64,000 nucleotides of DNA from Saprospirales bacterium (GTDB lineage: Bacteria > Bacteroidota > Bacteroidia > Chitinophagales > Saprospiraceae): contig REEI01000062.1 in NCBI GenBank assembly GCA_007695145.1, forward strand, positions 62,001 to 126,000, written 5' to 3'. Below are positions 1 to 64,000 of the stretch, in pieces; positions within the stretch are counted from its first letter, which is position 1, and every line of letters starts with the position of its first letter. Both the position numbers and the translations under genes were made by a program. A model generated the notes under the pieces. It did no database searches. It saw only the letters and a list, made by a program, of their open reading frames with translations, and had not been told where the DNA came from.

Positions 1-2455
1 GGAGGCGGTTGAGTTCATCTTCGCTGTAAACCAGTACTTCCCTTGCTTTTGAACCTTCACTGGCACCAACTATTCCAAAGGCCTCCAATTGGTCCATAAT
101 CCTACCTGCCCGATTGAATCCAAGTTTAAGTTTTCGCTGAATCATTGAAGTGGATCCGGATTGTGCCTGAACAACTACCAGGGCAGCTTCGTCGAACATT
201 TCGTCCAACTCGGCGGCCGATATTCCTCCAGTTCCGGTAGAGCCTTCAACTGAAAATTCTGGCAACAAATATGGTTCAGGATATCCCCTTTGGTCGCCAA
301 TATGATCAAGTACATCTTCAACTTCCGGAGTATCAACAAAGGCACATTGCAAGCGGATTACATTTCCTCCAACAGATAGCAACATATCCCCCCTTCCAAT
401 CAATTGATCGGCACCTCCGGCATCTAAAATAGTGCGTGAATCAATTTTAGAGGTTACCTTATAAGCAATTCTCGCAGGAAAGTTGGCTTTAATGATACCT
501 GTGATGATGTTGACAGAGGGTCTTTGTGTTGCAATCACCAGGTGAATGCCAACTGCCCTGGCCAATTGTGCAAGACGTGCTATTGGCATTTCAATTTCTT
601 TGCCTGCTGTCATAATCAAATCGGCAAACTCGTCAATAACCAAAACAATAAATGGTAAAAATTTATGACCCTTTTGTGGATTCAACTTTCTATCTACAAA
701 TTTCTTATTGTATTCCCTAATGTTTCTTGCCCTTGCCTTTTTTAAGAGATCGTACCTCTGGTCCATTTCAATACAAAGTGAGTTGAGTGTTTCAATCACT
801 TTTGTAGTATCAGTTATGATAGGTTCGTGTTGTCCGGGCATTTGGGCAAGAAAATGCTTTTCTAGTTTTCCGTAAGGGTAGAGCTCAACCTTTTTCGGGT
901 CAATCAAAACCAACTTAACCCTTGAAGGATGGTTGTGATAAAGAAGACTGACCAAAATAGCATTGATACCAACTGACTTTCCCTGTCCGGTGGCTCCAGC
1001 CATTAATAAGTGAGGCATTTTTGCGAGGTCTGCTATATATACTTCGTTGGAAATGGTTTTTCCAAGAGCTATAGGTAAGTCCATTCCCGTTTTTTGGAAT
1101 TTATCCGTTTTAATCAACTCCCGTAGAGAGACGATTTGTTTCTTTTTATTGGGCACCTCAATACCTATGGTTCCTTTACCGGGTATAGGAGCTATGATGC
1201 GTATCCCCAGTGCAGCAAGACTGAGAGCTATATCATCCTCAAGATTTTTTATCTTTTGAATGCGCACACCCGGAGCAGGTACAATCTCGTATAAAGTCAC
1301 AGTTGGGCCAATAGTAGCCCTTATCTTCACTATGTCTATTTTATAATTGGAGAGAGTGCGGATAATCTGATTCTTATTTTCCTCAAGCTCCTCCCTGTTG
1401 ATAGAGACCTTTTCCCCATCGTGTGATTCAAGGAGGTCAATTTCCGGCTTGACATAAGAAGATAGTTCAAGCGAGGGGTCGTAAGGTTCAGACTCTTTAT
1501 CTTTATCCTCTACAGCTATCTCCATTATGGGATTTATGTCACCCGTTTCATTGATTTCCAGTTCAGTATCTCTACCCGAATCACTGTCGCTAAAATCACC
1601 TCCACGCTTGTCATCCTGCTTCAATATCACTGGGTCCTCATCAGGATTTTCCTCAGATATCCTATCTGAAAAATCATCTCCCATAGAAATGGTAGTGAAC
1701 TCATAGGGTGAAGTTGAGGATTCTTTACCGGATTCTAGATCAATCAAGTCGGACTTATTTTCTTTAGCCCCGGCAGAATTTTTACTTTCTACATCTTTCT
1801 TTTTGGAGTTTTTCCTAAAAAAAAGTAGGGCTGAGGGGCTGTAATCGTTTGAGGGGATCCAACTGCCAAAACTCTTTAATTGAGTAGGACTAATGTTGAA
1901 GAGAAGAATGCAATATGCTGCCGTCAAAAACATTAAAAATATGAGGGTGCCAACCGCACCAATAAAGCCGGAAATTTGAGTTTGAGCATAAGAGCCTACA
2001 GCACCTCCCCAGGCAAAGTGGGACTCTTGGGTAAAAAAATCAGCAATGATAGAAATGAGTACAAGGGTATAAAGCCAATATAGAATTCTGGTGAACATTC
2101 TTTTCCAACTCCCCCCAAAAGTAATCAATTGACCAAGTTGGAACAACAATACAGGAATCACAAAGCTGGCAATCCCAAAACCATAGTAAAAGAAGTAATG
2201 ACTGACAAAGGCTCCTAGTCTTCCTAGCCAGTTTTGAGCATTCATTTCACTGTCTATTAAGAAATCACTGTTGAGGTTGAGGACAAATTGCTGATCATCC
2301 TTCCATGTAAATAAATAAGAGACCAGGGAAATCATCAATAATAGAGCCAATACCATTACAAACAGACCGACAATGGTTTGAAACCTTGCGTCCTTCGACC
2401 AAGTAGGAAAAAAGCCCTGATTGTTGCTTTTTACTCTTTTCTTTCTTCTGCTCAT
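1..2455 (-). CDS. ftsK: DNA translocase FtsK/SpoIIIE (3' end cut by window edge)
   Basis: ATP-driven double-stranded DNA pump that clears and aligns the chromosome terminus at the division septum. My translation from the ATG at 2455 gives 818 codons with no stop before the window edge. The N-terminus has several membrane segments (about residues 25-50 and 75-190). An acidic Ser/Asp/Glu-rich linker follows. The motor then shows Walker A GATGQGKS at about residues 487-494 and a Walker B ending in VIDEFADL near residue 608. The last visible part (about 745-810) fits the winged-helix gamma domain that reads KOPS/SRS sequences, so only a few C-terminal residues should be missing. The full domain order is the family norm, and the linker is short compared with E. 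coli FtsK. A TAnnTTTG promoter-like box lies at 2479-2486. The call is secure. Confidence 0.95.
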   Translation of the reverse strand, partial: MSRRKKRVKSNNQGFFPTWSKDARFQTIVGLFVMVLALLLMISLVSYLFTWKDDQQFVLNLNSDFLIDSEMNAQNWLGRLGAFVSHYFFYYGFGIASFVIPVLLFQLGQLITFGGSWKRMFTRILYWLYTLVLISIIADFFTQESHFAWGGAVGSYAQTQISGFIGAVGTLIFLMFLTAAYCILLFNISPTQLKSFGSWIPSNDYSPSALLFFRKNSKKKDVESKNSAGAKENKSDLIDLESGKESSTSPYEFTTISMGDDFSDRISEENPDEDPVILKQDDKRGGDFSDSDSGRDTELEINETGDINPIMEIAVEDKDKESEPYDPSLELSSYVKPEIDLLESHDGEKVSINREELEENKNQIIRTLSNYKIDIVKIRATIGPTVTLYEIVPAPGVRIQKIKNLEDDIALSLAALGIRIIAPIPGKGTIGIEVPNKKKQIVSLRELIKTDKFQKTGMDLPIALGKTISNEVYIADLAKMPHLLMAGATGQGKSVGINAILVSLLYHNHPSRVKLVLIDPKKVELYPYGKLEKHFLAQMPGQHEPIITDTTKVIETLNSLCIEMDQRYDLLKKARARNIREYNKKFVDRKLNPQKGHKFLPFIVLVIDEFADLIMTAGKEIEMPIARLAQLARAVGIHLVIATQRPSVNIITGIIKANFPARIAYKVTSKIDSRTILDAGGADQLIGRGDMLLSVGGNVIRLQCAFVDTPEVEDVLDHIGDQRGYPEPYLLPEFSVEGSTGTGGISAAELDEMFDEAALVVVQAQSGSTSMIQRKLKLGFNRAGRIMDQLEAFGIVGASEGSKAREVLVYSEDELNRL

Positions 2456-2478
2456 AGAGAATTATACGTACCGAACTA

Positions 2479-2486
2479 CAAAAGTA
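2479..2486 (-). promoter_or_regulatory. Candidate -7 promoter box for ftsK
   Basis: On the minus strand this reads TACTTTTG, an exact match to the Bacteroidota -7 consensus TAnnTTTG, 23 bases before the ftsK ATG. I see no clear TTTG -33 element at the usual spacing, so this is a half-site supported mainly by its position. Confidence 0.4.
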
Positions 2487-2849
2487 ACAAAAATCTATTA
2501 TGTACCCTCCACAACGCAAATATTTTATATATTCTCCAATTGAATAATCTGAAATGCCTGCTCCCAGCGTCCATTCCTTTCGAGCCAAGACTACATCTGG
2601 AAAATAGCTATATAATCGTTCAACTCATATAAGATTCTAAGAACGAAACTTTCAACTGATTAGGGGGCTGAACCACATCGAATGTTAGTTTGCACTTACT
2701 TTAGCCCGGAATTAATTGAACCTTCCTTTAACATCTATGGAGAAATCCATTGCCAGTAGATAGAATATTAAAATATTTCACTCTTAAAATCAAGCACCTT
2801 AGACTTTAAGGTATAGCCCGGGGAAATTCGAGTGAAATCAACATAAGCT
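2487..2849. other. Intergenic region between rhomboid and ftsK genes
   Basis: About 360 bases without a credible gene. It holds the upstream region of ftsK. Just past the rhomboid gene there is a weak hairpin at 2796-2812 (ACCTTA, 5-base loop, TAAGGT) that could end rhomboid transcription. Short reading frames here have atypical composition and overlap ftsK, so they are not called. Confidence 0.5.
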
Positions 2850-3554
2850 TCAATAGAATCCACCGTGACCGGAAGAACTCCTGTTATCATCATCTTTTTT
2901 TTCAAAGATGTCAGGTGGAAAGTAATGCGATTGGTCGTTTAGGTCCCATTGTTCATTATCAAGAGCTTTAAGTTTTTCTTCATCCTCAGCTTCCAGGTCT
3001 TTTCGATAAATAAAGGCGACTAAAATACCTACCAATCCACCCAACAAATGGCTCTCCCACGAGATGCCGTCTTCACCCGGCACTATTCCAAGAAAATAAC
3101 TGCTATACAAAACAGTAACAACCAGTGCGAGGACTATAGACTTAATATTCCTTCGGAAAATTCCGCTCCAGAAAACAAAGCTGACCAGGCCATACACAAC
3201 GCCACTGGCTCCAATGTGAAAACTTTCTCTGGCAAATATCCAAACTGCGAATCCGGTAAGGAGGTAAATCAATGCAAAGGCTTGAATTGCTACTTTCCGG
3301 AAGAAGAAAAAAAGCATGAAGCTGAGAATTAGAAAGGAAAGAGAATTGGAAAAAAGGTGTAGGAAGTCTCCGTGAATCAATGGACCTGTAATCACACCCC
3401 ATAATCCTTCTGTCTTGCGAGGATAAATTCCCAACCAAAACAAGCGGTACCCCAAAAGAAAATTTATTATGTGAATTCCCCAAATCAAGACTACAAAAGC
3501 GATCGGGAAGGAAAGGGCCTCTTTAAATTTTACAATAAATTTCTTCTCTTCCAA
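2850..3554 (-). CDS. Rhomboid family intramembrane serine protease
   Basis: Membrane-embedded serine protease of 234 residues that would cleave transmembrane substrates in the inner membrane. There are about six hydrophobic segments between residues 15 and 185. The catalytic motif GASG has its serine at residue 117, and the partner histidine is H169 in the last helix, followed by a glycine-rich stretch. The H66-x3-N70 pair matches the conserved oxyanion region of rhomboids. The C-terminal tail (about 190-234) is polar and acidic and probably cytoplasmic. The only in-frame start before the first helix is TTG at 3554, with a stop two codons upstream, so a TTG start is inferred. It lies between ftsK and glyA on the same strand, with no evident functional link. 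Substrate unknown. Confidence 0.9.
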   Translation of the reverse strand: MEEKKFIVKFKEALSFPIAFVVLIWGIHIINFLLGYRLFWLGIYPRKTEGLWGVITGPLIHGDFLHLFSNSLSFLILSFMLFFFFRKVAIQAFALIYLLTGFAVWIFARESFHIGASGVVYGLVSFVFWSGIFRRNIKSIVLALVVTVLYSSYFLGIVPGEDGISWESHLLGGLVGILVAFIYRKDLEAEDEEKLKALDNEQWDLNDQSHYFPPDIFEKKDDDNRSSSGHGGFY

Positions 3555-3640
3555 AGGATTTTATTTAGTTAACGAGTGGGATTCCCAGAATGTTTGAGAT
3601 GGCCTCTCTTTGTGAAAAGAATCAAAAAGCCTTATCGTTA

Positions 3641-4921
3641 TTAAATATGCATTGGCCTATCCCTCATAAAGTGAAGCACAATATCCTTGATCTGATCACT
3701 TAAGTTTTGATGATCCGGAGAGGAAATCACCTGATCCATCCAGTGAACAATTTGTCTGCACTCTTCAGATTTAAGACCCCTACTGGTAATAGCAGCAGTC
3801 CCAATGCGCATACCGGAGGTTACCATTGGCGATTGATCATCAAAAGGTACCATGTTTTTATTTATAGTAATGCCAGCCCTTTGGAGTGCTTTCTCTGCTT
3901 TGTCTCCGGTGATTTTTTTTGATCTCAGGTCGATGAGCATGAGGTGATTATCCGTTCCCCCTGAAATGACTTTATAACCCAAACTTTGAAATTCATCGGC
4001 CATTGCTTTAGCGTTCTCCAATACCTGTCTAATGTAATCTTTAAACGCAGGAAGAAGAGCTTCTCCAAAGGCCACGGCTTTTGCCGCAATGACGTGTTCC
4101 AGTGGGCCCCCTTGAGTTCCCGGAAAAACAGCACTATTGAGCATATTGCTCATTTTTTTTGCCTTGCCTTTTGATGTTTTGAGATCAAAGGGGTTTCCGG
4201 CAATTCGATTGCTCATAATGATTCCTCCGCGGGGGCCTCTAAGAGTCTTATGTGTAGTACTTGTAACTGCATCACACCATGGCAAGGGGTTGTTTAAAAA
4301 ACCAGTTGCAATAATGCCGGCAGGGTGAGCAATATCAGCCAAAAGAGCTGCTCCACATTGGTCAGCTATTTTCCTAAAAGCCTCATAATCCCAATCCCTG
4401 GAATAGGCTGATGCGCCACAAATGATCAGCTTGGGATTCACCCTTTCTGCAATTTCAGCTACCTTTTTCATGTCAATTATGCCGGTATCCCGGTCAACCC
4501 CATAGAAAAATGCCCGAAAATTCTTTCCACTAAAGTTAACCGGGGAACCATGCGTGAGATGTCCACCATGGGAGAGATCAAATCCCAGAATAGTATCCCC
4601 TGGGTTTAATAGTGCAAGGTATACTGCTGCATTTGCTTGAGATCCGGAATGAGGTTGAACATTAGCATACTCTGCACCAAACAAATCCCTTAAGCGGTCT
4701 ATGGCGAGCTGCTCGATTTGATCTACTATTTCACAACCACCGTAATATCGCTTGCCTGGATAGCCTTCAGCATATTTATTGGTAAGACAACTACCGGCAG
4801 CTTCTAAAACCGCTTCCGATACAAAGTTTTCTGAGGCAATTAATTCTATACCTTCCCTTTGCCTTTTTTCTTCGAGTAAAATTAACTCGAACAACTGGTC
4901 ATCTCTTTTGCTTGAATTCAT
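3641..4921 (-). CDS. glyA: Serine hydroxymethyltransferase
   Basis: PLP enzyme that converts serine and tetrahydrofolate to glycine and 5,10-methylene-THF, the main cytosolic one-carbon source. The protein has the SHMT N-terminal signature around [11 protein letters not shown], the glycine-rich cofactor region and the PLP-lysine motif [14 protein letters not shown], with the Schiff-base lysine at about K225. The reading frame extends 21 codons further upstream, but the ATG at 4921 gives 426 residues, the usual family length, and starts just before the conserved region, so I chose it. There is no Shine-Dalgarno sequence, which is normal for the phylum. Very secure. Confidence 0.97.
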
Positions 4922-5216
4922 ATTGTCGTGTTTACCAGGCACGAATCTAAGAAAAGCCTTGAAAAAATGATGGATATGAATCAAAATTTTAGTAATTTCT
5001 CATCTCTGATAAAATATTGAAAGAACGGATAAAGAGGGGAGAACTATGAAAATTTACCGGTTTATGAAGGATTTTATTTTAAATTTCCTTAACTTTACTT
5101 TATTATGAGTCCCTAATGGCAACTGTTCTTTTAAAAAAAACATATTGATTTGTCATGGACCAGTCAATGAATTCTTTTAAAAGCATTTTGAAAATATTTC
5201 ACCCAAACCTAATATT

Positions 5217-6542
5217 ATGAGAGTATTCCTTATTTTGACAGTTTTAATCCCTGTTCTGTGCACACCAAAAGATTCAGTTGCCACTGAAATTATTTTGAGG
5301 TGGCAGGAAGAAGTAAATAGTTTTAATGAAACTTACCCTGAATACAAGTACCAGGCACCTCTGATCCGAATAATTGGGATTGATATAACTAATTTGGACA
5401 GTCTTCATCACCTTTGGTCATGCTGGGGAATTCAAATTGAAGGCACTATGGCTCAATCTTTAGATATCACCGGCTTGAGGAACCTCGAGGTCACTGGTGC
5501 CCATGGGTTTTCCATAAAGAGAAACCAGGAAGAGAATATAGTATTGCCGGTTTTTAAAGACCTTAGAAGCGTCGAAGGTCCATTTGTTATCAATCATTCT
5601 CGGATTGGAAATATTCAGGGTGTTTTTCCGAAACTTAGGAATGTAGCTAGTATAAGTATTCGGTCCAATAATTTTTTACAAATTAATTTTCTTGAAAGCC
5701 TGGCCTTTGTCGGTGGCGACTTTCACATTATTGACAATCTCAATTTGTTCCAAATATCAATGCCTTCCCTGGAATTGATTGAAGGCAGGATGACAATCAG
5801 TGGAAGTCCGGTTTTGCAATCCATTTCAGTCTCTGAAAACTTTTCAATTATTGCAGGAGAGCTTATCCTAAACCAACTACCTCGATTAGAGGATATGAGT
5901 TTCACCAATTCTCTTGAAATGATCGGCAAGGATTTAAGGATCATTCATACCGGACTGGAACGCCTCAGTATTGGGGATGTGGAGATTATTAGAAATATTT
6001 TTGTTTCCAATAATGAAAACCTGATTGACCTCAGCGGCTTAGAATCTTTGTCATACGTGTTTGGCGATATTGAAATCAGGTCAAACTCCAACTTGCTCTC
6101 AATAGAGGGTATGGACAATTGGATGAATCTAATAGGTCAGAGGGTATTTCTCACCAACAATCCCGAGTTGAATTTCTGCAATACGGATTTTATTTGTGCT
6201 CATCTTCAAACCAATAGATATTTTGAAGCCTTTGGAAACGGGCCTAATTGCAGTAGTCCTCAAATAATACAAGAACAATGTGTGGTATCTTCTGAAAGAA
6301 GCCTTGAGTCAAAGAATACCATCATCTTTCCCAATCCTAGCACAGGATATCTTCGAGTTGAATTGCCAGGCCATGGAATGCATTTAGTCAAGGTCTATTC
6401 TTCTGAAGGTGTACCGCTTAAAATGACCAAAAGTCAACACCCATTTGAAATGGATTTGTCCGACCTTCCAGCTGGTTTTTATCTGCTGAAGATTAAAGGA
6501 GAAATTCATGTAGCAACTCATCCTTTCATTCTCCACCCTTAA
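5217..6542 (+). CDS. Secreted leucine-rich/receptor-L-like repeat protein with T9SS sorting domain
   Basis: A 441-residue secreted protein. Residues 1-22 form a signal peptide. Residues about 50-340 contain irregular repeats of the type hydrophobic-x-L/I-x-x-L-x-x-I-x-G, with phrases such as LRSVEGPFVI and LEMIGKDLRI. This resembles the beta-helical receptor L-domain/leucine-rich proteins common in Bacteroidota. A small Cys pair region near 320-350 precedes a C-terminal type A sorting domain (about 365-441) that begins FPNPSTG and ends in an LPAGFYLLKI-type strand. The family predicts export through the Sec system and then T9SS to the cell surface or medium. The fold is supported by pattern only, and binding partners cannot be inferred. 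It stands alone, 295 bases past the glyA start on the opposite strand. Confidence 0.8.
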   Translation: MRVFLILTVLIPVLCTPKDSVATEIILRWQEEVNSFNETYPEYKYQAPLIRIIGIDITNLDSLHHLWSCWGIQIEGTMAQSLDITGLRNLEVTGAHGFSIKRNQEENIVLPVFKDLRSVEGPFVINHSRIGNIQGVFPKLRNVASISIRSNNFLQINFLESLAFVGGDFHIIDNLNLFQISMPSLELIEGRMTISGSPVLQSISVSENFSIIAGELILNQLPRLEDMSFTNSLEMIGKDLRIIHTGLERLSIGDVEIIRNIFVSNNENLIDLSGLESLSYVFGDIEIRSNSNLLSIEGMDNWMNLIGQRVFLTNNPELNFCNTDFICAHLQTNRYFEAFGNGPNCSSPQIIQEQCVVSSERSLESKNTIIFPNPSTGYLRVELPGHGMHLVKVYSSEGVPLKMTKSQHPFEMDLSDLPAGFYLLKIKGEIHVATHPFILHP

Positions 6543-6553
6543 TTCATAGTTAC

Positions 6554-6595
6554 AAAAGGGCTTAAATTTTACCTATCTCATGAGTAAACCCTTTT
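6554..6595 (+). terminator. Possible terminator hairpin after the LRR-like gene
   Basis: AAAAGGG at 6554-6560 pairs with CCCTTTT at 6589-6595, and the stem can extend by TTA/TAA past one mismatch. It begins 12 bases after the stop codon. The loop is long (about 20 bases) and no separate T-run follows, so confidence is modest. Confidence 0.35.
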
Positions 6596-6943
6596 CAATC
6601 AGAAATATCTTGAATTAAAGGACCTTGAGAGCTGCATGGAATTTTAGCAGATAAATTGATTGTAGATAAAGTAAGTACTTATTATAAGGATTTTCAACAG
6701 TTATGGTACCGCACCGTGCTATTATAATCAGGGGACTACTTCCTGGATCTGCGATCATAAGTACTGGGCAAAAAAGTTTTACATTCAACCTCTTGAAGAA
6801 TAACCTAAGTTTTTGCAGCATAAGTGCCTGGTCTCATATTTTATAATGTGCATTTCTTTTTAAGTTCACATTTGCCATTATCTTAGCCCGATATTTTTAA
6901 CAGAGAGAGGGGTAGGTTCATTTACATTAAAAGTATATTTAAT
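6596..6943. other. Intergenic region upstream of the transporter pair
   Basis: About 350 bases with no credible gene. A TATCTTAG sequence near 6878-6890 is one base off the TAnnTTTG consensus and could be the promoter of the downstream carrier gene, but this is weak. I see nothing else. Confidence 0.4.
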
Positions 6944-8320
6944 ATGAAGTTCAAAATGCCGCATACGTTGGCCTTGTTATTTTTTCTAATGGTTCTTGCT
7001 ATGGCTGCCACCTGGGTCATCCCTCAAGGCAGTTTTCAAACTGAATTATCGCCTCAGGGCAGGGAAGTTGTTGTCCCGGGGTCTTTTCAGCTATCTGAAG
7101 AAAGCGATTATATGAGTCCTATTGCTTTGTTTACTGCCATACCAAGAGCTTTTGGTGATGCTCAAGGGATCATATTCTTTCTATTCATTATTGGTGGTGT
7201 ATTGGCCGTTATTAGACAGACAGGAACAATAGACGCTCTATTGGGAAGGCTTTTGGAGAATATGGGTAACAAACCCGGCACTTTAATTTTTACCGTCATT
7301 TTTGTTTTTGCTCTGGCCTCTAGTTCCATGGGAGCTTCTGCTGAATACATTCCATTTGTTCTTATTTTGGTCGCTTTGTGCAGAGCCATGAATCTTGATA
7401 GCATGACAGCGGTTGGTATTATAATAGCTGGTTATGGTGTTGGATATGGAACTGCGGCCTTCAATCAGTACACAGTAGTGGTAGCCAATCCCATTGCTGG
7501 GTTGGATCCCTATAACGGTTGGCAATTGAGACTTGCCATTCTATTACCCTTTGTTGGAATTGCTGCCCACCATGTTTGGAGTTATTCGAAAAAGGTGAGT
7601 AAAGACCCTTCTGCAAGTCTTGTTTTCGGAGATGAACCTCCCTCTGGCGGCGAACCTCCCAAGTCCTATCCACTTCTAGAATGGAGGCATATTTTTATAT
7701 TAATTGGGTTTATGTCTGCACTGGGGGTGGCTGTATGGGGTATTGCTACAAAGGGATGGTATCTAAATGAACTTGGAGCGGCCTTCCTAATTTTGGGTGT
7801 ATTTACGGCAATAATTGGAAGAATGGGGCCTTCGTTGGTTTCAAGAAAGTTTATTGAAGGAGCCAAAGATTTAGTGGAGACTGCTCTGTTGGTTGGTATT
7901 GCCCGTGGAATAGCTTTGATTATGGAGGATGGACAGATTTTGGACACCATCGTTTATGGACTTTCTATTCCTCTGTCCTCAGTCGGCCCTGAAATTGCTG
8001 GGGTGGGTATGATGGTCATGCAAACCATACTCAATCTATTTATTCCATCGGGCAGTGGTCAGGCATTTGTCACCATGCCCCTTATGGCTCCTCTTGGTGA
8101 TTTGGTAGGTGTGGGACGACCTGTAGCGGTATTAGCATTTCTCTTTGGGGATGGTTTTGCAAACATGGTGGTACCTACCAATGCAGTGTTAATGGGTATC
8201 CTTGGGATGGCTGGAATTCCCTTTGAAAAATGGCTGAAGTTCTGTCTGCCACTGGTACTGAAGTTGTTGATGGCAGGAGCTGCGGTAATTATGATAGCCG
8301 TATTTTTCGGTTATGTTTGA
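6944..8320 (+). CDS. YfcC family membrane carrier (DcuC-like superfamily)
   Basis: Integral membrane transporter of 458 residues in the YfcC / C4-dicarboxylate anaerobic carrier superfamily (PF03606 type). The N-terminal signature MPHTLALLFFLMVL followed by TWVIPQGSF is typical of YfcC proteins, and the conserved re-entrant motif IPSGSGQA is present around residue 368. About twelve hydrophobic segments are visible, with a soluble loop near 220-245. Members are variously linked to amino acid, short-chain acid or dicarboxylate uptake, and the substrate cannot be told from sequence. The stop is 45 bases before a sodium:solute symporter on the same strand, so the two are probably co-transcribed. 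Confidence 0.85.
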   Translation: MKFKMPHTLALLFFLMVLAMAATWVIPQGSFQTELSPQGREVVVPGSFQLSEESDYMSPIALFTAIPRAFGDAQGIIFFLFIIGGVLAVIRQTGTIDALLGRLLENMGNKPGTLIFTVIFVFALASSSMGASAEYIPFVLILVALCRAMNLDSMTAVGIIIAGYGVGYGTAAFNQYTVVVANPIAGLDPYNGWQLRLAILLPFVGIAAHHVWSYSKKVSKDPSASLVFGDEPPSGGEPPKSYPLLEWRHIFILIGFMSALGVAVWGIATKGWYLNELGAAFLILGVFTAIIGRMGPSLVSRKFIEGAKDLVETALLVGIARGIALIMEDGQILDTIVYGLSIPLSSVGPEIAGVGMMVMQTILNLFIPSGSGQAFVTMPLMAPLGDLVGVGRPVAVLAFLFGDGFANMVVPTNAVLMGILGMAGIPFEKWLKFCLPLVLKLLMAGAAVIMIAVFFGYV

Positions 8321-8365
8321 GATAGTTGTATTCTTTTGTGCTTATTCTAATTCAAGGCCTACCCG

Positions 8366-9823
8366 ATGAGTTTGTTTTTTGGAATTGTGTTATTGTATCT
8401 GGCTTTACTGATGGGTATTTCCATAGTGAAAAGTAGATCCGTAAAAGGCCAGGAAGATTTTATGGTAGCCGGAAGATCCGTACCTACCTATAAGTTGGTA
8501 GGTACTTTACTCTGCACCTGGATTGGTTCAGGTAGTTTGTTGGCTGGAGCAGGTCTTGCAACCCAGGTTGGTTTGTCTGAACTATGGATGGCCGCAGGAG
8601 CCTGGGTAGGAATAGTAGTTGTGTTTTTTCTTGCTGGTAAGGTCAGAAGGATTGCACAATATACGGTTCCAGATATACTTGAACTTCGATACAATAAATG
8701 GGCGAGAATTCTCGGGACGATTACCATCGTTATTGCTTATACGACTATAGTTGGTTATCAGTTCCGAGGTGGCGGTTTTGTGCTCAATCTGGTCGCAGAT
8801 ATACCTGAATGGCAGGGGGTCATTCTCACAGCGATTTTCATCATTACTTTTACTGCATTTGCCGGAATGTTATCTATTGTAGCTGTTGACATAATTAACG
8901 GTACAATCATCACACTTGCCATAATTGGTGCCTTGCCTCTGGTTTTTTCCAGTTTGGGTGGAACTGAGTTTATTTCGGCCAATATTGATCCTTCATTTTT
9001 TACAGTAATGGGTGGGCACGATTGGATTTGGGTAATGGGTGTTTTCTTTCCAACTTTTCTATTGCTCCTTGGAGAATCCAATATGTATCAGAAATTTTTC
9101 TCTGCAAAGAACGAACGCTCAGCTCGAACTGCGGTAATTTGGTGGGTTATCGGAACAATAGTCATTGAAACTGCAATTGCCTCCCTTGCAATTCTCGCAT
9201 TTACTCATTTCAACAACCCTCTTGTTGGGCCAGAAGTTTTTCTGGCAGCTGATGAAGCGGAAAGGATTATTCTTCATACTGCTCGCTATGGTACTGAAGT
9301 TGGAATTCCCGTTATTGGTGGTCTATTACTAATTTGTGCAGCGGTTGCAATAATTACGTCTACTGGAAATAGTTTTCTCCTGGCTCCTTCAACCAACCTA
9401 ACCAGGGATATATATCAGCGATTTATAAACCCGGAAGCTTCAGAACGGAAAGTTGTTTTTTTTCAAAGATTGATGGTATTGATTCTTGGAATTATGGCTT
9501 ACCTATTACTCACACAATTCAGGACTATTCTTGATATGGCATTTACAGCATACACTATGGTCGGGGCTGGTCTTACTCCTGCTCTCTTAGCGGCCTTTTT
9601 GTGGAAAAGAGTTACGGTAGCTGGTGGTGTGGCCTCTATAGCTACGGGTATGGGTATTACCTTCGTGATAACACTGATCAATTCTTTCCTTACAGAACCA
9701 TTAGTTCCGGCCAACTATATCATTCTTCCTGCTGCCGGTGCATCAATCCTTGTATTGATAGTGGTTTCACTCAGTACAAAAAGGGACGGGCAAGAAAAGT
9801 GGGGTAGGTTTTATCCGAATTAG
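8366..9823 (+). CDS. Sodium:solute symporter (SSS family)
   Basis: Na+-coupled secondary transporter of 485 residues. The N-terminal pattern SVKGQEDFMVAGRSVP followed by a WIGSGSLLAGAG stretch is characteristic of SSS proteins, as is the GESNMYQKFFSAK motif near residue 240. About 13 transmembrane helices cover the rest. The nearest annotated groups carry proline, pantothenate, sialic acid or myo-inositol, but no residue seen here decides the substrate. The ATG at 8366 begins directly before helix 1. It lies 45 bases after the YfcC-type carrier, which suggests a joint solute-uptake unit, although no enzyme gene accompanies them to identify a metabolite. Confidence 0.88.
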   Translation: MSLFFGIVLLYLALLMGISIVKSRSVKGQEDFMVAGRSVPTYKLVGTLLCTWIGSGSLLAGAGLATQVGLSELWMAAGAWVGIVVVFFLAGKVRRIAQYTVPDILELRYNKWARILGTITIVIAYTTIVGYQFRGGGFVLNLVADIPEWQGVILTAIFIITFTAFAGMLSIVAVDIINGTIITLAIIGALPLVFSSLGGTEFISANIDPSFFTVMGGHDWIWVMGVFFPTFLLLLGESNMYQKFFSAKNERSARTAVIWWVIGTIVIETAIASLAILAFTHFNNPLVGPEVFLAADEAERIILHTARYGTEVGIPVIGGLLLICAAVAIITSTGNSFLLAPSTNLTRDIYQRFINPEASERKVVFFQRLMVLILGIMAYLLLTQFRTILDMAFTAYTMVGAGLTPALLAAFLWKRVTVAGGVASIATGMGITFVITLINSFLTEPLVPANYIILPAAGASILVLIVVSLSTKRDGQEKWGRFYPN

Positions 9824-10198
9824 AAAGGGGGTTTTTATATGAATTTCAAAGAATTAAACCTTCTTATGTCGACTTATAAAAGACCTCATCACCATTTCTT
9901 CATTATTGTCACAAAGGTCAATAAATTACGATTCACTTTAAAATTTGTCCTTAATTTCTGGTATCCATTCAAAATGAACAGTGCTGAGTCAAAAGGTAAA
10001 ATGAGCAAATTAGATTCGTTTATACCCCCTTTGAAAGATTTACCTATTCCTATAGAACCTTGTGAAAAAAAGTTTGATTGAATCTTTTTTTCAACAAATG
10101 GTTGTCTGACAATTGATTTCCACATCAAACAATCAAATATTTATTGCGGAGCAATTTTCATTCAAAAGTAAAGTAAAACCTGTTGCCATTTTCAAAAA
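9824..10198. other. Intergenic region between convergent genes
   Basis: This holds the 3' ends of two convergent units. An 80-codon plus-strand frame at 9839-10081 has no recognisable motif, overlaps a stem-loop and is not called. The main visible structure is the A/T-rich hairpin listed separately. Confidence 0.5.
10064..10092. terminator. Possible bidirectional terminator between convergent genes
   Basis: GAAAAAAAG (10064-10072) and CTTTTTTTC (10084-10092) form a 9-bp stem with an 11-base loop between the symporter gene (plus) and the isomerase operon (minus). Each arm supplies a T-run on one strand. The stem is AT-rich and therefore weak. Confidence 0.4.
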
Positions 10199-11629
10199 CT
10201 AATTTAATCCAGTACCATCATCCATAGGGTAGGGAAGGTGTTCAAATTCAGCCATGTCTTTGGATTCACCCAGCCAAAATTCAATATTGGGACACTCGTG
10301 ATACATTTTATGAACATTAATATAAGTATCGGAAAGTCTGTTCATCAACCATTTATTGAATTTTTGCGCCCTCTTGTACTCTGTTGCGAGTTCCCTTATC
10401 TTGGCATAATCTTGTTGCAAATTAGCGCGATGAGGGCGTGTTCTCGAAATCAATTCAAAAATTTTATACTTTCTATCTCCACTTCGGTCAGTAAATTCAA
10501 TAACCTCAGATATTTCGCCAACCTGAAGGTCTATGATAGCAAAATATACATCAGGCTCTAGCTCACCGACTTCAAAAAAAGTATTTCCAGTCATATTATT
10601 CACGACCCGGCCACCATTGTGGTAAGACTGGGCTTTATCGCTTCCAAATATTCTCACCGCCTGGTCAAATGGAATTGAGTCCCGGATTATCATGGTTCTT
10701 ATACTGTCTAAATGGTTTCTGGTCAATTCTCTGTCTTCGGTTGAAACTCTAGGTGTAAGCAGTATGTGGCGGGCATTGATATTATTTCCCCTTCGCTCTA
10801 GCAATTCAATTATATGAAAGCCAAATTCAGTTTCTATTGGGTCTGATATTTCACCAGGTTCCAGATTGAAAACCGTAGCTTCAAATTCAGCGACAAAGGT
10901 TCCACGTCTCTGCCATCCGAGATTTCCTCCTTGTCTACCGGACCCAACATCATCGGAAAAGGTCCGGGCGATTTCTTCAAAGGAGCGCTGGCCTGAAATG
11001 ATTTGATTGCGAAACTCAGTTATTCGGTTGAGCGTTTGCTCTCTCGTTTCCTGGTTGGCTTCAGGAAACATTACCAGCTCAGCTATTTGAACTTCCGAAT
11101 TGTAAAATGGGAGGCTGTCACGAGGGATGCTGTTGAAAAAATCGACCACTTCTGAAGGAGTTGCTCTAACATTTGCAGTGACCTGCATTTGCATTCTTTC
11201 CGCCAACAGTTGGTTTCTAAGGGGCTGGCGCTGATCTGCTTTAACCTGATCTATGGTCATGCCATAAAATTCTTCAAAAGCTGAAATATCACCACCCATT
11301 TGCTGGACGATTCTTTCGACACGAGCTTCAATTTGCATGTCCACCTCTTCCCAACTAACAATAACGCTATCAAGTTTTGCCTGGTTGACCAAAAGGTTTT
11401 GCGCCATAATGTTTTCTAGTATCTCACAGCGGGTGTTAATTGGATGTACCTCCTGAGGAAAATTTTCTTTGTAGTAATGATATTGTTGTTCTATTTCAGA
11501 AAGGAGTATGAATTCTCCTCCCACTTGGCCTATTACCTTATCTAACAGAGTTTTACTTTGACCAAATCCCAAAGTAATGGATAAGGAGCAAAGGAGCAGG
11601 GTAGCAGTGATTTGCTGAAAATATTTCAT
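10199..11629 (-). CDS. SurA-like periplasmic peptidylprolyl isomerase
   Basis: Periplasmic chaperone/isomerase of 476 residues for outer-membrane protein folding. A signal peptide covers residues 1-23 and ends in GFGQ. A SurA-type N-terminal domain follows, starting LLDKVIGQVGGEFILLSEIE. Two parvulin-like PPIase domains come next (about 165-270 and 275-375), the first with the typical SGRQGGNLGW and EFGFHIIELLERR elements. The second domain is more divergent. Length and order match SurA. It is the last gene of a three-gene operon and its ATG overlaps the upstream TGA by four bases (ATGA), which implies translational coupling. Probable clients are beta-barrels and T9SS parts (inference). Confidence 0.88.
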   Translation of the reverse strand: MKYFQQITATLLLCSLSITLGFGQSKTLLDKVIGQVGGEFILLSEIEQQYHYYKENFPQEVHPINTRCEILENIMAQNLLVNQAKLDSVIVSWEEVDMQIEARVERIVQQMGGDISAFEEFYGMTIDQVKADQRQPLRNQLLAERMQMQVTANVRATPSEVVDFFNSIPRDSLPFYNSEVQIAELVMFPEANQETREQTLNRITEFRNQIISGQRSFEEIARTFSDDVGSGRQGGNLGWQRRGTFVAEFEATVFNLEPGEISDPIETEFGFHIIELLERRGNNINARHILLTPRVSTEDRELTRNHLDSIRTMIIRDSIPFDQAVRIFGSDKAQSYHNGGRVVNNMTGNTFFEVGELEPDVYFAIIDLQVGEISEVIEFTDRSGDRKYKIFELISRTRPHRANLQQDYAKIRELATEYKRAQKFNKWLMNRLSDTYINVHKMYHECPNIEFWLGESKDMAEFEHLPYPMDDGTGLN

Positions 11630-12558
11630 TGAAAGTAAATTTTTACGTTATTATTGCGCATTTCACGCTCATATACTTCATTGCGCAAGCTGGAAAGCAA
11701 TTGATTTCTGCGATTAAGAATAATCAATTGTCGCACCTTGTTCTCGACAAGATTTTTTGGTAATATATCGCCCTCATTAACCACATCTGTAATCTTAAGG
11801 AAGTATCTGTAATCGCTGCTTACATAGGTTAACTCAAAGCCGGGAATTATATTTTCTCTGGAGACCTGATTGTTAAGGACTGAATTCAGTTCACCTAAAG
11901 TAATCCATCGGGTGGGGTTAATGAGCCAGTGACCCTCATTTGAATCCAACAGGTCTTCAATAGTATCATGTTCAGTTTCAAGATCGTAGAGTTGATTCCT
12001 CAGTCGCCAAATATGAGAGTGGTTGGCTGGGAATCCGGCTAACCTTATTTTGAAATAAAACTGAGGCGATACAAATTGATCAGGATTGTTCCTGTAAAAG
12101 GATTCTATTTCTCTTTGAGTGATAGAGGTGTCGAGGCGTTCATTTAAGATGCGGGATTCAAACTCATGTCTTAGAAGTGAGCTTCGATACTTTTCAACCT
12201 TTCTTTCAATTCCAGGATCATCACTTAAACTCCTTCTGGCCTCAAGGGCGAAAGATTCATCTCGCACCCAGCTTTCTATGTAAGATTTAACCAGCATTGC
12301 GGAGTCTGATTCAAGTCCAATATTGGTGAAAATATATTTTAAATCTTTGTAGTACAATTGTTTGTCGCCTACTTCTGCGAGGAGTTGACCTCTGTCTTCA
12401 GAAGCCAATTGAATTTCACATCCCCAAAAAAAGAAACAAGTAGATAATACAAGTGCCGCCGGTATCAAGGAATTCAAAGATACGAAAGTCTGCATTGGGG
12501 ATGAGATTAACAATATTTTTGATGTAAACTGCAGGAATAATTTCATGCTTATCTCCAC
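11626..12558 (-). CDS. SurA_N-like envelope protein without a parvulin domain
   Basis: A 310-residue protein between two parvulin isomerase genes. A hydrophobic leader is followed by FFWGC, a weak lipobox. The segment after it (LLAEVGDKQLYYKDLKYIF and the helices to about residue 150) resembles the N-terminal chaperone core of SurA/PrsA proteins. I find no parvulin signature in the rest, so it may act as a holdase or partner of its neighbours. The start is uncertain: ATG at 12558 overlaps the upstream gene by 10 bases, ATG at 12546 lies two bases after its stop, and ATG at 12495 would give a shorter signal sequence. Function is inferred from context. Confidence 0.7.
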   Translation of the reverse strand: MEISMKLFLQFTSKILLISSPMQTFVSLNSLIPAALVLSTCFFFWGCEIQLASEDRGQLLAEVGDKQLYYKDLKYIFTNIGLESDSAMLVKSYIESWVRDESFALEARRSLSDDPGIERKVEKYRSSLLRHEFESRILNERLDTSITQREIESFYRNNPDQFVSPQFYFKIRLAGFPANHSHIWRLRNQLYDLETEHDTIEDLLDSNEGHWLINPTRWITLGELNSVLNNQVSRENIIPGFELTYVSSDYRYFLKITDVVNEGDILPKNLVENKVRQLIILNRRNQLLSSLRNEVYEREMRNNNVKIYFQ

Positions 12559-14513
12559 AGATTCAATTTCCTTTCAAATACATCCCTATTGATCTGAACT
12601 TCATATCTATTGCGCAATTCCTCCATCCAGGCTTTTTCCAACTCATCCTGAAAGTCTGCTATAACAAACCCCCTTGCTTCATGAAGTTCACGTCGTCTTG
12701 GGGGAATGAGAGTTTCTACCTTTGAAAAAGTATGAACATCTCCATTCAGGTTCGAAATATTAGTCATTGATCCTTCACTAAATTCGAGCCCCTCTGGTAA
12801 GTTCCTCTGAATATAGGTTTCCCGGCTCAAATTAATATTGATATCTCTTCTCCCGTCAAAACGACGGACTACATCTTCTGCACTTCTTCCGGCAGCAGCC
12901 GAATGGATTCTACTCAGTCTTCTTTCATCGGCATTTTTGATGTAAAAATTTACCACGGAAGCAGTTTGTTCTGTCAGGTACCTGTCTCTGTTTTCATTGA
13001 AGAAGTTTCGCAATCCCGTAGTATCAGCAGCCGCTTTATCCCAAACTTTCATTTTGGTGAGTTCAAACAACAGGATACCTTCCTCGTATTCTCTCATCAA
13101 AGCTCTAAAGTCTTCATATTTTTCCTCCAGGAGGGCTTCTTGATGACTTATGGCCGCATCTCCGGTAAACGCTTTGTATAGTTCGGTCACAGCTTTCTTC
13201 AAATCAGTGTCTCTGCTCATCCTTAGTCGCATACGGGTATTTCTTCTCATACTCTCAGCAAAGCGGGATAATTCATAATCTTTTTCTCCAAGGGTAAAAA
13301 GGATCCCATCTTGTAACTCTTCAGGTACTCTCCATCGGTATGAAAAGAAGTCCTCATCCAGGGTTCCAATGAATTCTTCAAGTAAGGAATCATTTCTGAC
13401 ATAACCAGCCTCTTCCTTGATTCTCTGAATGAGTTGTTGCATGGCCAGATCTTTGCGATCAGAATTTTCCAATTGTTGCTCAATCAGGGGTTTCATCCTA
13501 TTGAAATCATCAATAGGTCGGGTGCTTATTCGCTTTATAATATGATAACCTATTCTAGTGGCAGCAGGCTGAGAGTATGCGCCATCCTCTTCAATACTAA
13601 ATGCAGCATCCTCAAAAGGTCGTTCGAAGAGATTGATACCTACAAATCCAATGTATCCTCCCCGGTTAGCAGTAGCGGCGTCTTCTGAATGTTCTTTGGC
13701 AACGGTTTCAAAGGGTACGCCTGAATCCAACTTTTTCATTATTGCTTCTACACGCTCTTCAGCGGTTCTACCGGTATTTTGTTCCGGTGTAGATCTGACC
13801 AGAATATGAGCCACCTCAACCTCTCCTCTAGCTTTCCTTCTGTCATTTACGCGAACAACATGCCATCCTAAATTGGACCTTACCGGCATCGAATATTCAC
13901 CAACTGGTGTTTCGTAAGCCGCCGTTTCTAAATTGTAAAAACCCTCAGGAAGAGGGGCGGTGATATAACCGATATTGCCACCATTCCTGCCTGCGGAAGG
14001 ATCGTCGGAATAAACCCTTGCAACCTCGCTGAATGAATCAGCTCCTTTGAGTTTTTCGCGCAGTTCGAGCGCTCTTTCGTAAGCTTCCTGAATGGTTTCT
14101 TCATCTGAATCCGCATCTAGTCCAACCAACAGATGGCTGAGATTGATATCTTTTTGCCTCCGTTCAAATAATTCTTTGACCAGATTTTCCACCACCTCTT
14201 TATTCATAAGATATGAGCGGGAAAGTTGTCGACGGTATCCCTCCAACTCTTCTCTAAGATTGGGCAATGTATCTAGTTGCAATTCTCTCGCTCGCTGCAC
14301 TTTCAACTTAAAGTTAACATACAGATCGAGATAGTCCCTCACTTCTTGTACGTCCGCATCAAACCCCTTTGGATTGTTTTTATTGAAAATATATAAAAAC
14401 TCGCTAGCGTAGACTGGAGAGTCTTCTATGGCAAACAGAATCTCATCTGTTTGAGAACTGAGTACTATAGGCAGTAAGAAAAAGTATGTTATGACCGAAA
14501 ATATTTTTAACAT
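12549..14513 (-). CDS. Peptidylprolyl isomerase with two parvulin domains
   Basis: First gene of the folding-factor operon, 654 residues. A signal peptide (1-19) is followed by a helical N-terminal domain. Two parvulin (PpiC-type) domains lie at about 125-225 and 230-325. Both show the DINLSHLLV / EVEVAHILV start, the GRNGGNIGYI / ANRGGYIGFV glycine motif and the LGWHVVRV / IGYHIIKR histidine element. The last 330 residues are helical and unassigned; they resemble the chaperone-type C-terminal region of PrsA-like proteins in Bacteroidota. The role is likely maturation of secreted and outer-membrane proteins in the periplasm. A TAATTTTG box at 14537-14544 marks a probable promoter for the operon. 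Confidence 0.88.
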   Translation of the reverse strand: MLKIFSVITYFFLLPIVLSSQTDEILFAIEDSPVYASEFLYIFNKNNPKGFDADVQEVRDYLDLYVNFKLKVQRARELQLDTLPNLREELEGYRRQLSRSYLMNKEVVENLVKELFERRQKDINLSHLLVGLDADSDEETIQEAYERALELREKLKGADSFSEVARVYSDDPSAGRNGGNIGYITAPLPEGFYNLETAAYETPVGEYSMPVRSNLGWHVVRVNDRRKARGEVEVAHILVRSTPEQNTGRTAEERVEAIMKKLDSGVPFETVAKEHSEDAATANRGGYIGFVGINLFERPFEDAAFSIEEDGAYSQPAATRIGYHIIKRISTRPIDDFNRMKPLIEQQLENSDRKDLAMQQLIQRIKEEAGYVRNDSLLEEFIGTLDEDFFSYRWRVPEELQDGILFTLGEKDYELSRFAESMRRNTRMRLRMSRDTDLKKAVTELYKAFTGDAAISHQEALLEEKYEDFRALMREYEEGILLFELTKMKVWDKAAADTTGLRNFFNENRDRYLTEQTASVVNFYIKNADERRLSRIHSAAAGRSAEDVVRRFDGRRDININLSRETYIQRNLPEGLEFSEGSMTNISNLNGDVHTFSKVETLIPPRRRELHEARGFVIADFQDELEKAWMEELRNRYEVQINRDVFERKLNLWR

Positions 14514-14536
14514 AAGGGACTCAAATTTTTGATGTG

Positions 14537-14544
14537 CAAAATTA
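14537..14544 (-). promoter_or_regulatory. Candidate -7 promoter box for the isomerase operon
   Basis: The minus strand reads TAATTTTG, a perfect TAnnTTTG match, 24 bases before the ATG of the two-parvulin isomerase gene. A -33 TTTG was not seen at the normal distance. Confidence 0.4.
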
Positions 14545-14806
14545 ATGGTTTTTTGGGTATTCTATATCGTATGCTGAAAAGATGGAAGAACTCTTTGAGG
14601 ATAAAAGGTAATTTCACCGGGAATATCATCCAATAATTAAGAGGTATACAGCATCGATACATTATATATTTACTCATAGGTTTACAATGGTTTAATGCCA
14701 ATATTCCTAAAAAAATTGTCCTTCTTCTTACAAATGCTAGTACGCCAAGTGAATTATTTGCATATTCTATTTCTATGAAGATTTAGTCTATGAACAAAAC
14801 CTTTAT

Positions 14807-16090
14807 TTACTTTTGACCGAGTTTAAGAAGGTCGTTCCCGATATCTTTTCGGTAGGTAATCCCTTCAAAACAAACTCTATTGACGTCTGCATAGGCGACT
14901 TCAATTGATTTTTCAAGTAATTCTGATTGGGCTGTAATTGCTAAAACGCGTCCTCCTGATGTAAAAATTTTATTTCCCTCCTCTCTGGTGCCAGAGTGAT
15001 ATACGCAAGAACCTGATATGTTTTCAAGACCAAAGATCTCTTTATTTCTTTGATAATTTCCCGGATAACCTCCAGAGGCAAGAATTATGGACACAGTTGT
15101 TTTTTGGTCAATCTGAAGCTGCCCATTTAACTCACCGTCTATTGCTTTTAAAATAAATCCAATGAGATCTGATTGAATCCTGGGAAAAACAGATTGAGTC
15201 TCCGGGTCACCCATTCTACAATTATATTCAATTACATAAGGATCATCTCCCACTTTTATTAAGCCGAAAAAGATAAAACCGCAATAGGGAATTTCATCAT
15301 TTTGAAGGCCTTTAATGGTGGGCTCTATGATTCGTTGAATAACTTTTTCTTTAAAGTTGCCACGGAAAAAGTAAACGGGAGACACCGATCCCATACCACC
15401 GGTATTTGGTCCGGTATCACCGTCCCCAATTCTTTTGTAATCTTTGGCTTCAGGCAATAAAATATAGTTTTTACCATCAGTAAGTGCGAAAACTGAAAAT
15501 TCTATTCCATCTAAATACTCTTCAATAACTACTTTACTAGATGAACTTCCAAATTTTCCACCCAACATTTCACAAAATTCCTCAATGGCTTTGCTTCTAT
15601 CCGTGGTAATAAAAACTCCTTTACCAGCAGCAAGACCGTCAGCTTTTAACACATAGGGCCCCTCAAGCTGATTGAGATAAGCGATACCATCATCTTTTTG
15701 CTCAATAGTAAACTCCTTGTAGGCGGCAGTGGGAACTCCATGCCTTTGCATAAATTCCTTTGCAAAACTCTTGCTTCCTTCTAATCTTGCTCCGGGCTTT
15801 CCAGGTCCAAGAACTCTAAGGCCCGCCAGGTCCTTATCCTCGTCCATCTGATCTTTTAATCCCTCAACCAATGGAGCTTCAGGGCCTATAATTACGAGTT
15901 CGATCTTCTTGTCCAGCAGGAACCTTTTTAATTCATAGAAATTACCTAAGTCTATTTCGCAGTTAATAAAGCCTTTGGAGGTTCCGCCATTCCCAGGGCT
16001 TACATATACTTTTGAGCTGAGCGGACTGTTTCGCGCAACAGTTGCAAATGCGTGCTCCCTACCACCACTTCCCAATATTAAAATATTCAT
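14807..16090 (-). CDS. purD: Phosphoribosylamine--glycine ligase (GAR synthetase)
   Basis: ATP-grasp enzyme for the second step of purine synthesis: phosphoribosylamine + glycine + ATP to GAR. It is 427 residues, the standard length. The N-terminus MNILILGSGGREHAFA is the family signature. The ATP-grasp core includes GPYVLKADGLAAGKGV, and the C-terminal domain has NCRMGDPETQ followed by VILASGGYPG. The start codon is fixed by the conserved N-terminal strand. It lies 55 bases downstream of a tRNA-Arg gene on the same strand and may share its transcript. No other pur gene is present here. Confidence 0.97.
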   Translation of the reverse strand: MNILILGSGGREHAFATVARNSPLSSKVYVSPGNGGTSKGFINCEIDLGNFYELKRFLLDKKIELVIIGPEAPLVEGLKDQMDEDKDLAGLRVLGPGKPGARLEGSKSFAKEFMQRHGVPTAAYKEFTIEQKDDGIAYLNQLEGPYVLKADGLAAGKGVFITTDRSKAIEEFCEMLGGKFGSSSSKVVIEEYLDGIEFSVFALTDGKNYILLPEAKDYKRIGDGDTGPNTGGMGSVSPVYFFRGNFKEKVIQRIIEPTIKGLQNDEIPYCGFIFFGLIKVGDDPYVIEYNCRMGDPETQSVFPRIQSDLIGFILKAIDGELNGQLQIDQKTTVSIILASGGYPGNYQRNKEIFGLENISGSCVYHSGTREEGNKIFTSGGRVLAITAQSELLEKSIEVAYADVNRVCFEGITYRKDIGNDLLKLGQK

Positions 16091-16145
16091 ATTATGGATA
16101 TAAGTTAAAAAAAATGGGATACTGTCAAAATCCGTAATACACTAG

Positions 16146-16217
16146 TAGCCCCGCCAGGACTCGAACCTGGATCTAGAGTTTAGGAAACTCCTATTCTATC
16201 CCTTGAACTACGGGGCC
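16146..16217 (-). tRNA. tRNA-Arg (anticodon CCU)
   Basis: A 72-base cloverleaf on the minus strand. The acceptor stem GGCCCCG/CGGGGCT is 7 bp with a G1:U72 pair. The D arm is GTTC/GAAT, the anticodon stem GGAGT/ACTCT has loop TTCCTAA (anticodon CCT), and the T arm is CCAGG-TTCGAGT-CCTGG. The discriminator is A and CCA is not encoded. CCU reads the rare arginine codon AGG. A complete TTTG-N19-TAnnTTTG promoter lies about 50 bases upstream. The identity is clear; the ends may shift by one base because of the G1:U72 choice. Confidence 0.96.
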
Positions 16218-16268
16218 TTTCAAAATATTTACATCCCGTGGATTAGATTCTGCTAGGATTTCAGGTTG

Positions 16269-16299
16269 CAAAATTAACCCATTATTCAATAAATTCAAA
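16269..16299 (-). promoter_or_regulatory. Bacteroidota-type promoter for tRNA-Arg(CCU)
   Basis: On the minus strand, TTTG (16296-16299), exactly 19 bases, then TAATTTTG (16269-16276). Both elements match the phylum consensus for the primary sigma factor. Initiation is expected near 16262, giving a leader of about 45 bases before the tRNA, and the transcript could run on into purD. Confidence 0.75.
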
Positions 16300-16374
16300 G
16301 TGGTGGAATTGGTCTCAATACAAAGAAATAAACAACAGAAAGGCTTCAGTGATGATGTTTTCTGTAAGAAAAAC

Positions 16375-18786
16375 CTATTTTTTAATTATAAACTGTTTAG
16401 ATTCAACTCTTTGACCGGATTTGGTAAGTAAGTTAATCAGGTATATACCTGAGGGAAGGTGTCCAATGTTAAAGGTTTCAGACCTACTTCCAATTTGTCC
16501 TTTAAATGCCCTTTTACCTCCTGAATCAAATATTTCAACAAATGGTTTTTCTAACAAGAAATCATTTGAAAGTACAATTGTAATATGGTCATTGGCAGGG
16601 TTTGGATAAAAATTCCACACATAGCTTGAAGCTAGGTGCTCTGTTGTTGATAAGAAATTGTCTTCAATAATAAGGTTATCCAGTCCACCAACTACAAGAT
16701 TGTTTGAACTGTTCTTGACTTCAAATCTCAACCTGATCCGTGAACCTATTCTTTCCATAGCATCGAATAGAGAGAGGTTTTCGACCCTGGTCCAACCTTG
16801 TGTAGTTTCATTAAATTCAAGAAGTAGGACTTCCCCATTGTCCCCTTCAAGATACACTTTAAAATAATTGTCGGAGTGGTTGGTTTCATTGAAAAGCCAG
16901 TAAGAGAAAGACAATACAGGTGAGAAATCAAAATCAGATCGATTGATCACAGGCGACAGTAGAATTGTAGAACCACTTTCAGGAAAGTCTGAAAAGGGAT
17001 TGCCATCTATTGGCTGTCCTGTAACAAAGGCCTTTTTGCCAAAATCATCAGGGACATCAGCATCAGGATGAACGATTTGACCTTCGGAAATGGAACCTGC
17101 AGGAATCGCCCTTTGCCATTGTCCGGCAGAGGTAGTAGAACTGACCTCCCAGCTCAGGTCCATATGAAAATCATCCGAATAACCCTTGTTGAGTTCAATA
17201 TTGAGAAAGGAGTTTTCAAGGAATTCAAAATTGAGCAGATGTTCCCGAGAATAACCCCATTTACCAAAAGAAATATTAAGAGTATCAGGCTGGAGAAGCA
17301 GTTTAAAGTTTCCAGACAAATCAGTCAAACCCCTTTCAATAGTTTCAGGATTACTAGTTCTGTCAAATTCAATTATGGCTTCTTGAATGGGAGACTGGGT
17401 ACTTTCTTCAAGTATAGTTCCTTCAAGAAAAAAGAGGTTATTTGGAGTGAGTTCTACATTCAATTCTGTGATAACTCCCCTAATCAACTCCACTTCTACG
17501 CTTAGGTCGTGGTATTGGGGGTGAGAAAAGACTACCTCTTGGATACCCTCGGATGCGGAACCAGTCTTGTAATTTCCCGAGGGGTTAGTAGCTGTATTTG
17601 TCGGTACTTCAACCAAGATTTCAACTTCTACACCCGGGATACTTTGACCATCAACAGAGGAGGTTACCCTACCTTCCAAATAGCTTGCCCTGACATAATT
17701 TGGTTCAAATACATATAAACCCGATTGGCGATCAGAACCCAAAACCAAACCTGAAGGAAGGTATGGGTAGGCACCCCAGGCTCCATTGAATCCGCCGTGT
17801 GCGCCGGGCCATGTATCGTACTGACCAACCTTTACCATATTTTCAGGCCGGTGAGCATCAATAACCACTATGCCATCGGTGTACCAGCTGACCACGAGAA
17901 AGCCGTTGTAATAATGCACATTGTGAGGTATGACACCCAGTCCTTCTGTAGTCTTCGGTCTAAAAGAACTGATGTATTTTATATCCAAAGGGTCGGTAAC
18001 ATCGTAAGCATCAACAAATGAGTTTGGACGCTCATCTGTTGTAAAAAGATATCGACCATCGTCTGAAAGCCAACAGGCATGTGTAAACTGAGAAGTGGTG
18101 GTTTGAGTGTTGAGCAAAATCGGATTGGTTCGATCGCTGACATCGTGTATTGAAAAAAAACCATCCACTATATCGGCACTGAACATGATGTCATCTCTGG
18201 TATAGTTGTCGTGAGAGTAATAATCAGCTGCAGCACTGAGGAAGGTGGGATTCCACGGATCAGAATGTAAATCAATAATCAGCACTCCACCTCTGTTCAA
18301 ATTGCATCCTGAGAGGTAGCCATAGCCCTTTTCATCTATCCACAAATTATGGCATCGATTGAGCATGTTAATTTCAGCGCTCAATTCAATTTGAGGTCTC
18401 CAAAATTTGAATGGCATAGAATCCGGGGCATTGCTCATGTCTACTATAAGCAACCCATCCTCTCCACGGTCGGCAACTGCATAAACATAATCGCCCCAAT
18501 TGTGCATATCCCTCCAAATACTTTGAGCACCCGGGATAAATAGAACTTCTTCGGGATTGGAAGGATCTTTGAGGCTTATAAAACTTGTTCCTGTAAAAGT
18601 TCCCACTATGGCATACTCAGTGCCATCAGGGCCCACATAACCCCATACATCAGCTACCAGTTGGGCGTAGTCAAAATTGGATACCAGCTCCAGATTAAAA
18701 TTCTTTTGACCTTGAAGCAACCCTATACTTCCTAATAGACAAATTGTTATGAATGAGTAGGTTCTGAAATTTAAGGGTTTCCCCAT
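16375..18786 (-). CDS. Choice-of-anchor B domain protein with T9SS sorting domain
   Basis: Secreted multi-domain protein (803 residues from the ATG at 18786; an ATG four codons upstream is also possible). A signal peptide is followed by a choice-of-anchor-B/LVIVD-type beta-propeller (about residues 30-370) with repeated phrases such as GLLIVDMSN and GVLIIDLHS. Two carboxypeptidase-regulatory-like beta-sandwiches follow (about 375-450 and 455-525). Next comes a jelly-roll-like region (about 540-715) containing STILLSPVI and FSYWLFNETNHSDNYF. A type A sorting domain (about 728-803, YPNPANDHITI to LPSGIYLINLLT) ends the protein. It is predicted to be exported by T9SS and attached to the surface. 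The ligand is unknown. Confidence 0.85.
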   Translation of the reverse strand: MGKPLNFRTYSFITICLLGSIGLLQGQKNFNLELVSNFDYAQLVADVWGYVGPDGTEYAIVGTFTGTSFISLKDPSNPEEVLFIPGAQSIWRDMHNWGDYVYAVADRGEDGLLIVDMSNAPDSMPFKFWRPQIELSAEINMLNRCHNLWIDEKGYGYLSGCNLNRGGVLIIDLHSDPWNPTFLSAAADYYSHDNYTRDDIMFSADIVDGFFSIHDVSDRTNPILLNTQTTTSQFTHACWLSDDGRYLFTTDERPNSFVDAYDVTDPLDIKYISSFRPKTTEGLGVIPHNVHYYNGFLVVSWYTDGIVVIDAHRPENMVKVGQYDTWPGAHGGFNGAWGAYPYLPSGLVLGSDRQSGLYVFEPNYVRASYLEGRVTSSVDGQSIPGVEVEILVEVPTNTATNPSGNYKTGSASEGIQEVVFSHPQYHDLSVEVELIRGVITELNVELTPNNLFFLEGTILEESTQSPIQEAIIEFDRTSNPETIERGLTDLSGNFKLLLQPDTLNISFGKWGYSREHLLNFEFLENSFLNIELNKGYSDDFHMDLSWEVSSTTSAGQWQRAIPAGSISEGQIVHPDADVPDDFGKKAFVTGQPIDGNPFSDFPESGSTILLSPVINRSDFDFSPVLSFSYWLFNETNHSDNYFKVYLEGDNGEVLLLEFNETTQGWTRVENLSLFDAMERIGSRIRLRFEVKNSSNNLVVGGLDNLIIEDNFLSTTEHLASSYVWNFYPNPANDHITIVLSNDFLLEKPFVEIFDSGGKRAFKGQIGSRSETFNIGHLPSGIYLINLLTKSGQRVESKQFIIKK

Positions 18787-18798
18787 AGCTAAATACAA

Positions 18799-19117
18799 TT
18801 TGTGAACAGTAAAACTTGTAAATCGGATACAAAGATGGTCGTTTTAGGAGCTGCATACACTTAAGAAAAACTAAAGAAGCTAACAGTTCAAAAAAAAAAT
18901 GACGTATCATTCATGTATCTTACTGAGTAAAAATTTGTAACGTATAAATAATTCATATCATCTTTTCTTTTTGGTAAAAAGTTAATCCCCGTTTCGTAAT
19001 TTTGCAATCCCATGAATGTGTCCTTTTAAAAGGGATGTAATTACGTATTGGTTATATGTGAAAATCCCGATGTGAGGTTTTTGAAGGGACTTCACAAAAT
19101 ACTAAATGAAATAGGGA
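18799..19117. other. Divergent intergenic region with accD leader
   Basis: About 320 bases between divergent genes. It contains the accD promoter candidate (listed separately), a leader of about 110 bases, and a 12-bp perfect palindrome CCTTTTAAAAGG at 19022-19033 inside that leader, which could be an operator or chance. No gene is visible. Confidence 0.5.
18970..19004 (+). promoter_or_regulatory. Candidate promoter for accD
   Basis: TTTG ending at 18973 is followed after 23 bases by TAATTTTG (18997-19004). The -7 box is a perfect consensus and the spacing is at the long end of the accepted range. The start of transcription would be near 19011, leaving a leader of about 107 bases before the ATG. 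Confidence 0.5.
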
Positions 19118-19993
19118 ATGGGTTGGTTTAAACGACTTAAGGACGGCATTCAAACAGCAACAAAGTTTAAGAAGGAGACTCCTGATGGCCTTTGGCATAA
19201 GTGCAAGTCATGCGGCCACTTGAGTACAATAAAAGAACTCAGGGAAAATTTTTTCAAGTGTTCGGCTTGCAACTACCATGTAAGAATTGGATCACATGAT
19301 TATTTTGATCTGTTATTCGACGAAAGCTCCTATCAAACGCTGTTTGATGAATTAGTGTCCTACGATTTTTTAGAATTCAAAGATCTTAAACCTTACGATG
19401 AAAGGCTTGAAGCTGCCATGAAAAAATCCGAATTGAAGGATGCAATGGCAGTAGCCCACGGTAGGATTGGAGGCCATCCTATGATTATATCCGCTATGGA
19501 CTTCAGCTTTATTGGTGGCTCTATGGGGTCTGTTGTGGGTGAAAAAATTTCCAGGTCTATTGATTTCGCGCTCGAACACAAAATACCGTTGATGATAATA
19601 TCCAAATCAGGGGGAGCTCGTATGATGGAGTCTGCTTTTTCTCTGATGCAAATGGCTAAAACTTCTGCTAAATTAACACTGATGGCAAAAGCTGGCCTGC
19701 CTTACTTTAGCTTTCTTACAGACCCTACTACAGGTGGCGTAACAGCCTCATTTGCAATGCTTGGAGATGTTAATTTTGCAGAGCCAAAAGCATTAATAGG
19801 ATTTGCAGGTCCCAGGGTAATTAAAGAAACAATTAAACGCGATTTGCCAGAGGGTTTTCAAACATCCGAATTTTTACTTGACAATGGATTCCTGGATTTT
19901 ATTGTCGACAGAAAAGACCTAAGGGAAAAGCTCATTCAACTTCTAGCAATGTTTGCACTTAAGGGAAATGGGGTGTCTCAAGCTTCTTCTTGA
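19118..19993 (+). CDS. accD: Acetyl-CoA carboxylase carboxyltransferase subunit beta
   Basis: Beta subunit of the carboxyltransferase that moves CO2 from carboxybiotin to acetyl-CoA to make malonyl-CoA, the first committed step of fatty acid synthesis. It is 291 residues. The N-terminal zinc ribbon has cysteines at 29, 32, 48 and 51. The crotonase-like core carries the SGGARMMES motif and the glycine-rich TDPTTGGVTASFAMLGD stretch typical of AccD. The alpha subunit gene is not in this window. Its last 16 bases overlap the 3' end of bshC on the opposite strand. Confidence 0.97.
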   Translation: MGWFKRLKDGIQTATKFKKETPDGLWHKCKSCGHLSTIKELRENFFKCSACNYHVRIGSHDYFDLLFDESSYQTLFDELVSYDFLEFKDLKPYDERLEAAMKKSELKDAMAVAHGRIGGHPMIISAMDFSFIGGSMGSVVGEKISRSIDFALEHKIPLMIISKSGGARMMESAFSLMQMAKTSAKLTLMAKAGLPYFSFLTDPTTGGVTASFAMLGDVNFAEPKALIGFAGPRVIKETIKRDLPEGFQTSEFLLDNGFLDFIVDRKDLREKLIQLLAMFALKGNGVSQASS

Positions 19994-21588
19994 AACACTA
20001 TCACCTCTTTATTTAAAGGATCAAGTGAATCAATGAGGGATTCAATAAAAAAGGGACCCAGCCTAAAGTAATACATCAGAAAATTATCAAATCGTTCTTG
20101 GGGTTTTCCGGAGGGAAACAATTTGTCGTGAGTTTTCCTGATTTTGTTCACTTTAACATCTAACTGTTGTTTTTTGGCCTTCAACAACTTATGCTCTAGA
20201 TGCTCAAGTGATTTTAAGTGCTTAGACTCTTCTGCACGTATGGTTTTTATGATGCTTTTCTCCAATTGAATGGCCTTGGTTTCAACCGCATGGAAAATCA
20301 ATCGAAGCTGTTCCTTTTCATCCTCCAGGGAAATCTCATCTTCAGCAAGATTTATGATAAAATCTTTTATCAATCCATCGATATCAGAAGAAAATATTAG
20401 TTCGGCTTCCAAATCCAATTGTTGGAGGTTTTTGGTTCCGATATGATCCAACCAAAAAACAGAATTTCTCCTGACCAAAACAGGGTAGTGGATTCCATAG
20501 TGTTCAAATTGTTCTCTCCTCTCTAACCAGTAGGCTATTTCCCCACCTCCACCGACATAGGCAATGTTTGGAAGTATTAATTCCTGGTAGAGAGGCCTCA
20601 ATACCACGTTGGGACTAAACTTTTCGGGGGAACTCTTTAATTCATACAGGATTTCTTCCTCTGTAAATGAGATTTCGGTTCCAACCAGAGTAAAGGTCTT
20701 TGATTTATCCGATTTTTCAATTCTCAATCTCTCATTATCTCTAAAGTAGAAAAGGTTGATATCTCTAGCATGCGCCTGAGCTGCATAACCTTTATCAATT
20801 AGGCGTTGCTGAGTAGTGCTCACCAACTTCTTTGACCTGTTGTTTAGCAATTCATCCTTCATTATTGGAACAAACTGCCTTTTAAGTAATGGATTGTCCA
20901 TATTGATTACTAGAAGATCCGTATCAATAAACAATTGGAGTATTAGTTTTCGGAAAAATTGACCGTAGGTTGTTGTATACTGCAAAGCATCCTCAAGCAG
21001 CCCGATGGCCTCTTCAGCAAAGGGAGAACTACCTGCAAAAGTCTTTACTTGATCAATAAGCTCTTTAACTCCATCTGCTGGCATTCTACCTACAGCTCCA
21101 CTTAGGCCGGGCTCCCAACTGATTTTTTTGCCGTAGATATGCAGGTGATTGATTTCAGGTAGGTCGTGATCTTCACCTCCGGAGACAAAAATCGGTATAA
21201 AATTGGTTCCTGGGTGCTTTTTTTCCAAATCAGAGGCGAGATGGATAGTGCTGGCTATTTTATAGATTACGTACAATGGTCCGGTGAATAAACAGGGCTG
21301 ATGAGCAGTACAGACCGTAAAGGTATTTTTTTTTGAAAGCTTACTTATCAATGACATTGAGCTTCCCGGGTAATCCATTTCCGCATATTGATCATTAAGG
21401 ACCTCCACTAATTCAGATCTGATATCAGAGCTGTAATTCCTTCTCCTTTCTAGAAGTGAATTATTAAGTCCTTCTTGAGAGAAGGGATATTTAGCAAAGT
21501 CCATTAACTGGGGTTCAGAATTGATATAGGATACATCCTTACTGGAAAATAAAAGGCTTTCTGAATAGGGAAGCTTGAATAATTTCAT
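19978..21588 (-). CDS. bshC: Bacillithiol biosynthesis cysteine-adding enzyme
   Basis: BshC family protein of 536 residues, assigned to the last step of bacillithiol synthesis, adding cysteine to glucosaminyl-malate. Recognised from CTAHQPCLFTGPLYVIYK, the SGGEDHDLPEINH stretch and the WLERREQFEHYGIHYPVL region, in the family order. A coiled-coil segment (about 420-500) is rich in Lys, Glu and Leu, as in known BshC structures. This implies that the organism makes bacillithiol as its low-molecular-weight thiol. BshA and BshB are not encoded here. It converges on accD with a 16-bp coding overlap. Confidence 0.92.
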   Translation of the reverse strand: MKLFKLPYSESLLFSSKDVSYINSEPQLMDFAKYPFSQEGLNNSLLERRRNYSSDIRSELVEVLNDQYAEMDYPGSSMSLISKLSKKNTFTVCTAHQPCLFTGPLYVIYKIASTIHLASDLEKKHPGTNFIPIFVSGGEDHDLPEINHLHIYGKKISWEPGLSGAVGRMPADGVKELIDQVKTFAGSSPFAEEAIGLLEDALQYTTTYGQFFRKLILQLFIDTDLLVINMDNPLLKRQFVPIMKDELLNNRSKKLVSTTQQRLIDKGYAAQAHARDINLFYFRDNERLRIEKSDKSKTFTLVGTEISFTEEEILYELKSSPEKFSPNVVLRPLYQELILPNIAYVGGGGEIAYWLERREQFEHYGIHYPVLVRRNSVFWLDHIGTKNLQQLDLEAELIFSSDIDGLIKDFIINLAEDEISLEDEKEQLRLIFHAVETKAIQLEKSIIKTIRAEESKHLKSLEHLEHKLLKAKKQQLDVKVNKIRKTHDKLFPSGKPQERFDNFLMYYFRLGPFFIESLIDSLDPLNKEVIVFQEEA

Positions 21589-21685
21589 GTACTTACTTTA
21601 ATTGACAGACAATCTATCCAAAGAGGATTTAACGCTAAAAGTTTATTGATTCAGGGAGAAAATCCGATATGGATAAAACGCACTT

Positions 21686-22336
21686 TCAAAAAACAAAACC
21701 TATAGAGCCGATCAATCTGCTTGGACTATCTGAAAAATCATAGCGATTGCCGAAAAATTCAATGTGATTGCCATACTTGGAGAAATTCCCTTCATATCGA
21801 AAATCAAGATGAATGTTCCATATGTCAAAACCTAAACCGGCTTGATAACCCAGGGTCATATCCTTAAATCGCTGCTTGTAATCATCAGAAAAATCAACCA
21901 GGTCAGAAGCACTGCTCAATTGAATATGCCCTACAGGTCCGGCGTTAATTCTAAAAAAGCCAAACTTTAAGCCAAACAAAAGTGGAATATCTAAATTTTG
22001 AAACCGTTCTGTGAGGACTAAATCAGCGAACTCAGGCCCTAGTAGATCTTCCATTTCATATTCTACGCTGTGGGAATTGTACAAAAATTCTGGCTGAATA
22101 TAAAAGTTATTGATCTGAAACCTGAACATCAATCCGATGTGGATTCCATAGTTTATTTCCTTGAGCCTCAAAACCAACTGATCAACTTCCTCTGAATCCC
22201 TAACAATTATCTCAGATGCGTCTAGTTGAGTGGTGGCCAATCCTGCCCTTATGCCAATGTTTACCTGACCATAAGAGGAAGCAGTGAAAATGAGTAAAAA
22301 TGTGAGAACAAATAAAAGCGCCTTTGATTGATGCAT
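21686..22336 (-). CDS. Outer-membrane beta-barrel protein (PorT-like porin family)
   Basis: A 216-residue outer-membrane protein. Residues 1-23 are a signal peptide ending in SSYGQ. Alternating amphipathic strands then run to the terminal phenylalanine (SPSRLIGSIGFVF). The opening VNIGIRAGLATTQL and the later LDIPLLFGLKFGFFRINAGPVGHI-like order are typical of the outer membrane beta-barrel family (PF13568 type) that includes PorT, a T9SS component. Whether this one is PorT itself or a general small barrel cannot be settled, so no symbol is given. It has its own perfect promoter at 22357-22387. Confidence 0.8.
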   Translation of the reverse strand: MHQSKALLFVLTFLLIFTASSYGQVNIGIRAGLATTQLDASEIIVRDSEEVDQLVLRLKEINYGIHIGLMFRFQINNFYIQPEFLYNSHSVEYEMEDLLGPEFADLVLTERFQNLDIPLLFGLKFGFFRINAGPVGHIQLSSASDLVDFSDDYKQRFKDMTLGYQAGLGFDIWNIHLDFRYEGNFSKYGNHIEFFGNRYDFSDSPSRLIGSIGFVF

Positions 22337-22356
22337 TGGAAAGTAAAAATTTGGTG

Positions 22357-22387
22357 CAAAACTATATCAAAGAATTATAACATCAAA
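22357..22387 (-). promoter_or_regulatory. Bacteroidota-type promoter for the beta-barrel gene
   Basis: On the minus strand, TTTG (22384-22387), exactly 19 bases, then TAGTTTTG (22357-22364). Both boxes and the spacing match consensus. The predicted start near 22350 leaves a leader of only about 14 bases before the ATG at 22336. Confidence 0.75.
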
Positions 22388-22939
22388 TACTGAGCCTAAA
22401 TTGTTGATTCGGTGCCTGGCCAATTTAAAGCCGATCTAGCAAATACCTGATTAGTTGCTTTACTGGTTTGGTAAAAAGGAGACTTTGATTGATGCCGTTG
22501 TTTTAAAAGCTCAATTGGTCTCCTTGGTCGACACTGATTGAACTGGACTATATTGTTTGCCACATCGTCAAAATAAAAGGAGGTAAGAGTATTATTTATC
22601 TAAGCTTGAAAGGTAGGAACTTAATTTGCCAGAAATTTTGGGTAGGGGAGTGAGTGCATATGATTATTTATGTCCTTGAATATCGGCTACTAAACTCCAT
22701 TAGATCATAATTTTTAAAGATTTGCAATCATTTAATATCTATGAGAGGCTTAGAATAGGCCCAGGATTAATTAGACGATTTGCTTTTCCTCTTTCATTGT
22801 GATGCTCCATTTCAAATCCCTAAATAAGATTTACTTAATTGAACTGATCATGAAAAAATGATTGAAACTATCTGCAGCATTATGGTTTTGATGTGACATT
22901 GGAATGTTTGCCCATAAGACCAAAATCCATTTGAAAGCG
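22388..22939. other. Gene-free divergent region
   Basis: About 550 bases between the barrel gene and engB. I find no frame with credible composition, no tRNA-like cloverleaf and no strong hairpin. Only the promoters at its two edges are supported. Confidence 0.5.
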
Positions 22940-22947
22940 TAACTTTG
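22940..22947 (+). promoter_or_regulatory. Candidate -7 promoter box for the engB unit
   Basis: TAACTTTG matches TAnnTTTG exactly and lies 17 bases before the engB ATG. A TTTG at normal -33 spacing was not found, so the assignment rests on position. Confidence 0.4.
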
Positions 22948-22963
22948 CGATAAATTTGAGCAT

Positions 22964-23575
22964 ATGGCCAAGGAGGTGGAATTTTATGGGAGCTTTGAGA
23001 GAGTGGAGCAGTGTCCTACACTTAACTTTCCTGAATACGCGCTAATTGGGAGGTCCAATGTAGGTAAATCATCTCTCATTAATTTCATCACCGAAAAGAA
23101 AGAGTTGGCCAGAATTTCGAAAAAACCCGGTAAAACCAGACATATCAACTTATTTGGAATTGATCGCACCTGGGTATTGGCTGATTTACCCGGCTATGGT
23201 TTTGCACATGTTTCCAAAACCCAGCGGAAAAAGTGGGATCGGGAATTGTGGAGGTATCTCAATTTAAGGTCGAATTTGGTTTGCGCCATGGTTTTAATAG
23301 ATGCATCTATCCCCCCTCAAAAAGCAGACCTTGAGTTCCTGAATGATCTAGGGGCTCATATGGTGCCCTGGGTTCTGGTTTATACAAAAATTGACAAAGT
23401 TCGCAAGTCAAAAGTATCTTCTAACCTGGAAGAAATTCGAAAGGCCATACTCGAAAGCTGGGAAGAGCTACCTGCCGAATTTGTTACATCTGTCATAGAT
23501 AAGAAAGGCAGAGATGAAATACTGGAATTTATAGAAATTAATAATCGCCAGCTTAAAGAGAGAGAAGAATATTAA
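22964..23575 (+). CDS. engB: Ribosome biogenesis GTP-binding protein YihA/YsxC
   Basis: Small essential-type GTPase (203 residues) involved in assembly of the large ribosomal subunit. The P-loop GRSNVGKS spans residues 29-36, the switch II motif DLPGYG starts at 74, and the guanine-specificity motif appears as YTKIDK (about 140). The conserved KPGKTRHINLF stretch before G3 is diagnostic for EngB. First gene of a probable five-gene plus-strand unit: the next gene starts about 41 bases after its stop. Confidence 0.96.
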   Translation: MAKEVEFYGSFERVEQCPTLNFPEYALIGRSNVGKSSLINFITEKKELARISKKPGKTRHINLFGIDRTWVLADLPGYGFAHVSKTQRKKWDRELWRYLNLRSNLVCAMVLIDASIPPQKADLEFLNDLGAHMVPWVLVYTKIDKVRKSKVSSNLEEIRKAILESWEELPAEFVTSVIDKKGRDEILEFIEINNRQLKEREEY

Positions 23576-23616
23576 TTCCGGATTATACCTCTAATTACTT
23601 TCAAAACGGATATAAA

Positions 23617-25362
23617 TTGAACGGCATTACTAGAAAAAGTACTGAAACAACAAAGATTGATAAATCCAATTCATTACCAGAGGGTTGCACCCTTCAGGAT
23701 TATCAGTTCGAATTGCTCGAAAAAGACCTTCGAAAATGGCCAATTTATAAACTAATTGAAAAGAGGGCTGACTTTGTAGAAACGGTCAACAAATTAACGG
23801 TAGAAGTACTCAAGAAGAAAAATAATGAGGGTGTACAGTCCCTGATAGCTAAAACCATTTATCAGGAGAAAATCAGAATGAAAAAATCCACCTGGAAAGT
23901 GGACCCTCCCAATGAGAAATTATTTTGGAAGAGGATAGAGGGCAAACTCTCAAGCATCAAATCTCTTCCGCCCGATGAAGCTGAAAAAAGCAGTAGTGAG
24001 CTACTCTACAGAATTGTAAATAGATACACTGAGGAAATCGTTGGAAATTTTAAGATAAATACCTTTAAATTCGTCAGGAGATTTTCCACCTTCTGCTTTA
24101 AAGTTCTATTCAATAAGTTTTTTGATCCCTATCCATTCTGGGGTAATAGAAAAAGAATGTTGAATAGAATCCATCTTACAGGAAGTGTTCCTGAAACAAG
24201 AAAATTGATGGAGAAAGGCACTGTTGTCCTGGTGCCTACTCATTCATCAAATCTGGATTCCCTCTTTATAGGATATGCCATTGATTTCAAAGCCGGATTG
24301 CCCTCCTTTTGCTATGGAGCCGGACTAAATCTTTACAATAGTGAATTCGCTGCCTACTTCATGAATCGTTTGGGAGCGTACCGACTGGACAGAAGGAAGA
24401 AAAATGCAATTTACCTAGAAACCCTTAAGACAATGTCACAAAAGATGACCATGATGGGGGTTAACAATCTGTTCTTTCCAGGAGGAACCAGGTCCCGGTC
24501 CGGGGCAATTGAAAGTAGGTTGAAACTGGGGCTGCTGGGCACACTTATAGAAGCTCAAAGAGGGTTAATTGAGTCTGGTAGCCAAAAGAAAATTTTTGTA
24601 GTTCCGGTTGTTTTATCCTACCCCTTTGTCCTTGAAGCGAGAATTTTGATCGATGAGCATCTTCGTTCAGAGGGAAAGGAAAAGTATTTCAAACAGAAGT
24701 ATAAGAAAATTAAACGTTTTTCAAAATTGACGTTTTTCAACCATCTTTTTACCAAAAGTCCATCTACCTGGGTATCATTTGGCCAACCTATGGATGTAAT
24801 TGGTAATCCAGTAGATTTAGAGGGAAACAGCTTGGGTAATTCAGAGCAAATTATTGAAATTGCTGATTATTTTAAAATAGGCGGAATAGTCAAGCAAGAT
24901 GTACAGAGGGAATCAGTTTACACAAAGGTACTTTCGGATTCTATACTGGAAAGTTACAGATCTGACAATGTTGTAATGTCAGCGCATTTTGCAGCTTATT
25001 GCGCCTTCAATTTTTTAAGAAAAAGTCATTCGGACAAGGATATTTACGAACTCTTTAGATTAGAGGAGATTGACACTCAAATTAAATTGAAGGATTTTAT
25101 CCCATTTTGCGAGGAACTGAAAAGCGGATTTCTCCGATTGGATCAGTCTTGCAAATTAAAGCTTACAGAGGATTTTAATCAGTCAACTTTAAAATTAATT
25201 TTGTCAGGAGTTAAAGAACTCGGACATTATTCGGCTAGAAAACCATTGAAGTACAATAGCAGGAAAAAAACTTTTTCAACAGAGGATGTTAAGCTTCTGT
25301 ACTTTTATCACAATCGCCTCAATTGTTATGATGAATTAATAAAAGAGGCATTGAAACCTTAA
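23617..25362 (+). CDS. PlsC/PlsB-type glycerolipid acyltransferase (large form)
   Basis: A 581-residue acyltransferase that should acylate glycerol-3-phosphate or its 1-acyl form in membrane phospholipid synthesis. The acyltransferase core shows the catalytic H-x4-D box in THSSNLDS at about residue 209, a GAYRLDRRKK segment, and FPGGTRSRSG at about 287, which corresponds to the usual FPEGTRS block. The core is flanked by a 190-residue N-terminal extension and a 200-residue C-terminal region, so it is much longer than a simple PlsC and nearer in plan to PlsB/DHAPAT-type enzymes. No ATG exists until codon 88. TTG at 23617 is the best start, but the frame stays open upstream, so the exact N-terminus is uncertain. 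Confidence 0.82.
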   Translation: MNGITRKSTETTKIDKSNSLPEGCTLQDYQFELLEKDLRKWPIYKLIEKRADFVETVNKLTVEVLKKKNNEGVQSLIAKTIYQEKIRMKKSTWKVDPPNEKLFWKRIEGKLSSIKSLPPDEAEKSSSELLYRIVNRYTEEIVGNFKINTFKFVRRFSTFCFKVLFNKFFDPYPFWGNRKRMLNRIHLTGSVPETRKLMEKGTVVLVPTHSSNLDSLFIGYAIDFKAGLPSFCYGAGLNLYNSEFAAYFMNRLGAYRLDRRKKNAIYLETLKTMSQKMTMMGVNNLFFPGGTRSRSGAIESRLKLGLLGTLIEAQRGLIESGSQKKIFVVPVVLSYPFVLEARILIDEHLRSEGKEKYFKQKYKKIKRFSKLTFFNHLFTKSPSTWVSFGQPMDVIGNPVDLEGNSLGNSEQIIEIADYFKIGGIVKQDVQRESVYTKVLSDSILESYRSDNVVMSAHFAAYCAFNFLRKSHSDKDIYELFRLEEIDTQIKLKDFIPFCEELKSGFLRLDQSCKLKLTEDFNQSTLKLILSGVKELGHYSARKPLKYNSRKKTFSTEDVKLLYFYHNRLNCYDELIKEALKP

Positions 25363-25376
25363 TTCAAACTACCGTT

Positions 25377-25919
25377 TTGTATTACCTGATAATAGATTTA
25401 GAAGCTACTTGTTGGAAATTTGAAAAACCACTAGAGGAGCAGGAGGTGATTGAAATAGGTGCGTTCATACTGTCTCCTTTTGGAGAAGTTGAAGACCAGT
25501 ATCAATCCTTTGTAAAACCGGAAATCCACCCAATCCTATCTCATTTTTGTATGGATTTAACAGGTATTAGACAGGAGGAAGTAGAGAGAGCTGCTGTTTT
25601 TTCTAAGGTTTATGAAGATTTTCTTCATTGGATTCAAACTTATAATACCGCCCAGGCTGCATCGTGGGGAGCTTTTGATCAAAGATTGTTGTACAATTGC
25701 TGTATTCAATCTAATCACGAGCCATTTTGGTCCAGTGATTTTGTAAACCTAAAAAAACAGTACCAAAGAATAAAGGGCCTCAAAAGACCTATTGGCCTGA
25801 AGAATGCGGTTGAAAGAGAAGGCTTTGAGTTTCGCGGCAACCATCATAGAGCCCTGGATGATGCTGCAAACACAGTAAGCATCTTTAAAAAATATTTGGA
25901 CGAATGGATCTTTTATTAA
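25377..25919 (+). CDS. DEDDh 3'-5' exonuclease (ERI1/KapD-like)
   Basis: A 180-residue RNase T/DnaQ-fold exonuclease. The DEDDh residues are visible: D7 and E9 in IIDLEAT, D101 in WGAFDQ, and H157 with D162 in HRALDDA. The order and spacing, together with a conserved FVKPEIHPILSHFC segment, place it nearest the ERI1/KapD group that trims RNA 3' ends. The substrate is unproven. The start is TTG at 25377, because the catalytic D7 lies just behind it and no ATG is available. Its stop lies inside the next gene's start region (16-bp overlap), so the two are coupled. Confidence 0.88.
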   Translation: MYYLIIDLEATCWKFEKPLEEQEVIEIGAFILSPFGEVEDQYQSFVKPEIHPILSHFCMDLTGIRQEEVERAAVFSKVYEDFLHWIQTYNTAQAASWGAFDQRLLYNCCIQSNHEPFWSSDFVNLKKQYQRIKGLKRPIGLKNAVEREGFEFRGNHHRALDDAANTVSIFKKYLDEWIFY

Positions 25920-26644
25920 CCCTTTTTAGAATAACTCTGTTATGCACAACTCTTGTGCTTATAAACTCTTGTAATTCTAGTAGCTTACCCAATACTGGTA
26001 AACTAATCATTGAGGTTAAACTAGAAAGCACTCCGGATTTGCGCGCTGAGGAACAAATGGGTATGACAGAATTAGAAGAACTTTTCCAAAGTGGACATAT
26101 CGCATGGTATTTTTCTCCGGAAAAAGAGGCAGTGTTGCATGATTTTTTATTAATGGGGCAAAATTTTTTAATGAGGGATATTATTGACAAGGAGAGAAAT
26201 ATACAAACTATTTTGATTGAGTTTCTTTCCGAGAAAATCGCCATATCCAAGACTTCAGAAGAATTCAAGCGCGAAAGGGGAGAGGTTTTAACCAACTATT
26301 CCTACTTCCTGGACAGGGAGCGAACCAAAGAAATCCTCGGCTGCAGCTGCGTTGCCTTTGAAGGCTATATCGAGATGGGGCAACAAATAATTAACCATTC
26401 TGGTTATCTTTGTGAGGAATTACCGATGACTGCAAGTTTTATACAAGGACTAGATATAAACCCTTTGCCGGGAGCATTGTTTGAAGTTGACGTAAATTTG
26501 GGATCAGTCAATATTCAGTACCGGGCCGTAAATCTTGAAAAGCAAGCTCTACCAGATGAGATTTTTGAATATGACCTCAGTCAATATCAGCTTCTCCCCG
26601 CAGGAATTCTTGGTCAAGGAAATATATTTAATCCATTCAACTAA
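25904..26644 (+). CDS. Lipoprotein, DUF4412-like, paralogous to the next gene
   Basis: A 246-residue predicted lipoprotein. The leader ends in LINSC with the lipidated cysteine at 23. The mature part is built like the following gene product: an opening KLIIEVKLES strand, then SGHIAWYFSPEKE, an LGCSC block about residue 145, and FIQGLDINPLPG near 185. The corresponding blocks in the neighbour are HLKMEITEVS, MELYFNRERE, VGFDCYEVI and LIQGIQQNPFQG. The pair is therefore a tandem duplication that has diverged strongly. It overlaps the exonuclease gene by 16 bases. Probably periplasmic or outer-membrane facing; function unknown. Confidence 0.75.
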   Translation: MDLLLTLFRITLLCTTLVLINSCNSSSLPNTGKLIIEVKLESTPDLRAEEQMGMTELEELFQSGHIAWYFSPEKEAVLHDFLLMGQNFLMRDIIDKERNIQTILIEFLSEKIAISKTSEEFKRERGEVLTNYSYFLDRERTKEILGCSCVAFEGYIEMGQQIINHSGYLCEELPMTASFIQGLDINPLPGALFEVDVNLGSVNIQYRAVNLEKQALPDEIFEYDLSQYQLLPAGILGQGNIFNPFN

Positions 26645-26676
26645 TACTTTTATTTAAAAATTTAAAATTATTGAAT

Positions 26677-27387
26677 ATGAACAACTTAAAGCTTTTTATT
26701 GTAGCATTTTTGATCCCCCTTATTGCATTGGGGTATGGAACTGAAGTCCTTTCCCAAAACAAAGTGACCGAAGGGCATCTCAAGATGGAAATCACTGAGG
26801 TTTCTATGCAGGGTCAATCCGGGAACCCTGAAATGGAAATGGCAATGGAGATGATGAAGGGCAGTACTATGGAATTGTATTTCAATCGCGAAAGAGAGTT
26901 GTCTGTTGTCAATATGGCGGGAGGAATGTCTCTTATTCGAACCTTAATGGATTTCAATACCAACCAATCAACAATGTTCATGGAAATGATGGGGCAGAAA
27001 ATGATGGTTGATTTAGGAGAGGTAGAAGGAGTAGATGAAGAAATTGACTTTGAAACTCAAGTCAACAAAAATAATCGTAAAAATATTGTAGGATTCGATT
27101 GCTATGAAGTCATTTTCACTGCTAATATTCAAGGACAAAACATGCAAATGACTCTATATGTTACAGAGGACATTCAAACCAGATCTTCACTAATTCAGGG
27201 GATTCAACAAAATCCTTTTCAAGGAACTCCTTTGGCTATGGAGATGAATGTGATGGGCATGACCATGAAATACGAGGCCAAAGCCTTTAACAGAACTTTT
27301 GACAAGTCCGTTTTTAATATTGATAAAAGCGGGTACCGTGAAATGGATCTGGAGCAACTCCAAAGAATGGGAATGGGTGGCTTCTAA
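26677..27387 (+). CDS. Methionine-rich secreted protein (DUF4412-like)
   Basis: A 236-residue secreted protein from the ATG at 26677 (a TTG two codons earlier is less likely). A signal peptide ends near LSQ (about residue 28). The mature chain is unusually rich in methionine, more than a tenth of its residues, in runs such as PEMEMAMEMMKG, MFMEMMGQKMM and EMNVMGMTMKY. It resembles DUF4412 proteins and is the paralogue of the upstream lipoprotein, with matching blocks in the same order. Met clusters can bind soft metals or reflect oxidation buffering, but that is speculation here. Last gene of the engB unit, followed 33 bases later by a strong hairpin. Confidence 0.75.
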   Translation: MNNLKLFIVAFLIPLIALGYGTEVLSQNKVTEGHLKMEITEVSMQGQSGNPEMEMAMEMMKGSTMELYFNRERELSVVNMAGGMSLIRTLMDFNTNQSTMFMEMMGQKMMVDLGEVEGVDEEIDFETQVNKNNRKNIVGFDCYEVIFTANIQGQNMQMTLYVTEDIQTRSSLIQGIQQNPFQGTPLAMEMNVMGMTMKYEAKAFNRTFDKSVFNIDKSGYREMDLEQLQRMGMGGF

Positions 27388-27420
27388 TCAAAGATATCTT
27401 AAACTTCTTAATAAGTGAGC

Positions 27421-27458
27421 AGGGAGCAATCTTTTGATTGCTCCCTTTATTTAACTTT
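27421..27458 (+). terminator. Strong intrinsic terminator of the engB unit
   Basis: A perfect 11-bp stem, AGGGAGCAATC (27421-27431) with GATTGCTCCCT (27436-27446), closed by a TTTT loop and followed by a T-rich tract. It lies 33 bases after the last stop codon of the five-gene unit. Confidence 0.85.
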
Positions 27459-27683
27459 TAGAATTTAACATAATATAAATTATAGGAATTTTTTCAGAGT
27501 ATTTTTCTCAAGATTTTATTGAGCCTGGTGATTGCTTTAAGCTTCTAGTTGTTGTTCCTGTTAACGCTGCTAATACTTTTATATCCTTTAAAACATTATT
27601 GTTAACCATATAAACTTAAATCCTTTTTAAGCTACTAAGAGATTTGGATGCATATGATAGATGACTTATAAAAATTCCTGGAG

Positions 27684-29666
27684 TCAATAGATTATAAACC
27701 TCAATAGTCCATTTTCCCTTATTGCACGTACACCTTCTCCTGCTTGCAATATTGCGACTTCGGTTCTACGGTTGAATGCATGTTCTTCTTCACTACATGG
27801 AACCCCTGGCCTGCAATGATTCCTAATCTGAGATTCCCCCAATCCAACAGTACGAATTCTGTCTGCATCAATTCCGACATATACCAGGTGGTCTTTAGCC
27901 GACTGTGCACGTTTTTGTGATAATTGAAGATTGTAAAGTTCGCTTCCTCTGCTGTCTGTATGAGCTCGCAGTTCAATCACCATGGTACTATCCTTCGTCA
28001 TAATGGCAGCTAATTCATCCAATTCCACTGCAGCTCCAGGACTGATCAGATAGGAATTATATTCGTAGTATATATTCTCCAACTCCAGCAAAGTGCCCTC
28101 CCTTACAATTTCAACCTCTTCTTTTTCGAGCCAAAGCTCCAAATTTTTGGGGATTACATTAGTGGCTTGGACAATTTTTTGAACTTCCTTTCGACCGCTA
28201 GCTTCTACTGTTATAATGAATTGCCTACCCAGGGCAATGCACTTCTGATACACACCATTTATATTCAATATAGTATCTCGATCTGAGCTGGCTAAATCTT
28301 CTAATATTACAACTGCATCTTTTATACTATCATCCTCAGGACAAACTAAGGCAACGGTAATCAACTTGCAGTCAGCCTCCATTTCAAGTTCTTCTGAGAT
28401 GTGGTCAAACCCATCTCCAAATTGAATATTGCGCATTATTGGCTGTCGGCCTTCTGCCATCAAAAAAACCATGAAATTTTTCTCATTGGTTCTACTTTCC
28501 AAAAGACATCTCCCTTCCCGTGATGTTAAGCATTTGGTTTGGGATGATACAGTCTCTAAAATAGTTTTTACATCAAGATTGAGGATGTTTTGAACCGGAT
28601 CAAAACCCAAATTTCCGCTGCGAATAAGCTTAAAAAAAGTGGGTTCCGGGATTTTAATCACTTCAACTCCTCTCAGCGGAACTTTAAGGTCTGCGCAAAT
28701 TACAGATACGTCTAAAGTTTTACTGACATTACCCTCATGAAAGCAAGACAAGCCACATCCGAATTTAAAAATTTTATCTCCCGTCTTGGATCCGGTCCGA
28801 TTGCTGGTCAAGTGCCCACCACTTCCCTCTGCGTTTATATAAATACTAAAGTCATCCGATGAAGAATTGAATGGTGCTGCTAGCAATTTTGGTGGGTCAA
28901 AGCTTTCCTGGTTTCTTGCAGAAAAGTAAATATCTAATCCTCCGGGGCCTCCGGGCCGGTCCGATGAAAAAAACAATCCCTCTCTAGTGATATGCGGGAA
29001 CACATCATTAGCTGTACCACTATTGATCCCACTTAGTTTAACAGGTTCGCTCCATCCAGTAGAATGTTTAACTGTGAAATACAAGTCCATTTGTTGTCCT
29101 TCTGAACCTAAATCTGATGCAAAAATCAACCTGTTTTCCACTTCATCCCAGGTAGGATGCATATAATTATATCTTGCTTGAATGAAAGGCAAGGGACTTG
29201 TTTTTTGGGTTGATTCATCTAATATATATATACCTAGTCGGCTTCTACCCTGCCATCCCCTTTGTTGATTGGCTGTGAAAAATAATTTGGACTGATCAAA
29301 GGACAATGCAGCAGGGCCATAGACTGATTTTTCGCCTCCAAGTGGCTGAAGATCAATATTATTATTGATATTTCCCTGGTTTTTAGCAAATTTTAGACTA
29401 AACCTTCCCTTTTCATTCATCAAATACCTGCCACCTAAACCAGCTCCTTCATAACTTACCCACAACAGACCTTCTTTATAATTTATTAGAGAGAAGGAGG
29501 GCCCCAACAGGGTAAAATCTTTCCATTCTTCAATTTCAACTATGTGTGGTGCATTGCCGTGATCCAGTATGATAATTGGGTTTTGTGCGAGCAATGGCAA
29601 ATGGCTTCCGATTAAGAAGGCGGACCAAAGGGCCAGGGATTGAAAAAACTGAGAATTTTTCATCAT
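27684..29666 (-). CDS. OmpA family protein with WD40-like PD40 repeats
   Basis: Outer-membrane/peptidoglycan-linked protein of 660 residues. A signal peptide (1-28) is followed by a beta-propeller with PD40-type repeats (about 100-310), including the phrases LFFTANQQRGWQG, RLIFASDLGSEGQQ and GLFFSSDRPGGPGGLDIYFS. Beta-sandwich domains with cysteines lie at 320-520. An OmpA C-terminal peptidoglycan-binding domain (about 540-655) has IELRAHTDSRGS and the NRRTEVAIL motif. Such proteins are regular partners of PorP/SprF and giant T9SS adhesins (PorE-like). The start could be either of two adjacent ATGs. It follows the PorP/SprF gene by 8 bp in a three-gene operon. Confidence 0.9.
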   Translation of the reverse strand: MMKNSQFFQSLALWSAFLIGSHLPLLAQNPIIILDHGNAPHIVEIEEWKDFTLLGPSFSLINYKEGLLWVSYEGAGLGGRYLMNEKGRFSLKFAKNQGNINNNIDLQPLGGEKSVYGPAALSFDQSKLFFTANQQRGWQGRSRLGIYILDESTQKTSPLPFIQARYNYMHPTWDEVENRLIFASDLGSEGQQMDLYFTVKHSTGWSEPVKLSGINSGTANDVFPHITREGLFFSSDRPGGPGGLDIYFSARNQESFDPPKLLAAPFNSSSDDFSIYINAEGSGGHLTSNRTGSKTGDKIFKFGCGLSCFHEGNVSKTLDVSVICADLKVPLRGVEVIKIPEPTFFKLIRSGNLGFDPVQNILNLDVKTILETVSSQTKCLTSREGRCLLESRTNEKNFMVFLMAEGRQPIMRNIQFGDGFDHISEELEMEADCKLITVALVCPEDDSIKDAVVILEDLASSDRDTILNINGVYQKCIALGRQFIITVEASGRKEVQKIVQATNVIPKNLELWLEKEEVEIVREGTLLELENIYYEYNSYLISPGAAVELDELAAIMTKDSTMVIELRAHTDSRGSELYNLQLSQKRAQSAKDHLVYVGIDADRIRTVGLGESQIRNHCRPGVPCSEEEHAFNRRTEVAILQAGEGVRAIRENGLLRFIIY

Positions 29667-29674
29667 AGAACCAT

Positions 29675-30634
29675 TTAAAAAAATCTGGGGGACCTGACTT
29701 CTCCCCCTCGTGACCTGTCACCAAAATAAATTGCCAATGCAACCTCAATACTACCGGAGTGATGCTGTCTAAATGCTGATAAACCAATATCATATGAAAT
29801 ACTCATGAACCAATGATCCGAAACTTTTACGCCACCGAGTAAACTTATTGACTCGCCAAAAGACGGCTCATGACCGGAAAAGGACCTGTAGCCAATACCT
29901 GCGACAAAGTCATCCCCAATATCCATCAGCATGTTTAAATCTAGTTTAATTGGAATACCTGAGGAATAGCTAAGTAGTAACTGTGGATTTAGTAGCAATC
30001 TACCTCCAACTGGTATGCTGTACCCAGCCATCAAATGCCAATATCTCGCTCTTTGATCCAATAAGATGTCATCCTGATCTGTAAGTTCAATATGGTGTTT
30101 AACTATTGTGGGAACAGAAAACCCGGCATAAAGTCTTTCATTTCTCAAAAGGACTGCGGCCCCGGCGTTAAAATAAGTGGCATTTTCAATATTCCCCTGA
30201 AGTAAAGGGTCCTGGCCAAATGGCCGGCTTGTCCTGATTCTCGATTCCGAAAAATCATTCCGAATACTTCCCAACATAGCATTGACTCCAATTCCAATCA
30301 AGTAATCTCCGTATCTGATGTGATAGGCATAGGTAAGATTGAAATTCAGCTGTTCCGTTAATCCAACTTCTTGTCTCCTGATAACGGCACCTATGCCAAC
30401 TCTTTCAGGTCTTAAGGGAATATTGGCCTGAATAGTCTGAATAGATGGGCTTCCCTTTATACCCATCCACTGTTCCCGCACTATACCAGTCAACTCAACA
30501 CCGGGGGCAGCACCTGAGAATCCAGCATTGTAAGTTAGTTTGTTGTAAAAGAACTGAGTGTACAACAATTGCTCCTGGCCATTTAAAATAAAACTGAACA
30601 AGATTGCGTATATCAAGATTGTAAACCTCTTCAT
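29675..30634 (-). CDS. PorP/SprF family T9SS membrane protein
   Basis: Outer-membrane beta-barrel of 319 residues. The signal peptide (1-19) is followed by QLLYTQFFYNKLTYNAGFSGA, the highly recognisable start of PorP/SprF proteins, which receive a cognate type-B-sorted surface protein (SprF supports SprB in Flavobacterium johnsoniae). The strands alternate to the terminal region, with FNAGAAVLL and DHWFMSISYDIG as in relatives. It lies 2 bp after the giant adhesin gene and 8 bp before the OmpA/PD40 gene, so adhesin, its barrel and its cell-wall anchor are made from one transcript. PorP/SprF paralogues are common, so this one is probably specific to its neighbour. Confidence 0.92.
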   Translation of the reverse strand: MKRFTILIYAILFSFILNGQEQLLYTQFFYNKLTYNAGFSGAAPGVELTGIVREQWMGIKGSPSIQTIQANIPLRPERVGIGAVIRRQEVGLTEQLNFNLTYAYHIRYGDYLIGIGVNAMLGSIRNDFSESRIRTSRPFGQDPLLQGNIENATYFNAGAAVLLRNERLYAGFSVPTIVKHHIELTDQDDILLDQRARYWHLMAGYSIPVGGRLLLNPQLLLSYSSGIPIKLDLNMLMDIGDDFVAGIGYRSFSGHEPSFGESISLLGGVKVSDHWFMSISYDIGLSAFRQHHSGSIEVALAIYFGDRSRGGEVRSPRFF

Positions 30635-30636
30635 AC

Positions 30637-33600
30637 TTACCTTTTTATTACTACAAATCCACTAACCGGTGAACGTCCGTCTCCAAAGTCCATCACATAA
30701 AAGTAGTTTCCATTGGGAAGTGGCCGTCCATTGTGAGTGCCCTCCCAGTCATTTCTGTATGGGGATGCCCTGAAGAGTTCACTACCCCACTGATCATAAA
30801 TTCTCAGCTTGTTATTTGGATACTCCCCGGAGGCAAGACACGAAATAATAAAAGCATCGTTGATACCATCTCCATCGGGAGTAAAAATATTAGGAATTTC
30901 ACAATCAGCTATATCCCCACTAAAAATATAAAGGCTAGCCTCCGAACATTTTTCCGGACAACTCTTGAGGCAAATCATGTAATCTATGCGTATAGTACCC
31001 GGCCACCTTTCATCGGTTCTTACAAATAAGTTGCCCTCGGGCATAACTTCAACCGATGCTCTTCCAGCAACTTCAGTTATAGTAACATTAACAGCTGCAG
31101 GAAAAATATCATTATCCAAAATGTCTACCAACACACTTTCTCCCTGAACTATCGAAACCGAATCGTCAAAAGCAAGAGGGGTTACAAGGTAATCTATCAA
31201 AACTGTGTCTCGACTAAAATTGATACAACTTCCACTACTAAGGCTCCAGACCAGGGGATTCAAACCGGGTCTTAAACCACTTACATTTGATACGGGATGC
31301 ACCGGTTCATCAAAAGTTACCCCAGAACTAATTGATGACCAAATGCCGTTAGAATATTGTGGAAAATCAGCCATCAGTCCTATACTATCCATTTCGCAAA
31401 CTCTCAAATCTTCACCTGCAAATGCCGTTTCACTCGGAATAGTATCAGCTCGCAGATTTACCGGCATTGAAAAATCAGAGAGGCATCCTGCAGATATGGA
31501 TCGAACCTGAAGTGTATTGAATCCGGCTTTCGAAATATTGGATCCGGTTAGTTCTAAACAAACGGAATTACTAGTAATGGCAGGAATTTCTAACTCATTG
31601 TTTAAAAAATAATGAAAAGTGCTCCCCCCTATTAAACTGTCAGTTTCCAGGCATACCTCAATAACAGATGAAAGATCATCTATGCATAGTCTGCTGGTAT
31701 TCACTTGGATTATTGGTTTTGGAGGTAGGGGATTCACCAATACATTTTGAGGAAGTGAGGGAGCTGATAAACAACCGTTTAAAAGTGCCTCTACCCTGTA
31801 AACACCGCTCATTGAAGGTGAAGCGGGCCATAAAGTTTGTTCAGCAACACCCTGGTCAAGGGTGTGTGGCCCTAACCACATGTAAGTTATCCCTGGAATA
31901 CCATCAGTAATCAATACTATGCTATCTCTCTCACAGAATGTGCCGCCTCCGGACAAAAAAGGTCTTTGTGGAACAGGGTTTACTACAATTTCAATTTCTT
32001 CAGATAAATTAGTAGTACACTGTTCTACAACAACAAATACTGAATAAGTTCCCTGATCCAATGAGGTGACATCATTCAGTATAAGAAATGAATCTGCCGT
32101 AATGATCACCCCAGCAGGGGAAACCCAGTTAAAAACAATGCTGTGTTCGGATTTGTAATCTGCTGTAATTACTATTGTGTCACCTTCGCAGTATACAATC
32201 TCGTCTGTATTAATCCCGGGATTATCACCTACATTTATTAGTTCTACTCTGGTTGAATCCAGGTCCGAAAAGCATCCATCGAGGGCGACTTGCAGGAAAT
32301 AAAGTCCACTATTTATCTCATTCGCATTTGAAATACATGGATTGGCCTGATTGGAATTGAATCCCTGAGGGCCAATCCAGTTATAGATGTAGTTTCCATT
32401 ATCGGGAGGGGAGACAAAAGATTGAAGGCAAAAATCAGTTTCACCATCTATACAGAAATCTCCAAGCTTGGCAATGTCATCGATCCTTGGTCGAACTTTA
32501 ACCGATATTGAGGTTTCAGCAAAACTGACACAACCACCTTCTGTTTCAACCCTTAAGGAATAGATTCCCGTTGGTAGAACCTCGCGGACTGTATCGCCTT
32601 CAGCTGAAAATCCTCCTGGACCAATCCACTGATAATTTGACCCGGGAATAACATCAGCAGCAAGAATAACGGTATCCCCTTCACATACCGGGCTATTGTT
32701 GGTAATGGATATTACAGGAACTTCTTCAATTGTAACGATAAAGGGCTCTGAGAGAGGAGAATCGCATTGGCCAAAGGAAGCGAACACCTTCCATTCTCCA
32801 CTCAATTCCTGATTGGCATTGGTTAGTATCAATTGGGCGTTACTGGTGAAAATTTCCGAACCATCTGGTAGCATCCATGTATATCTTGTGGCGATTGGTA
32901 TATTGCTCACTCTCAACTGAAGAGAATCACCGGCACACAAAACTCGCTTACCTTGAATGATGGGTCTAGGTGGGCTATCATCTACCATAACTTCGGCTGT
33001 TGCTGCCTGTGAGGTACAAGTGCCGAGGGTAACCACCAAATTGTAAATTCCGGCATTGGCCTGACCTGCCGCTTGTGCAACTAAGGGGGATTGCATATCT
33101 GAAACAAAACCTGCAGGACCAGACCAACTGTATTCAAAGGCAGGGCCAAGAGGAGAATTTAATGTTAAAGGGTTGCCACTGCAAACCCTTATAAAAGACG
33201 GGTCAATGATAGCATTGGGTTCTTCAACGACTTCAATATTAACCACATTAGACGGATTGGAAGCACAATCGGGATTTTCTACAATCACATAAAATCGGTG
33301 ATTGCCTTCCGGATGGGTAATTGAAAAATTTGGCTCGGAGGTCTCTCCCAGTAACACACCAGAGGGAGGAGTGCCACTATACCATTTATAGGTAATGTTA
33401 CCAGTATATAGTGATGCGGACAATCTAATCTGATCACCACTACATACCACCGTACTCTCTACTTGCAATTGGGGAGTAGCAATTGTAGAAATGGAAACAT
33501 TTACTGAAGCACTGGCGGTGCATCCACCAAACCCGGTTATCATCAGGCTGTAGATTCCGGAATTACTTTGGCCAATTCCTGATATAACCGGATTGGGTGA

Positions 33601-36600
33601 AGAAGAAGTAAAACCAAGAGGCCCCTCCCAGGTATAACTGTAAAGGGTGGGATCTCCAGGCGCATTTGAAAAGAGAAATAAAGTGTCCGGTTGGCATAAA
33701 TCCAACACAAAAGAAGGCATTGGAGACTCCGCATCAATTCTCAAGAACGCAGTGCAAGATGAGGAATTACCTGCAGCATCGAATACATTTAGGGTTACAA
33801 TGGTGTCTTTTCCAACATAATCACAGGTAAACCGGGATGGAAAAACAGTAAGAGAATCAATACCACAGTTATCAAAACTTCCACCATTAACCATTTCCGG
33901 ATCCAAAATAAAGGTATCCAAAACAGATGGTAAAACTTCGATTCTTGCATTTTTACAAAGGGCGACAGGGGGAATAGAATCAATCACCTCTATTTCAAAA
34001 GAACAAGTATCACTATTTCCCCAGGGATCAGTAGCAATGTAATTAACACTAAAGTTGCCATCTCGAAAATAGGATTCAGGAGGACTTTCCCCATGGTAGA
34101 ATTCATATATATCATCCTTGTCAGGACCCGATATTTCCACACTAACTTTGACAGGATGATAAGTAATGAAAGCTCTTACAAAAGATAATCCATCTATTTG
34201 TCCATCTGCAATCACACTGTCGTTGCAGGGGTTAATTCCTGAGCCGGGACCTCCAGGTGGAATTGGGATATCCTGAAAAGGACTTAATACAATTTCAAAG
34301 TACCCATTCTGCAATTCATCATTAAAGACATGATTTGGTATTTCAATTACTGCCATTCCAGCCTCTGAGCATCCTCCGTCATAAATTGTATTAGTGCCAC
34401 CTGATTTTATTTCTCCTAGAAAAATACCATTTCCAGAAAACACCTCAAAAAAAGCAAATTGGCTGTCAATATCGGCCTTGAACTGAACATTAAGAAGAAT
34501 TGGATGGTCCTGAGCTATTTCTAGAGAATCAAAGCTCAAAGTTACAGGGTGAGGGTGATAATCGCCCAGATCGGGGTGTAGGAAAAAACGAAGATATTCA
34601 AATGAATCAATAGCATGGGAATAACTTGAAACTCCAAAGTCCTCGCAGGTGGATTGATACGTAAAACCTGGAAGTTGATAGCTAATATAGCAAGAAGTAT
34701 CTGACAAAAAAAGAGTTGCACTTTCCGGGCACACTATTTCAGGACTTTGATCACTTCTAACATGTACTTCAAAACGACACTCAGCCTTGTTTCCTGAGCA
34801 ATCAGTTGCCGTAATTAAGCCGGGGTAAATTCCAGCATTTAGTTCTACCCCTTCTTCAGGAAAATCCTCTATAGAAAAAAATAGTTCATACCCTATATGA
34901 ATATGTGCATCCAGTTCTGATGGTCCGGCTCTTTCAATTTGAAGATTACCTACTACCAAACCAGGTTGACAAATATCATTAATAAAAAAAGAGAGGGGTA
35001 GACTGTCATTAGTGTAGGGAACCAACGTAAATCTGATTTCATCCTCAATCGCCCAGGAGTTGATTTGTTGAATATTAGTGAAATCAAAACTAGTAAGAGA
35101 ATAACCGCATTGTTGGTCCGTTGAATTGGTTCTCCCAACATAATTGCCGCTTTCATCAAATAATTCAAAGTACTCAGTTGGTTGTTCCCCATCAATTCCA
35201 ATTAACTCTACATCAAGAACCATGGATAAAATGGGTTGCAAAGGATCGAATACCCCTTCAAAACTCAATTCTACAGGAAAAACAACCACGGAAGAGCTAC
35301 CCGGCAACTCAGAGGCCACTTCAGAACTGTCGGTCAGGGTGAGTGAATGTTGTGAGAGTCCACAGAGGTCGTAAGCGGAAAATTCAGGCAAGAATAGTCT
35401 CCCTATACAGCTAGTATCGGCAGAAATTATAACAAATTCGGGACAATGTGCAAAAACAGGGGGATCATTATCAACAATCCTTACCATAACGGGGTGTACA
35501 GAGACATTGAAACAAAGATCATAGAATACAAAATCCACAGATATAGAATCAAGAATATGACCAGCACCCTGGTAGCAAGTGACTGAATCAGGTAAAACGG
35601 GTGAAGTACCTGGAAAGGTACTGGGGTCATTAATATCATAGGAACCGCTGTTGGCATAAAAAAATAAGACGGGACCACAATTCTCAGCTATTAATCCTCC
35701 TCCCATATTAACCAACCAGCTTTCAAAGATGGAATCATTAGAGGGGTGGTTACATTGGAGGATCAAGTCAGAAGGAGCCATTAGAACAACAGGTTCAAGG
35801 GTATCGATCAGGTGGATAAATTGAGTGTCTGAGGTCATATTTCCGCAACCATCTTCTACAGACCAAATGCGGTGTACAATGGGTTCACAAATACTGTCAT
35901 CATAGAAATCCAGATAGGAAACCACTAAATCATCAGCAATGAAACAATTGTCTGCAAGATTGGTAGGTTCCCCGGTTAAATCTAAGCTTTGAAAAAGCTC
36001 ACATGAAATGCTGAGACTGGGAGGTAAATCAAATGTAGGACCTAAAAAGTCACTGATTATTATAATTTGAGAAAAAGTTGAAGTATTCCCGCATATGTCC
36101 TCAGCAGAAATTGTCCGCAAAATAACCTGCTCAAAGGGAGCGCAACCCATCCATTGATCTGAAAGCAAACTATCCTCAAAAAAGACGATAAAATCAGAAC
36201 AGGGGTCATTTATTGAAACAAGTAAATTTGAAACATCATCATTACAATTGTAAAACACAGTATCGGCAGTACCATCAAAAGAAGGGGCCAAAGTGTCAAT
36301 AATTTCAATAATAGAGGAAAATTGGAGGGAGTTTCCACACTCGTCCGTAACCGTAAAAACAATGCTAATATTGTGGTTGCAAACAACGGATTGTGCAGTA
36401 GGAAAAGGACCCTGGGGAAGAATGCCTGACCCAATTTGACCATCGGAACTCTCCCACTCAAAATCTACAGTAAATGAATCAGAACAGGAATCCAGGAAAA
36501 CAGCGCCTGCGGACTGGCTGATCCAGTTTTGAATCTCCAGGTTGATATCCTGTCTGCACTGAAATGTAGTGTCTACTGCTTCAATAATTACAACTGGTGG

Positions 36601-38415
36601 CAGGATATCAATGGTTTCAAAGTTCGTCATTGAAGGAGCAAAGGTTTTGTTTCCACAGGCATCGACAATATAAAATTGCACTCCTACCCTTCCATTGTTC
36701 CCACAAAGTGTATCCGAGGAAATGATGAATTCCGACCAAACTCCATCAAAATCACTGCTAAAACCCACTGTCCATTCACTGCAACCATCTTCACCCATAA
36801 TGCCACCTCCCGATGACAACCAATCTACCAGAGAGTTCTGGACGAATTCTTCTGCAGAGCAATCGATAACCATATCGGAAGGCAGAACGGTAATTAAAGG
36901 GGCTAAAGTGTCAGTAACTACAAAACGGCCAACGGCTGACGATTCATTACCACAAAAATCTTTGGCTACAAATTCAATTTCCATTAAAACCAGAACAGAG
37001 TGTATCCACTTTCCATTGACCAACACCGAATCCATACATCCACTTTGCAATGCTCCTTGAATTTCTGACCAAAGAGCTTCCGGTTCCTGTTGGAGGCCAT
37101 TCATTTTTAAAGTAATTGCTATATCACCCTCATCTGAGCAATCATCAATAAGGATAGCACCTCCAGCTATATTTATCCACTGGAAAAAGGCTTCCTCGAA
37201 CCCGGATACATTACAATCAATTATGGTATCTGAAGGTGGAGATAAAAACACTGGACCAGTGGTATCCTGTATTAAAACCAGGGCACTTGTTTGAGTTGCG
37301 TTTCCACACGCATCAAAAGCGAGAAGAAAAACTTCAGAGGTGTCATTGCAGATAAAGCCTTCCTGACCCGGATAGGTCTCAAATTCCCAGCTAATATTGC
37401 CGCAATTGTCTTCAGCCTCAGCAAATCCAAAGTTTTCTAGCCAATTCAATAAATCGACCATTGCACCAGACCCAGTGCAGTCCAGGAAAAGATTCTCGGG
37501 TTCTTTGGTAATTATTGGAGCAATAGTGTCAAAAACCTCAAATGTGCTGACAATTACTGTTTGGTTTCCGCAACTGTCCATTGCGATAAACTCAATTTCC
37601 AGAATGCCACAAAATCCAATCAATTCTTGGCCGGAAGGAGCATTATCAGATAGATCGATATAACCACCTGAAGGATTTTCTACAACAATGGAGTCGTATT
37701 GGGTTTGAAGCCAGGAATTGAAGGATTCAGGTAACTCATCACAAGAGGAGGTCCCTGCTATTGGGGTTACGATAAATACCGGGGCTGTAGTATCAGGAAG
37801 TTGCGTAATTGTCTGAACATAGATACTTTGATTGCCAAAATGGTCAGTGGCTATATATGTTCTTGTCCACTCTCCACCCACACAGACATTTGGATAAGGA
37901 CTATCAAAAACGGAAATCTCTACATTTTGTCCTGTAGTATCGCAATTGTCCCATGCTAAAACTTCTGCTGGAGGATAATCATGGGGATTAATAATGGTGG
38001 TGTCGGCAGGCAAAGAACCAGGGTCAAATACCGGTGGAATGGTATCCGTAAAATGAATGGAGAAACTAAAAAATTCAACATTTCCCATATTATCCGATAC
38101 CCTGTAGGTTACCACCACATCAGTTCCTGCGGCAACAAGATCTCCAATTTCATACCCACCGCTTATGCTTTGAAGTTCTCTTCTAATTATTACACCCCCT
38201 GGATTGGTCGATTCACATGATGGGTTGTTAGCATCATCCCAGAATAAAATGGCAGTACAACTTGAATCTACATAAATAGTGTCAGGTCCGGCATATTCAC
38301 AGGCAATTCCGGATACAAAATATTTAAAAGAATGCCCTATTGCAATCATCTTTATACAAGAAGTTGCGGTTAAACACATTACGCAGCAAATAACTTTTAG
38401 CAGGGACATAAACAT
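30637..38415 (-). CDS. Giant SprB-like surface protein with T9SS type B (gliding) C-terminal domain
   Basis: A 2592-residue secreted adhesin-like protein. The N-terminal half (to about residue 1100) holds at least ten repeats of roughly 100 residues. Each opens with a DTxxPxF-type motif such as DTTAPVF, DTLAPLI or DTTGPVF, contains an AxDxCGN-like block and has few but regular cysteines. Two larger domains with metal-site-like phrases follow (about 1080-1520), then an HYR-like module. From about 1640 to 2380, Ig-like SprB repeats occur, each starting VCxGDxxxL and including GPGGF or GPxGFxS turns. The C-terminus (about 2505-2592) is the gliding-motility/type B sorting domain, starting IFTPDGDGINDAF and ending in DFGDGRSPVSGFVVIKR. 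Probably surface-exposed; it could serve gliding or adhesion. It starts at ATG 38415 or 38409. Confidence 0.92.
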   Translation of the reverse strand: MFMSLLKVICCVMCLTATSCIKMIAIGHSFKYFVSGIACEYAGPDTIYVDSSCTAILFWDDANNPSCESTNPGGVIIRRELQSISGGYEIGDLVAAGTDVVVTYRVSDNMGNVEFFSFSIHFTDTIPPVFDPGSLPADTTIINPHDYPPAEVLAWDNCDTTGQNVEISVFDSPYPNVCVGGEWTRTYIATDHFGNQSIYVQTITQLPDTTAPVFIVTPIAGTSSCDELPESFNSWLQTQYDSIVVENPSGGYIDLSDNAPSGQELIGFCGILEIEFIAMDSCGNQTVIVSTFEVFDTIAPIITKEPENLFLDCTGSGAMVDLLNWLENFGFAEAEDNCGNISWEFETYPGQEGFICNDTSEVFLLAFDACGNATQTSALVLIQDTTGPVFLSPPSDTIIDCNVSGFEEAFFQWINIAGGAILIDDCSDEGDIAITLKMNGLQQEPEALWSEIQGALQSGCMDSVLVNGKWIHSVLVLMEIEFVAKDFCGNESSAVGRFVVTDTLAPLITVLPSDMVIDCSAEEFVQNSLVDWLSSGGGIMGEDGCSEWTVGFSSDFDGVWSEFIISSDTLCGNNGRVGVQFYIVDACGNKTFAPSMTNFETIDILPPVVIIEAVDTTFQCRQDINLEIQNWISQSAGAVFLDSCSDSFTVDFEWESSDGQIGSGILPQGPFPTAQSVVCNHNISIVFTVTDECGNSLQFSSIIEIIDTLAPSFDGTADTVFYNCNDDVSNLLVSINDPCSDFIVFFEDSLLSDQWMGCAPFEQVILRTISAEDICGNTSTFSQIIIISDFLGPTFDLPPSLSISCELFQSLDLTGEPTNLADNCFIADDLVVSYLDFYDDSICEPIVHRIWSVEDGCGNMTSDTQFIHLIDTLEPVVLMAPSDLILQCNHPSNDSIFESWLVNMGGGLIAENCGPVLFFYANSGSYDINDPSTFPGTSPVLPDSVTCYQGAGHILDSISVDFVFYDLCFNVSVHPVMVRIVDNDPPVFAHCPEFVIISADTSCIGRLFLPEFSAYDLCGLSQHSLTLTDSSEVASELPGSSSVVVFPVELSFEGVFDPLQPILSMVLDVELIGIDGEQPTEYFELFDESGNYVGRTNSTDQQCGYSLTSFDFTNIQQINSWAIEDEIRFTLVPYTNDSLPLSFFINDICQPGLVVGNLQIERAGPSELDAHIHIGYELFFSIEDFPEEGVELNAGIYPGLITATDCSGNKAECRFEVHVRSDQSPEIVCPESATLFLSDTSCYISYQLPGFTYQSTCEDFGVSSYSHAIDSFEYLRFFLHPDLGDYHPHPVTLSFDSLEIAQDHPILLNVQFKADIDSQFAFFEVFSGNGIFLGEIKSGGTNTIYDGGCSEAGMAVIEIPNHVFNDELQNGYFEIVLSPFQDIPIPPGGPGSGINPCNDSVIADGQIDGLSFVRAFITYHPVKVSVEISGPDKDDIYEFYHGESPPESYFRDGNFSVNYIATDPWGNSDTCSFEIEVIDSIPPVALCKNARIEVLPSVLDTFILDPEMVNGGSFDNCGIDSLTVFPSRFTCDYVGKDTIVTLNVFDAAGNSSSCTAFLRIDAESPMPSFVLDLCQPDTLFLFSNAPGDPTLYSYTWEGPLGFTSSSPNPVISGIGQSNSGIYSLMITGFGGCTASASVNVSISTIATPQLQVESTVVCSGDQIRLSASLYTGNITYKWYSGTPPSGVLLGETSEPNFSITHPEGNHRFYVIVENPDCASNPSNVVNIEVVEEPNAIIDPSFIRVCSGNPLTLNSPLGPAFEYSWSGPAGFVSDMQSPLVAQAAGQANAGIYNLVVTLGTCTSQAATAEVMVDDSPPRPIIQGKRVLCAGDSLQLRVSNIPIATRYTWMLPDGSEIFTSNAQLILTNANQELSGEWKVFASFGQCDSPLSEPFIVTIEEVPVISITNNSPVCEGDTVILAADVIPGSNYQWIGPGGFSAEGDTVREVLPTGIYSLRVETEGGCVSFAETSISVKVRPRIDDIAKLGDFCIDGETDFCLQSFVSPPDNGNYIYNWIGPQGFNSNQANPCISNANEINSGLYFLQVALDGCFSDLDSTRVELINVGDNPGINTDEIVYCEGDTIVITADYKSEHSIVFNWVSPAGVIITADSFLILNDVTSLDQGTYSVFVVVEQCTTNLSEEIEIVVNPVPQRPFLSGGGTFCERDSIVLITDGIPGITYMWLGPHTLDQGVAEQTLWPASPSMSGVYRVEALLNGCLSAPSLPQNVLVNPLPPKPIIQVNTSRLCIDDLSSVIEVCLETDSLIGGSTFHYFLNNELEIPAITSNSVCLELTGSNISKAGFNTLQVRSISAGCLSDFSMPVNLRADTIPSETAFAGEDLRVCEMDSIGLMADFPQYSNGIWSSISSGVTFDEPVHPVSNVSGLRPGLNPLVWSLSSGSCINFSRDTVLIDYLVTPLAFDDSVSIVQGESVLVDILDNDIFPAAVNVTITEVAGRASVEVMPEGNLFVRTDERWPGTIRIDYMICLKSCPEKCSEASLYIFSGDIADCEIPNIFTPDGDGINDAFIISCLASGEYPNNKLRIYDQWGSELFRASPYRNDWEGTHNGRPLPNGNYFYVMDFGDGRSPVSGFVVIKR

Positions 38416-38682
38416 CCAATTCTAAATTACAATCAAAGGACACGATTCATGGAATTCCCATCAAATTTTGATGGTAGGAAGGCAATTAAAGTTGCAAGGT
38501 ACAAAGTTTTCAGGATGTTCAAAAAATATGGAATTATTTTTTTTGGACAAGAGCAGTTGAATTGACATAACGCTGTTAGACTTTTTCCACCATAATGATT
38601 TACCATACAACCATAAGGTGTTTTGCGTCGGGTATCATACTGCTGAGCTAAGACAAGAAATGTATAACTCAATCCTCAATTG
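38416..38682. other. Intergenic region upstream of the giant adhesin gene
   Basis: A 267-base stretch with the presumed promoter of the adhesin operon. A TAATTTAG sequence about 25 bases before the ATG is one base off the -7 consensus. A 79-codon minus frame here has unlikely composition and is not called. Confidence 0.35.
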
Positions 38683-38895
38683 TCATTCACTATCTTTCTT
38701 CTTTTTCTTCTTCTTTCCAAGCGATTCTTTTCTTTCCTTTAGTTTGCGATCAGCTACATTCTCATTCAAAAACTTATTCAGCTCATCGACATCAAAGTTG
38801 CCTTCAATCTCACCAAATTCATTGATGCTAATTTCCAGTCCTTCCAAGTCTTTATGGAGGTCTGGCTTCTCCTTGTCTTTCATCTTTTTTGGCAT
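38683..38895 (-). CDS. Small basic hypothetical protein with poly-lysine tail
   Basis: A 70-residue soluble protein from the ATG at 38895 (the frame is open nine codons further to a TTG). The core reads as EKPDLHKDLEGLEISINEFG followed by an acidic turn and DVDELNKFLNENVADRKL. This looks like a compact helical protein of a type I recall as conserved but uncharacterised in Bacteroidota. The last 15 residues contain seven consecutive lysines. It sits alone between gltX and the adhesin operon. A TAAATTTG box (38920-38927) upstream matches the -7 consensus. Probably real, because composition and coding-like pattern are good; function unknown. Confidence 0.65.
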   Translation of the reverse strand: MPKKMKDKEKPDLHKDLEGLEISINEFGEIEGNFDVDELNKFLNENVADRKLKERKESLGKKKKKKKDSE

Positions 38896-38919
38896 TTCTG
38901 ATAGGTTTTTCTTTGTCCT

Positions 38920-38927
38920 CAAATTTA
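38920..38927 (-). promoter_or_regulatory. Candidate -7 promoter box for the small basic protein
   Basis: The minus strand reads TAAATTTG, an exact TAnnTTTG match, 24 bases before the ATG at 38895. It supports that start over the upstream TTG, which would lie inside the box. No -33 element is evident. Confidence 0.35.
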
Positions 38928-39126
38928 TAAATTATTTATCAATTGATGTATGCTTCCAAGCTTAAAAATTTTCTTGCAGAAAGGATTAATTGATTTCAGC
39001 TTTTGAAAACCACTCCTTCAAGTCTCCTATGTGTAGAATGGTGAATTATTGTCTAACTTCCATAAAGCCAATTCAACTGACAAGGATTTCTTGACTCTTT
39101 ATTGCGAAAAAATATACTGATCCTGT

Positions 39127-40662
39127 TTACTCAGATGGATTCATCTTTTCTAATAATTGACGAAGTCTGTCGATGGACTTTTGAAGTCCAAGTAGTGAAA
39201 TGGTATCAAAGACATCAGGCCCTTTCATGGTTCCAGTGAGTGAAAGTCGCAACAATGGCAGAACTTCTCCCATTTTCAAAGATCTGTCGGCAATAAATTC
39301 TTTAATGGTTGATTCAATAACATCCCTTTCTGTACTGTCAATCCCTTCCAGAATATGGATTAGGTTTTCCACAATCTGACCGGAATGCTCTTTCCATCTT
39401 TTTTCAAGTGTTTTATCATCCATCGGAAAAACCTCCGAAAAGAAATAAGGTGCTGCATCTGGCAATTCAGATATCAGTTGAATGCGCTCCTTCATCAAAC
39501 TGCACACTCTCTCAACCAGCTTCATGTCAGTCGGATAAAATCCCTTTTGATTCAGGTATGGCAAAGCTTCTTTTGCAAGGGAGGCAATGTCGGAATTCAT
39601 TAAATGCTGCTGATTAAACCAGAGGGCCTTGTCATAATCAAATCGCGCACCACCCTTACTCACCTTATCAAGACTAAATAGTTGACCCATCTCTTTAAGA
39701 CTGTATATCTCTCTTTCACCTCCGGGGTTCCACCCAAGAAAAGCGATAAAATTTACCAAAGCTTCGGGACTGAAACCACGCTCTTTAAAACCCGGAAAAA
39801 TCTCGCTGGTTTCAGGATCCTTCCATTGCATGGGAAAAACTGGAATTCCAAACTTTGCTCCATCCCTTTTACTGAGTTTTCCTTTACCTGACGGCTTTAA
39901 AATAAGGGGAAGGTGAGCAAAAGTAGGTTGATCTCTTTTCCAACCGAGCGCTTCATACAGCAAAATGTGAAGTCCTGTACTACTTAGCCACTCTTCACCT
40001 CGTATCACATGAGTTATCCTCATCAGGTAGTCATCAACTACATTAGCCATATGATAGGTAGGCCATCCATCCGCTTTAATCAATACTTTGTCATCTAATT
40101 CCTTGAAATTAAACTCAACTTCACCTCTTATCAAATCCTCAAATGCAACAGAACCTTCTTGCGGGATTTTAAATCTGATAACATGTGGCTCTCCCTCGTT
40201 CATCCGCCTTTCAACCTCAGACGATGAAAGAGTAAGGCTATTCTTCATTTGATCTCTTACACTTGAGTCGTACTTTGGTGAATGAATGCCCTCTGCCTCT
40301 TTTTGCTCCCGCATTTGCTCTAGTTCCTCCTCAGTATCAAAAGCAATATATGCACTGCCCTTTTCGACCATCTCCATTGCAAACTTTTTATAAACCTCCC
40401 ATCTGTCCGATTGCCTATAAGGGCCAAGAATTCCCCCTTTATCGGGTCCCTCATCATAATTTATCCCACACCAATTTAAAGCATGTTGAATATATGCCTC
40501 AGCACCCTCAACTCTCCGTTTTCTGTCAGTATCCTCAATTCTAAGGACCATTTGACCACCTTTTGATTTGACAAACAAATAGTTATATAATGCTGTTCTA
40601 AGCCCACCAATGTGAAGGGGACCAGTAGGACTCGGAGCAAATCTAACTCGAATTTTTGTCAT
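39127..40662 (-). CDS. gltX: Glutamate--tRNA ligase
   Basis: Class I aminoacyl-tRNA synthetase of 511 residues that charges tRNA-Glu, and in organisms without GlnRS also tRNA-Gln. The ATP-binding HIGG motif is at residues 17-20 in PSPTGPLHIGG, and the KMSKS equivalent is KLSKRDG near residue 264. The N-terminus RVRFAPSPTGPLH fixes the start at the ATG at 40662. The C-terminal anticodon-binding domain is complete and length is normal. Whether it is discriminating or not cannot be read from the sequence alone. Confidence 0.97.
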   Translation of the reverse strand: MTKIRVRFAPSPTGPLHIGGLRTALYNYLFVKSKGGQMVLRIEDTDRKRRVEGAEAYIQHALNWCGINYDEGPDKGGILGPYRQSDRWEVYKKFAMEMVEKGSAYIAFDTEEELEQMREQKEAEGIHSPKYDSSVRDQMKNSLTLSSSEVERRMNEGEPHVIRFKIPQEGSVAFEDLIRGEVEFNFKELDDKVLIKADGWPTYHMANVVDDYLMRITHVIRGEEWLSSTGLHILLYEALGWKRDQPTFAHLPLILKPSGKGKLSKRDGAKFGIPVFPMQWKDPETSEIFPGFKERGFSPEALVNFIAFLGWNPGGEREIYSLKEMGQLFSLDKVSKGGARFDYDKALWFNQQHLMNSDIASLAKEALPYLNQKGFYPTDMKLVERVCSLMKERIQLISELPDAAPYFFSEVFPMDDKTLEKRWKEHSGQIVENLIHILEGIDSTERDVIESTIKEFIADRSLKMGEVLPLLRLSLTGTMKGPDVFDTISLLGLQKSIDRLRQLLEKMNPSE

Positions 40663-40866
40663 ATTAATAAAATTTTATATAATATTTTTTTAAATCTAAT
40701 AAATATCTAAAAATCAATTGACTAAAAATTACGATTTTTCATCAAAAGACTTTTATCTTTACGCAGCAATTCTAGTGCTTTATGCGTTTTAGTGTTGCAT
40801 AGTTACAAAAAAGGATGTAAACGAATCCTTAAAATTATAATCCTTGAACATATTAACTTATAAATC

Positions 40867-41526
40867 ATGTACTTAATTAAAACACCCGGTTTTATACAAA
40901 GCCTCTTCCCAAACTTTATCTGGAGAGTGCCCGGAAATGAAAAACGCCTTTTCCTGACTTTTGATGATGGGCCCATACCGGAAGTAACGCCCTGGGTAAT
41001 TCGTGAATTAGACAAGTTTGGCGCTAAAGCAACTTTTTTTTGTGTAGGCCAAAATATTGATAAACACACCGATGTCTTCAAGCGCGTGCTTGATGCCGGT
41101 CATTCTGTTGGCAATCATACTTACAATCACCTTTCTGGCTGGACGACAGATAAAATTCCATATTTTCATAACATCAGAAAATGTGCTCATCTTGTCAACA
41201 GCGATTTATTCAGACCCCCATATGGAAAAATGCGACCGAGTCAAGCTCAATTTTTACAAAGACATTACAAAATAATAATGTGGGACGTCTTGAGTGCTGA
41301 CTTTGACAGAGATATCGATGGCAATCAATGTTTTAATAATGTGATTCGCAATGTACGACCTGGTTCAATAGTGGTTTTTCACGACAGCTTGAAAGCAATG
41401 AAAAACCTAAAGTATGCTCTGCCACGTATACTTGCAGAACTCACTGAACAAGGTTATTCATTTGAGTCCCTCACTCCAAATTGTTGCATAGAACTTCAAC
41501 CTAAACTAGAAGGACAATTGGTTTAG
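40867..41526 (+). CDS. Polysaccharide deacetylase (NodB domain)
   Basis: A 219-residue carbohydrate esterase family 4 protein that removes N-acetyl groups from a glycan such as peptidoglycan or an exopolysaccharide. The metal and catalytic motifs are present: TFDDGP at 31-36, HTYNH at 84-88, RPPYG at 116-120, and the C-terminal FHDS motif. There is no signal peptide and only a weak hydrophobic start, so it may be cytoplasmic or membrane-associated. It stands alone on the plus strand, divergent from gltX. Substrate not determinable. Confidence 0.92.
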   Translation: MYLIKTPGFIQSLFPNFIWRVPGNEKRLFLTFDDGPIPEVTPWVIRELDKFGAKATFFCVGQNIDKHTDVFKRVLDAGHSVGNHTYNHLSGWTTDKIPYFHNIRKCAHLVNSDLFRPPYGKMRPSQAQFLQRHYKIIMWDVLSADFDRDIDGNQCFNNVIRNVRPGSIVVFHDSLKAMKNLKYALPRILAELTEQGYSFESLTPNCCIELQPKLEGQLV

Positions 41527-41823
41527 TGGAATCAAACATCAAGTCTTCCATCGATTGGTAATTGCAGGTATTAGCACGAATGTTTTTTAACCCTACAAGC
41601 GGTTTCAAATGTTATTAATACTTATAAACTCTACATTTTTTGAACAGGGCTTTTACGAGTGTCTCACGCGCTATTAACTATTTAATTGATTGATCGATTG
41701 ATTGATTGAGAATATGACCTTTTTTTAATGCTTTGCACCCTACCAGTTATAATATTCTTTTGAAAATTGAAGAGTCATAGTTAATAATTGATTAAACAAC
41801 GTCTAAGTTGTAGGGATTTTATT
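41527..41823. other. Intergenic region with TTGA tandem repeat
   Basis: A 297-base gap between the deacetylase and thioredoxin-like genes. Its one distinctive feature is a short TTGA tandem array at 41686-41709. No promoter consensus or gene stands out. Confidence 0.5.
41686..41709. repeat. Tandem tetranucleotide repeat (TTGA)6
   Basis: Six consecutive TTGA units with one substitution (third unit TCGA). It lies about 115 bases upstream of the thioredoxin-like gene. Arrays of this kind can vary in length and so alter promoter spacing, but nothing here proves that. Confidence 0.8.
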
Positions 41824-42432
41824 ATGTTTGTGGCAGCCTTATTTTACTTACAAACAATGACATTCATTACCGGCCTTATAGTATACTTTGAAAAATACCT
41901 GCTCTCCCTTTTATTTGTAATGGTGTTTATTTTTTGTGGAACATCGATTTCTTCTCAGGAAATTCAATGGATGACAATGGAGGAAGCCCTACAAATGCGA
42001 AAAACAGAGAATAAAAAAATACTCGTTGATATGCACACCGACTGGTGTGGTTGGTGCAAGAAAATGGAAGAGGCTACCTTCAGGCAACCCCATATAGCTC
42101 AATTCATCAATGAAAACTTTTTACCCGTTAAATTCAATGCAGAATCTCAGGAGGCTATAGATTTTAACTCAAGCACTTACAATTGGGTAAGGCAAGGAAA
42201 TCGCGGTTACCACGAACTCGCCTTAAAATTTGCTGAGAGTCTGGGAAGACTGAGTTTTCCTACCATTGTATTCATTAATGAAAATCTTCAAATCATTCAA
42301 CCCATTCCTGGTTTTCAGAAAGCAGAGAAATTTGAACCTATTTTGCATTACATTGCAGGTGACTACTATCTCAATACCCCCTGGAAAGCTTTCGAACGGG
42401 AATTTGAGGGTTTGAACAGCGTTAGTAGATAA
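41824..42432 (+). CDS. Thioredoxin-fold protein, probably exported
   Basis: A 202-residue thioredoxin-like protein (DUF255/YyaL-type or DsbD-gamma-like). The active site DWCGWCKKME lies at about residues 72-81, and a cis-proline loop is seen in LSFPTIVFIN. A hydrophobic N-terminal segment (about 15-40) precedes SSQEIQWM, consistent with a signal peptide or anchor and reduction chemistry in the periplasm. I chose the ATG at 41824. Another ATG at 41857 would place the hydrophobic segment nearer the start, and a TTG at 41788 gives a longer form. A 60-residue insert between the CxxC and the cis-Pro includes an NSSTYNWVRQ stretch. Confidence 0.8.
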   Translation: MFVAALFYLQTMTFITGLIVYFEKYLLSLLFVMVFIFCGTSISSQEIQWMTMEEALQMRKTENKKILVDMHTDWCGWCKKMEEATFRQPHIAQFINENFLPVKFNAESQEAIDFNSSTYNWVRQGNRGYHELALKFAESLGRLSFPTIVFINENLQIIQPIPGFQKAEKFEPILHYIAGDYYLNTPWKAFEREFEGLNSVSR

Positions 42433-42591
42433 AATTGGCTGAGCTTCATACTTCTTAATGTTCAAAATCTATTGGTTTTAAAATGTTTTGAATTACACGG
42501 TCCCCTTTTTCCTAAAACTTTAGGTCAAAAGGTAATAACCAGTTTCACCTGAAAAATGCACTTGTTTCACTCCAGATAATTTAATCAGGTA

Positions 42592-43374
42592 TTATTCCTC
42601 CATCATTTTCATTCGCTTTTCATAATGGGACGCTTGGTATCCAAGACTGAGAATGCTCTGAAGTTCTTCGACCTTTTGGTATTCTTTGTTGAAAATGAGA
42701 TCTTCAAAAATCCCAAACCCGGTGAGACGATTAATTTCTGAGGTTGGAACTAATAGTTCAGAAAGGGGTTTCTGTGTCTCTTCATTATTCCATACAAAAG
42801 AAAAGGAGCGCGGAGGGTGAGCATTTTGGTCAAAGACGGCTACAAAGATAAAAGTTCCTTGAAGTTTCTCATCGACCGATTCAGAACATTTAAAATATCC
42901 ACTCACTATATTAAGACTTCCAAAATCATCTGTCCAGTTCATTATTTGGCAGTAAGCTTCTTCCAGTACCCGAAATGCTCTAAGGTCGGCCTGGAAGAAG
43001 CCTTTGGAACGAGCGTCATGAAAAAAAGGTTTTATTCCTGAAGGTATTTTTTTCCTCACCTCTTCGGCACTTAAAAACCGACATCCTTCTATTATATCAG
43101 ATTTATGAGAAATCCAAAGTAATCCTCCCTCACTATCCGATGCATAAAGTATTCCGTTCAATGTTTGAATTTCTCCGGATTCCATGGCACAAGGGGCTTC
43201 TTTTTTCTCAGGTTCAGCGAGTAGTAATGCCAGTGCGGGCTCCAAATCCAGAGTAAGCATCCAGACAAAAAGAATTAAAAGAAAGGCCAGAACTACAATG
43301 TACCTGAGATTGCCGAGTCCTCCCCCATCGCTATTTCTACCTCCCTTTCCATGAGCCGTTCTGAACTTTACCAT
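42592..43374 (-). CDS. Membrane-anchored, degenerate DNA/RNA non-specific endonuclease homologue
   Basis: A 260-residue protein with a basic glycine-rich cytoplasmic start (1-24), one transmembrane segment (25-52) and a periplasmic domain. The second half aligns by eye with NUC-type (PF01223-like) nucleases: FGSLNIVSGYF at 151 matches the usual YGSVYVVTGP block, and EINRLTGFGIFEDL at 213 matches the DEIExLTGLDFFPxL block. The catalytic DRGH motif should lie near residues 119-128, but the sequence there is HDARSKGFFQ and has no DRGH. The following metal-site Asn is also replaced, so it should be inactive as a nuclease. It starts 5 bp after a secreted subtilase gene, indicating one operon. The family call is my inference from motif order. 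Confidence 0.6.
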   Translation of the reverse strand: MVKFRTAHGKGGRNSDGGGLGNLRYIVVLAFLLILFVWMLTLDLEPALALLLAEPEKKEAPCAMESGEIQTLNGILYASDSEGGLLWISHKSDIIEGCRFLSAEEVRKKIPSGIKPFFHDARSKGFFQADLRAFRVLEEAYCQIMNWTDDFGSLNIVSGYFKCSESVDEKLQGTFIFVAVFDQNAHPPRSFSFVWNNEETQKPLSELLVPTSEINRLTGFGIFEDLIFNKEYQKVEELQSILSLGYQASHYEKRMKMMEE

Positions 43375-43379
43375 TTGGA

Positions 43380-45128
43380 TTACTTTATGATTATTATTGG
43401 ATGGGTGTAGGTTCGGTTTTCATTGGCGGAAATACGAAGGAAATAGTAACCTGCCTTGAGATGGTCTACGTTGACTTTATTAGCTACCAATCTACCTGTA
43501 GTCAAAGGATTACCAACTAAATCCAGCACGGTGAAGTGAGAATCATTATCGCATAAAGGACATTCTACCTTAAACTGGCCGAATGAAGGATTGGGAAATA
43601 CTTTAAAGCCATGTTCTACTGCCACATTGCTCTCAGAATTTATTCCACCCAATGCCATTTTTACAGCATCCAACATATTGACTATGCCATGGCCGTATGC
43701 AAAATTTGGTGAATCCATTCCTAAAAATTCCTCGCATTGTCCATCGTAAAACATGATTTCGGTAGTTGAGGTAATTATCTCTTCAATTCGATCTGTTTTC
43801 CCTGCCAGGTCGGGTTTTGCACTTAGGATCAATGCAGCCAGCCCAACAACATGTGGACCAGCCATACTTGTACCGCTTGAATTTCGGTATCCTCCATTGA
43901 GATTGGCAGATCGAATATTCCTTCCGGGAGCTGCAACATCGGGCTTGAGGTAATTATTTCCATTAATTTCAACCGGACCAAAACTACTAAAACTACTAAC
44001 TGAACGATCTTCATCTGTTGACCCAACTACAAAGGAGGACTTAAAGATGGCTGGTGGACTGTTCAAACTCCCACAATGATTGCCATCATTCCCTGCTGAT
44101 GCAACTACAAATATTCCCGCCTCTCTTAGGTTAAAAATTGCCTGGCCAATCAATTGGTAATTGGAACTGTTACAACCTTCAATTTCAGGGCAAGTCCAGC
44201 TATTATTAACTATGTGTGGGGCTTTTCCGGGTGAAGGATCTGTACCATCCGTGCGGGTAGGTGCCAAAAACCATTGGAAGCAACGGAGGTAAGAAGCTAT
44301 GTGGCCATATCCCCTCTCCATATTTCTACACCCTATCCAAACTGCTTCAGGAGCAACTCCTATTGCTGTTCCTCCATGATTCCCTCCGGTAATGATACCC
44401 ATGGTATGAGTTCCATGACGATGGTCATCACAAGGAAAATCAATTCCTAGTCCACAAGGGTTTAATTCAGGTACAATAACAGAGTCGCCATGTAGTGGGT
44501 CTATGTACTTAATGGCATCGTACCAGTGATAGTCATGCAAAATCTCTCCCGAGGAGGTAGTTACACCTCTGTAGGAGTGATACAAATCGGGATGAAGCCA
44601 GTCATAGCCGGTATCCTGACCCCCTATTACAACTCCTGCACCTTTATACCCCATTTCCCATACCGAAGTAGCACCGGTTTGAATGAGATTCCAAGTAGCC
44701 TCCCCTCTGAAGCTATAGTTAACATCCAAATTGGAATCATCTTTAAGTTCGGGAAGTTCAAGTCCGGCATTTTGAGAAATACTCAAGATGTAACCGAACC
44801 TTTCTTCAACCTCCTCCAAAACAGATGTATCAATACTATCAAGAAGTTGAATGAAATTTGCAACATAGTAAGAGCGGTATTGGATATTTAGACTATCCAG
44901 AAAAAGTAGAACGGGATATTGGGTCTGAAATTTCAACTCTAGGAGGTTCTCAAATACCCTGGTGTTTCTCTCAACTTTAGTAAGATGATCACAATCACCA
45001 CAGCCTTCATATTGACTATGAAAAATCAGCAACACACTAGATCTTTCATGGAAGGAGTCAGATTGAGCAACAACATAATATTGAAAACCAAGAAGAAAAA
45101 CTAAAGCAACTGAGATGATACATTTCAT
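43380..45128 (-). CDS. Subtilisin-like serine protease (S8) with T9SS sorting domain
   Basis: A secreted protease of 582 residues. The signal peptide (1-21) ends in VVAQ. An N-terminal region (22-140) probably acts as a propeptide. The S8 catalytic triad is complete: D172 in GGQDTGYD, H238 in HGTHTMG, and S421 in GTSMAGPH, with the oxyanion asparagine N347 in ASAGNDG. A type A sorting domain (about 505-582) begins VFPNPSFGQFKVECP. It is therefore predicted to be exported by T9SS and active outside the cell. It is followed 5 bp later by a dead nuclease-like membrane protein, and the pair forms its own operon. Confidence 0.92.
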   Translation of the reverse strand: MKCIISVALVFLLGFQYYVVAQSDSFHERSSVLLIFHSQYEGCGDCDHLTKVERNTRVFENLLELKFQTQYPVLLFLDSLNIQYRSYYVANFIQLLDSIDTSVLEEVEERFGYILSISQNAGLELPELKDDSNLDVNYSFRGEATWNLIQTGATSVWEMGYKGAGVVIGGQDTGYDWLHPDLYHSYRGVTTSSGEILHDYHWYDAIKYIDPLHGDSVIVPELNPCGLGIDFPCDDHRHGTHTMGIITGGNHGGTAIGVAPEAVWIGCRNMERGYGHIASYLRCFQWFLAPTRTDGTDPSPGKAPHIVNNSWTCPEIEGCNSSNYQLIGQAIFNLREAGIFVVASAGNDGNHCGSLNSPPAIFKSSFVVGSTDEDRSVSSFSSFGPVEINGNNYLKPDVAAPGRNIRSANLNGGYRNSSGTSMAGPHVVGLAALILSAKPDLAGKTDRIEEIITSTTEIMFYDGQCEEFLGMDSPNFAYGHGIVNMLDAVKMALGGINSESNVAVEHGFKVFPNPSFGQFKVECPLCDNDSHFTVLDLVGNPLTTGRLVANKVNVDHLKAGYYFLRISANENRTYTHPIIIIK

Positions 45129-45263
45129 AGATAAGTTTACAAGGCTGTTTTTTAGTTAGTTATAAAAATATTCAGTAAAGGACTTCGCGATTTACATCAA
45201 ATGAATAGGATAGCTTGGACCAACTTCTTAATTTTACACCTTAAAGATAACAAACAGAAACCA

Positions 45264-46046
45264 ATGCCTGATCATATTATTTTTGAAAAGAAAAACTCAT
45301 ATGCTGTCATAACTTTAGACAGAGCGGAGAAGTTCAATAGTTTCATTCGTCCAATGGCTTTTGAAATGCAAAAGCGTTTAGATGAGTGCAGACAGGATGA
45401 TGAAATAAGAGCGATCCTATTAAGAGCTAACGGCAAGGCCTTTTGTGCCGGACAAGATTTAAAAGAAGCCGCAGATGAAAACAATGGCATCGAGTTGGAA
45501 GCTATTTTATCTGAACACTACAATCCCATAATCCGAAAAATAAGAGAAATAGAAAAGCCGGTAGTATGTGCTGTCAACGGTGTTGCTGCCGGAGCCGGTG
45601 CGAATATAGCACTCGCCTGTGATATAGTTTTGGCTGCAAAATCAGCCTCTTTTATACAAGCCTTTAGTAAAATAGGTTTAATACCGGATTCGGGCGGCAC
45701 CTGGATACTCCCGAGATTGATTGGCATTCAAAAAGCCGGAGCTCTAATGATGACCGGTGAAGCCGTCATCGCTGAAGAGGCGGAAAGGATAGGGATGATT
45801 TATAAAGTTATTCCGGATGGTGAATTAATAGGCGAGGCTGAAAAATTAACCATACTACTGTCGAACATGCCAACGAAAGGACTTGGATTGACCAAAAGGG
45901 CTTTGAATTTATCCATGTACAATTCCCTGGATCAGCAATTAGACCACGAGTGGAGATTGCAATCAGAGGCGGGAAGTAGTTCAGACTACAAAGAGGGAGT
46001 TCAGGCATTTTTAGAAAAAAGAAAGCCGGAATTTAAAGGAAAATAA
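45264..46046 (+). CDS. paaG: 1,2-epoxyphenylacetyl-CoA isomerase (PaaG)
   Basis: Crotonase-fold enzyme of 260 residues. PaaG converts ring 1,2-epoxyphenylacetyl-CoA to the oxepin form and also isomerises unsaturated adipyl-CoA intermediates. The oxyanion-hole segments FCAGQDL and the GVAAGAGANIALACD stretch are present. The catalytic aspartate region reads GLIPDSGGTWILPR, as in PaaG rather than a general hydratase. The ATG at 45264 is chosen over an upstream ATG (21 codons longer) because the conserved start begins there. First gene of a paa cluster; the next gene starts 46 bp after it. Confidence 0.88.
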   Translation: MPDHIIFEKKNSYAVITLDRAEKFNSFIRPMAFEMQKRLDECRQDDEIRAILLRANGKAFCAGQDLKEAADENNGIELEAILSEHYNPIIRKIREIEKPVVCAVNGVAAGAGANIALACDIVLAAKSASFIQAFSKIGLIPDSGGTWILPRLIGIQKAGALMMTGEAVIAEEAERIGMIYKVIPDGELIGEAEKLTILLSNMPTKGLGLTKRALNLSMYNSLDQQLDHEWRLQSEAGSSSDYKEGVQAFLEKRKPEFKGK

Positions 46047-46092
46047 GTCAACAGTCAACCATTTCAAAAACGAAACAAAAAAACAGGACAAT

Positions 46093-47253
46093 ATGCAAAT
46101 TGGAATTATTGGGGCGGGTTCTATGGGTACCGGTATTGCCCAACTCTCAGCCTTTAATGGTCATGATGTGGTCATTTTTGACAACAATCCCAAATCCATT
46201 CAGCGTTCGCGAGACAGTCTGTTAAAAATCCTTAATCGAATGGCTGCTAAGGGAAAAATTAGTGAATCAGATGTCAAAGCCATCTTTGGACGCATCCACT
46301 TTGTTGAAAGCCACACCTCCTTTTCCGATTGTGAATTGATCATTGAAGCCATAGTAGAAGATATTGAAATCAAGCAATCAGTCTTTGCTGAATTGGAAAT
46401 GGCCATTTCGAAAGACTGCATTTTAGCTACCAACACTTCATCTCTCTCTGTCTCAGCAATTGCCAGTGCCTGTGATCGGCCTGAACGGGTTATTGGGATT
46501 CATTTTTTCAATCCTCCTTTTTTAATGAAACTGGTTGAAATTATTCCAGCATTGCAAACTGCTAATACTGTAGTAAATAAATCATTTGACTGGATAAGTT
46601 CAATGGGACACCTTCCGGTCAAAGCAAAGGACACCCCCGGTTTTATTGTCAACAGAATTGCTCGTCCATTTTATGGTGAGGCCTTGCGAATATTAGATGA
46701 AGGAATTGCTGATGCCGCCACAATTGACTGGGCCATGACCGAAATTGGCGGCTTCCGTATGGGACCATTCACACTCATGGATTACATTGGAAATGATGTC
46801 AATTACACGGTTACTGAATCAGTTTTCAAGGCATTTTTCTATGATCCCAGATACAAACCCTCCTTTACACAGCAAAGGCTGGCACTTGCCGGGTATCTCG
46901 GGCGAAAAACTGGAAGGGGATACTATGACTACCGGGAGGGTGCTAAAAATCCAAAACCCGAAGAAAATCCTGAACTTGGACAATATATATTTGAGCGGAT
47001 TCTTTTTATGCTCATTAATGAGGCAGCAGATGCACTTTATTACAATATTGCCTCTCGCGAAGATATAGACACTGCAATGAAGTACGGTGTGAATTATCCA
47101 AAAGGATTGCTTAAATGGGCCGATGAGATAGGTATCCAGGAAACGGTGGAGGCTTTAGATGATTTGTACGACCACTATCTTGAGGAGCGATACAGGTGCT
47201 CCCCCCTCCTCAGACAATTGTTTTTTGAAAACAGCAAATTTTATGACTCCTGA
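46093..47253 (+). CDS. paaH: 3-hydroxyacyl-CoA dehydrogenase (PaaH type)
   Basis: NAD-dependent dehydrogenase of 386 residues; in the phenylacetate pathway it oxidises 3-hydroxyadipyl-CoA to 3-oxoadipyl-CoA. The Rossmann motif GAGSMGTGIAQ is at the N-terminus. The catalytic region GIHFFNPPFLMKLVEI and the signature DTPGFIVNRIARPFYGEA are present. A second 3HCDH C-terminal domain follows (about 290-386). By itself the sequence could also be a butyryl-CoA dehydrogenase; the paa context decides. Its end overlaps paaI by 11 bases. Confidence 0.87.
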   Translation: MQIGIIGAGSMGTGIAQLSAFNGHDVVIFDNNPKSIQRSRDSLLKILNRMAAKGKISESDVKAIFGRIHFVESHTSFSDCELIIEAIVEDIEIKQSVFAELEMAISKDCILATNTSSLSVSAIASACDRPERVIGIHFFNPPFLMKLVEIIPALQTANTVVNKSFDWISSMGHLPVKAKDTPGFIVNRIARPFYGEALRILDEGIADAATIDWAMTEIGGFRMGPFTLMDYIGNDVNYTVTESVFKAFFYDPRYKPSFTQQRLALAGYLGRKTGRGYYDYREGAKNPKPEENPELGQYIFERILFMLINEAADALYYNIASREDIDTAMKYGVNYPKGLLKWADEIGIQETVEALDDLYDHYLEERYRCSPLLRQLFFENSKFYDS

Positions 47254-47668
47254 GGAAATTATCGTCAGAGAAAAAATGCTTGGCAATGACGCCTTCAGCC
47301 AATGGCTGGGTATTGAACCAATATTGATTGAAAGAGGTGCTGTCCAGTTGAAGATGATGGTAAGAGAAGAAATGACCAATGGGTTTAAAATTGCTCATGG
47401 CGGCATTGCATTTTCTATCGCTGATTCAGCCCTGGCATTTGCCTCAAATTCACATGGGATTCAATCAGTAACGATTGAGACAACAACCAGTTTTGTAAAG
47501 CCCTTGTATGCAGGGGATGTTATTATAGCCAAATCCAGGGAGATTCAACTTTCGGGTAAATTCGCCCGTTACATTGTAGAAATATTCAATCAGTCAGGAG
47601 AGCTTTCTGCTGTATTTTACGGAACAGTATTCAGGACGGGAAAACCCTGGCTAAAAGAAGGACAATAA
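47243..47668 (+). CDS. paaI: Hydroxyphenylacetyl-CoA thioesterase (PaaI)
   Basis: Hot-dog-fold thioesterase of 141 residues that frees CoA from stalled aromatic CoA intermediates and protects the CoA pool during phenylacetate breakdown. The key block HGGIAFSIADSALAFASN contains the catalytic aspartate, and TIETTTSFVKPLYAGD is typical of PaaI. The ATG at 47243 is the start, inside the last codons of paaH (11-bp overlap), which gives translational coupling. An upstream extension in the same frame reads through paaH and has no support. Confidence 0.92.
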   Translation: MTPEEIIVREKMLGNDAFSQWLGIEPILIERGAVQLKMMVREEMTNGFKIAHGGIAFSIADSALAFASNSHGIQSVTIETTTSFVKPLYAGDVIIAKSREIQLSGKFARYIVEIFNQSGELSAVFYGTVFRTGKPWLKEGQ

Positions 47669-47685
47669 AAATCAGTAGATCATAT

Positions 47686-48900
47686 ATGAAGCAATCATTC
47701 ATAGTGGATGGAATAAGAACACCCATAGGAAATTTCAGGGGAAGCCTGGCTCCAATTAGGACAGACGATCTTGCGGCAATACCCATCAGGGAGCTTTTGT
47801 CAAGGAACCCTGAAATTGATCCTGAAAAAATCGATGAAGTAATATTGGGTTGCGCCAACCAGGCAGGAGAAGATAACCGAAATGTAGCAAGAATGGCTTT
47901 GCTGCTAGCGGGTCTTCCCTTTACCGTACCCGGTGAAACAGTTAACCGCTTGTGCGCCTCAGGTATGAGTGCAATCATTCACGCTCATCGCGCTATTCAA
48001 GCCGGTGACGGTGAATTATTTGTATCCGGGGGTATTGAGCATATGACGAGGGGACCCTATGTTATTTCGAAAAGCGCAAAACCTTTTGGCTCAGATTCCC
48101 AAATGTACGACTCAAGCTTTGGTTGGAGATTTGTGAATAAAAAAATGGATGAGCTTTACGGTACTGAAGGAATGGGTCAAACAGCCGAAAACCTGGTTGA
48201 TATTTACAGAATTTCGCGGGAAGATCAGGATCTTTTCGCCTATCATTCTCAAATGAAGGCCGCAAAAGCACAAAAAAGTGGAAGATTGAGTAAAGAAATT
48301 GTGGCCGTGTCTATCCCAAGGAGAAAAATGGAACCCCTCATTTTCGACAGAGATGAATTCATTAAGCCCAGCACAACAAAAGAAGTACTGGGCAAGCTCC
48401 GCCCAGCATTCAAGGCTGCCGAGAATGGTGGAACTGTTACTGCCGGAAATGCAAGTGGTCTGAATGATGGTGCTGCTGCTCTCCTTATTGCCGGAGAGCA
48501 TGCAATCCAAAAAAACGACCTCAATCCTTTAGTAAGAATTGTTGCCTCCGCAGTGGTTGGAGTAGAACCGCGAGTAATGGGTATTGGTCCAGTGTATGCA
48601 AGTAAAAAAGCTCTGCAAAAGGCGGGGCTGAGTTTGGATCAAATGGATGTCATTGAGCTAAATGAAGCCTTTGCTGCTCAAAGTTTGGCATGTACCAGAG
48701 AAATGGGCCTGGCCGACGACGATCCGAGAATCAACCCCAATGGTGGAGCAATTGCTCTGGGCCATCCCCTTGGTGTATCAGGTGCCCGTATAACACATTC
48801 GGCAGCCCTGGAGTTAAAACTTACTCAGAAAAAATACGCGCTTTGTACCATGTGTATTGGTGTAGGTCAGGGTTATGCAGTCATACTTGAACGCGTATGA
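47686..48900 (+). CDS. paaJ: 3-oxoadipyl-CoA thiolase
   Basis: Thiolase of 404 residues that cleaves 3-oxoadipyl-CoA to succinyl-CoA and acetyl-CoA, and can act on a dehydroadipyl analogue in the paa route. The catalytic cysteine sits in VNRLCASGMSAI (about residue 91), the histidine in ALGHPLGVSGAR, and the second cysteine in ALCTMCIGVGQG. The phrases VILGCANQAGEDNRNVARMALLLAGLP are split as in PaaJ/PcaF. The protein ends in LERV like E. coli PaaJ. Seventeen bases separate it from paaI. Confidence 0.9.
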   Translation: MKQSFIVDGIRTPIGNFRGSLAPIRTDDLAAIPIRELLSRNPEIDPEKIDEVILGCANQAGEDNRNVARMALLLAGLPFTVPGETVNRLCASGMSAIIHAHRAIQAGDGELFVSGGIEHMTRGPYVISKSAKPFGSDSQMYDSSFGWRFVNKKMDELYGTEGMGQTAENLVDIYRISREDQDLFAYHSQMKAAKAQKSGRLSKEIVAVSIPRRKMEPLIFDRDEFIKPSTTKEVLGKLRPAFKAAENGGTVTAGNASGLNDGAAALLIAGEHAIQKNDLNPLVRIVASAVVGVEPRVMGIGPVYASKKALQKAGLSLDQMDVIELNEAFAAQSLACTREMGLADDDPRINPNGGAIALGHPLGVSGARITHSAALELKLTQKKYALCTMCIGVGQGYAVILERV

Positions 48901-48934
48901 GCCTTAAAAATAAATCTTAAAAAATAATACTAGA

Positions 48935-49681
48935 ATGAAATCACGTACTTTATTTCAGTCCTCCAATCCTGTACTGAGCGATTCAGTTTTTCAACGCGAA
49001 GCTGCTGCTGAAACCATTTCCGAGAGAAAAACAATGACTCGAGAGGGCGCTATCAACAAATCCATTCTATTGTTTTTGATACTTTTAGGATCATCTGGGA
49101 TTGGTTGGATTTATGCAAACCCAGTCTTTCTCTTTGGCGGCATGATTGTAGGGTTGATCACAGTTCTGATAGCTGTTTTTAAACCAAAAACAAGTCCGAT
49201 AGCTGCCCCTATTTATGCACTGGTGAAAGGATTGTTTGTTGGGACCGTTTCAGCTATGTATGCTTCGGCTTTTGGAGGGATCATATTCCATGCGGTTACT
49301 CTAACCTTTACCATTTTGTTTGTAATGCTCTTTATCTACAAAACGGGGGTAATTAAAGTAACGAGTAAATTTCGTACCGGAGTGGTAATGGCCACATTTT
49401 CAGTTTTTATCATTTATGCAATCAGTTGGGTTCTATTGCTTTTCGGCATTCAAGTACCCATGATCCACGAAGGTGGTTGGATGGCCATTGGATTCAGTCT
49501 GGTGGTTATAGGTATAGCGTCCATGAATTTATTGCTCGATTTTGACAATTTTGACAAGGGAGCAGAACAGGGCGCACCTGCCTATATGGAGTGGTTTGTG
49601 TCTATGGGTCTTTTGATAACCCTTGTATGGCTGTACATTGAGATTCTCAGATTGCTTGCCATTTTGCAGGGTCGCGATTAA
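48935..49681 (+). CDS. Bax inhibitor-1 / YccA family membrane protein
   Basis: A 248-residue seven-helix membrane protein of the Bax inhibitor-1 family, closest in layout to YccA: a soluble start (MKSRTLFQSSNPVLSD) precedes the first helix at about residue 45. The conserved stretch KGLFVGTVSAMYASAFGGII is typical. The aspartates of the family pH/Ca2+ sensor appear near LLDFDNFDKGAE (about 200). YccA modulates the FtsH protease in E. coli; the role here is unknown. It lies 34 bp behind paaJ and before paaY, so it may share the paa transcript without being a catabolic gene. Confidence 0.88.
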   Translation: MKSRTLFQSSNPVLSDSVFQREAAAETISERKTMTREGAINKSILLFLILLGSSGIGWIYANPVFLFGGMIVGLITVLIAVFKPKTSPIAAPIYALVKGLFVGTVSAMYASAFGGIIFHAVTLTFTILFVMLFIYKTGVIKVTSKFRTGVVMATFSVFIIYAISWVLLLFGIQVPMIHEGGWMAIGFSLVVIGIASMNLLLDFDNFDKGAEQGAPAYMEWFVSMGLLITLVWLYIEILRLLAILQGRD

Positions 49682-49957
49682 GATTTAGACATCTCTTGCA
49701 ATACATCCATACAAATTTAATGAGATGACTTCTTTAGGCCACTCCTTAATTGTTGATCAGTCGATCTTTGAGGCGGAACATCTAAGAATATGGAATGAAG
49801 AACTTCAATATACTTAGACCTGCTATGGCTGATTCGATTTTCTGAGGAGATTGCTCAATTGTACGAGAGTATTATTCTTGTAAATACAACGCCAGCCTCC
49901 TATATTAGAATGAGTGTTGCTTTGCTTTTTTTAAATATTTAATGAAATGGCCTGTAG
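49682..49957. other. Intergenic region between the BI-1 gene and paaY
   Basis: A 276-base gap on the coding strand. No promoter consensus of good quality and no hairpin terminator were seen. Whether paaY belongs to the upstream transcript is therefore open. Confidence 0.4.
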
Positions 49958-50554
49958 ATGATTTACTCTTTTGACGGATTCACTCCAGTTGTTGACCCTT
50001 CTGCTTTTATTCATCCTTTGGCCGCAGTTACCGGCAATGTAATTATTGGGAAAAATGTTTACATAGGCCCCGGAGCTGCTATCCGTGGAGATTGGGGAAA
50101 AATTGAGATAATGGATGGCTGTAATGTCCAGGAGAACTGCACCATACATATGTTCCCGGGTATCACAGTTAGATTGGAAGAATCCGCCCATATAGGTCAT
50201 GGGGCGGTAATCCACGGCGCCCTAATTGGCCGGAACTCACTTATCGGTATGAATGCAGTATTAATGGATGAAGTAGAGATTGGAGAAGAATGTATCGTAG
50301 GAGCTCTTACCTTTGTCAAAGCAGGTGTTAAAATTCCTCGTAGAAGTCTTGTTGCCGGAAACCCGGGACGAATTATTAAAGAGGTAAGCGACGAGATGAT
50401 TCAATGGAAAACAGAGGGTACCAAATTGTACCAGCAGCTGCCGAATGATTGCAGGAAAACTCTACGGGAATGCGAACCACTCCGGGACCTACCGGAAACC
50501 ACCAAAGAAATGGACAGGTCTTACCAGATTTGGAAGAATAGGAAGAAAATTTAG
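49958..50554 (+). CDS. paaY: PaaY hexapeptide-repeat thioesterase (gamma carbonic anhydrase fold)
   Basis: Left-handed beta-helix protein of 198 residues with hexapeptide repeats from about 10 to 150. The start YSFDGFTPVVDPSAFIHP and the blocks NVQENCTIHMFPG, HIGHGAVIHGALIGRNSLIG and KAGVKIPRRSLVAGNPGR match PaaY closely. PaaY hydrolyses toxic ring-hydroxylated CoA dead-end products such as 2-hydroxycyclohepta-1,4,6-trienyl-1-formyl-CoA. The family's zinc-site histidines are seen as HM, HIGH and H in the same region. It ends the paa set, which lacks monooxygenase and ring-opening genes here. Confidence 0.9.
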   Translation: MIYSFDGFTPVVDPSAFIHPLAAVTGNVIIGKNVYIGPGAAIRGDWGKIEIMDGCNVQENCTIHMFPGITVRLEESAHIGHGAVIHGALIGRNSLIGMNAVLMDEVEIGEECIVGALTFVKAGVKIPRRSLVAGNPGRIIKEVSDEMIQWKTEGTKLYQQLPNDCRKTLRECEPLRDLPETTKEMDRSYQIWKNRKKI

Positions 50555-50729
50555 TAAATGGAAGGCCAGGTACTGACAAGATAATTCGGCATGGACTTTA
50601 ATCAATGTTCGCAATTCAACCACTATTCTGCTTGACCTTTAATTTTCAAGATTGGCAATCATCCACTGGTCTTGTTGAATGAAGTTAACCGTGGCTAATT
50701 GGACTATTTTCTTCAATAATCCAGTACGA

Positions 50730-52922
50730 TTATTTGATAAACATTAGTTCCCTGTATTTGGCAATGGGCCAATACTCATCGTCGATCAAATATTCAAGTC
50801 TATCGGAGCATATCCTGATAGAATTGATCAAAGGTTTGACATAAGTGCGATAGGACTCGGCTCTTTTATATGAGTCTTCTATCTTATTAGAAGCCCTGCG
50901 GTATTTGGTCATTTCCTGTACCTCCTTGGTAATGCTTTTAATGCATTCATTCAATCTTTTTAAAATATCTAATTGACCTGCTAAATCTTCATCAGTCATT
51001 CCAATATCTCGCAATGAATGGATGTTGTCAGCGACGAGATTTTGATATTTTATAGCTGCAGGGATTACCTGATTGTACATCATTTCCCCCAGGGTTCTGG
51101 ACTCAATCTGCAGACTTAGGCAGTAGTTTTCCAGCATGACCTCTTGATGGGCGTGCAACTCCCTCTCGGTGAGGATTCCGTTTTTGGAAAAAATTTCAAC
51201 TGCTGCAGCACTGGTGTATGCAGGTATGGCTTCAGGGGTAGATTCGTGATTGTTCAGCCCCCTTTCAGCAGCTTCTTTTTTCCAGTCATCACTATATCCA
51301 TCGCCTTCGAAGAGAATCGGCCGGCTCTCCTTAATATATTGCTTTATCTGTTGTAAAATAGCGGAGTCGCGATCCATGCCATTGTTCACTAAATCATCAA
51401 CAGATTTTTTAAATATGGAAAGTTGGTGTCCAACTATCGTGTTCATGACTGTCATAGGAGCAGCGCAATTTCTGCTCGATCCCACCATGCGGATTTCGAA
51501 TTTGTTGCCGGTAAAGGCAAAAGGAGAAGTTCGGTTTCTATCTGTATTATCCAGGTCCAGGTTTGGAATTTTTCGAAGCAAATTCAACACCGTCTGTACT
51601 CCTTCTTCATCTGCCTCAATATCATTCTCTATATTGTCCAACACCTTCTTCAATGAACTACCAATAAAGACAGAAACGATAGCGGGAGGTGCTTCATTGG
51701 CCCCAAGCCTGTGATCATTGCCAGCGGAGGCGATACTTGCCCTGAGCAAATCTGCGTATTCCCATACAGCGCGAATGGTACTAACAAAGAAGGTTAGAAA
51801 TCTAAGGTTTTTACCGGGTGTCTTACCTGGAGAAAGCAAGTTTTTACCGGTATTTGTTGACATTGACCAGTTGTTGTGTTTGCCAGAACCATTCACGCCT
51901 TCGAATGGCTTTTCGTGAAGTAAAACCCTTAATTTATGCTTTCTCGCTACCCTATCCATAAGGTCCATCAATAGTTGATTATGGTCAACTGCGACATTTA
52001 CCTCTTCATACATTGGGGCAAGCTCATACTGGCCCGGGCCGACCTCATTGTGCCTGGTCCTAACAGGAATACCCAGTTTATGGCATTCAGTTTCCAGGTC
52101 CCTCATGTATTTGTAAACCCTCTCAGGTATGGAGCCAAAATAATGGTCATCCAATTGTTGACCCTTTGCAGCATATTTCCCCACCAAAGTCCGTCCACAA
52201 AGAATTAAGTCAGGTCTGGCGAAAAAGGTAGCCTCATCTACCAAAAAGTACTCCTGTTCCCACCCCAAAGTTGTTTTGACACTGGTGACTAAAGGATCGA
52301 AAAATTGGCAAACCTCCTTTGCGGCATTTTCCAAAAAAGAGGCTGACTTGAGGAGTGGCAACTTGTAATCCATTGCCTCACCCCCATAGGTTACAAAAAT
52401 GGTGGGTATGCAAAGAGTCTTGCCCTCCCCTACTTCTAAAATAAAGGCGGGAGAGGTGGGATCCCAGGCGGTATAACCACGAGCTTCAAAAGTAGAGCGC
52501 AATCCACCACCCGGAAAACTAGAGCCATCAGGTTCCTGCTGAGTGAGAGCATTTACACTAAACTCCTCTATAGGATTATTATCTCCATCGAGAGTAAAAA
52601 AGGAGTCGTGCTTCTCGGCAGTCTTTCCGGTGAGGGGTTGAAACCAGTGAGCATAATGCGTAGCACCTTTGTCCATTGCCCATTTTTTCATGGCATTGGC
52701 TACAATTTTTAAAAGGGCACCATCCAATTCATCACCACTGTGTATGGTTTTGCTTACCTCATCATAGAGATCCTTGGTAAGGTACTTTTTAATGGTGTGC
52801 TCGTTGAATACATTTTGACCAAAAAAATCGGAAATTCTCCCTGAGGGAACATCCAATAGCTTCTCATCCGCTCGATTGCGATTGGCAATTGATTCTAAGG
52901 CAGAAAATCTGGAATACGTCAT
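50730..52922 (-). CDS. glnN: Glutamine synthetase type III
   Basis: ATP-dependent enzyme that makes glutamine from glutamate and ammonia. The 730-residue length and the order of blocks identify the GSIII form, which is common in Bacteroidota and cyanobacteria and unrelated in length to GSI. Visible motifs include THYAHWFQPLTGKTAEKHD, GGGLRSTFEARGYTAWDPTSP (split), EVGPGQYELAPMYEEVNVA, NGSGKHNNWS and NRTSPFAFTGNKFE. A distant TAATTTTG box (53048-53055) is a candidate promoter with a leader of about 120 bases. It lies between paaY (convergent) and prfB. Confidence 0.96.
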   Translation of the reverse strand: MTYSRFSALESIANRNRADEKLLDVPSGRISDFFGQNVFNEHTIKKYLTKDLYDEVSKTIHSGDELDGALLKIVANAMKKWAMDKGATHYAHWFQPLTGKTAEKHDSFFTLDGDNNPIEEFSVNALTQQEPDGSSFPGGGLRSTFEARGYTAWDPTSPAFILEVGEGKTLCIPTIFVTYGGEAMDYKLPLLKSASFLENAAKEVCQFFDPLVTSVKTTLGWEQEYFLVDEATFFARPDLILCGRTLVGKYAAKGQQLDDHYFGSIPERVYKYMRDLETECHKLGIPVRTRHNEVGPGQYELAPMYEEVNVAVDHNQLLMDLMDRVARKHKLRVLLHEKPFEGVNGSGKHNNWSMSTNTGKNLLSPGKTPGKNLRFLTFFVSTIRAVWEYADLLRASIASAGNDHRLGANEAPPAIVSVFIGSSLKKVLDNIENDIEADEEGVQTVLNLLRKIPNLDLDNTDRNRTSPFAFTGNKFEIRMVGSSRNCAAPMTVMNTIVGHQLSIFKKSVDDLVNNGMDRDSAILQQIKQYIKESRPILFEGDGYSDDWKKEAAERGLNNHESTPEAIPAYTSAAAVEIFSKNGILTERELHAHQEVMLENYCLSLQIESRTLGEMMYNQVIPAAIKYQNLVADNIHSLRDIGMTDEDLAGQLDILKRLNECIKSITKEVQEMTKYRRASNKIEDSYKRAESYRTYVKPLINSIRICSDRLEYLIDDEYWPIAKYRELMFIK

Positions 52923-53047
52923 TTACAGTAGTAGTTTTCAGGTTAAGGTCTGGCCAGCATGAGTTTTTCATTGGATCATCATAAAAACAATCAAGGATAA
53001 ACCGATTCCTAAAGGCTCTAATCCAGCTTGAAATTCTCAAACATTTG

Positions 53048-53055
53048 CAAAATTA
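53048..53055 (-). promoter_or_regulatory. Candidate -7 promoter box for glutamine synthetase
   Basis: The minus strand reads TAATTTTG, an exact consensus match, 126 bases before the GSIII ATG. It leaves a leader of about 120 bases. No -33 TTTG is seen at N19. Confidence 0.35.
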
Positions 53056-53149
53056 TATCTATTACTATTTATAGATGAACATTTTAAAAAAAAATTCAAA
53101 AAATTGACAAACTGCTGGCATCCACCAGCTAGAAATCGGTGATCCTGGC

Positions 53150-54239
53150 TTAAACTTTTGCTGCTTCACTTTGAAGGAGAAATGCTTTCAAGAAAGGGTA
53201 AATGTCACCATCGAGAACAGCATCTGTATTGGAATTCTGATAATTGGTTCTGTGATCTTTTACCCTTCTGTCATCCAATACATAAGAGCGAATCTGTGAA
53301 CCCCATTCATTTTTCATCTTTTCAGCCTCGATCTTACTCTTCTCTGCGCGCTGTCTTTCCAGCTCTTTTTCAAAAAGCCTGGACTTCAACATTTGGATGG
53401 CCTTCTCTCTATTGAGGTGCTGAGAACGCTCTTGTTGGCATTCCACCACAATACCGGATGGAAGGTGCCTCAAGCGAACGGCTGACTCAGTTTTGTTTAC
53501 ATGCTGACCTCCTGCTCCACTCGACCTAAAAGTGTCCCATTCAATATCCGCGGGATTAACATCCACTTCGATTCGATCATCCACCAGTGGGTGAACAAAG
53601 ACAGATGCAAATGAGGTCATGCGTTTACCCTGTGCATTAAAAGGACTCACTCTAACAAGCCTGTGAACACCATTTTCTCCTTTCAGCATTCCGTAAGCAT
53701 AGTCACCAAAAATTTCAAGTTCAACACTTTTTATACCTGCTACATCCCCGTCGATTATGTTGAGCACACCTACCTTAAATCCATTTTTCTCTGCAAACAT
53801 GGTATACATTCGCTGCAGCATACTTGCCCAATCACAGGCTTCTGTACCACCGGCCCCTGCATTTATCTCGAGTATGCACCCCAATTCATCCTCAGGGTTA
53901 CTAAGGGTGGCTTGAAACTCAAGATCGTCTAGTCTATTACTGGCCAGGCGGAATTTTTCTTCTAAATCTGCCTCATTTCCTTCGCCTTCTTTAAAAAATT
54001 CGTACAAAACCTCAACATCCTCTACTGCCTCCTCAGCTTCATTATAGCCGGCTATCCACTTCTTCAAGGATTTCAAGTCTCTCAACAAATCCTCTGCCTT
54101 ATCCGGACTATCCCAAAAATTAGGATTTGAGGCAGTCATTTCCTTATCTTCTATTTGTTGTCTTCGCTCATCTACTTTAAAGATACCTCCTTAAAAGCAG
54201 CAATTTTTCACGCAGTTCTTTCAACTGATCTGCAGTCAT
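53150..54239 (-). CDS. prfB: Peptide chain release factor 2, programmed +1 frameshift
   Basis: RF2 ends translation at UGA and UAA codons. The coding sequence is split: 20 codons from the ATG at 54239 to CTT at 54180-54182 are followed by an in-frame TAA. A +1 shift that skips the base at 54179 continues in the main frame to 53150, for about 362 residues. The joint reads RRYL then [13 protein letters not shown], continuing as in other RF2 proteins. The SPF stop-recognition motif lies in [11 protein letters not shown] and the catalytic GGQ in [10 protein letters not shown]. An AGGAGG stimulator sits three bases before CTT. The internal stop is UAA instead of the usual UGA. The shorter ATG at 54139 would lose the conserved N-terminus. 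Confidence 0.95.
54177..54191 (-). promoter_or_regulatory. Programmed +1 frameshift site of prfB
   Basis: On the minus strand the site reads AGGAGG (54186-54191), TAT, CTT (54180-54182), TAA (54177-54179). This matches the known RF2 layout of an internal Shine-Dalgarno element three bases before CUU and a stop codon, with slippage of tRNA-Leu from CUU to UUU. The stop is UAA where the family almost always has UGA. Confidence 0.92.
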
Positions 54240-54507
54240 GGCTGTAAGTTTTATAGGTTAAAAAAATACAGGTTCTAATATCGCTTTAAAATATCAACTT
54301 TCTGAATCCCTCGTCATAGGAATCTACTCTATCCAATTTGCTTTGGCAAATCAATGAAAAGTAGGCTCAATTCAACAGTCTTTCAGATTAATCAACATTT
54401 TCAGTAGATTATTTTGAACCCAATAACAATAATTGGATAACTGTCCTGAAAATTACTTTGTAGAAGCGCTTGAAAAGTCTTTATAGCCGAATGCGAGATA
54501 TGCTGAC

Positions 54508-55413
54508 TTACTCCTGAACTTCCATATAAAACATCAGGTCCGATCTTGCCGGAATAGTTGGAGGTGAACCGGCTTCACCATAAGCAAGGTGGTATGGAAT
54601 AAAGACGGTTGCTTTGGTCCCTTTTGGGAAAATCAGAAGAGCCTCATCCCAACCTTGAATTACCATTCCTGTACCGACATTTAAATCCAGGGCCTGACCT
54701 CTTCTAAATGAATTGTCAAACATGGTTTCCTCCTCAATCAACAGCCCGTAATAATGAACTCTTGCAGCCTGGCCTCTTTGGATATTATCCCCTGAGCCCT
54801 CGGTATGAATAACATATTTAAGGCCTGATTGGGTTTCAATCACTTCATCAGCGATTGCCCCAGATTTAAATTCTTTTAAAACTTGTGCGGCCAATTCAGC
54901 TACAGACTCCTCCCTTTCAATTACTGCAGTCATCTCTTGTCTCATTTTCTCCTGGGTAGCCATTTGGCGATCCATGTGTTCAGCCTGATCGAGAATTTCG
55001 TGAATAATCAAATTCCAATCAAGCGTATTTTCTGCACCCAGGTTAAATTGATCGATTACCATTTGGTCACCCCTTTGACGAATGGTCACGCTGTCTCCAG
55101 GCACCATCAATCTAAAAGCATCAAAAATAGGTTCTCCTTGAGTCTGCGGATCATCGAGATCAGGTAGTTCCATCGCTGGGATATCCGGTCTGAGCCTTGA
55201 ATCAAAAATAATGGAATCATTAATGGTCGCAACAAGCGAATAGTAGACAAACTGACCGGGCTCAGGTTCTACTCCAGATCCGTGTTTGTGCCATTCCATT
55301 TCAAAACCGCCTTCAGTGGTAATGACTTCATCACCTCCCCTGTCAGGTAAACCATTGCAAGCCATAAGGGCCATAAATCCTGTTGCGGACAAAAGTTTTA
55401 CTATAGTATTCAT
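54508..55413 (-). CDS. FKBP-type peptidylprolyl isomerase lipoprotein
   Basis: A 301-residue lipoprotein; the lipobox LMAC places the lipidated cysteine at residue 19. A first, degenerate FKBP-like domain (about 35-140) carries a VYYSLVATINDSIIFDSR segment. A helical, charged linker follows (about 145-185). The C-terminal FKBP domain (about 190-301) is complete, with AARVHYYGLL, VIQGWDEALL and FIPYHLAYGEAG. It probably helps fold envelope proteins from the periplasmic side of a membrane. The gene lies 28 bp after the DHH phosphoesterase gene, so the two are co-transcribed. Confidence 0.9.
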   Translation of the reverse strand: MNTIVKLLSATGFMALMACNGLPDRGGDEVITTEGGFEMEWHKHGSGVEPEPGQFVYYSLVATINDSIIFDSRLRPDIPAMELPDLDDPQTQGEPIFDAFRLMVPGDSVTIRQRGDQMVIDQFNLGAENTLDWNLIIHEILDQAEHMDRQMATQEKMRQEMTAVIEREESVAELAAQVLKEFKSGAIADEVIETQSGLKYVIHTEGSGDNIQRGQAARVHYYGLLIEEETMFDNSFRRGQALDLNVGTGMVIQGWDEALLIFPKGTKATVFIPYHLAYGEAGSPPTIPARSDLMFYMEVQE

Positions 55414-55441
55414 TTGCTTTAGATTAGAAATTTTGAATAAA

Positions 55442-56440
55442 TTATTTTACATATGAAGGAGCAAACTCCCAGAATTTATCGATTACATTACCAAGAGAGG
55501 AGTGCATATACCCCCCTGATGCATTAAAGTGACCGCCTCCGTTGAAGTGATCTCTTGCAAGGGCCTGAACTGAAATTTCACCTTTCGAGCGCAAAGAAAG
55601 TTTAACAATCTTTGGTTGAGCAGTAATAAATGCCGCTAATTTGACATCTCGAATTTTCAGCACATGATTGATGATCCCCTCGGTGTCTCCTCTCTGAATA
55701 TCAAAATTTTGATAATCCCTGCGGGTCAGGTATACCAATCCAATTCCCTCCTCTTTTTTAACAACCAATCGCTTACTCAAACAGTAACCCAGGAGGCGCA
55801 TTTGCTTTTCGGTCTGATTGTTAAAGATATTATTTTGCAAACTAGTATCGTCCAATCCTCTCTCTTTCAAACTTCCAATCATTCTAAAAATTAACGGATT
55901 GGTTGCGTGGTGGAATGAACCGGTATCCGTTATGATGCCCGTGTAAATGGCTTCTGCCATGGCATCCGAAATTTCAGTCTCATGCCCCATGTCTGAAATG
56001 AATCTATATACCAACTCACAAGTAGAGCTTGATTGATCATCGCAATAGTAGTAATCGGCAAAGGGTTCAGGATCGAGATGGTGGTCCATTAGGAATTTGA
56101 AGGCCTTTTGGTTTTCGCTAACAGCTACCCCCATCTTATCAATACGGTCCAGAGAATTGAAATCCAGGCAAACAATTAAATCGGCCTGTTGGATGGCCTT
56201 CAGGCAGCTATCAGGTTTCAGATCGTAAATCATAAAACTCTCAACCCCTTCCATCCATTCAAAATTTTCAGGATATTCACTTGGAAGAATACACTTTACG
56301 AAATGCCCCATGGATTTGAGATAATCACTCATCGCAAGTGAAGACCCAATGGCATCGCCATCGGGATTTCTATGGGAAATAATTACCACGTCTTTTGGTT
56401 GGCTGAGAACCGGTTTTATTTCTAAAATATCGTCTATCAT
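55442..56440 (-). CDS. DHH/DHHA1 phosphoesterase (NrnA-like oligoribonuclease/pAp phosphatase)
   Basis: A 332-residue metal-dependent phosphoesterase. The DHH-domain motifs appear in order: SHRNPDGDAIGSSLA, CLDFNSLDRID, and MDHHLDPE, which holds the DHH triplet. The DHHA1 domain ends in GGGHFNASGGYM. NrnA proteins degrade short RNAs and 3'-phosphoadenosine 5'-phosphate; related enzymes cut cyclic dinucleotide products. The ATG at 56440 is preferred over one 12 codons upstream, because the family begins directly before the first domain. It is divergent from ndk and begins the unit with the FKBP lipoprotein. Confidence 0.9.
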   Translation of the reverse strand: MIDDILEIKPVLSQPKDVVIISHRNPDGDAIGSSLAMSDYLKSMGHFVKCILPSEYPENFEWMEGVESFMIYDLKPDSCLKAIQQADLIVCLDFNSLDRIDKMGVAVSENQKAFKFLMDHHLDPEPFADYYYCDDQSSSTCELVYRFISDMGHETEISDAMAEAIYTGIITDTGSFHHATNPLIFRMIGSLKERGLDDTSLQNNIFNNQTEKQMRLLGYCLSKRLVVKKEEGIGLVYLTRRDYQNFDIQRGDTEGIINHVLKIRDVKLAAFITAQPKIVKLSLRSKGEISVQALARDHFNGGGHFNASGGYMHSSLGNVIDKFWEFAPSYVK

Positions 56441-56517
56441 ATCGCGGCGCGAAATTACTAAGTTTTGAGATAACAAAATATTATTGGTGCTATGTTATTA
56501 AAAAATCGCGCAATGTT

Positions 56518-56525
56518 TACTTTTG
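56518..56525 (+). promoter_or_regulatory. Candidate -7 promoter box for ndk
   Basis: TACTTTTG is an exact TAnnTTTG match 27 bases before the ndk ATG, in the short divergent region shared with the DHH gene. A -33 TTTG at N19 was not found. Confidence 0.4.
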
Positions 56526-56551
56526 CATCCTCAAATTAAAACCTTTATAAA

Positions 56552-56974
56552 ATGTCAGGAAATATCACTTTTACCATGATTAAGCCCGATGCGGTCAAAG
56601 CAGGACACATCGGCAATATTCTGGCCAAAATCAATGGAGCAGGATTTCAAATCATAGCAATGAAGTACACCAAACTCAGTGCTGAAAAGGCTGGCGAATT
56701 TTACGCTGTTCACAAAGAGCGCCCATTTTACGGCGAGTTGGTGGAATTCATGTCTTCAGGTCCTATTGTTGCTGCCGTATTGAAGAAAGAAAATGCCGTG
56801 GCAGACTTTAGGGAACTTATTGGAGCAACCAATCCGGCTGAGGCAAAAGAGGGAACCATTAGAGCACTTTATGCCACAAGCATAGGTGAAAATGCTGTCC
56901 ACGGTGCCGATAGTGATGAAAATGCCAGGATTGAAGCCAGTTTCCATTTTGCCGGAACTGAAATGTTTGAATAA
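56552..56974 (+). CDS. ndk: Nucleoside diphosphate kinase
   Basis: Housekeeping kinase of 140 residues that balances nucleoside triphosphate pools by a phospho-histidine mechanism. The catalytic histidine is H117 in NAVHGADS. The N-terminal TMIKPDAV block and the [21 protein letters not shown] segment are conserved. Length is normal. A perfect 14-bp hairpin follows nine bases after the stop. Confidence 0.97.
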
Positions 56975-56982
56975 AAACGAGT

Positions 56983-57030
56983 CCGGATGATCTTTGGCCT
57001 ATTAGACACAAAGATCATCCGGTTTCGACT
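56983..57030 (+). terminator. Intrinsic terminator of ndk
   Basis: A perfect 14-bp inverted repeat: CCGGATGATCTTTG (56983-56996) and CAAAGATCATCCGG (57009-57022), with a 12-base loop, followed by TTTCGACTTTT. It lies between the convergent ndk and macroglobulin genes and could stop both. Confidence 0.85.
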
Positions 57031-57131
57031 TTTAGAATTCGGCAAAATAGGCGCTTACTTATTGAATTATCTATACCTTGCCCGTCTCAAGCCCATTTAG
57101 TTCATTCTTTTTTCAAAATCTACAGTCTCTT

Positions 57132-60100
57132 TTATCTTCCTCCAACTTTGATTCCACCTCCCTTACCATAGGAAACAAATTCAGGTGCAAAGTAAGATTG
57201 AGCCTTTATTATTCCGGCGTTAAAGTTTCCGGAATAAGCTACAGTCGTTCTGTATTCCAGAACAAAACTGCCTCTGGGCAGTCGCTCTATGAAGAAATCG
57301 GTCGAAGAGTCACCACTCGTAAAGTAATACAGCATACCCTCCCTGAATCGATATCCACTTAATACATTTCCAGGTTCAAGGGCTGATGGTCTGATATCTC
57401 TCAGATGGATGTATTCCATTGGCCGGTCTGAAGTAAGAATAATTCTTGCAACCAGGGTCTGCCCTACCCTAAGCATTTCTCCCTCACTCAAATTTTTGAG
57501 CACACGACCGGTAGGCCCAATTTCTTCAACCATCCATTTGCGTTCAATGGTGATGGGCAAACCTTCATCCTGGATCATTTCAACTTTCGAAATGTCCTGA
57601 AAATATTGGTGGTAAAGTGCTCCCCAGGAAATTTCAGAACCGGTATTTTCAATATCCAATCTTAGCTCGCCCCCATGACCTTTAATTTCTTCGACAAACC
57701 AAGCCGTACCCGATTGAATATTTGATTCCCGGGAAGGTAACTCCACCCCATTAACTGAAATGCGATCAATTTGAGTTCTCATTTCTGAAGGGCTTCGATT
57801 TTCAATAAAGCTTTGAAGAAGGCTTTCAATCATCCTGGAGGTGGCGGCAGTTGGTCCCCAGTCATTTACTCGACGGTGATTCAGTAACCACTGATTAATT
57901 TGAGATATTTCCTTTTCAAAACCATCGACCTTTGTGAGCAACTGAACAAATGAAACATGGGTTTCAATCGGTCTCATATGCCAGATATATGATCGATCCA
58001 TTATCAAAAACCTTCCGAGATTATCCTCGTACCTACTGTTCTCCAATAGACTCTCCGCTACAGTTTTGGCCATTTGGTTGTCTCCGTGTATTGAAAAAAC
58101 AATCCCGGCCATAGATTGCAATTGGGGACTCAACTTTGGCCAGTCTCTCTTTGCAAGAGAAAAAATCTCTTCCCACTCATCAAAATCGGTGGCCCAGGGC
58201 TGAAGTAAGGCATTGATGTACAAAAAGTGCAATAGTGATGAACCTAAAATTGGAGTTTGTCTGTCGTTTAAACTGGCATCATTGGCAAACTGTCTGCGGT
58301 AAAGACGTATTGCCTCTTCTTTCGAGTAATTCATCGCATTTCTAATCATGTTGGCAATTTCAGGATTAGAAATATCTATACCTACGTGATGAAGCCTGGC
58401 AAATCCAGTCAAAATCTCATTGGTGATGAACCAGTTAGATGGCCCTCCAGGCTGCCAGGAGAAGGAACCATCTTCCCTCTGCATTTTTTGCAATTCCCTT
58501 ACAGCCCGGTTCTTTTCCATTCTGACCTGATTGGGATTGAGCAATTCCAATAATTGTTGTCTGTTAGTACTTTGCCTGATCGCATCTCGCAACCAGGGAT
58601 TATTTTCCATATCGGTCTCCTTTAAATCGGGATTGCGCAGAAGTTCACTTTGCAGATCACCATCAGCTTTCCAATTCTCAAGATGGATTTTTACATCTGG
58701 AATGAGGTCAACAATGTGAGTCGCCATAGAATTCTTAAAAAATACCTGGAAAAATTGTAGGGTATTTCGGGCATTCTCTCCAGAGGAGTAAGGCAAGCTC
58801 CGTATTGCCAACCATAAGGGATCAGAAGTGTATTCAAATTTTGTTTTATTCTGATGAGGTCTTGATCCTTTTTCCAGAGAATACTCATTGGAAATTTTTT
58901 GGCCAGGCATTAAAAAAACCGGATGAGATTGAGTTAACCAAATATCAGAAGTAAGCACCGAAAGAAGCTTTTTCTCACCATCATATCCACCTTCCACCCT
59001 TCCGATGACTTCTATCTCCAACAATCCTATGGCATCATTATCAACCTTAAGGTCAAAATAAATTACGTCAGAATCACGTCCATCTAGTGAGAAATCCATA
59101 ACTTCATGGGTTAGCAAAAGAGATGTTAGCTCCCTACCCGTCACAGCATTTACAATCGACATTTCCAGTCTGCCGGAAATGGCTTCATCAGTAGTATTTA
59201 CAACTCTTACCGGAAACATGATTTCATCGCCCCCCATTAAAAATCTGGGCCAATTGGGCATGACAATTAAGTCGCTAGTGGTAACCGCCTCAAAAGTGGC
59301 CTTCCCGTTCATAAATTCCGGACTTAGTCCAAGAATCTGGAGTTTCCACTCAGTAAGAGCTTCACCCATTTCAAACTCCAATGAAAATAAACCCTTATTA
59401 TCCGCTATCAGATCGGGGTAGAAAAACACCGTCTCATCAAAATTCTCTCTTACAACATCCTCCTTCAACTCAGCAATTGCTTTCTCTGATGGATCCCCGG
59501 AAGGAGGCGGAGGCTCAGCGGTTCGAGGAGATTCTATTTCCATTTCCTCGCCAATCATGGCAGGTTCAGCATCAGGAGACAAGACAGTCCTATCCATAGA
59601 AGCATTTCTCTGATAAAGTCCTATAGTCTCATGATGAAAAGTTCGCTTGAGGTAAGGATAAATTCTTGAATGAATGGGGGGATCATGATCAAACCTCCAC
59701 CATCCTCTACCTGATAGGCTTCCACTGAAAGAATTCGAGATTCGAATAAAGCTTTGTCTGCTGGAGAACAAACTCAGATTCCAATTGTGGGGCAAAATTT
59801 CGTCCAATGACTTATCGTACATAGAAGCCAGAATTCTACCCTCAACCGGATTCCCCTCTTTATCGGTAATTCTAAACTTCCAATTCTGCAGACTACCAGG
59901 CTCAGGATTGGGGTTCCAATCTACGACTTCTATAGAGAGATCCTTATTTTCAAACAGGACGGGGATAAACAGTGGTTGGGAAATTAACCTACCATGTGAA
60001 TAACTAAAGAAATGCTGGTGAATTCCTCCTCTGTATTCTTCCTCAATAAAGGTTTGCAAATGACGCCCGGAATGGTTCTCATTTAGAAGGGACAATTTAA

Positions 60101-63100
60101 ATGACCCTTCTAATCCTTCTTCTAGCTGGAAAACATTTTTTAAGGGTTGAACAGACCCGATGGAAATATTTGCAGTATCTCCAGGTTGCAACCCGGTATT
60201 TGAAAGATGTACATTTAAATGCCGAATTCCCGGAAAATCCCCTTTCTTTAGGTTGCCCACCTCAAAATCGCCGGTATATAATACCAATTGATCATCTGTT
60301 TCAATATCGGTAATCACCAATCGGTAGAGCCCAGGGCGAAGTCCACGAGGAAATACTATAGGTGTGCTTCCATCTACGGTTTTAGATTGGGACATAGAGG
60401 GGGGGCGCGTAGGCCAATGTATGGGATTGCTTTCGTTCCGGTAGGGAAGGAACGGAAATTTCTTCTTATAGTCCGATTTTGAAAATAAGTAATGGGTAGG
60501 ATTTGACCACAATCTGGGAAACGGGAGGGGATCCGGAATTTGGACCTCGGAAAGTTCAATTTTCAGATTCCGCTTTAAGGGAACATCATCGAGATTGGTT
60601 ACTTCAATCATACCCATAGCCGGATGCGCTGATTCCAATAGAGAGGGCATTGAAACTTTTACCTGAACCGGTCTTTGGGAAATCCGAATAACTCTCTGCG
60701 CAGTTTGGGTTTCACCTGCCTGATCTGTAATGGTTGCATGTACTACATAAGTGAAGATACATTCGAGACATTCAGCCGCTTCTCGAGGAATTTCAGCATT
60801 GAACATTAACTTGTATTCACCATTGGGTCCGGTAGTTGCAGTACCAAAATCTATTTCCAATTCTCGGCCGAGATGAATCAGTTGGGAATATCGACCCTGA
60901 GACCATGCCGGAAAAAACACCCTGCGGGTTATTCGATAACTTACCTCTGCATGGGCAATAGGAAATCCGGCAAAAGCCGTTGCCTTTCCAATTATTTTAA
61001 CCGTATCGCCTAATTGGTATTCCTCTTCAATGGGTTCAAAAGAAGTGGTCCAGGTTGGGCGTTTATAATCTTCTACAGAAAAACTACTGCTACCCGAGTA
61101 ACCTTCTACGGAGATACTCATTCTACCCCTCAAGCCGTCGGGAGAAATAAAACTTCCCCAAAAGGCACCATAATCATTGGTCTGTTTCGTAAATCTGTGA
61201 ATTTCCCGCCTGTTGACATCCCTAACAACTACATCCACTTTTTGGTTGGTAATCGGAACCGATCCAACGTCCCCATCCGGAGAAATTGCAAGACCCTTAT
61301 AATACACTACCTGTCCGGGGCGGTATATAGAGCGATCCAGAAAAAAATCCACCCGATCTGATCTCCTCCTTATATCACTTCGGGTGGAAATAAGATAATT
61401 GTTTTCTCCGTACAATGTGTCACCTTCAACACTGATCCTTGGAAAAAACCTCAAGTTCCTGTGGCGATTTGAAAAAGTAAAAAGACCTAAAGAATCAGTT
61501 CTGCCTGCATCGACCGGGGCTTCCACAGTTATTCTTTCTCTGCGCTGATAAATGGTGTTCATCATCTCAACTTTGACATTACTCAATGGCTGCCCTGATA
61601 GACGGTCTACCACCAAAAAAGAATGATTGTTCCATCGAACATCAAAATCCACTAAACCGATATTGGATACCTGGAAGTACGCCCATTTAAAATATGGGTT
61701 GTGCTTGCTGCCTTCCCGATCAATTCCCTGAACAGTTAGTAGGTAAAAGCCACCCCCAAGTGGAGGTAAGGGAATTTCTGTACTGTGAAATTGGTGATTT
61801 TTATCATCAGGCAATATCACCTGATTGCCCTTTATTTTCTCATGATCACCAATTGCCTCTTTCAATCGCCCCCCATCAAATTGATTCCACCTGTAAAAAT
61901 CATCTCTGCTGATTCTATAGATACCGTATTCTATTTCATTGATATTTCTATATTGAAGGAAAAGTGGAAATTCGGTATGTTTTGGCAACACCCTTTCCAT
62001 GTTAAAATCCAGGTTTACCTTTAATATTTCAGTTTTTAATCTTTCTGAAAGGACTGCTCCATGACTTTTGGGCCATTTCTCGATTGCCTTTTCAATAAAT
62101 TGCATGGACTTCAAAAAGTAATCGGATGCTGGGGTGCCATCATCGGGACTGTAAGAACTGGCTTGCTGATAATATATCCGCGCGATTTCGTAGTATATTT
62201 CGGACTGGATAAAGGATTCGCTGTGCAATTCAACCATTCTGAAGAGGGCTTCCAGTTGATTTTTTTCACAATCTGCGCCTCTGCAGACAGAGGAAACATA
62301 TTTGATTCTGTGGAGATCGAAATCAGCGAGAATATCGCCTTTTTCACTTTCTTTAGCCTCGTTCAAAAATTCTTGATACAGACGAATAATTTCTACTGAA
62401 AAGTCAAGCTCATCCACTATAGAAATACCTACATCTAATTGCAGGAAATCACCATAATCACTAAACCACTTTTTATCTGAGATCAACAGCGCCGGTCGTG
62501 CAATTGGTTGCATTTGGTTGGCAGTAGTCAGAAAGTCAAGCAATCGGGACTGCATCAGATGTCTGAGGTTGGGGCGGAGTTTAATGCCAATAGAATCCCC
62601 TTCAATAATCCAACCCAGGGTTTCTATTTCCACCTCTTCAGTCAGTCTGGACTCCACTGATTTGAAATAATGTTTAGCAGCTTTTTCCAAAAATTGCCGA
62701 CCAGTCCAGGTACCTATATTATCGGATTTATCGCCTTCTACTTCTGTTCTTCTGTTGATTTGCCACATATTAATCCGATAGAAATTTTGGTAGAATTGGC
62801 CAAGGATGGAATGGAGTACTGCTGAAACAATTTCTCCACAACGGTCGATTTCACTTTCCATGAATTCGACAATACGTTCAGGTTGGTCACTGTACAATAT
62901 GCCAAGAAAATCATTTTTATAGAGTACTGCCCTCAGGTAATTTTCCCTGTTTTTATCTTCCCATGACTTTTGGAGTACTTGTTCAGTAAGATCTAATGCT
63001 GAACGATGTTTCCTTATATTTTCAAGGGAGTCGATTTCATTCCAAATTGAATCTATATTTTCCATATCTACGGACGATGGTTGGTTCCTGACCAATATTG

Positions 63101-63143
63101 TGCTAAAAAGAATGGGCAAAAGGAATAAAATGGAGTACTTCAT
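57132..63143 (-). CDS. Alpha-2-macroglobulin family protein lacking the thioester
   Basis: A 2003-residue envelope protein. The signal peptide (about 1-20) is followed by a helical TPR-like region (30-380). MG domains come next; the MG2 block DRSIYRPGQVVYYKG is near residue 600. Further sandwich domains run to about 1150. A Pro-rich spacer (about 1190-1230) precedes the A2M block with ALTEWKLQILG near 1270. The region that carries the Cys-x-Glu-Gln thioester in many relatives reads LPYSSGENARNT (about 1450), with no cysteine and Asn in place of Gln. A terpenoid-toroid-like helical domain and a receptor-binding-like C-terminus follow. Macroglobulins trap proteases, but this one could not do so by covalent capture. 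No partner PBP1C-type gene is present. Confidence 0.88.
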   Translation of the reverse strand: MKYSILFLLPILFSTILVRNQPSSVDMENIDSIWNEIDSLENIRKHRSALDLTEQVLQKSWEDKNRENYLRAVLYKNDFLGILYSDQPERIVEFMESEIDRCGEIVSAVLHSILGQFYQNFYRINMWQINRRTEVEGDKSDNIGTWTGRQFLEKAAKHYFKSVESRLTEEVEIETLGWIIEGDSIGIKLRPNLRHLMQSRLLDFLTTANQMQPIARPALLISDKKWFSDYGDFLQLDVGISIVDELDFSVEIIRLYQEFLNEAKESEKGDILADFDLHRIKYVSSVCRGADCEKNQLEALFRMVELHSESFIQSEIYYEIARIYYQQASSYSPDDGTPASDYFLKSMQFIEKAIEKWPKSHGAVLSERLKTEILKVNLDFNMERVLPKHTEFPLFLQYRNINEIEYGIYRISRDDFYRWNQFDGGRLKEAIGDHEKIKGNQVILPDDKNHQFHSTEIPLPPLGGGFYLLTVQGIDREGSKHNPYFKWAYFQVSNIGLVDFDVRWNNHSFLVVDRLSGQPLSNVKVEMMNTIYQRRERITVEAPVDAGRTDSLGLFTFSNRHRNLRFFPRISVEGDTLYGENNYLISTRSDIRRRSDRVDFFLDRSIYRPGQVVYYKGLAISPDGDVGSVPITNQKVDVVVRDVNRREIHRFTKQTNDYGAFWGSFISPDGLRGRMSISVEGYSGSSSFSVEDYKRPTWTTSFEPIEEEYQLGDTVKIIGKATAFAGFPIAHAEVSYRITRRVFFPAWSQGRYSQLIHLGRELEIDFGTATTGPNGEYKLMFNAEIPREAAECLECIFTYVVHATITDQAGETQTAQRVIRISQRPVQVKVSMPSLLESAHPAMGMIEVTNLDDVPLKRNLKIELSEVQIPDPLPFPRLWSNPTHYLFSKSDYKKKFPFLPYRNESNPIHWPTRPPSMSQSKTVDGSTPIVFPRGLRPGLYRLVITDIETDDQLVLYTGDFEVGNLKKGDFPGIRHLNVHLSNTGLQPGDTANISIGSVQPLKNVFQLEEGLEGSFKLSLLNENHSGRHLQTFIEEEYRGGIHQHFFSYSHGRLISQPLFIPVLFENKDLSIEVVDWNPNPEPGSLQNWKFRITDKEGNPVEGRILASMYDKSLDEILPHNWNLSLFSSRQSFIRISNSFSGSLSGRGWWRFDHDPPIHSRIYPYLKRTFHHETIGLYQRNASMDRTVLSPDAEPAMIGEEMEIESPRTAEPPPPSGDPSEKAIAELKEDVVRENFDETVFFYPDLIADNKGLFSLEFEMGEALTEWKLQILGLSPEFMNGKATFEAVTTSDLIVMPNWPRFLMGGDEIMFPVRVVNTTDEAISGRLEMSIVNAVTGRELTSLLLTHEVMDFSLDGRDSDVIYFDLKVDNDAIGLLEIEVIGRVEGGYDGEKKLLSVLTSDIWLTQSHPVFLMPGQKISNEYSLEKGSRPHQNKTKFEYTSDPLWLAIRSLPYSSGENARNTLQFFQVFFKNSMATHIVDLIPDVKIHLENWKADGDLQSELLRNPDLKETDMENNPWLRDAIRQSTNRQQLLELLNPNQVRMEKNRAVRELQKMQREDGSFSWQPGGPSNWFITNEILTGFARLHHVGIDISNPEIANMIRNAMNYSKEEAIRLYRRQFANDASLNDRQTPILGSSLLHFLYINALLQPWATDFDEWEEIFSLAKRDWPKLSPQLQSMAGIVFSIHGDNQMAKTVAESLLENSRYEDNLGRFLIMDRSYIWHMRPIETHVSFVQLLTKVDGFEKEISQINQWLLNHRRVNDWGPTAATSRMIESLLQSFIENRSPSEMRTQIDRISVNGVELPSRESNIQSGTAWFVEEIKGHGGELRLDIENTGSEISWGALYHQYFQDISKVEMIQDEGLPITIERKWMVEEIGPTGRVLKNLSEGEMLRVGQTLVARIILTSDRPMEYIHLRDIRPSALEPGNVLSGYRFREGMLYYFTSGDSSTDFFIERLPRGSFVLEYRTTVAYSGNFNAGIIKAQSYFAPEFVSYGKGGGIKVGGR

Positions 63144-64000
63144 GATACCTGATTTAGGTGGCCAATATAATCAAACTAATACTTTTTTTTCAAAAAGGAA
63201 TAATGGAATGATGCATTGTTCGCTGGGGTTGGTGGTTATAGATCAAATTCTCAATAAATGGGGGTTTCTTTAATTTTACTCAAGTTCCTCATTTCTCAAT
63301 GAATGATCCTATGCAAGAATCTATTCACTGATTTTTCTGAAACATAATACAACCATCCAGTGCATCAGATCGCAGACATTAACCTACTATTACATTCGAC
63401 CTTCAATTATTTAACGTAAAATCAAACAGGCTTCATACCAATTACCCGGAGTATTCATGAGGACTGAACATTTGGTAGTGTCTGAAGAGGATAGCAGTTC
63501 GACTGCTCAACAAAACCTGTAACAGAGAACAGTCAAGGAAAAGGATACACTGCAGTCAAAAGCCAACCTCAAATTTTTAAGAAACCAAATACTTGACTGC
63601 CAAGGTTTACTTGTTACTTTTTGACCATGTCCAGAGGTAAAACACCAGGACCAAAAGTAAGATAACCTCCATAAATACGGTAAAGTTATGAGTATCTATG
63701 AGGATTTGATGAATGAGAAGTTGAAAACGAGCACAGATCAAGATACACCATTGAAAAAATGATTAAATCATGCAGTTTATTGCTATACAAACAGCTGATT
63801 CAATATTAATTATCCAATGAGAAAATTAAGTGATTTCATCCCCTTCCTTATTTTTTAATCGAATTAGGCTAATAAATAATAACCTTGAATGTTGATGGTT
63901 ATTAAAGCAATCAATTGAATAATGGAAGCAAAGTTTAAGAGCCTTAAGGTTTTCGAATTTCGATAGCGCTTTCCCGGCCTTCAAGGATTTGGCGTTAAGA
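63144..64000. other. Gene-poor end of window
   Basis: 857 bases upstream of the macroglobulin gene. I find no confident gene. Weak items: a 21-codon minus frame at 63607-63672 encoding a single hydrophobic helix, a hairpin AATAACC/GGTTATT at about 63877-63902, and a short plus frame at 63922 that hints at the start of a transposase but meets a TAG within 15 codons. A minus frame also runs off the edge from a stop at 63826. None is supported well enough to call. Confidence 0.4.

Follow-up and report, generated by a model that had tools for sequence, protein, structure and literature searches.

By the textbook reading, prfB, the gene for release factor 2 (RF2), has UGA as the stop of its frameshift site because RF2 has to gauge its own level. 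RF2 reads UGA and UAA, RF1 also reads UAA, and only UGA is specific to RF2. What, then, would a prfB frameshift site sense if its stop were UAA? The question is raised by a Saprospirales bacterium (assembly GCA_007695145.1), of which we analyzed a stretch of 64,000 nucleotides (contig REEI01000062.1, positions 62,001 to 126,000), hereafter the window. There, prfB lies on the minus strand, its shift site ends AGGAGG-UAU-CUU-UAA-A, and RF2 carries on in the +1 frame. The zero frame, ORF0 (54180 to 54239), comprises 20 codons from an ATG at 54239-54237 and is closed by the stop. Toward its end lie an internal Shine-Dalgarno (SD)-like AGGAGG (54186 to 54191), a 3-base spacer UAU (TAT; 54183 to 54185), and the shift codon CUU (CTT; 54180 to 54182), on which the tRNA would slip to UUU. 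The in-frame stop UAA (TAA) follows at 54177 to 54179, where the other Saprospiraceae sites read have UGA. The base after the stop (+4; position 54176) is A, so that the first +1-frame codon is AAA (Lys; 54176 to 54178) in place of the GAC (Asp) of UGA-C sites. The main frame (53150 to 54178) has 342 codons plus a stop and contains an SPF motif and GGQ. The initial annotation, which had reported a full cassette of AGGAGG, 3-base spacer, and CUU (54191-54180) with an in-frame UAA and then A (54179-54176), was thus accurate, and the genome itself carries the pattern at this very position (window 54177-54191 equals contig C96:116177-116191 of G000). This prfB was the sole match in the genome above our RF2 cut-off; a second, weaker release-factor match on another contig, below the cut-off, was taken to be prfA.

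The site has the features of prfB +1 programmed frameshifting: a zero-frame ORF0 broken by a stop, RF2 in the +1 frame, and an SD-like sequence, 3-base spacer, and CUU ahead of the stop. The stop is also one that RF2 can read, as such frameshifting requires, and UAG occurred at none of the 291 shift sites in the survey described below. The canonical UGA-C prfB of E. coli and F. johnsoniae shares the short ORF0, the SD-like sequence, the 3-base spacer, CUU, a stop, and a +1 frame that leads to GGQ; the F. johnsoniae site is given as AGGAGGUAUCUUUGAC (PMC8710568). The window differs in having UAA and not the RF2-specific UGA, A at +4 and not the C of a weak termination context, and Lys and not Asp as the first +1 residue. 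It belongs instead to the UAA type, with CTTTAA inside an otherwise kept motif, as at the UAA sites of Prince et al. 2025 (PMC12421855). UAA at the prfB shift site is a published variant and a known rarity. Prince et al. count UGA in 98.6% and UAA in 1.4% of 8,164 motif-bearing genomes, with no UAG, cite earlier work in which UGA had a single exception, and conclude that UAA is badly tolerated and has not become fixed in clades. The motif is already written YTT_TRA_C in the GeneTack paper (PMC3711429).

To characterize the site among close relatives, we examined the eight genomes of the window's genus. Five passed the RF2 cut-off, and the other three are drafts that are 67 to 85% complete. All five genomes with a recovered prfB have UAA at the shift site, followed by A in four and G in one, so that the +1 residue is Lys (AAA or AAG) in each. 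Four of the five match the Saprospirales/Saprospiraceae metagenome assemblies PLM2.Bin40, DLM2.Bin58, CSSed162cmA_225, and CSSed165cm_270 by site and first residues. In a tree of RF2 from the family, where a truncated locus (L075) bore a wrong UAA label, the UAA rows form one clade with support of 100/99. The 18-base cassette TTAAGGAGGTATCTTTAA, AGGAGG included, has no variable base (0/18) among the five members, in contrast to its flanks, where 19 of 45 bases vary in the upstream ORF0 and 16 of 60 vary downstream. The presence of this cassette at the same place in all five members is beyond chance. Since the cassette is invariant, the flanks are variable, and the in-frame ATG discussed below is unconserved, joining of the two frames is very probably required to make RF2. 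In all eight genomes we also found a weaker second release-factor match, which we interpret as RF1.

Elsewhere in the Saprospiraceae, every shift site read was UGA-C (100/100), and UAA was found at none. Of 434 relatives we kept 80 loci, four of them from genomes of the genus. The other 76 comprised 71 with UGA-C, three without a shift (L054, L057, and L067), the truncated locus L075, and L032, whose upstream part is cut and which was therefore left uncounted, although it still reads CTTTGAC. The 100 UGA-C units are these 71 loci plus 29 further genomes; 27 of the 29 were found through a strict-motif search and are therefore not randomly sampled, and some double counting of a few genomes is possible, given the identical proteins of L024/L118 and L048/L105. 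The initial annotation had named UGA in all close relatives as grounds for abandoning its reading. That pattern fails within the genus, where UAA is found in 5/5, but holds in the rest of the family.

We surveyed 395 Bacteroidota genomes with the strict pattern RGGRGGTATCTTTAA. Outside the genus, the strict UAA pattern occurred in 19 places (14 in the family genomes that were also searched and five in the phylum genomes); on inspection, one was a prfB and the rest were chance matches. This single further UAA prfB (L162) is in genome G580, whose genus has UAA in 2/2, and the strict motif was present in 2/79 genomes of its family. The strict pattern underestimates UAA, however, because G580's order mostly has GAGGU-type SDs. 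When prfB itself was read in G580 and 23 relatives, UAA was found in 13 of the 24. Most internal SDs of this order (L206-L315), at UAA and UGA sites alike, read CGAGGU or AGAGGU and precede UAU, which places the GAGG core one base farther from CUU than in AGGAGG-UAU.

We then counted stops in sets of genomes where prfB was read directly. The order of G580 contributed 106 genomes, of which 105 were over the RF2 cut-off and 103 were read (G809 and G886 were left out). A phylum sample, for which at least 90% completeness was requested, contributed 128 genomes, including the window's own; 126 were over the cut-off and 111 were read, the 15 skipped being from genera already sampled. Four loci were dropped as repeats of genus genomes, L032 and L075 were dropped, and a false call (L355) was changed by hand to no shift. 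Among the resulting 307 nonredundant units, a set deliberately enriched for UAA groups, we found UGA-C in 221, UGA-U in four, UGA-A in five, UAA-A in 26, UAA-G in 25, UAA-C in 10, and no shift in 16. The distance from shift to GGQ was 222 to 224 codons at every UAA or UGA site, the false call aside. In the phylum sample alone, UAA accounted for 18 of 100 shift sites; genus g172 supplied eight of these and the window's genome one. The expectation of the initial annotation that the stop is nearly always UGA, which agrees with the published 98.6%, is therefore less apt for Bacteroidota.

The UAA sites were concentrated in particular families: f17 (34/47 sites), f35 (12/50), f46 (2/5), f18 (8/16, all genus g172), and f1 (5/105, all from the window's genus). 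The remaining families read, many represented by only one to five genomes, had none. Genus g172 has UAA-C (Asn) at 8/8 sites (L406, L408, L411, L413-L416, and L419) and a median prfB GC3 (GC content at third codon positions) of about 0.84; a further member (L404) has no shift. Among genera with at least two sites, 45 of 46 were uniform in their stop. Thirteen of the 46 hold UAA, and in 12 of these every site is UAA (g185 is mixed).

How did these sites arise? The fewest changes between UGA and UAA were 17 on a FastTree phylogeny of 307 RF2 rows. For the order alone, a quick IQ-TREE phylogeny (116 rows with outgroups) required 13 changes, or 16 gains under a heavy penalty on reversal. These counts are rough, since the trees are built from a single gene and their inner branches are weak. 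For the window's genus, the simplest history would be one change from UGA-C to UAA-purine before its species split, with retention since. Both two-step routes have living examples, namely, UGA-A (Glu) and UAA-C (Asn). UGA followed by A, which gives Glu in the +1 frame, was seen at L236, L237, L294, L412, and L420, and such sites are possible stepping stones between UGA-C and UAA-A. A purine at +4 follows 51 of 61 UAA sites versus 5 of 230 UGA sites. However, this pairing yields only four and two independent pairs on well-supported branches, which is too few for a test, and g172 breaks the pattern. Where the +1 residue is Lys, +4 is G at 25 of 51 sites, compared with AAG at 304 of 1,415 Lys codons elsewhere in the same genes, counts that ignore kinship.

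A UAA that is stable in a genus and abundant in some Bacteroidota clades is new, as far as our literature searches go; they returned no paper on such clades, with most subscription journals beyond their reach. For one phylum, our survey qualifies the claim of Prince et al. (PMC12421855) that UAA does not become fixed in clades: every site recovered in one genus carries it, and it is frequent in further clades, though the two genome sets may overlap. The clades with stable UAA are natural experiments on whether it is important that the stop be RF2 specific and whether the brake can be shared with RF1. A further departure of this phylum's release factors from textbook rules is the RF1-RF2 gene conversion in Bacteroidia (PMC4530459), which concerns domain 3 of the proteins and not the shift site.

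What is established for the window's site is its anatomy, the conservation of that anatomy, and that no conserved internal start replaces frame joining. Judging from sequence, we think it likely that this is a working prfB +1 programmed frameshift through which RF2 would brake its own synthesis and RF1 could do so as well. In such a mechanism, a ribosome whose P site holds tRNA-Leu on CUU would encounter UAA, and the internal AGGAGG would pair with the 3' end of 16S rRNA. If a release factor were late, the tRNA would slip to UUU and translation would resume at AAA in the +1 frame. RF2 would lower its own synthesis by reading UAA, and RF1 would be able to apply the same brake. Because of the known specificities of the two factors, the feedback would act on total release-factor activity; the loop would sense RF2 plus some RF1, with the RF1 part drawn only from general release-factor specificity.

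One expectation counts against a working shift. On the basis of E. coli work (reportedly Poole et al. 1995), UAA followed by a purine is expected to be a stronger stop than UGA-C, and frameshifting should fall at a stronger stop. We found no compensating stronger SD or 3' structure at the UAA sites of G580's order (SD, p 0.58; 3' fold, p 0.44). SD pairing in family f1 differed by a tiny amount (-13.4 at UAA versus -13.0 at UGA sites, p 0.03, with five UAA units). Across all units, UAA sites had weaker SDs (-6.6 versus -11.2), a comparison that mixes clades. Decay of the shift is unlikely because a one-base deletion could bypass the stop, yet 102 of the 104 genomes read in the UAA-rich families f17, f35, and f46 retain the frameshift. 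Single-base-deletion mutants that bypass the prfB stop arose in P. fluorescens (PMC13245932).

The strongest competitor of feedback by both factors, and one that we regard as quite plausible if somewhat short of probable, is that the site is still a pure RF2 sensor, with RF1 too scarce or too slow at UAA and the change of stop neutral for regulation. Prince et al. argue that in most taxa RF2 may be the main reader of UAA (PMC12421855), on which view the loop may yet respond chiefly to RF2. Use of UAG in the window's genus, which ends 46 of 345 genes versus 82 of 450 in relatives (p 0.065), is perhaps low, which would favor this explanation. A neutral change also fits the tolerance of other residues at the joint: in the 16 units without a frameshift, this residue is D, K, Q, E, A, H, or N. 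Because the residue varies where there is no shift, UGA-C sites probably retain the Asp codon on account of the mRNA rather than the protein. Neutrality, however, leaves unexplained why all 100 other Saprospiraceae sites are UGA-C and why UAA is uniform in some genera. RF2 itself did not separate the two classes of stop. No altered recognition motif was found in the units examined, which had only SPF or SPY in both classes. With Ala246 in RF2, UAA is decoded by both RF1 and RF2, and with Thr246 mainly by RF1 (PMC5373646). The residue matching Thr246 of E. coli K-12 was Ser or Ala in the UAA clades, in favor of a brake open to both factors; since the same residues occur in UGA clades, they are not specific to UAA.

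A broader proposal is that some Bacteroidota lineages have a stable two-factor sensor, in which RF1 and RF2 would together set RF2 output via UAA, mostly in the purine/Lys form. Such a sensor would have arisen repeatedly, been kept at the genus and nearly the family level, and might tie to termination demand, given the commoner use of UGA in the window's genus. We offer this only tentatively. We rejected the idea that UAA reflects a shortage of UGA because the pooled genus uses more UGA than its relatives: among predicted genes, 136 of 345 end in UGA in the window's genus versus 75 of 450 in relatives, a difference partly confounded by GC content. UGA shares were 44 and 57% in G006 and G002, but GC is also higher in these genomes. 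At a GC near 0.40, the shares were 38% in G000, 28% in G005, and 13% in G004 (2/15 genes, which runs against the trend); family loci with a GC of 0.416 had 21%. Within G580's order, stops at prfB loci (prfB included) showed no clear difference between genomes with UAA sites (46 TAA, 15 TGA, and 9 TAG) and those with UGA sites (59 TAA, 16 TGA, and 10 TAG). Demand for UGA fits no simple story, as more UGA should need more RF2 and UAA should yield less.

An unlikely alternative to sensing by either or both factors is that frameshifting has become constitutive, giving a fixed ratio of RF2. It could draw on F. johnsoniae, where loss of the shift carried no fitness cost in the laboratory (PMC8710568); however, the cassette has survived long divergence though a one-base deletion would remove it, with just two losses in f17, f35, and f46. 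We consider it very improbable that RF2 arises by internal initiation at the only nearby in-frame ATG (54139-54137), with ORF0 as a leader peptide. This ATG is present in three of the five genus members, but the other two have Ile, and the +1 stretch that precedes it encodes nearly the same protein in all five. Across the survey, 4 of 61 UAA units, three of them in the window's genus, had a Met within 30 residues of the start of the +1 product. AT mutation pressure as the cause of the change from UGA to UAA is less probable still. Median prfB GC3 pooled over all families was indeed lower for UAA-A (0.336) and UAA-G (0.350) than for UGA-C (0.398), but within groups the UAA units were equal or higher (UAA versus UGA: order, 0.333 versus 0.316; f17, 0.323 versus 0.324; f35, 0.394 versus 0.305; f18, 0.839 versus 0.651; f1, 0.395 versus 0.365). 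A sequencing or assembly error, which the initial annotation had raised and a multi-contig draft might suggest, has a negligible chance of being correct, as four other members of the genus, which correspond to metagenome assemblies from three name series, share the stop.

The initial annotation had also singled out the retained internal SD as unusual for this phylum. AGGAGG is present, but its retention was already described: according to PMC8710568, 523 of 726 Bacteroidia have kept the shift, and the same study gives AGGAGG for F. johnsoniae and discusses an occluded anti-SD. For the window, the predicted duplex is -13.4 kcal/mol with the standard anti-SD core, which may not be the host's own; 16S genes were sought in the window's genome and 26 others, one of them a one-contig genome that is 99% complete, and none were found. 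The SD of the prfB site is termed hyperconserved in a published survey. In our set, 9 of 230 UGA sites had no measurable pairing to the standard anti-SD core (duplex above -1 kcal/mol) and kept CUU-UGA-C and the frame. Eight are from Saprospiraceae, with AAACAA (L019, L021, L025, and L044), AATCGA (L068, L074, and L081), or AAAGAA (L043) in place of the SD, and the ninth has AACCAG (L368, genome G449). The excluded locus L032 likewise has no SD-like sequence and retains CUU-UGA-C and the +1 frame. On the family tree, the SD-less sites fall in at least three separate positions; either the shift is SD independent at these sites or the anti-SD differs. Elsewhere in the window, the minus strand of 57132-63143 holds an ORF of 2,003 amino acids, which from its sequence we take to resemble an alpha-2-macroglobulin/MG-domain surface protein.
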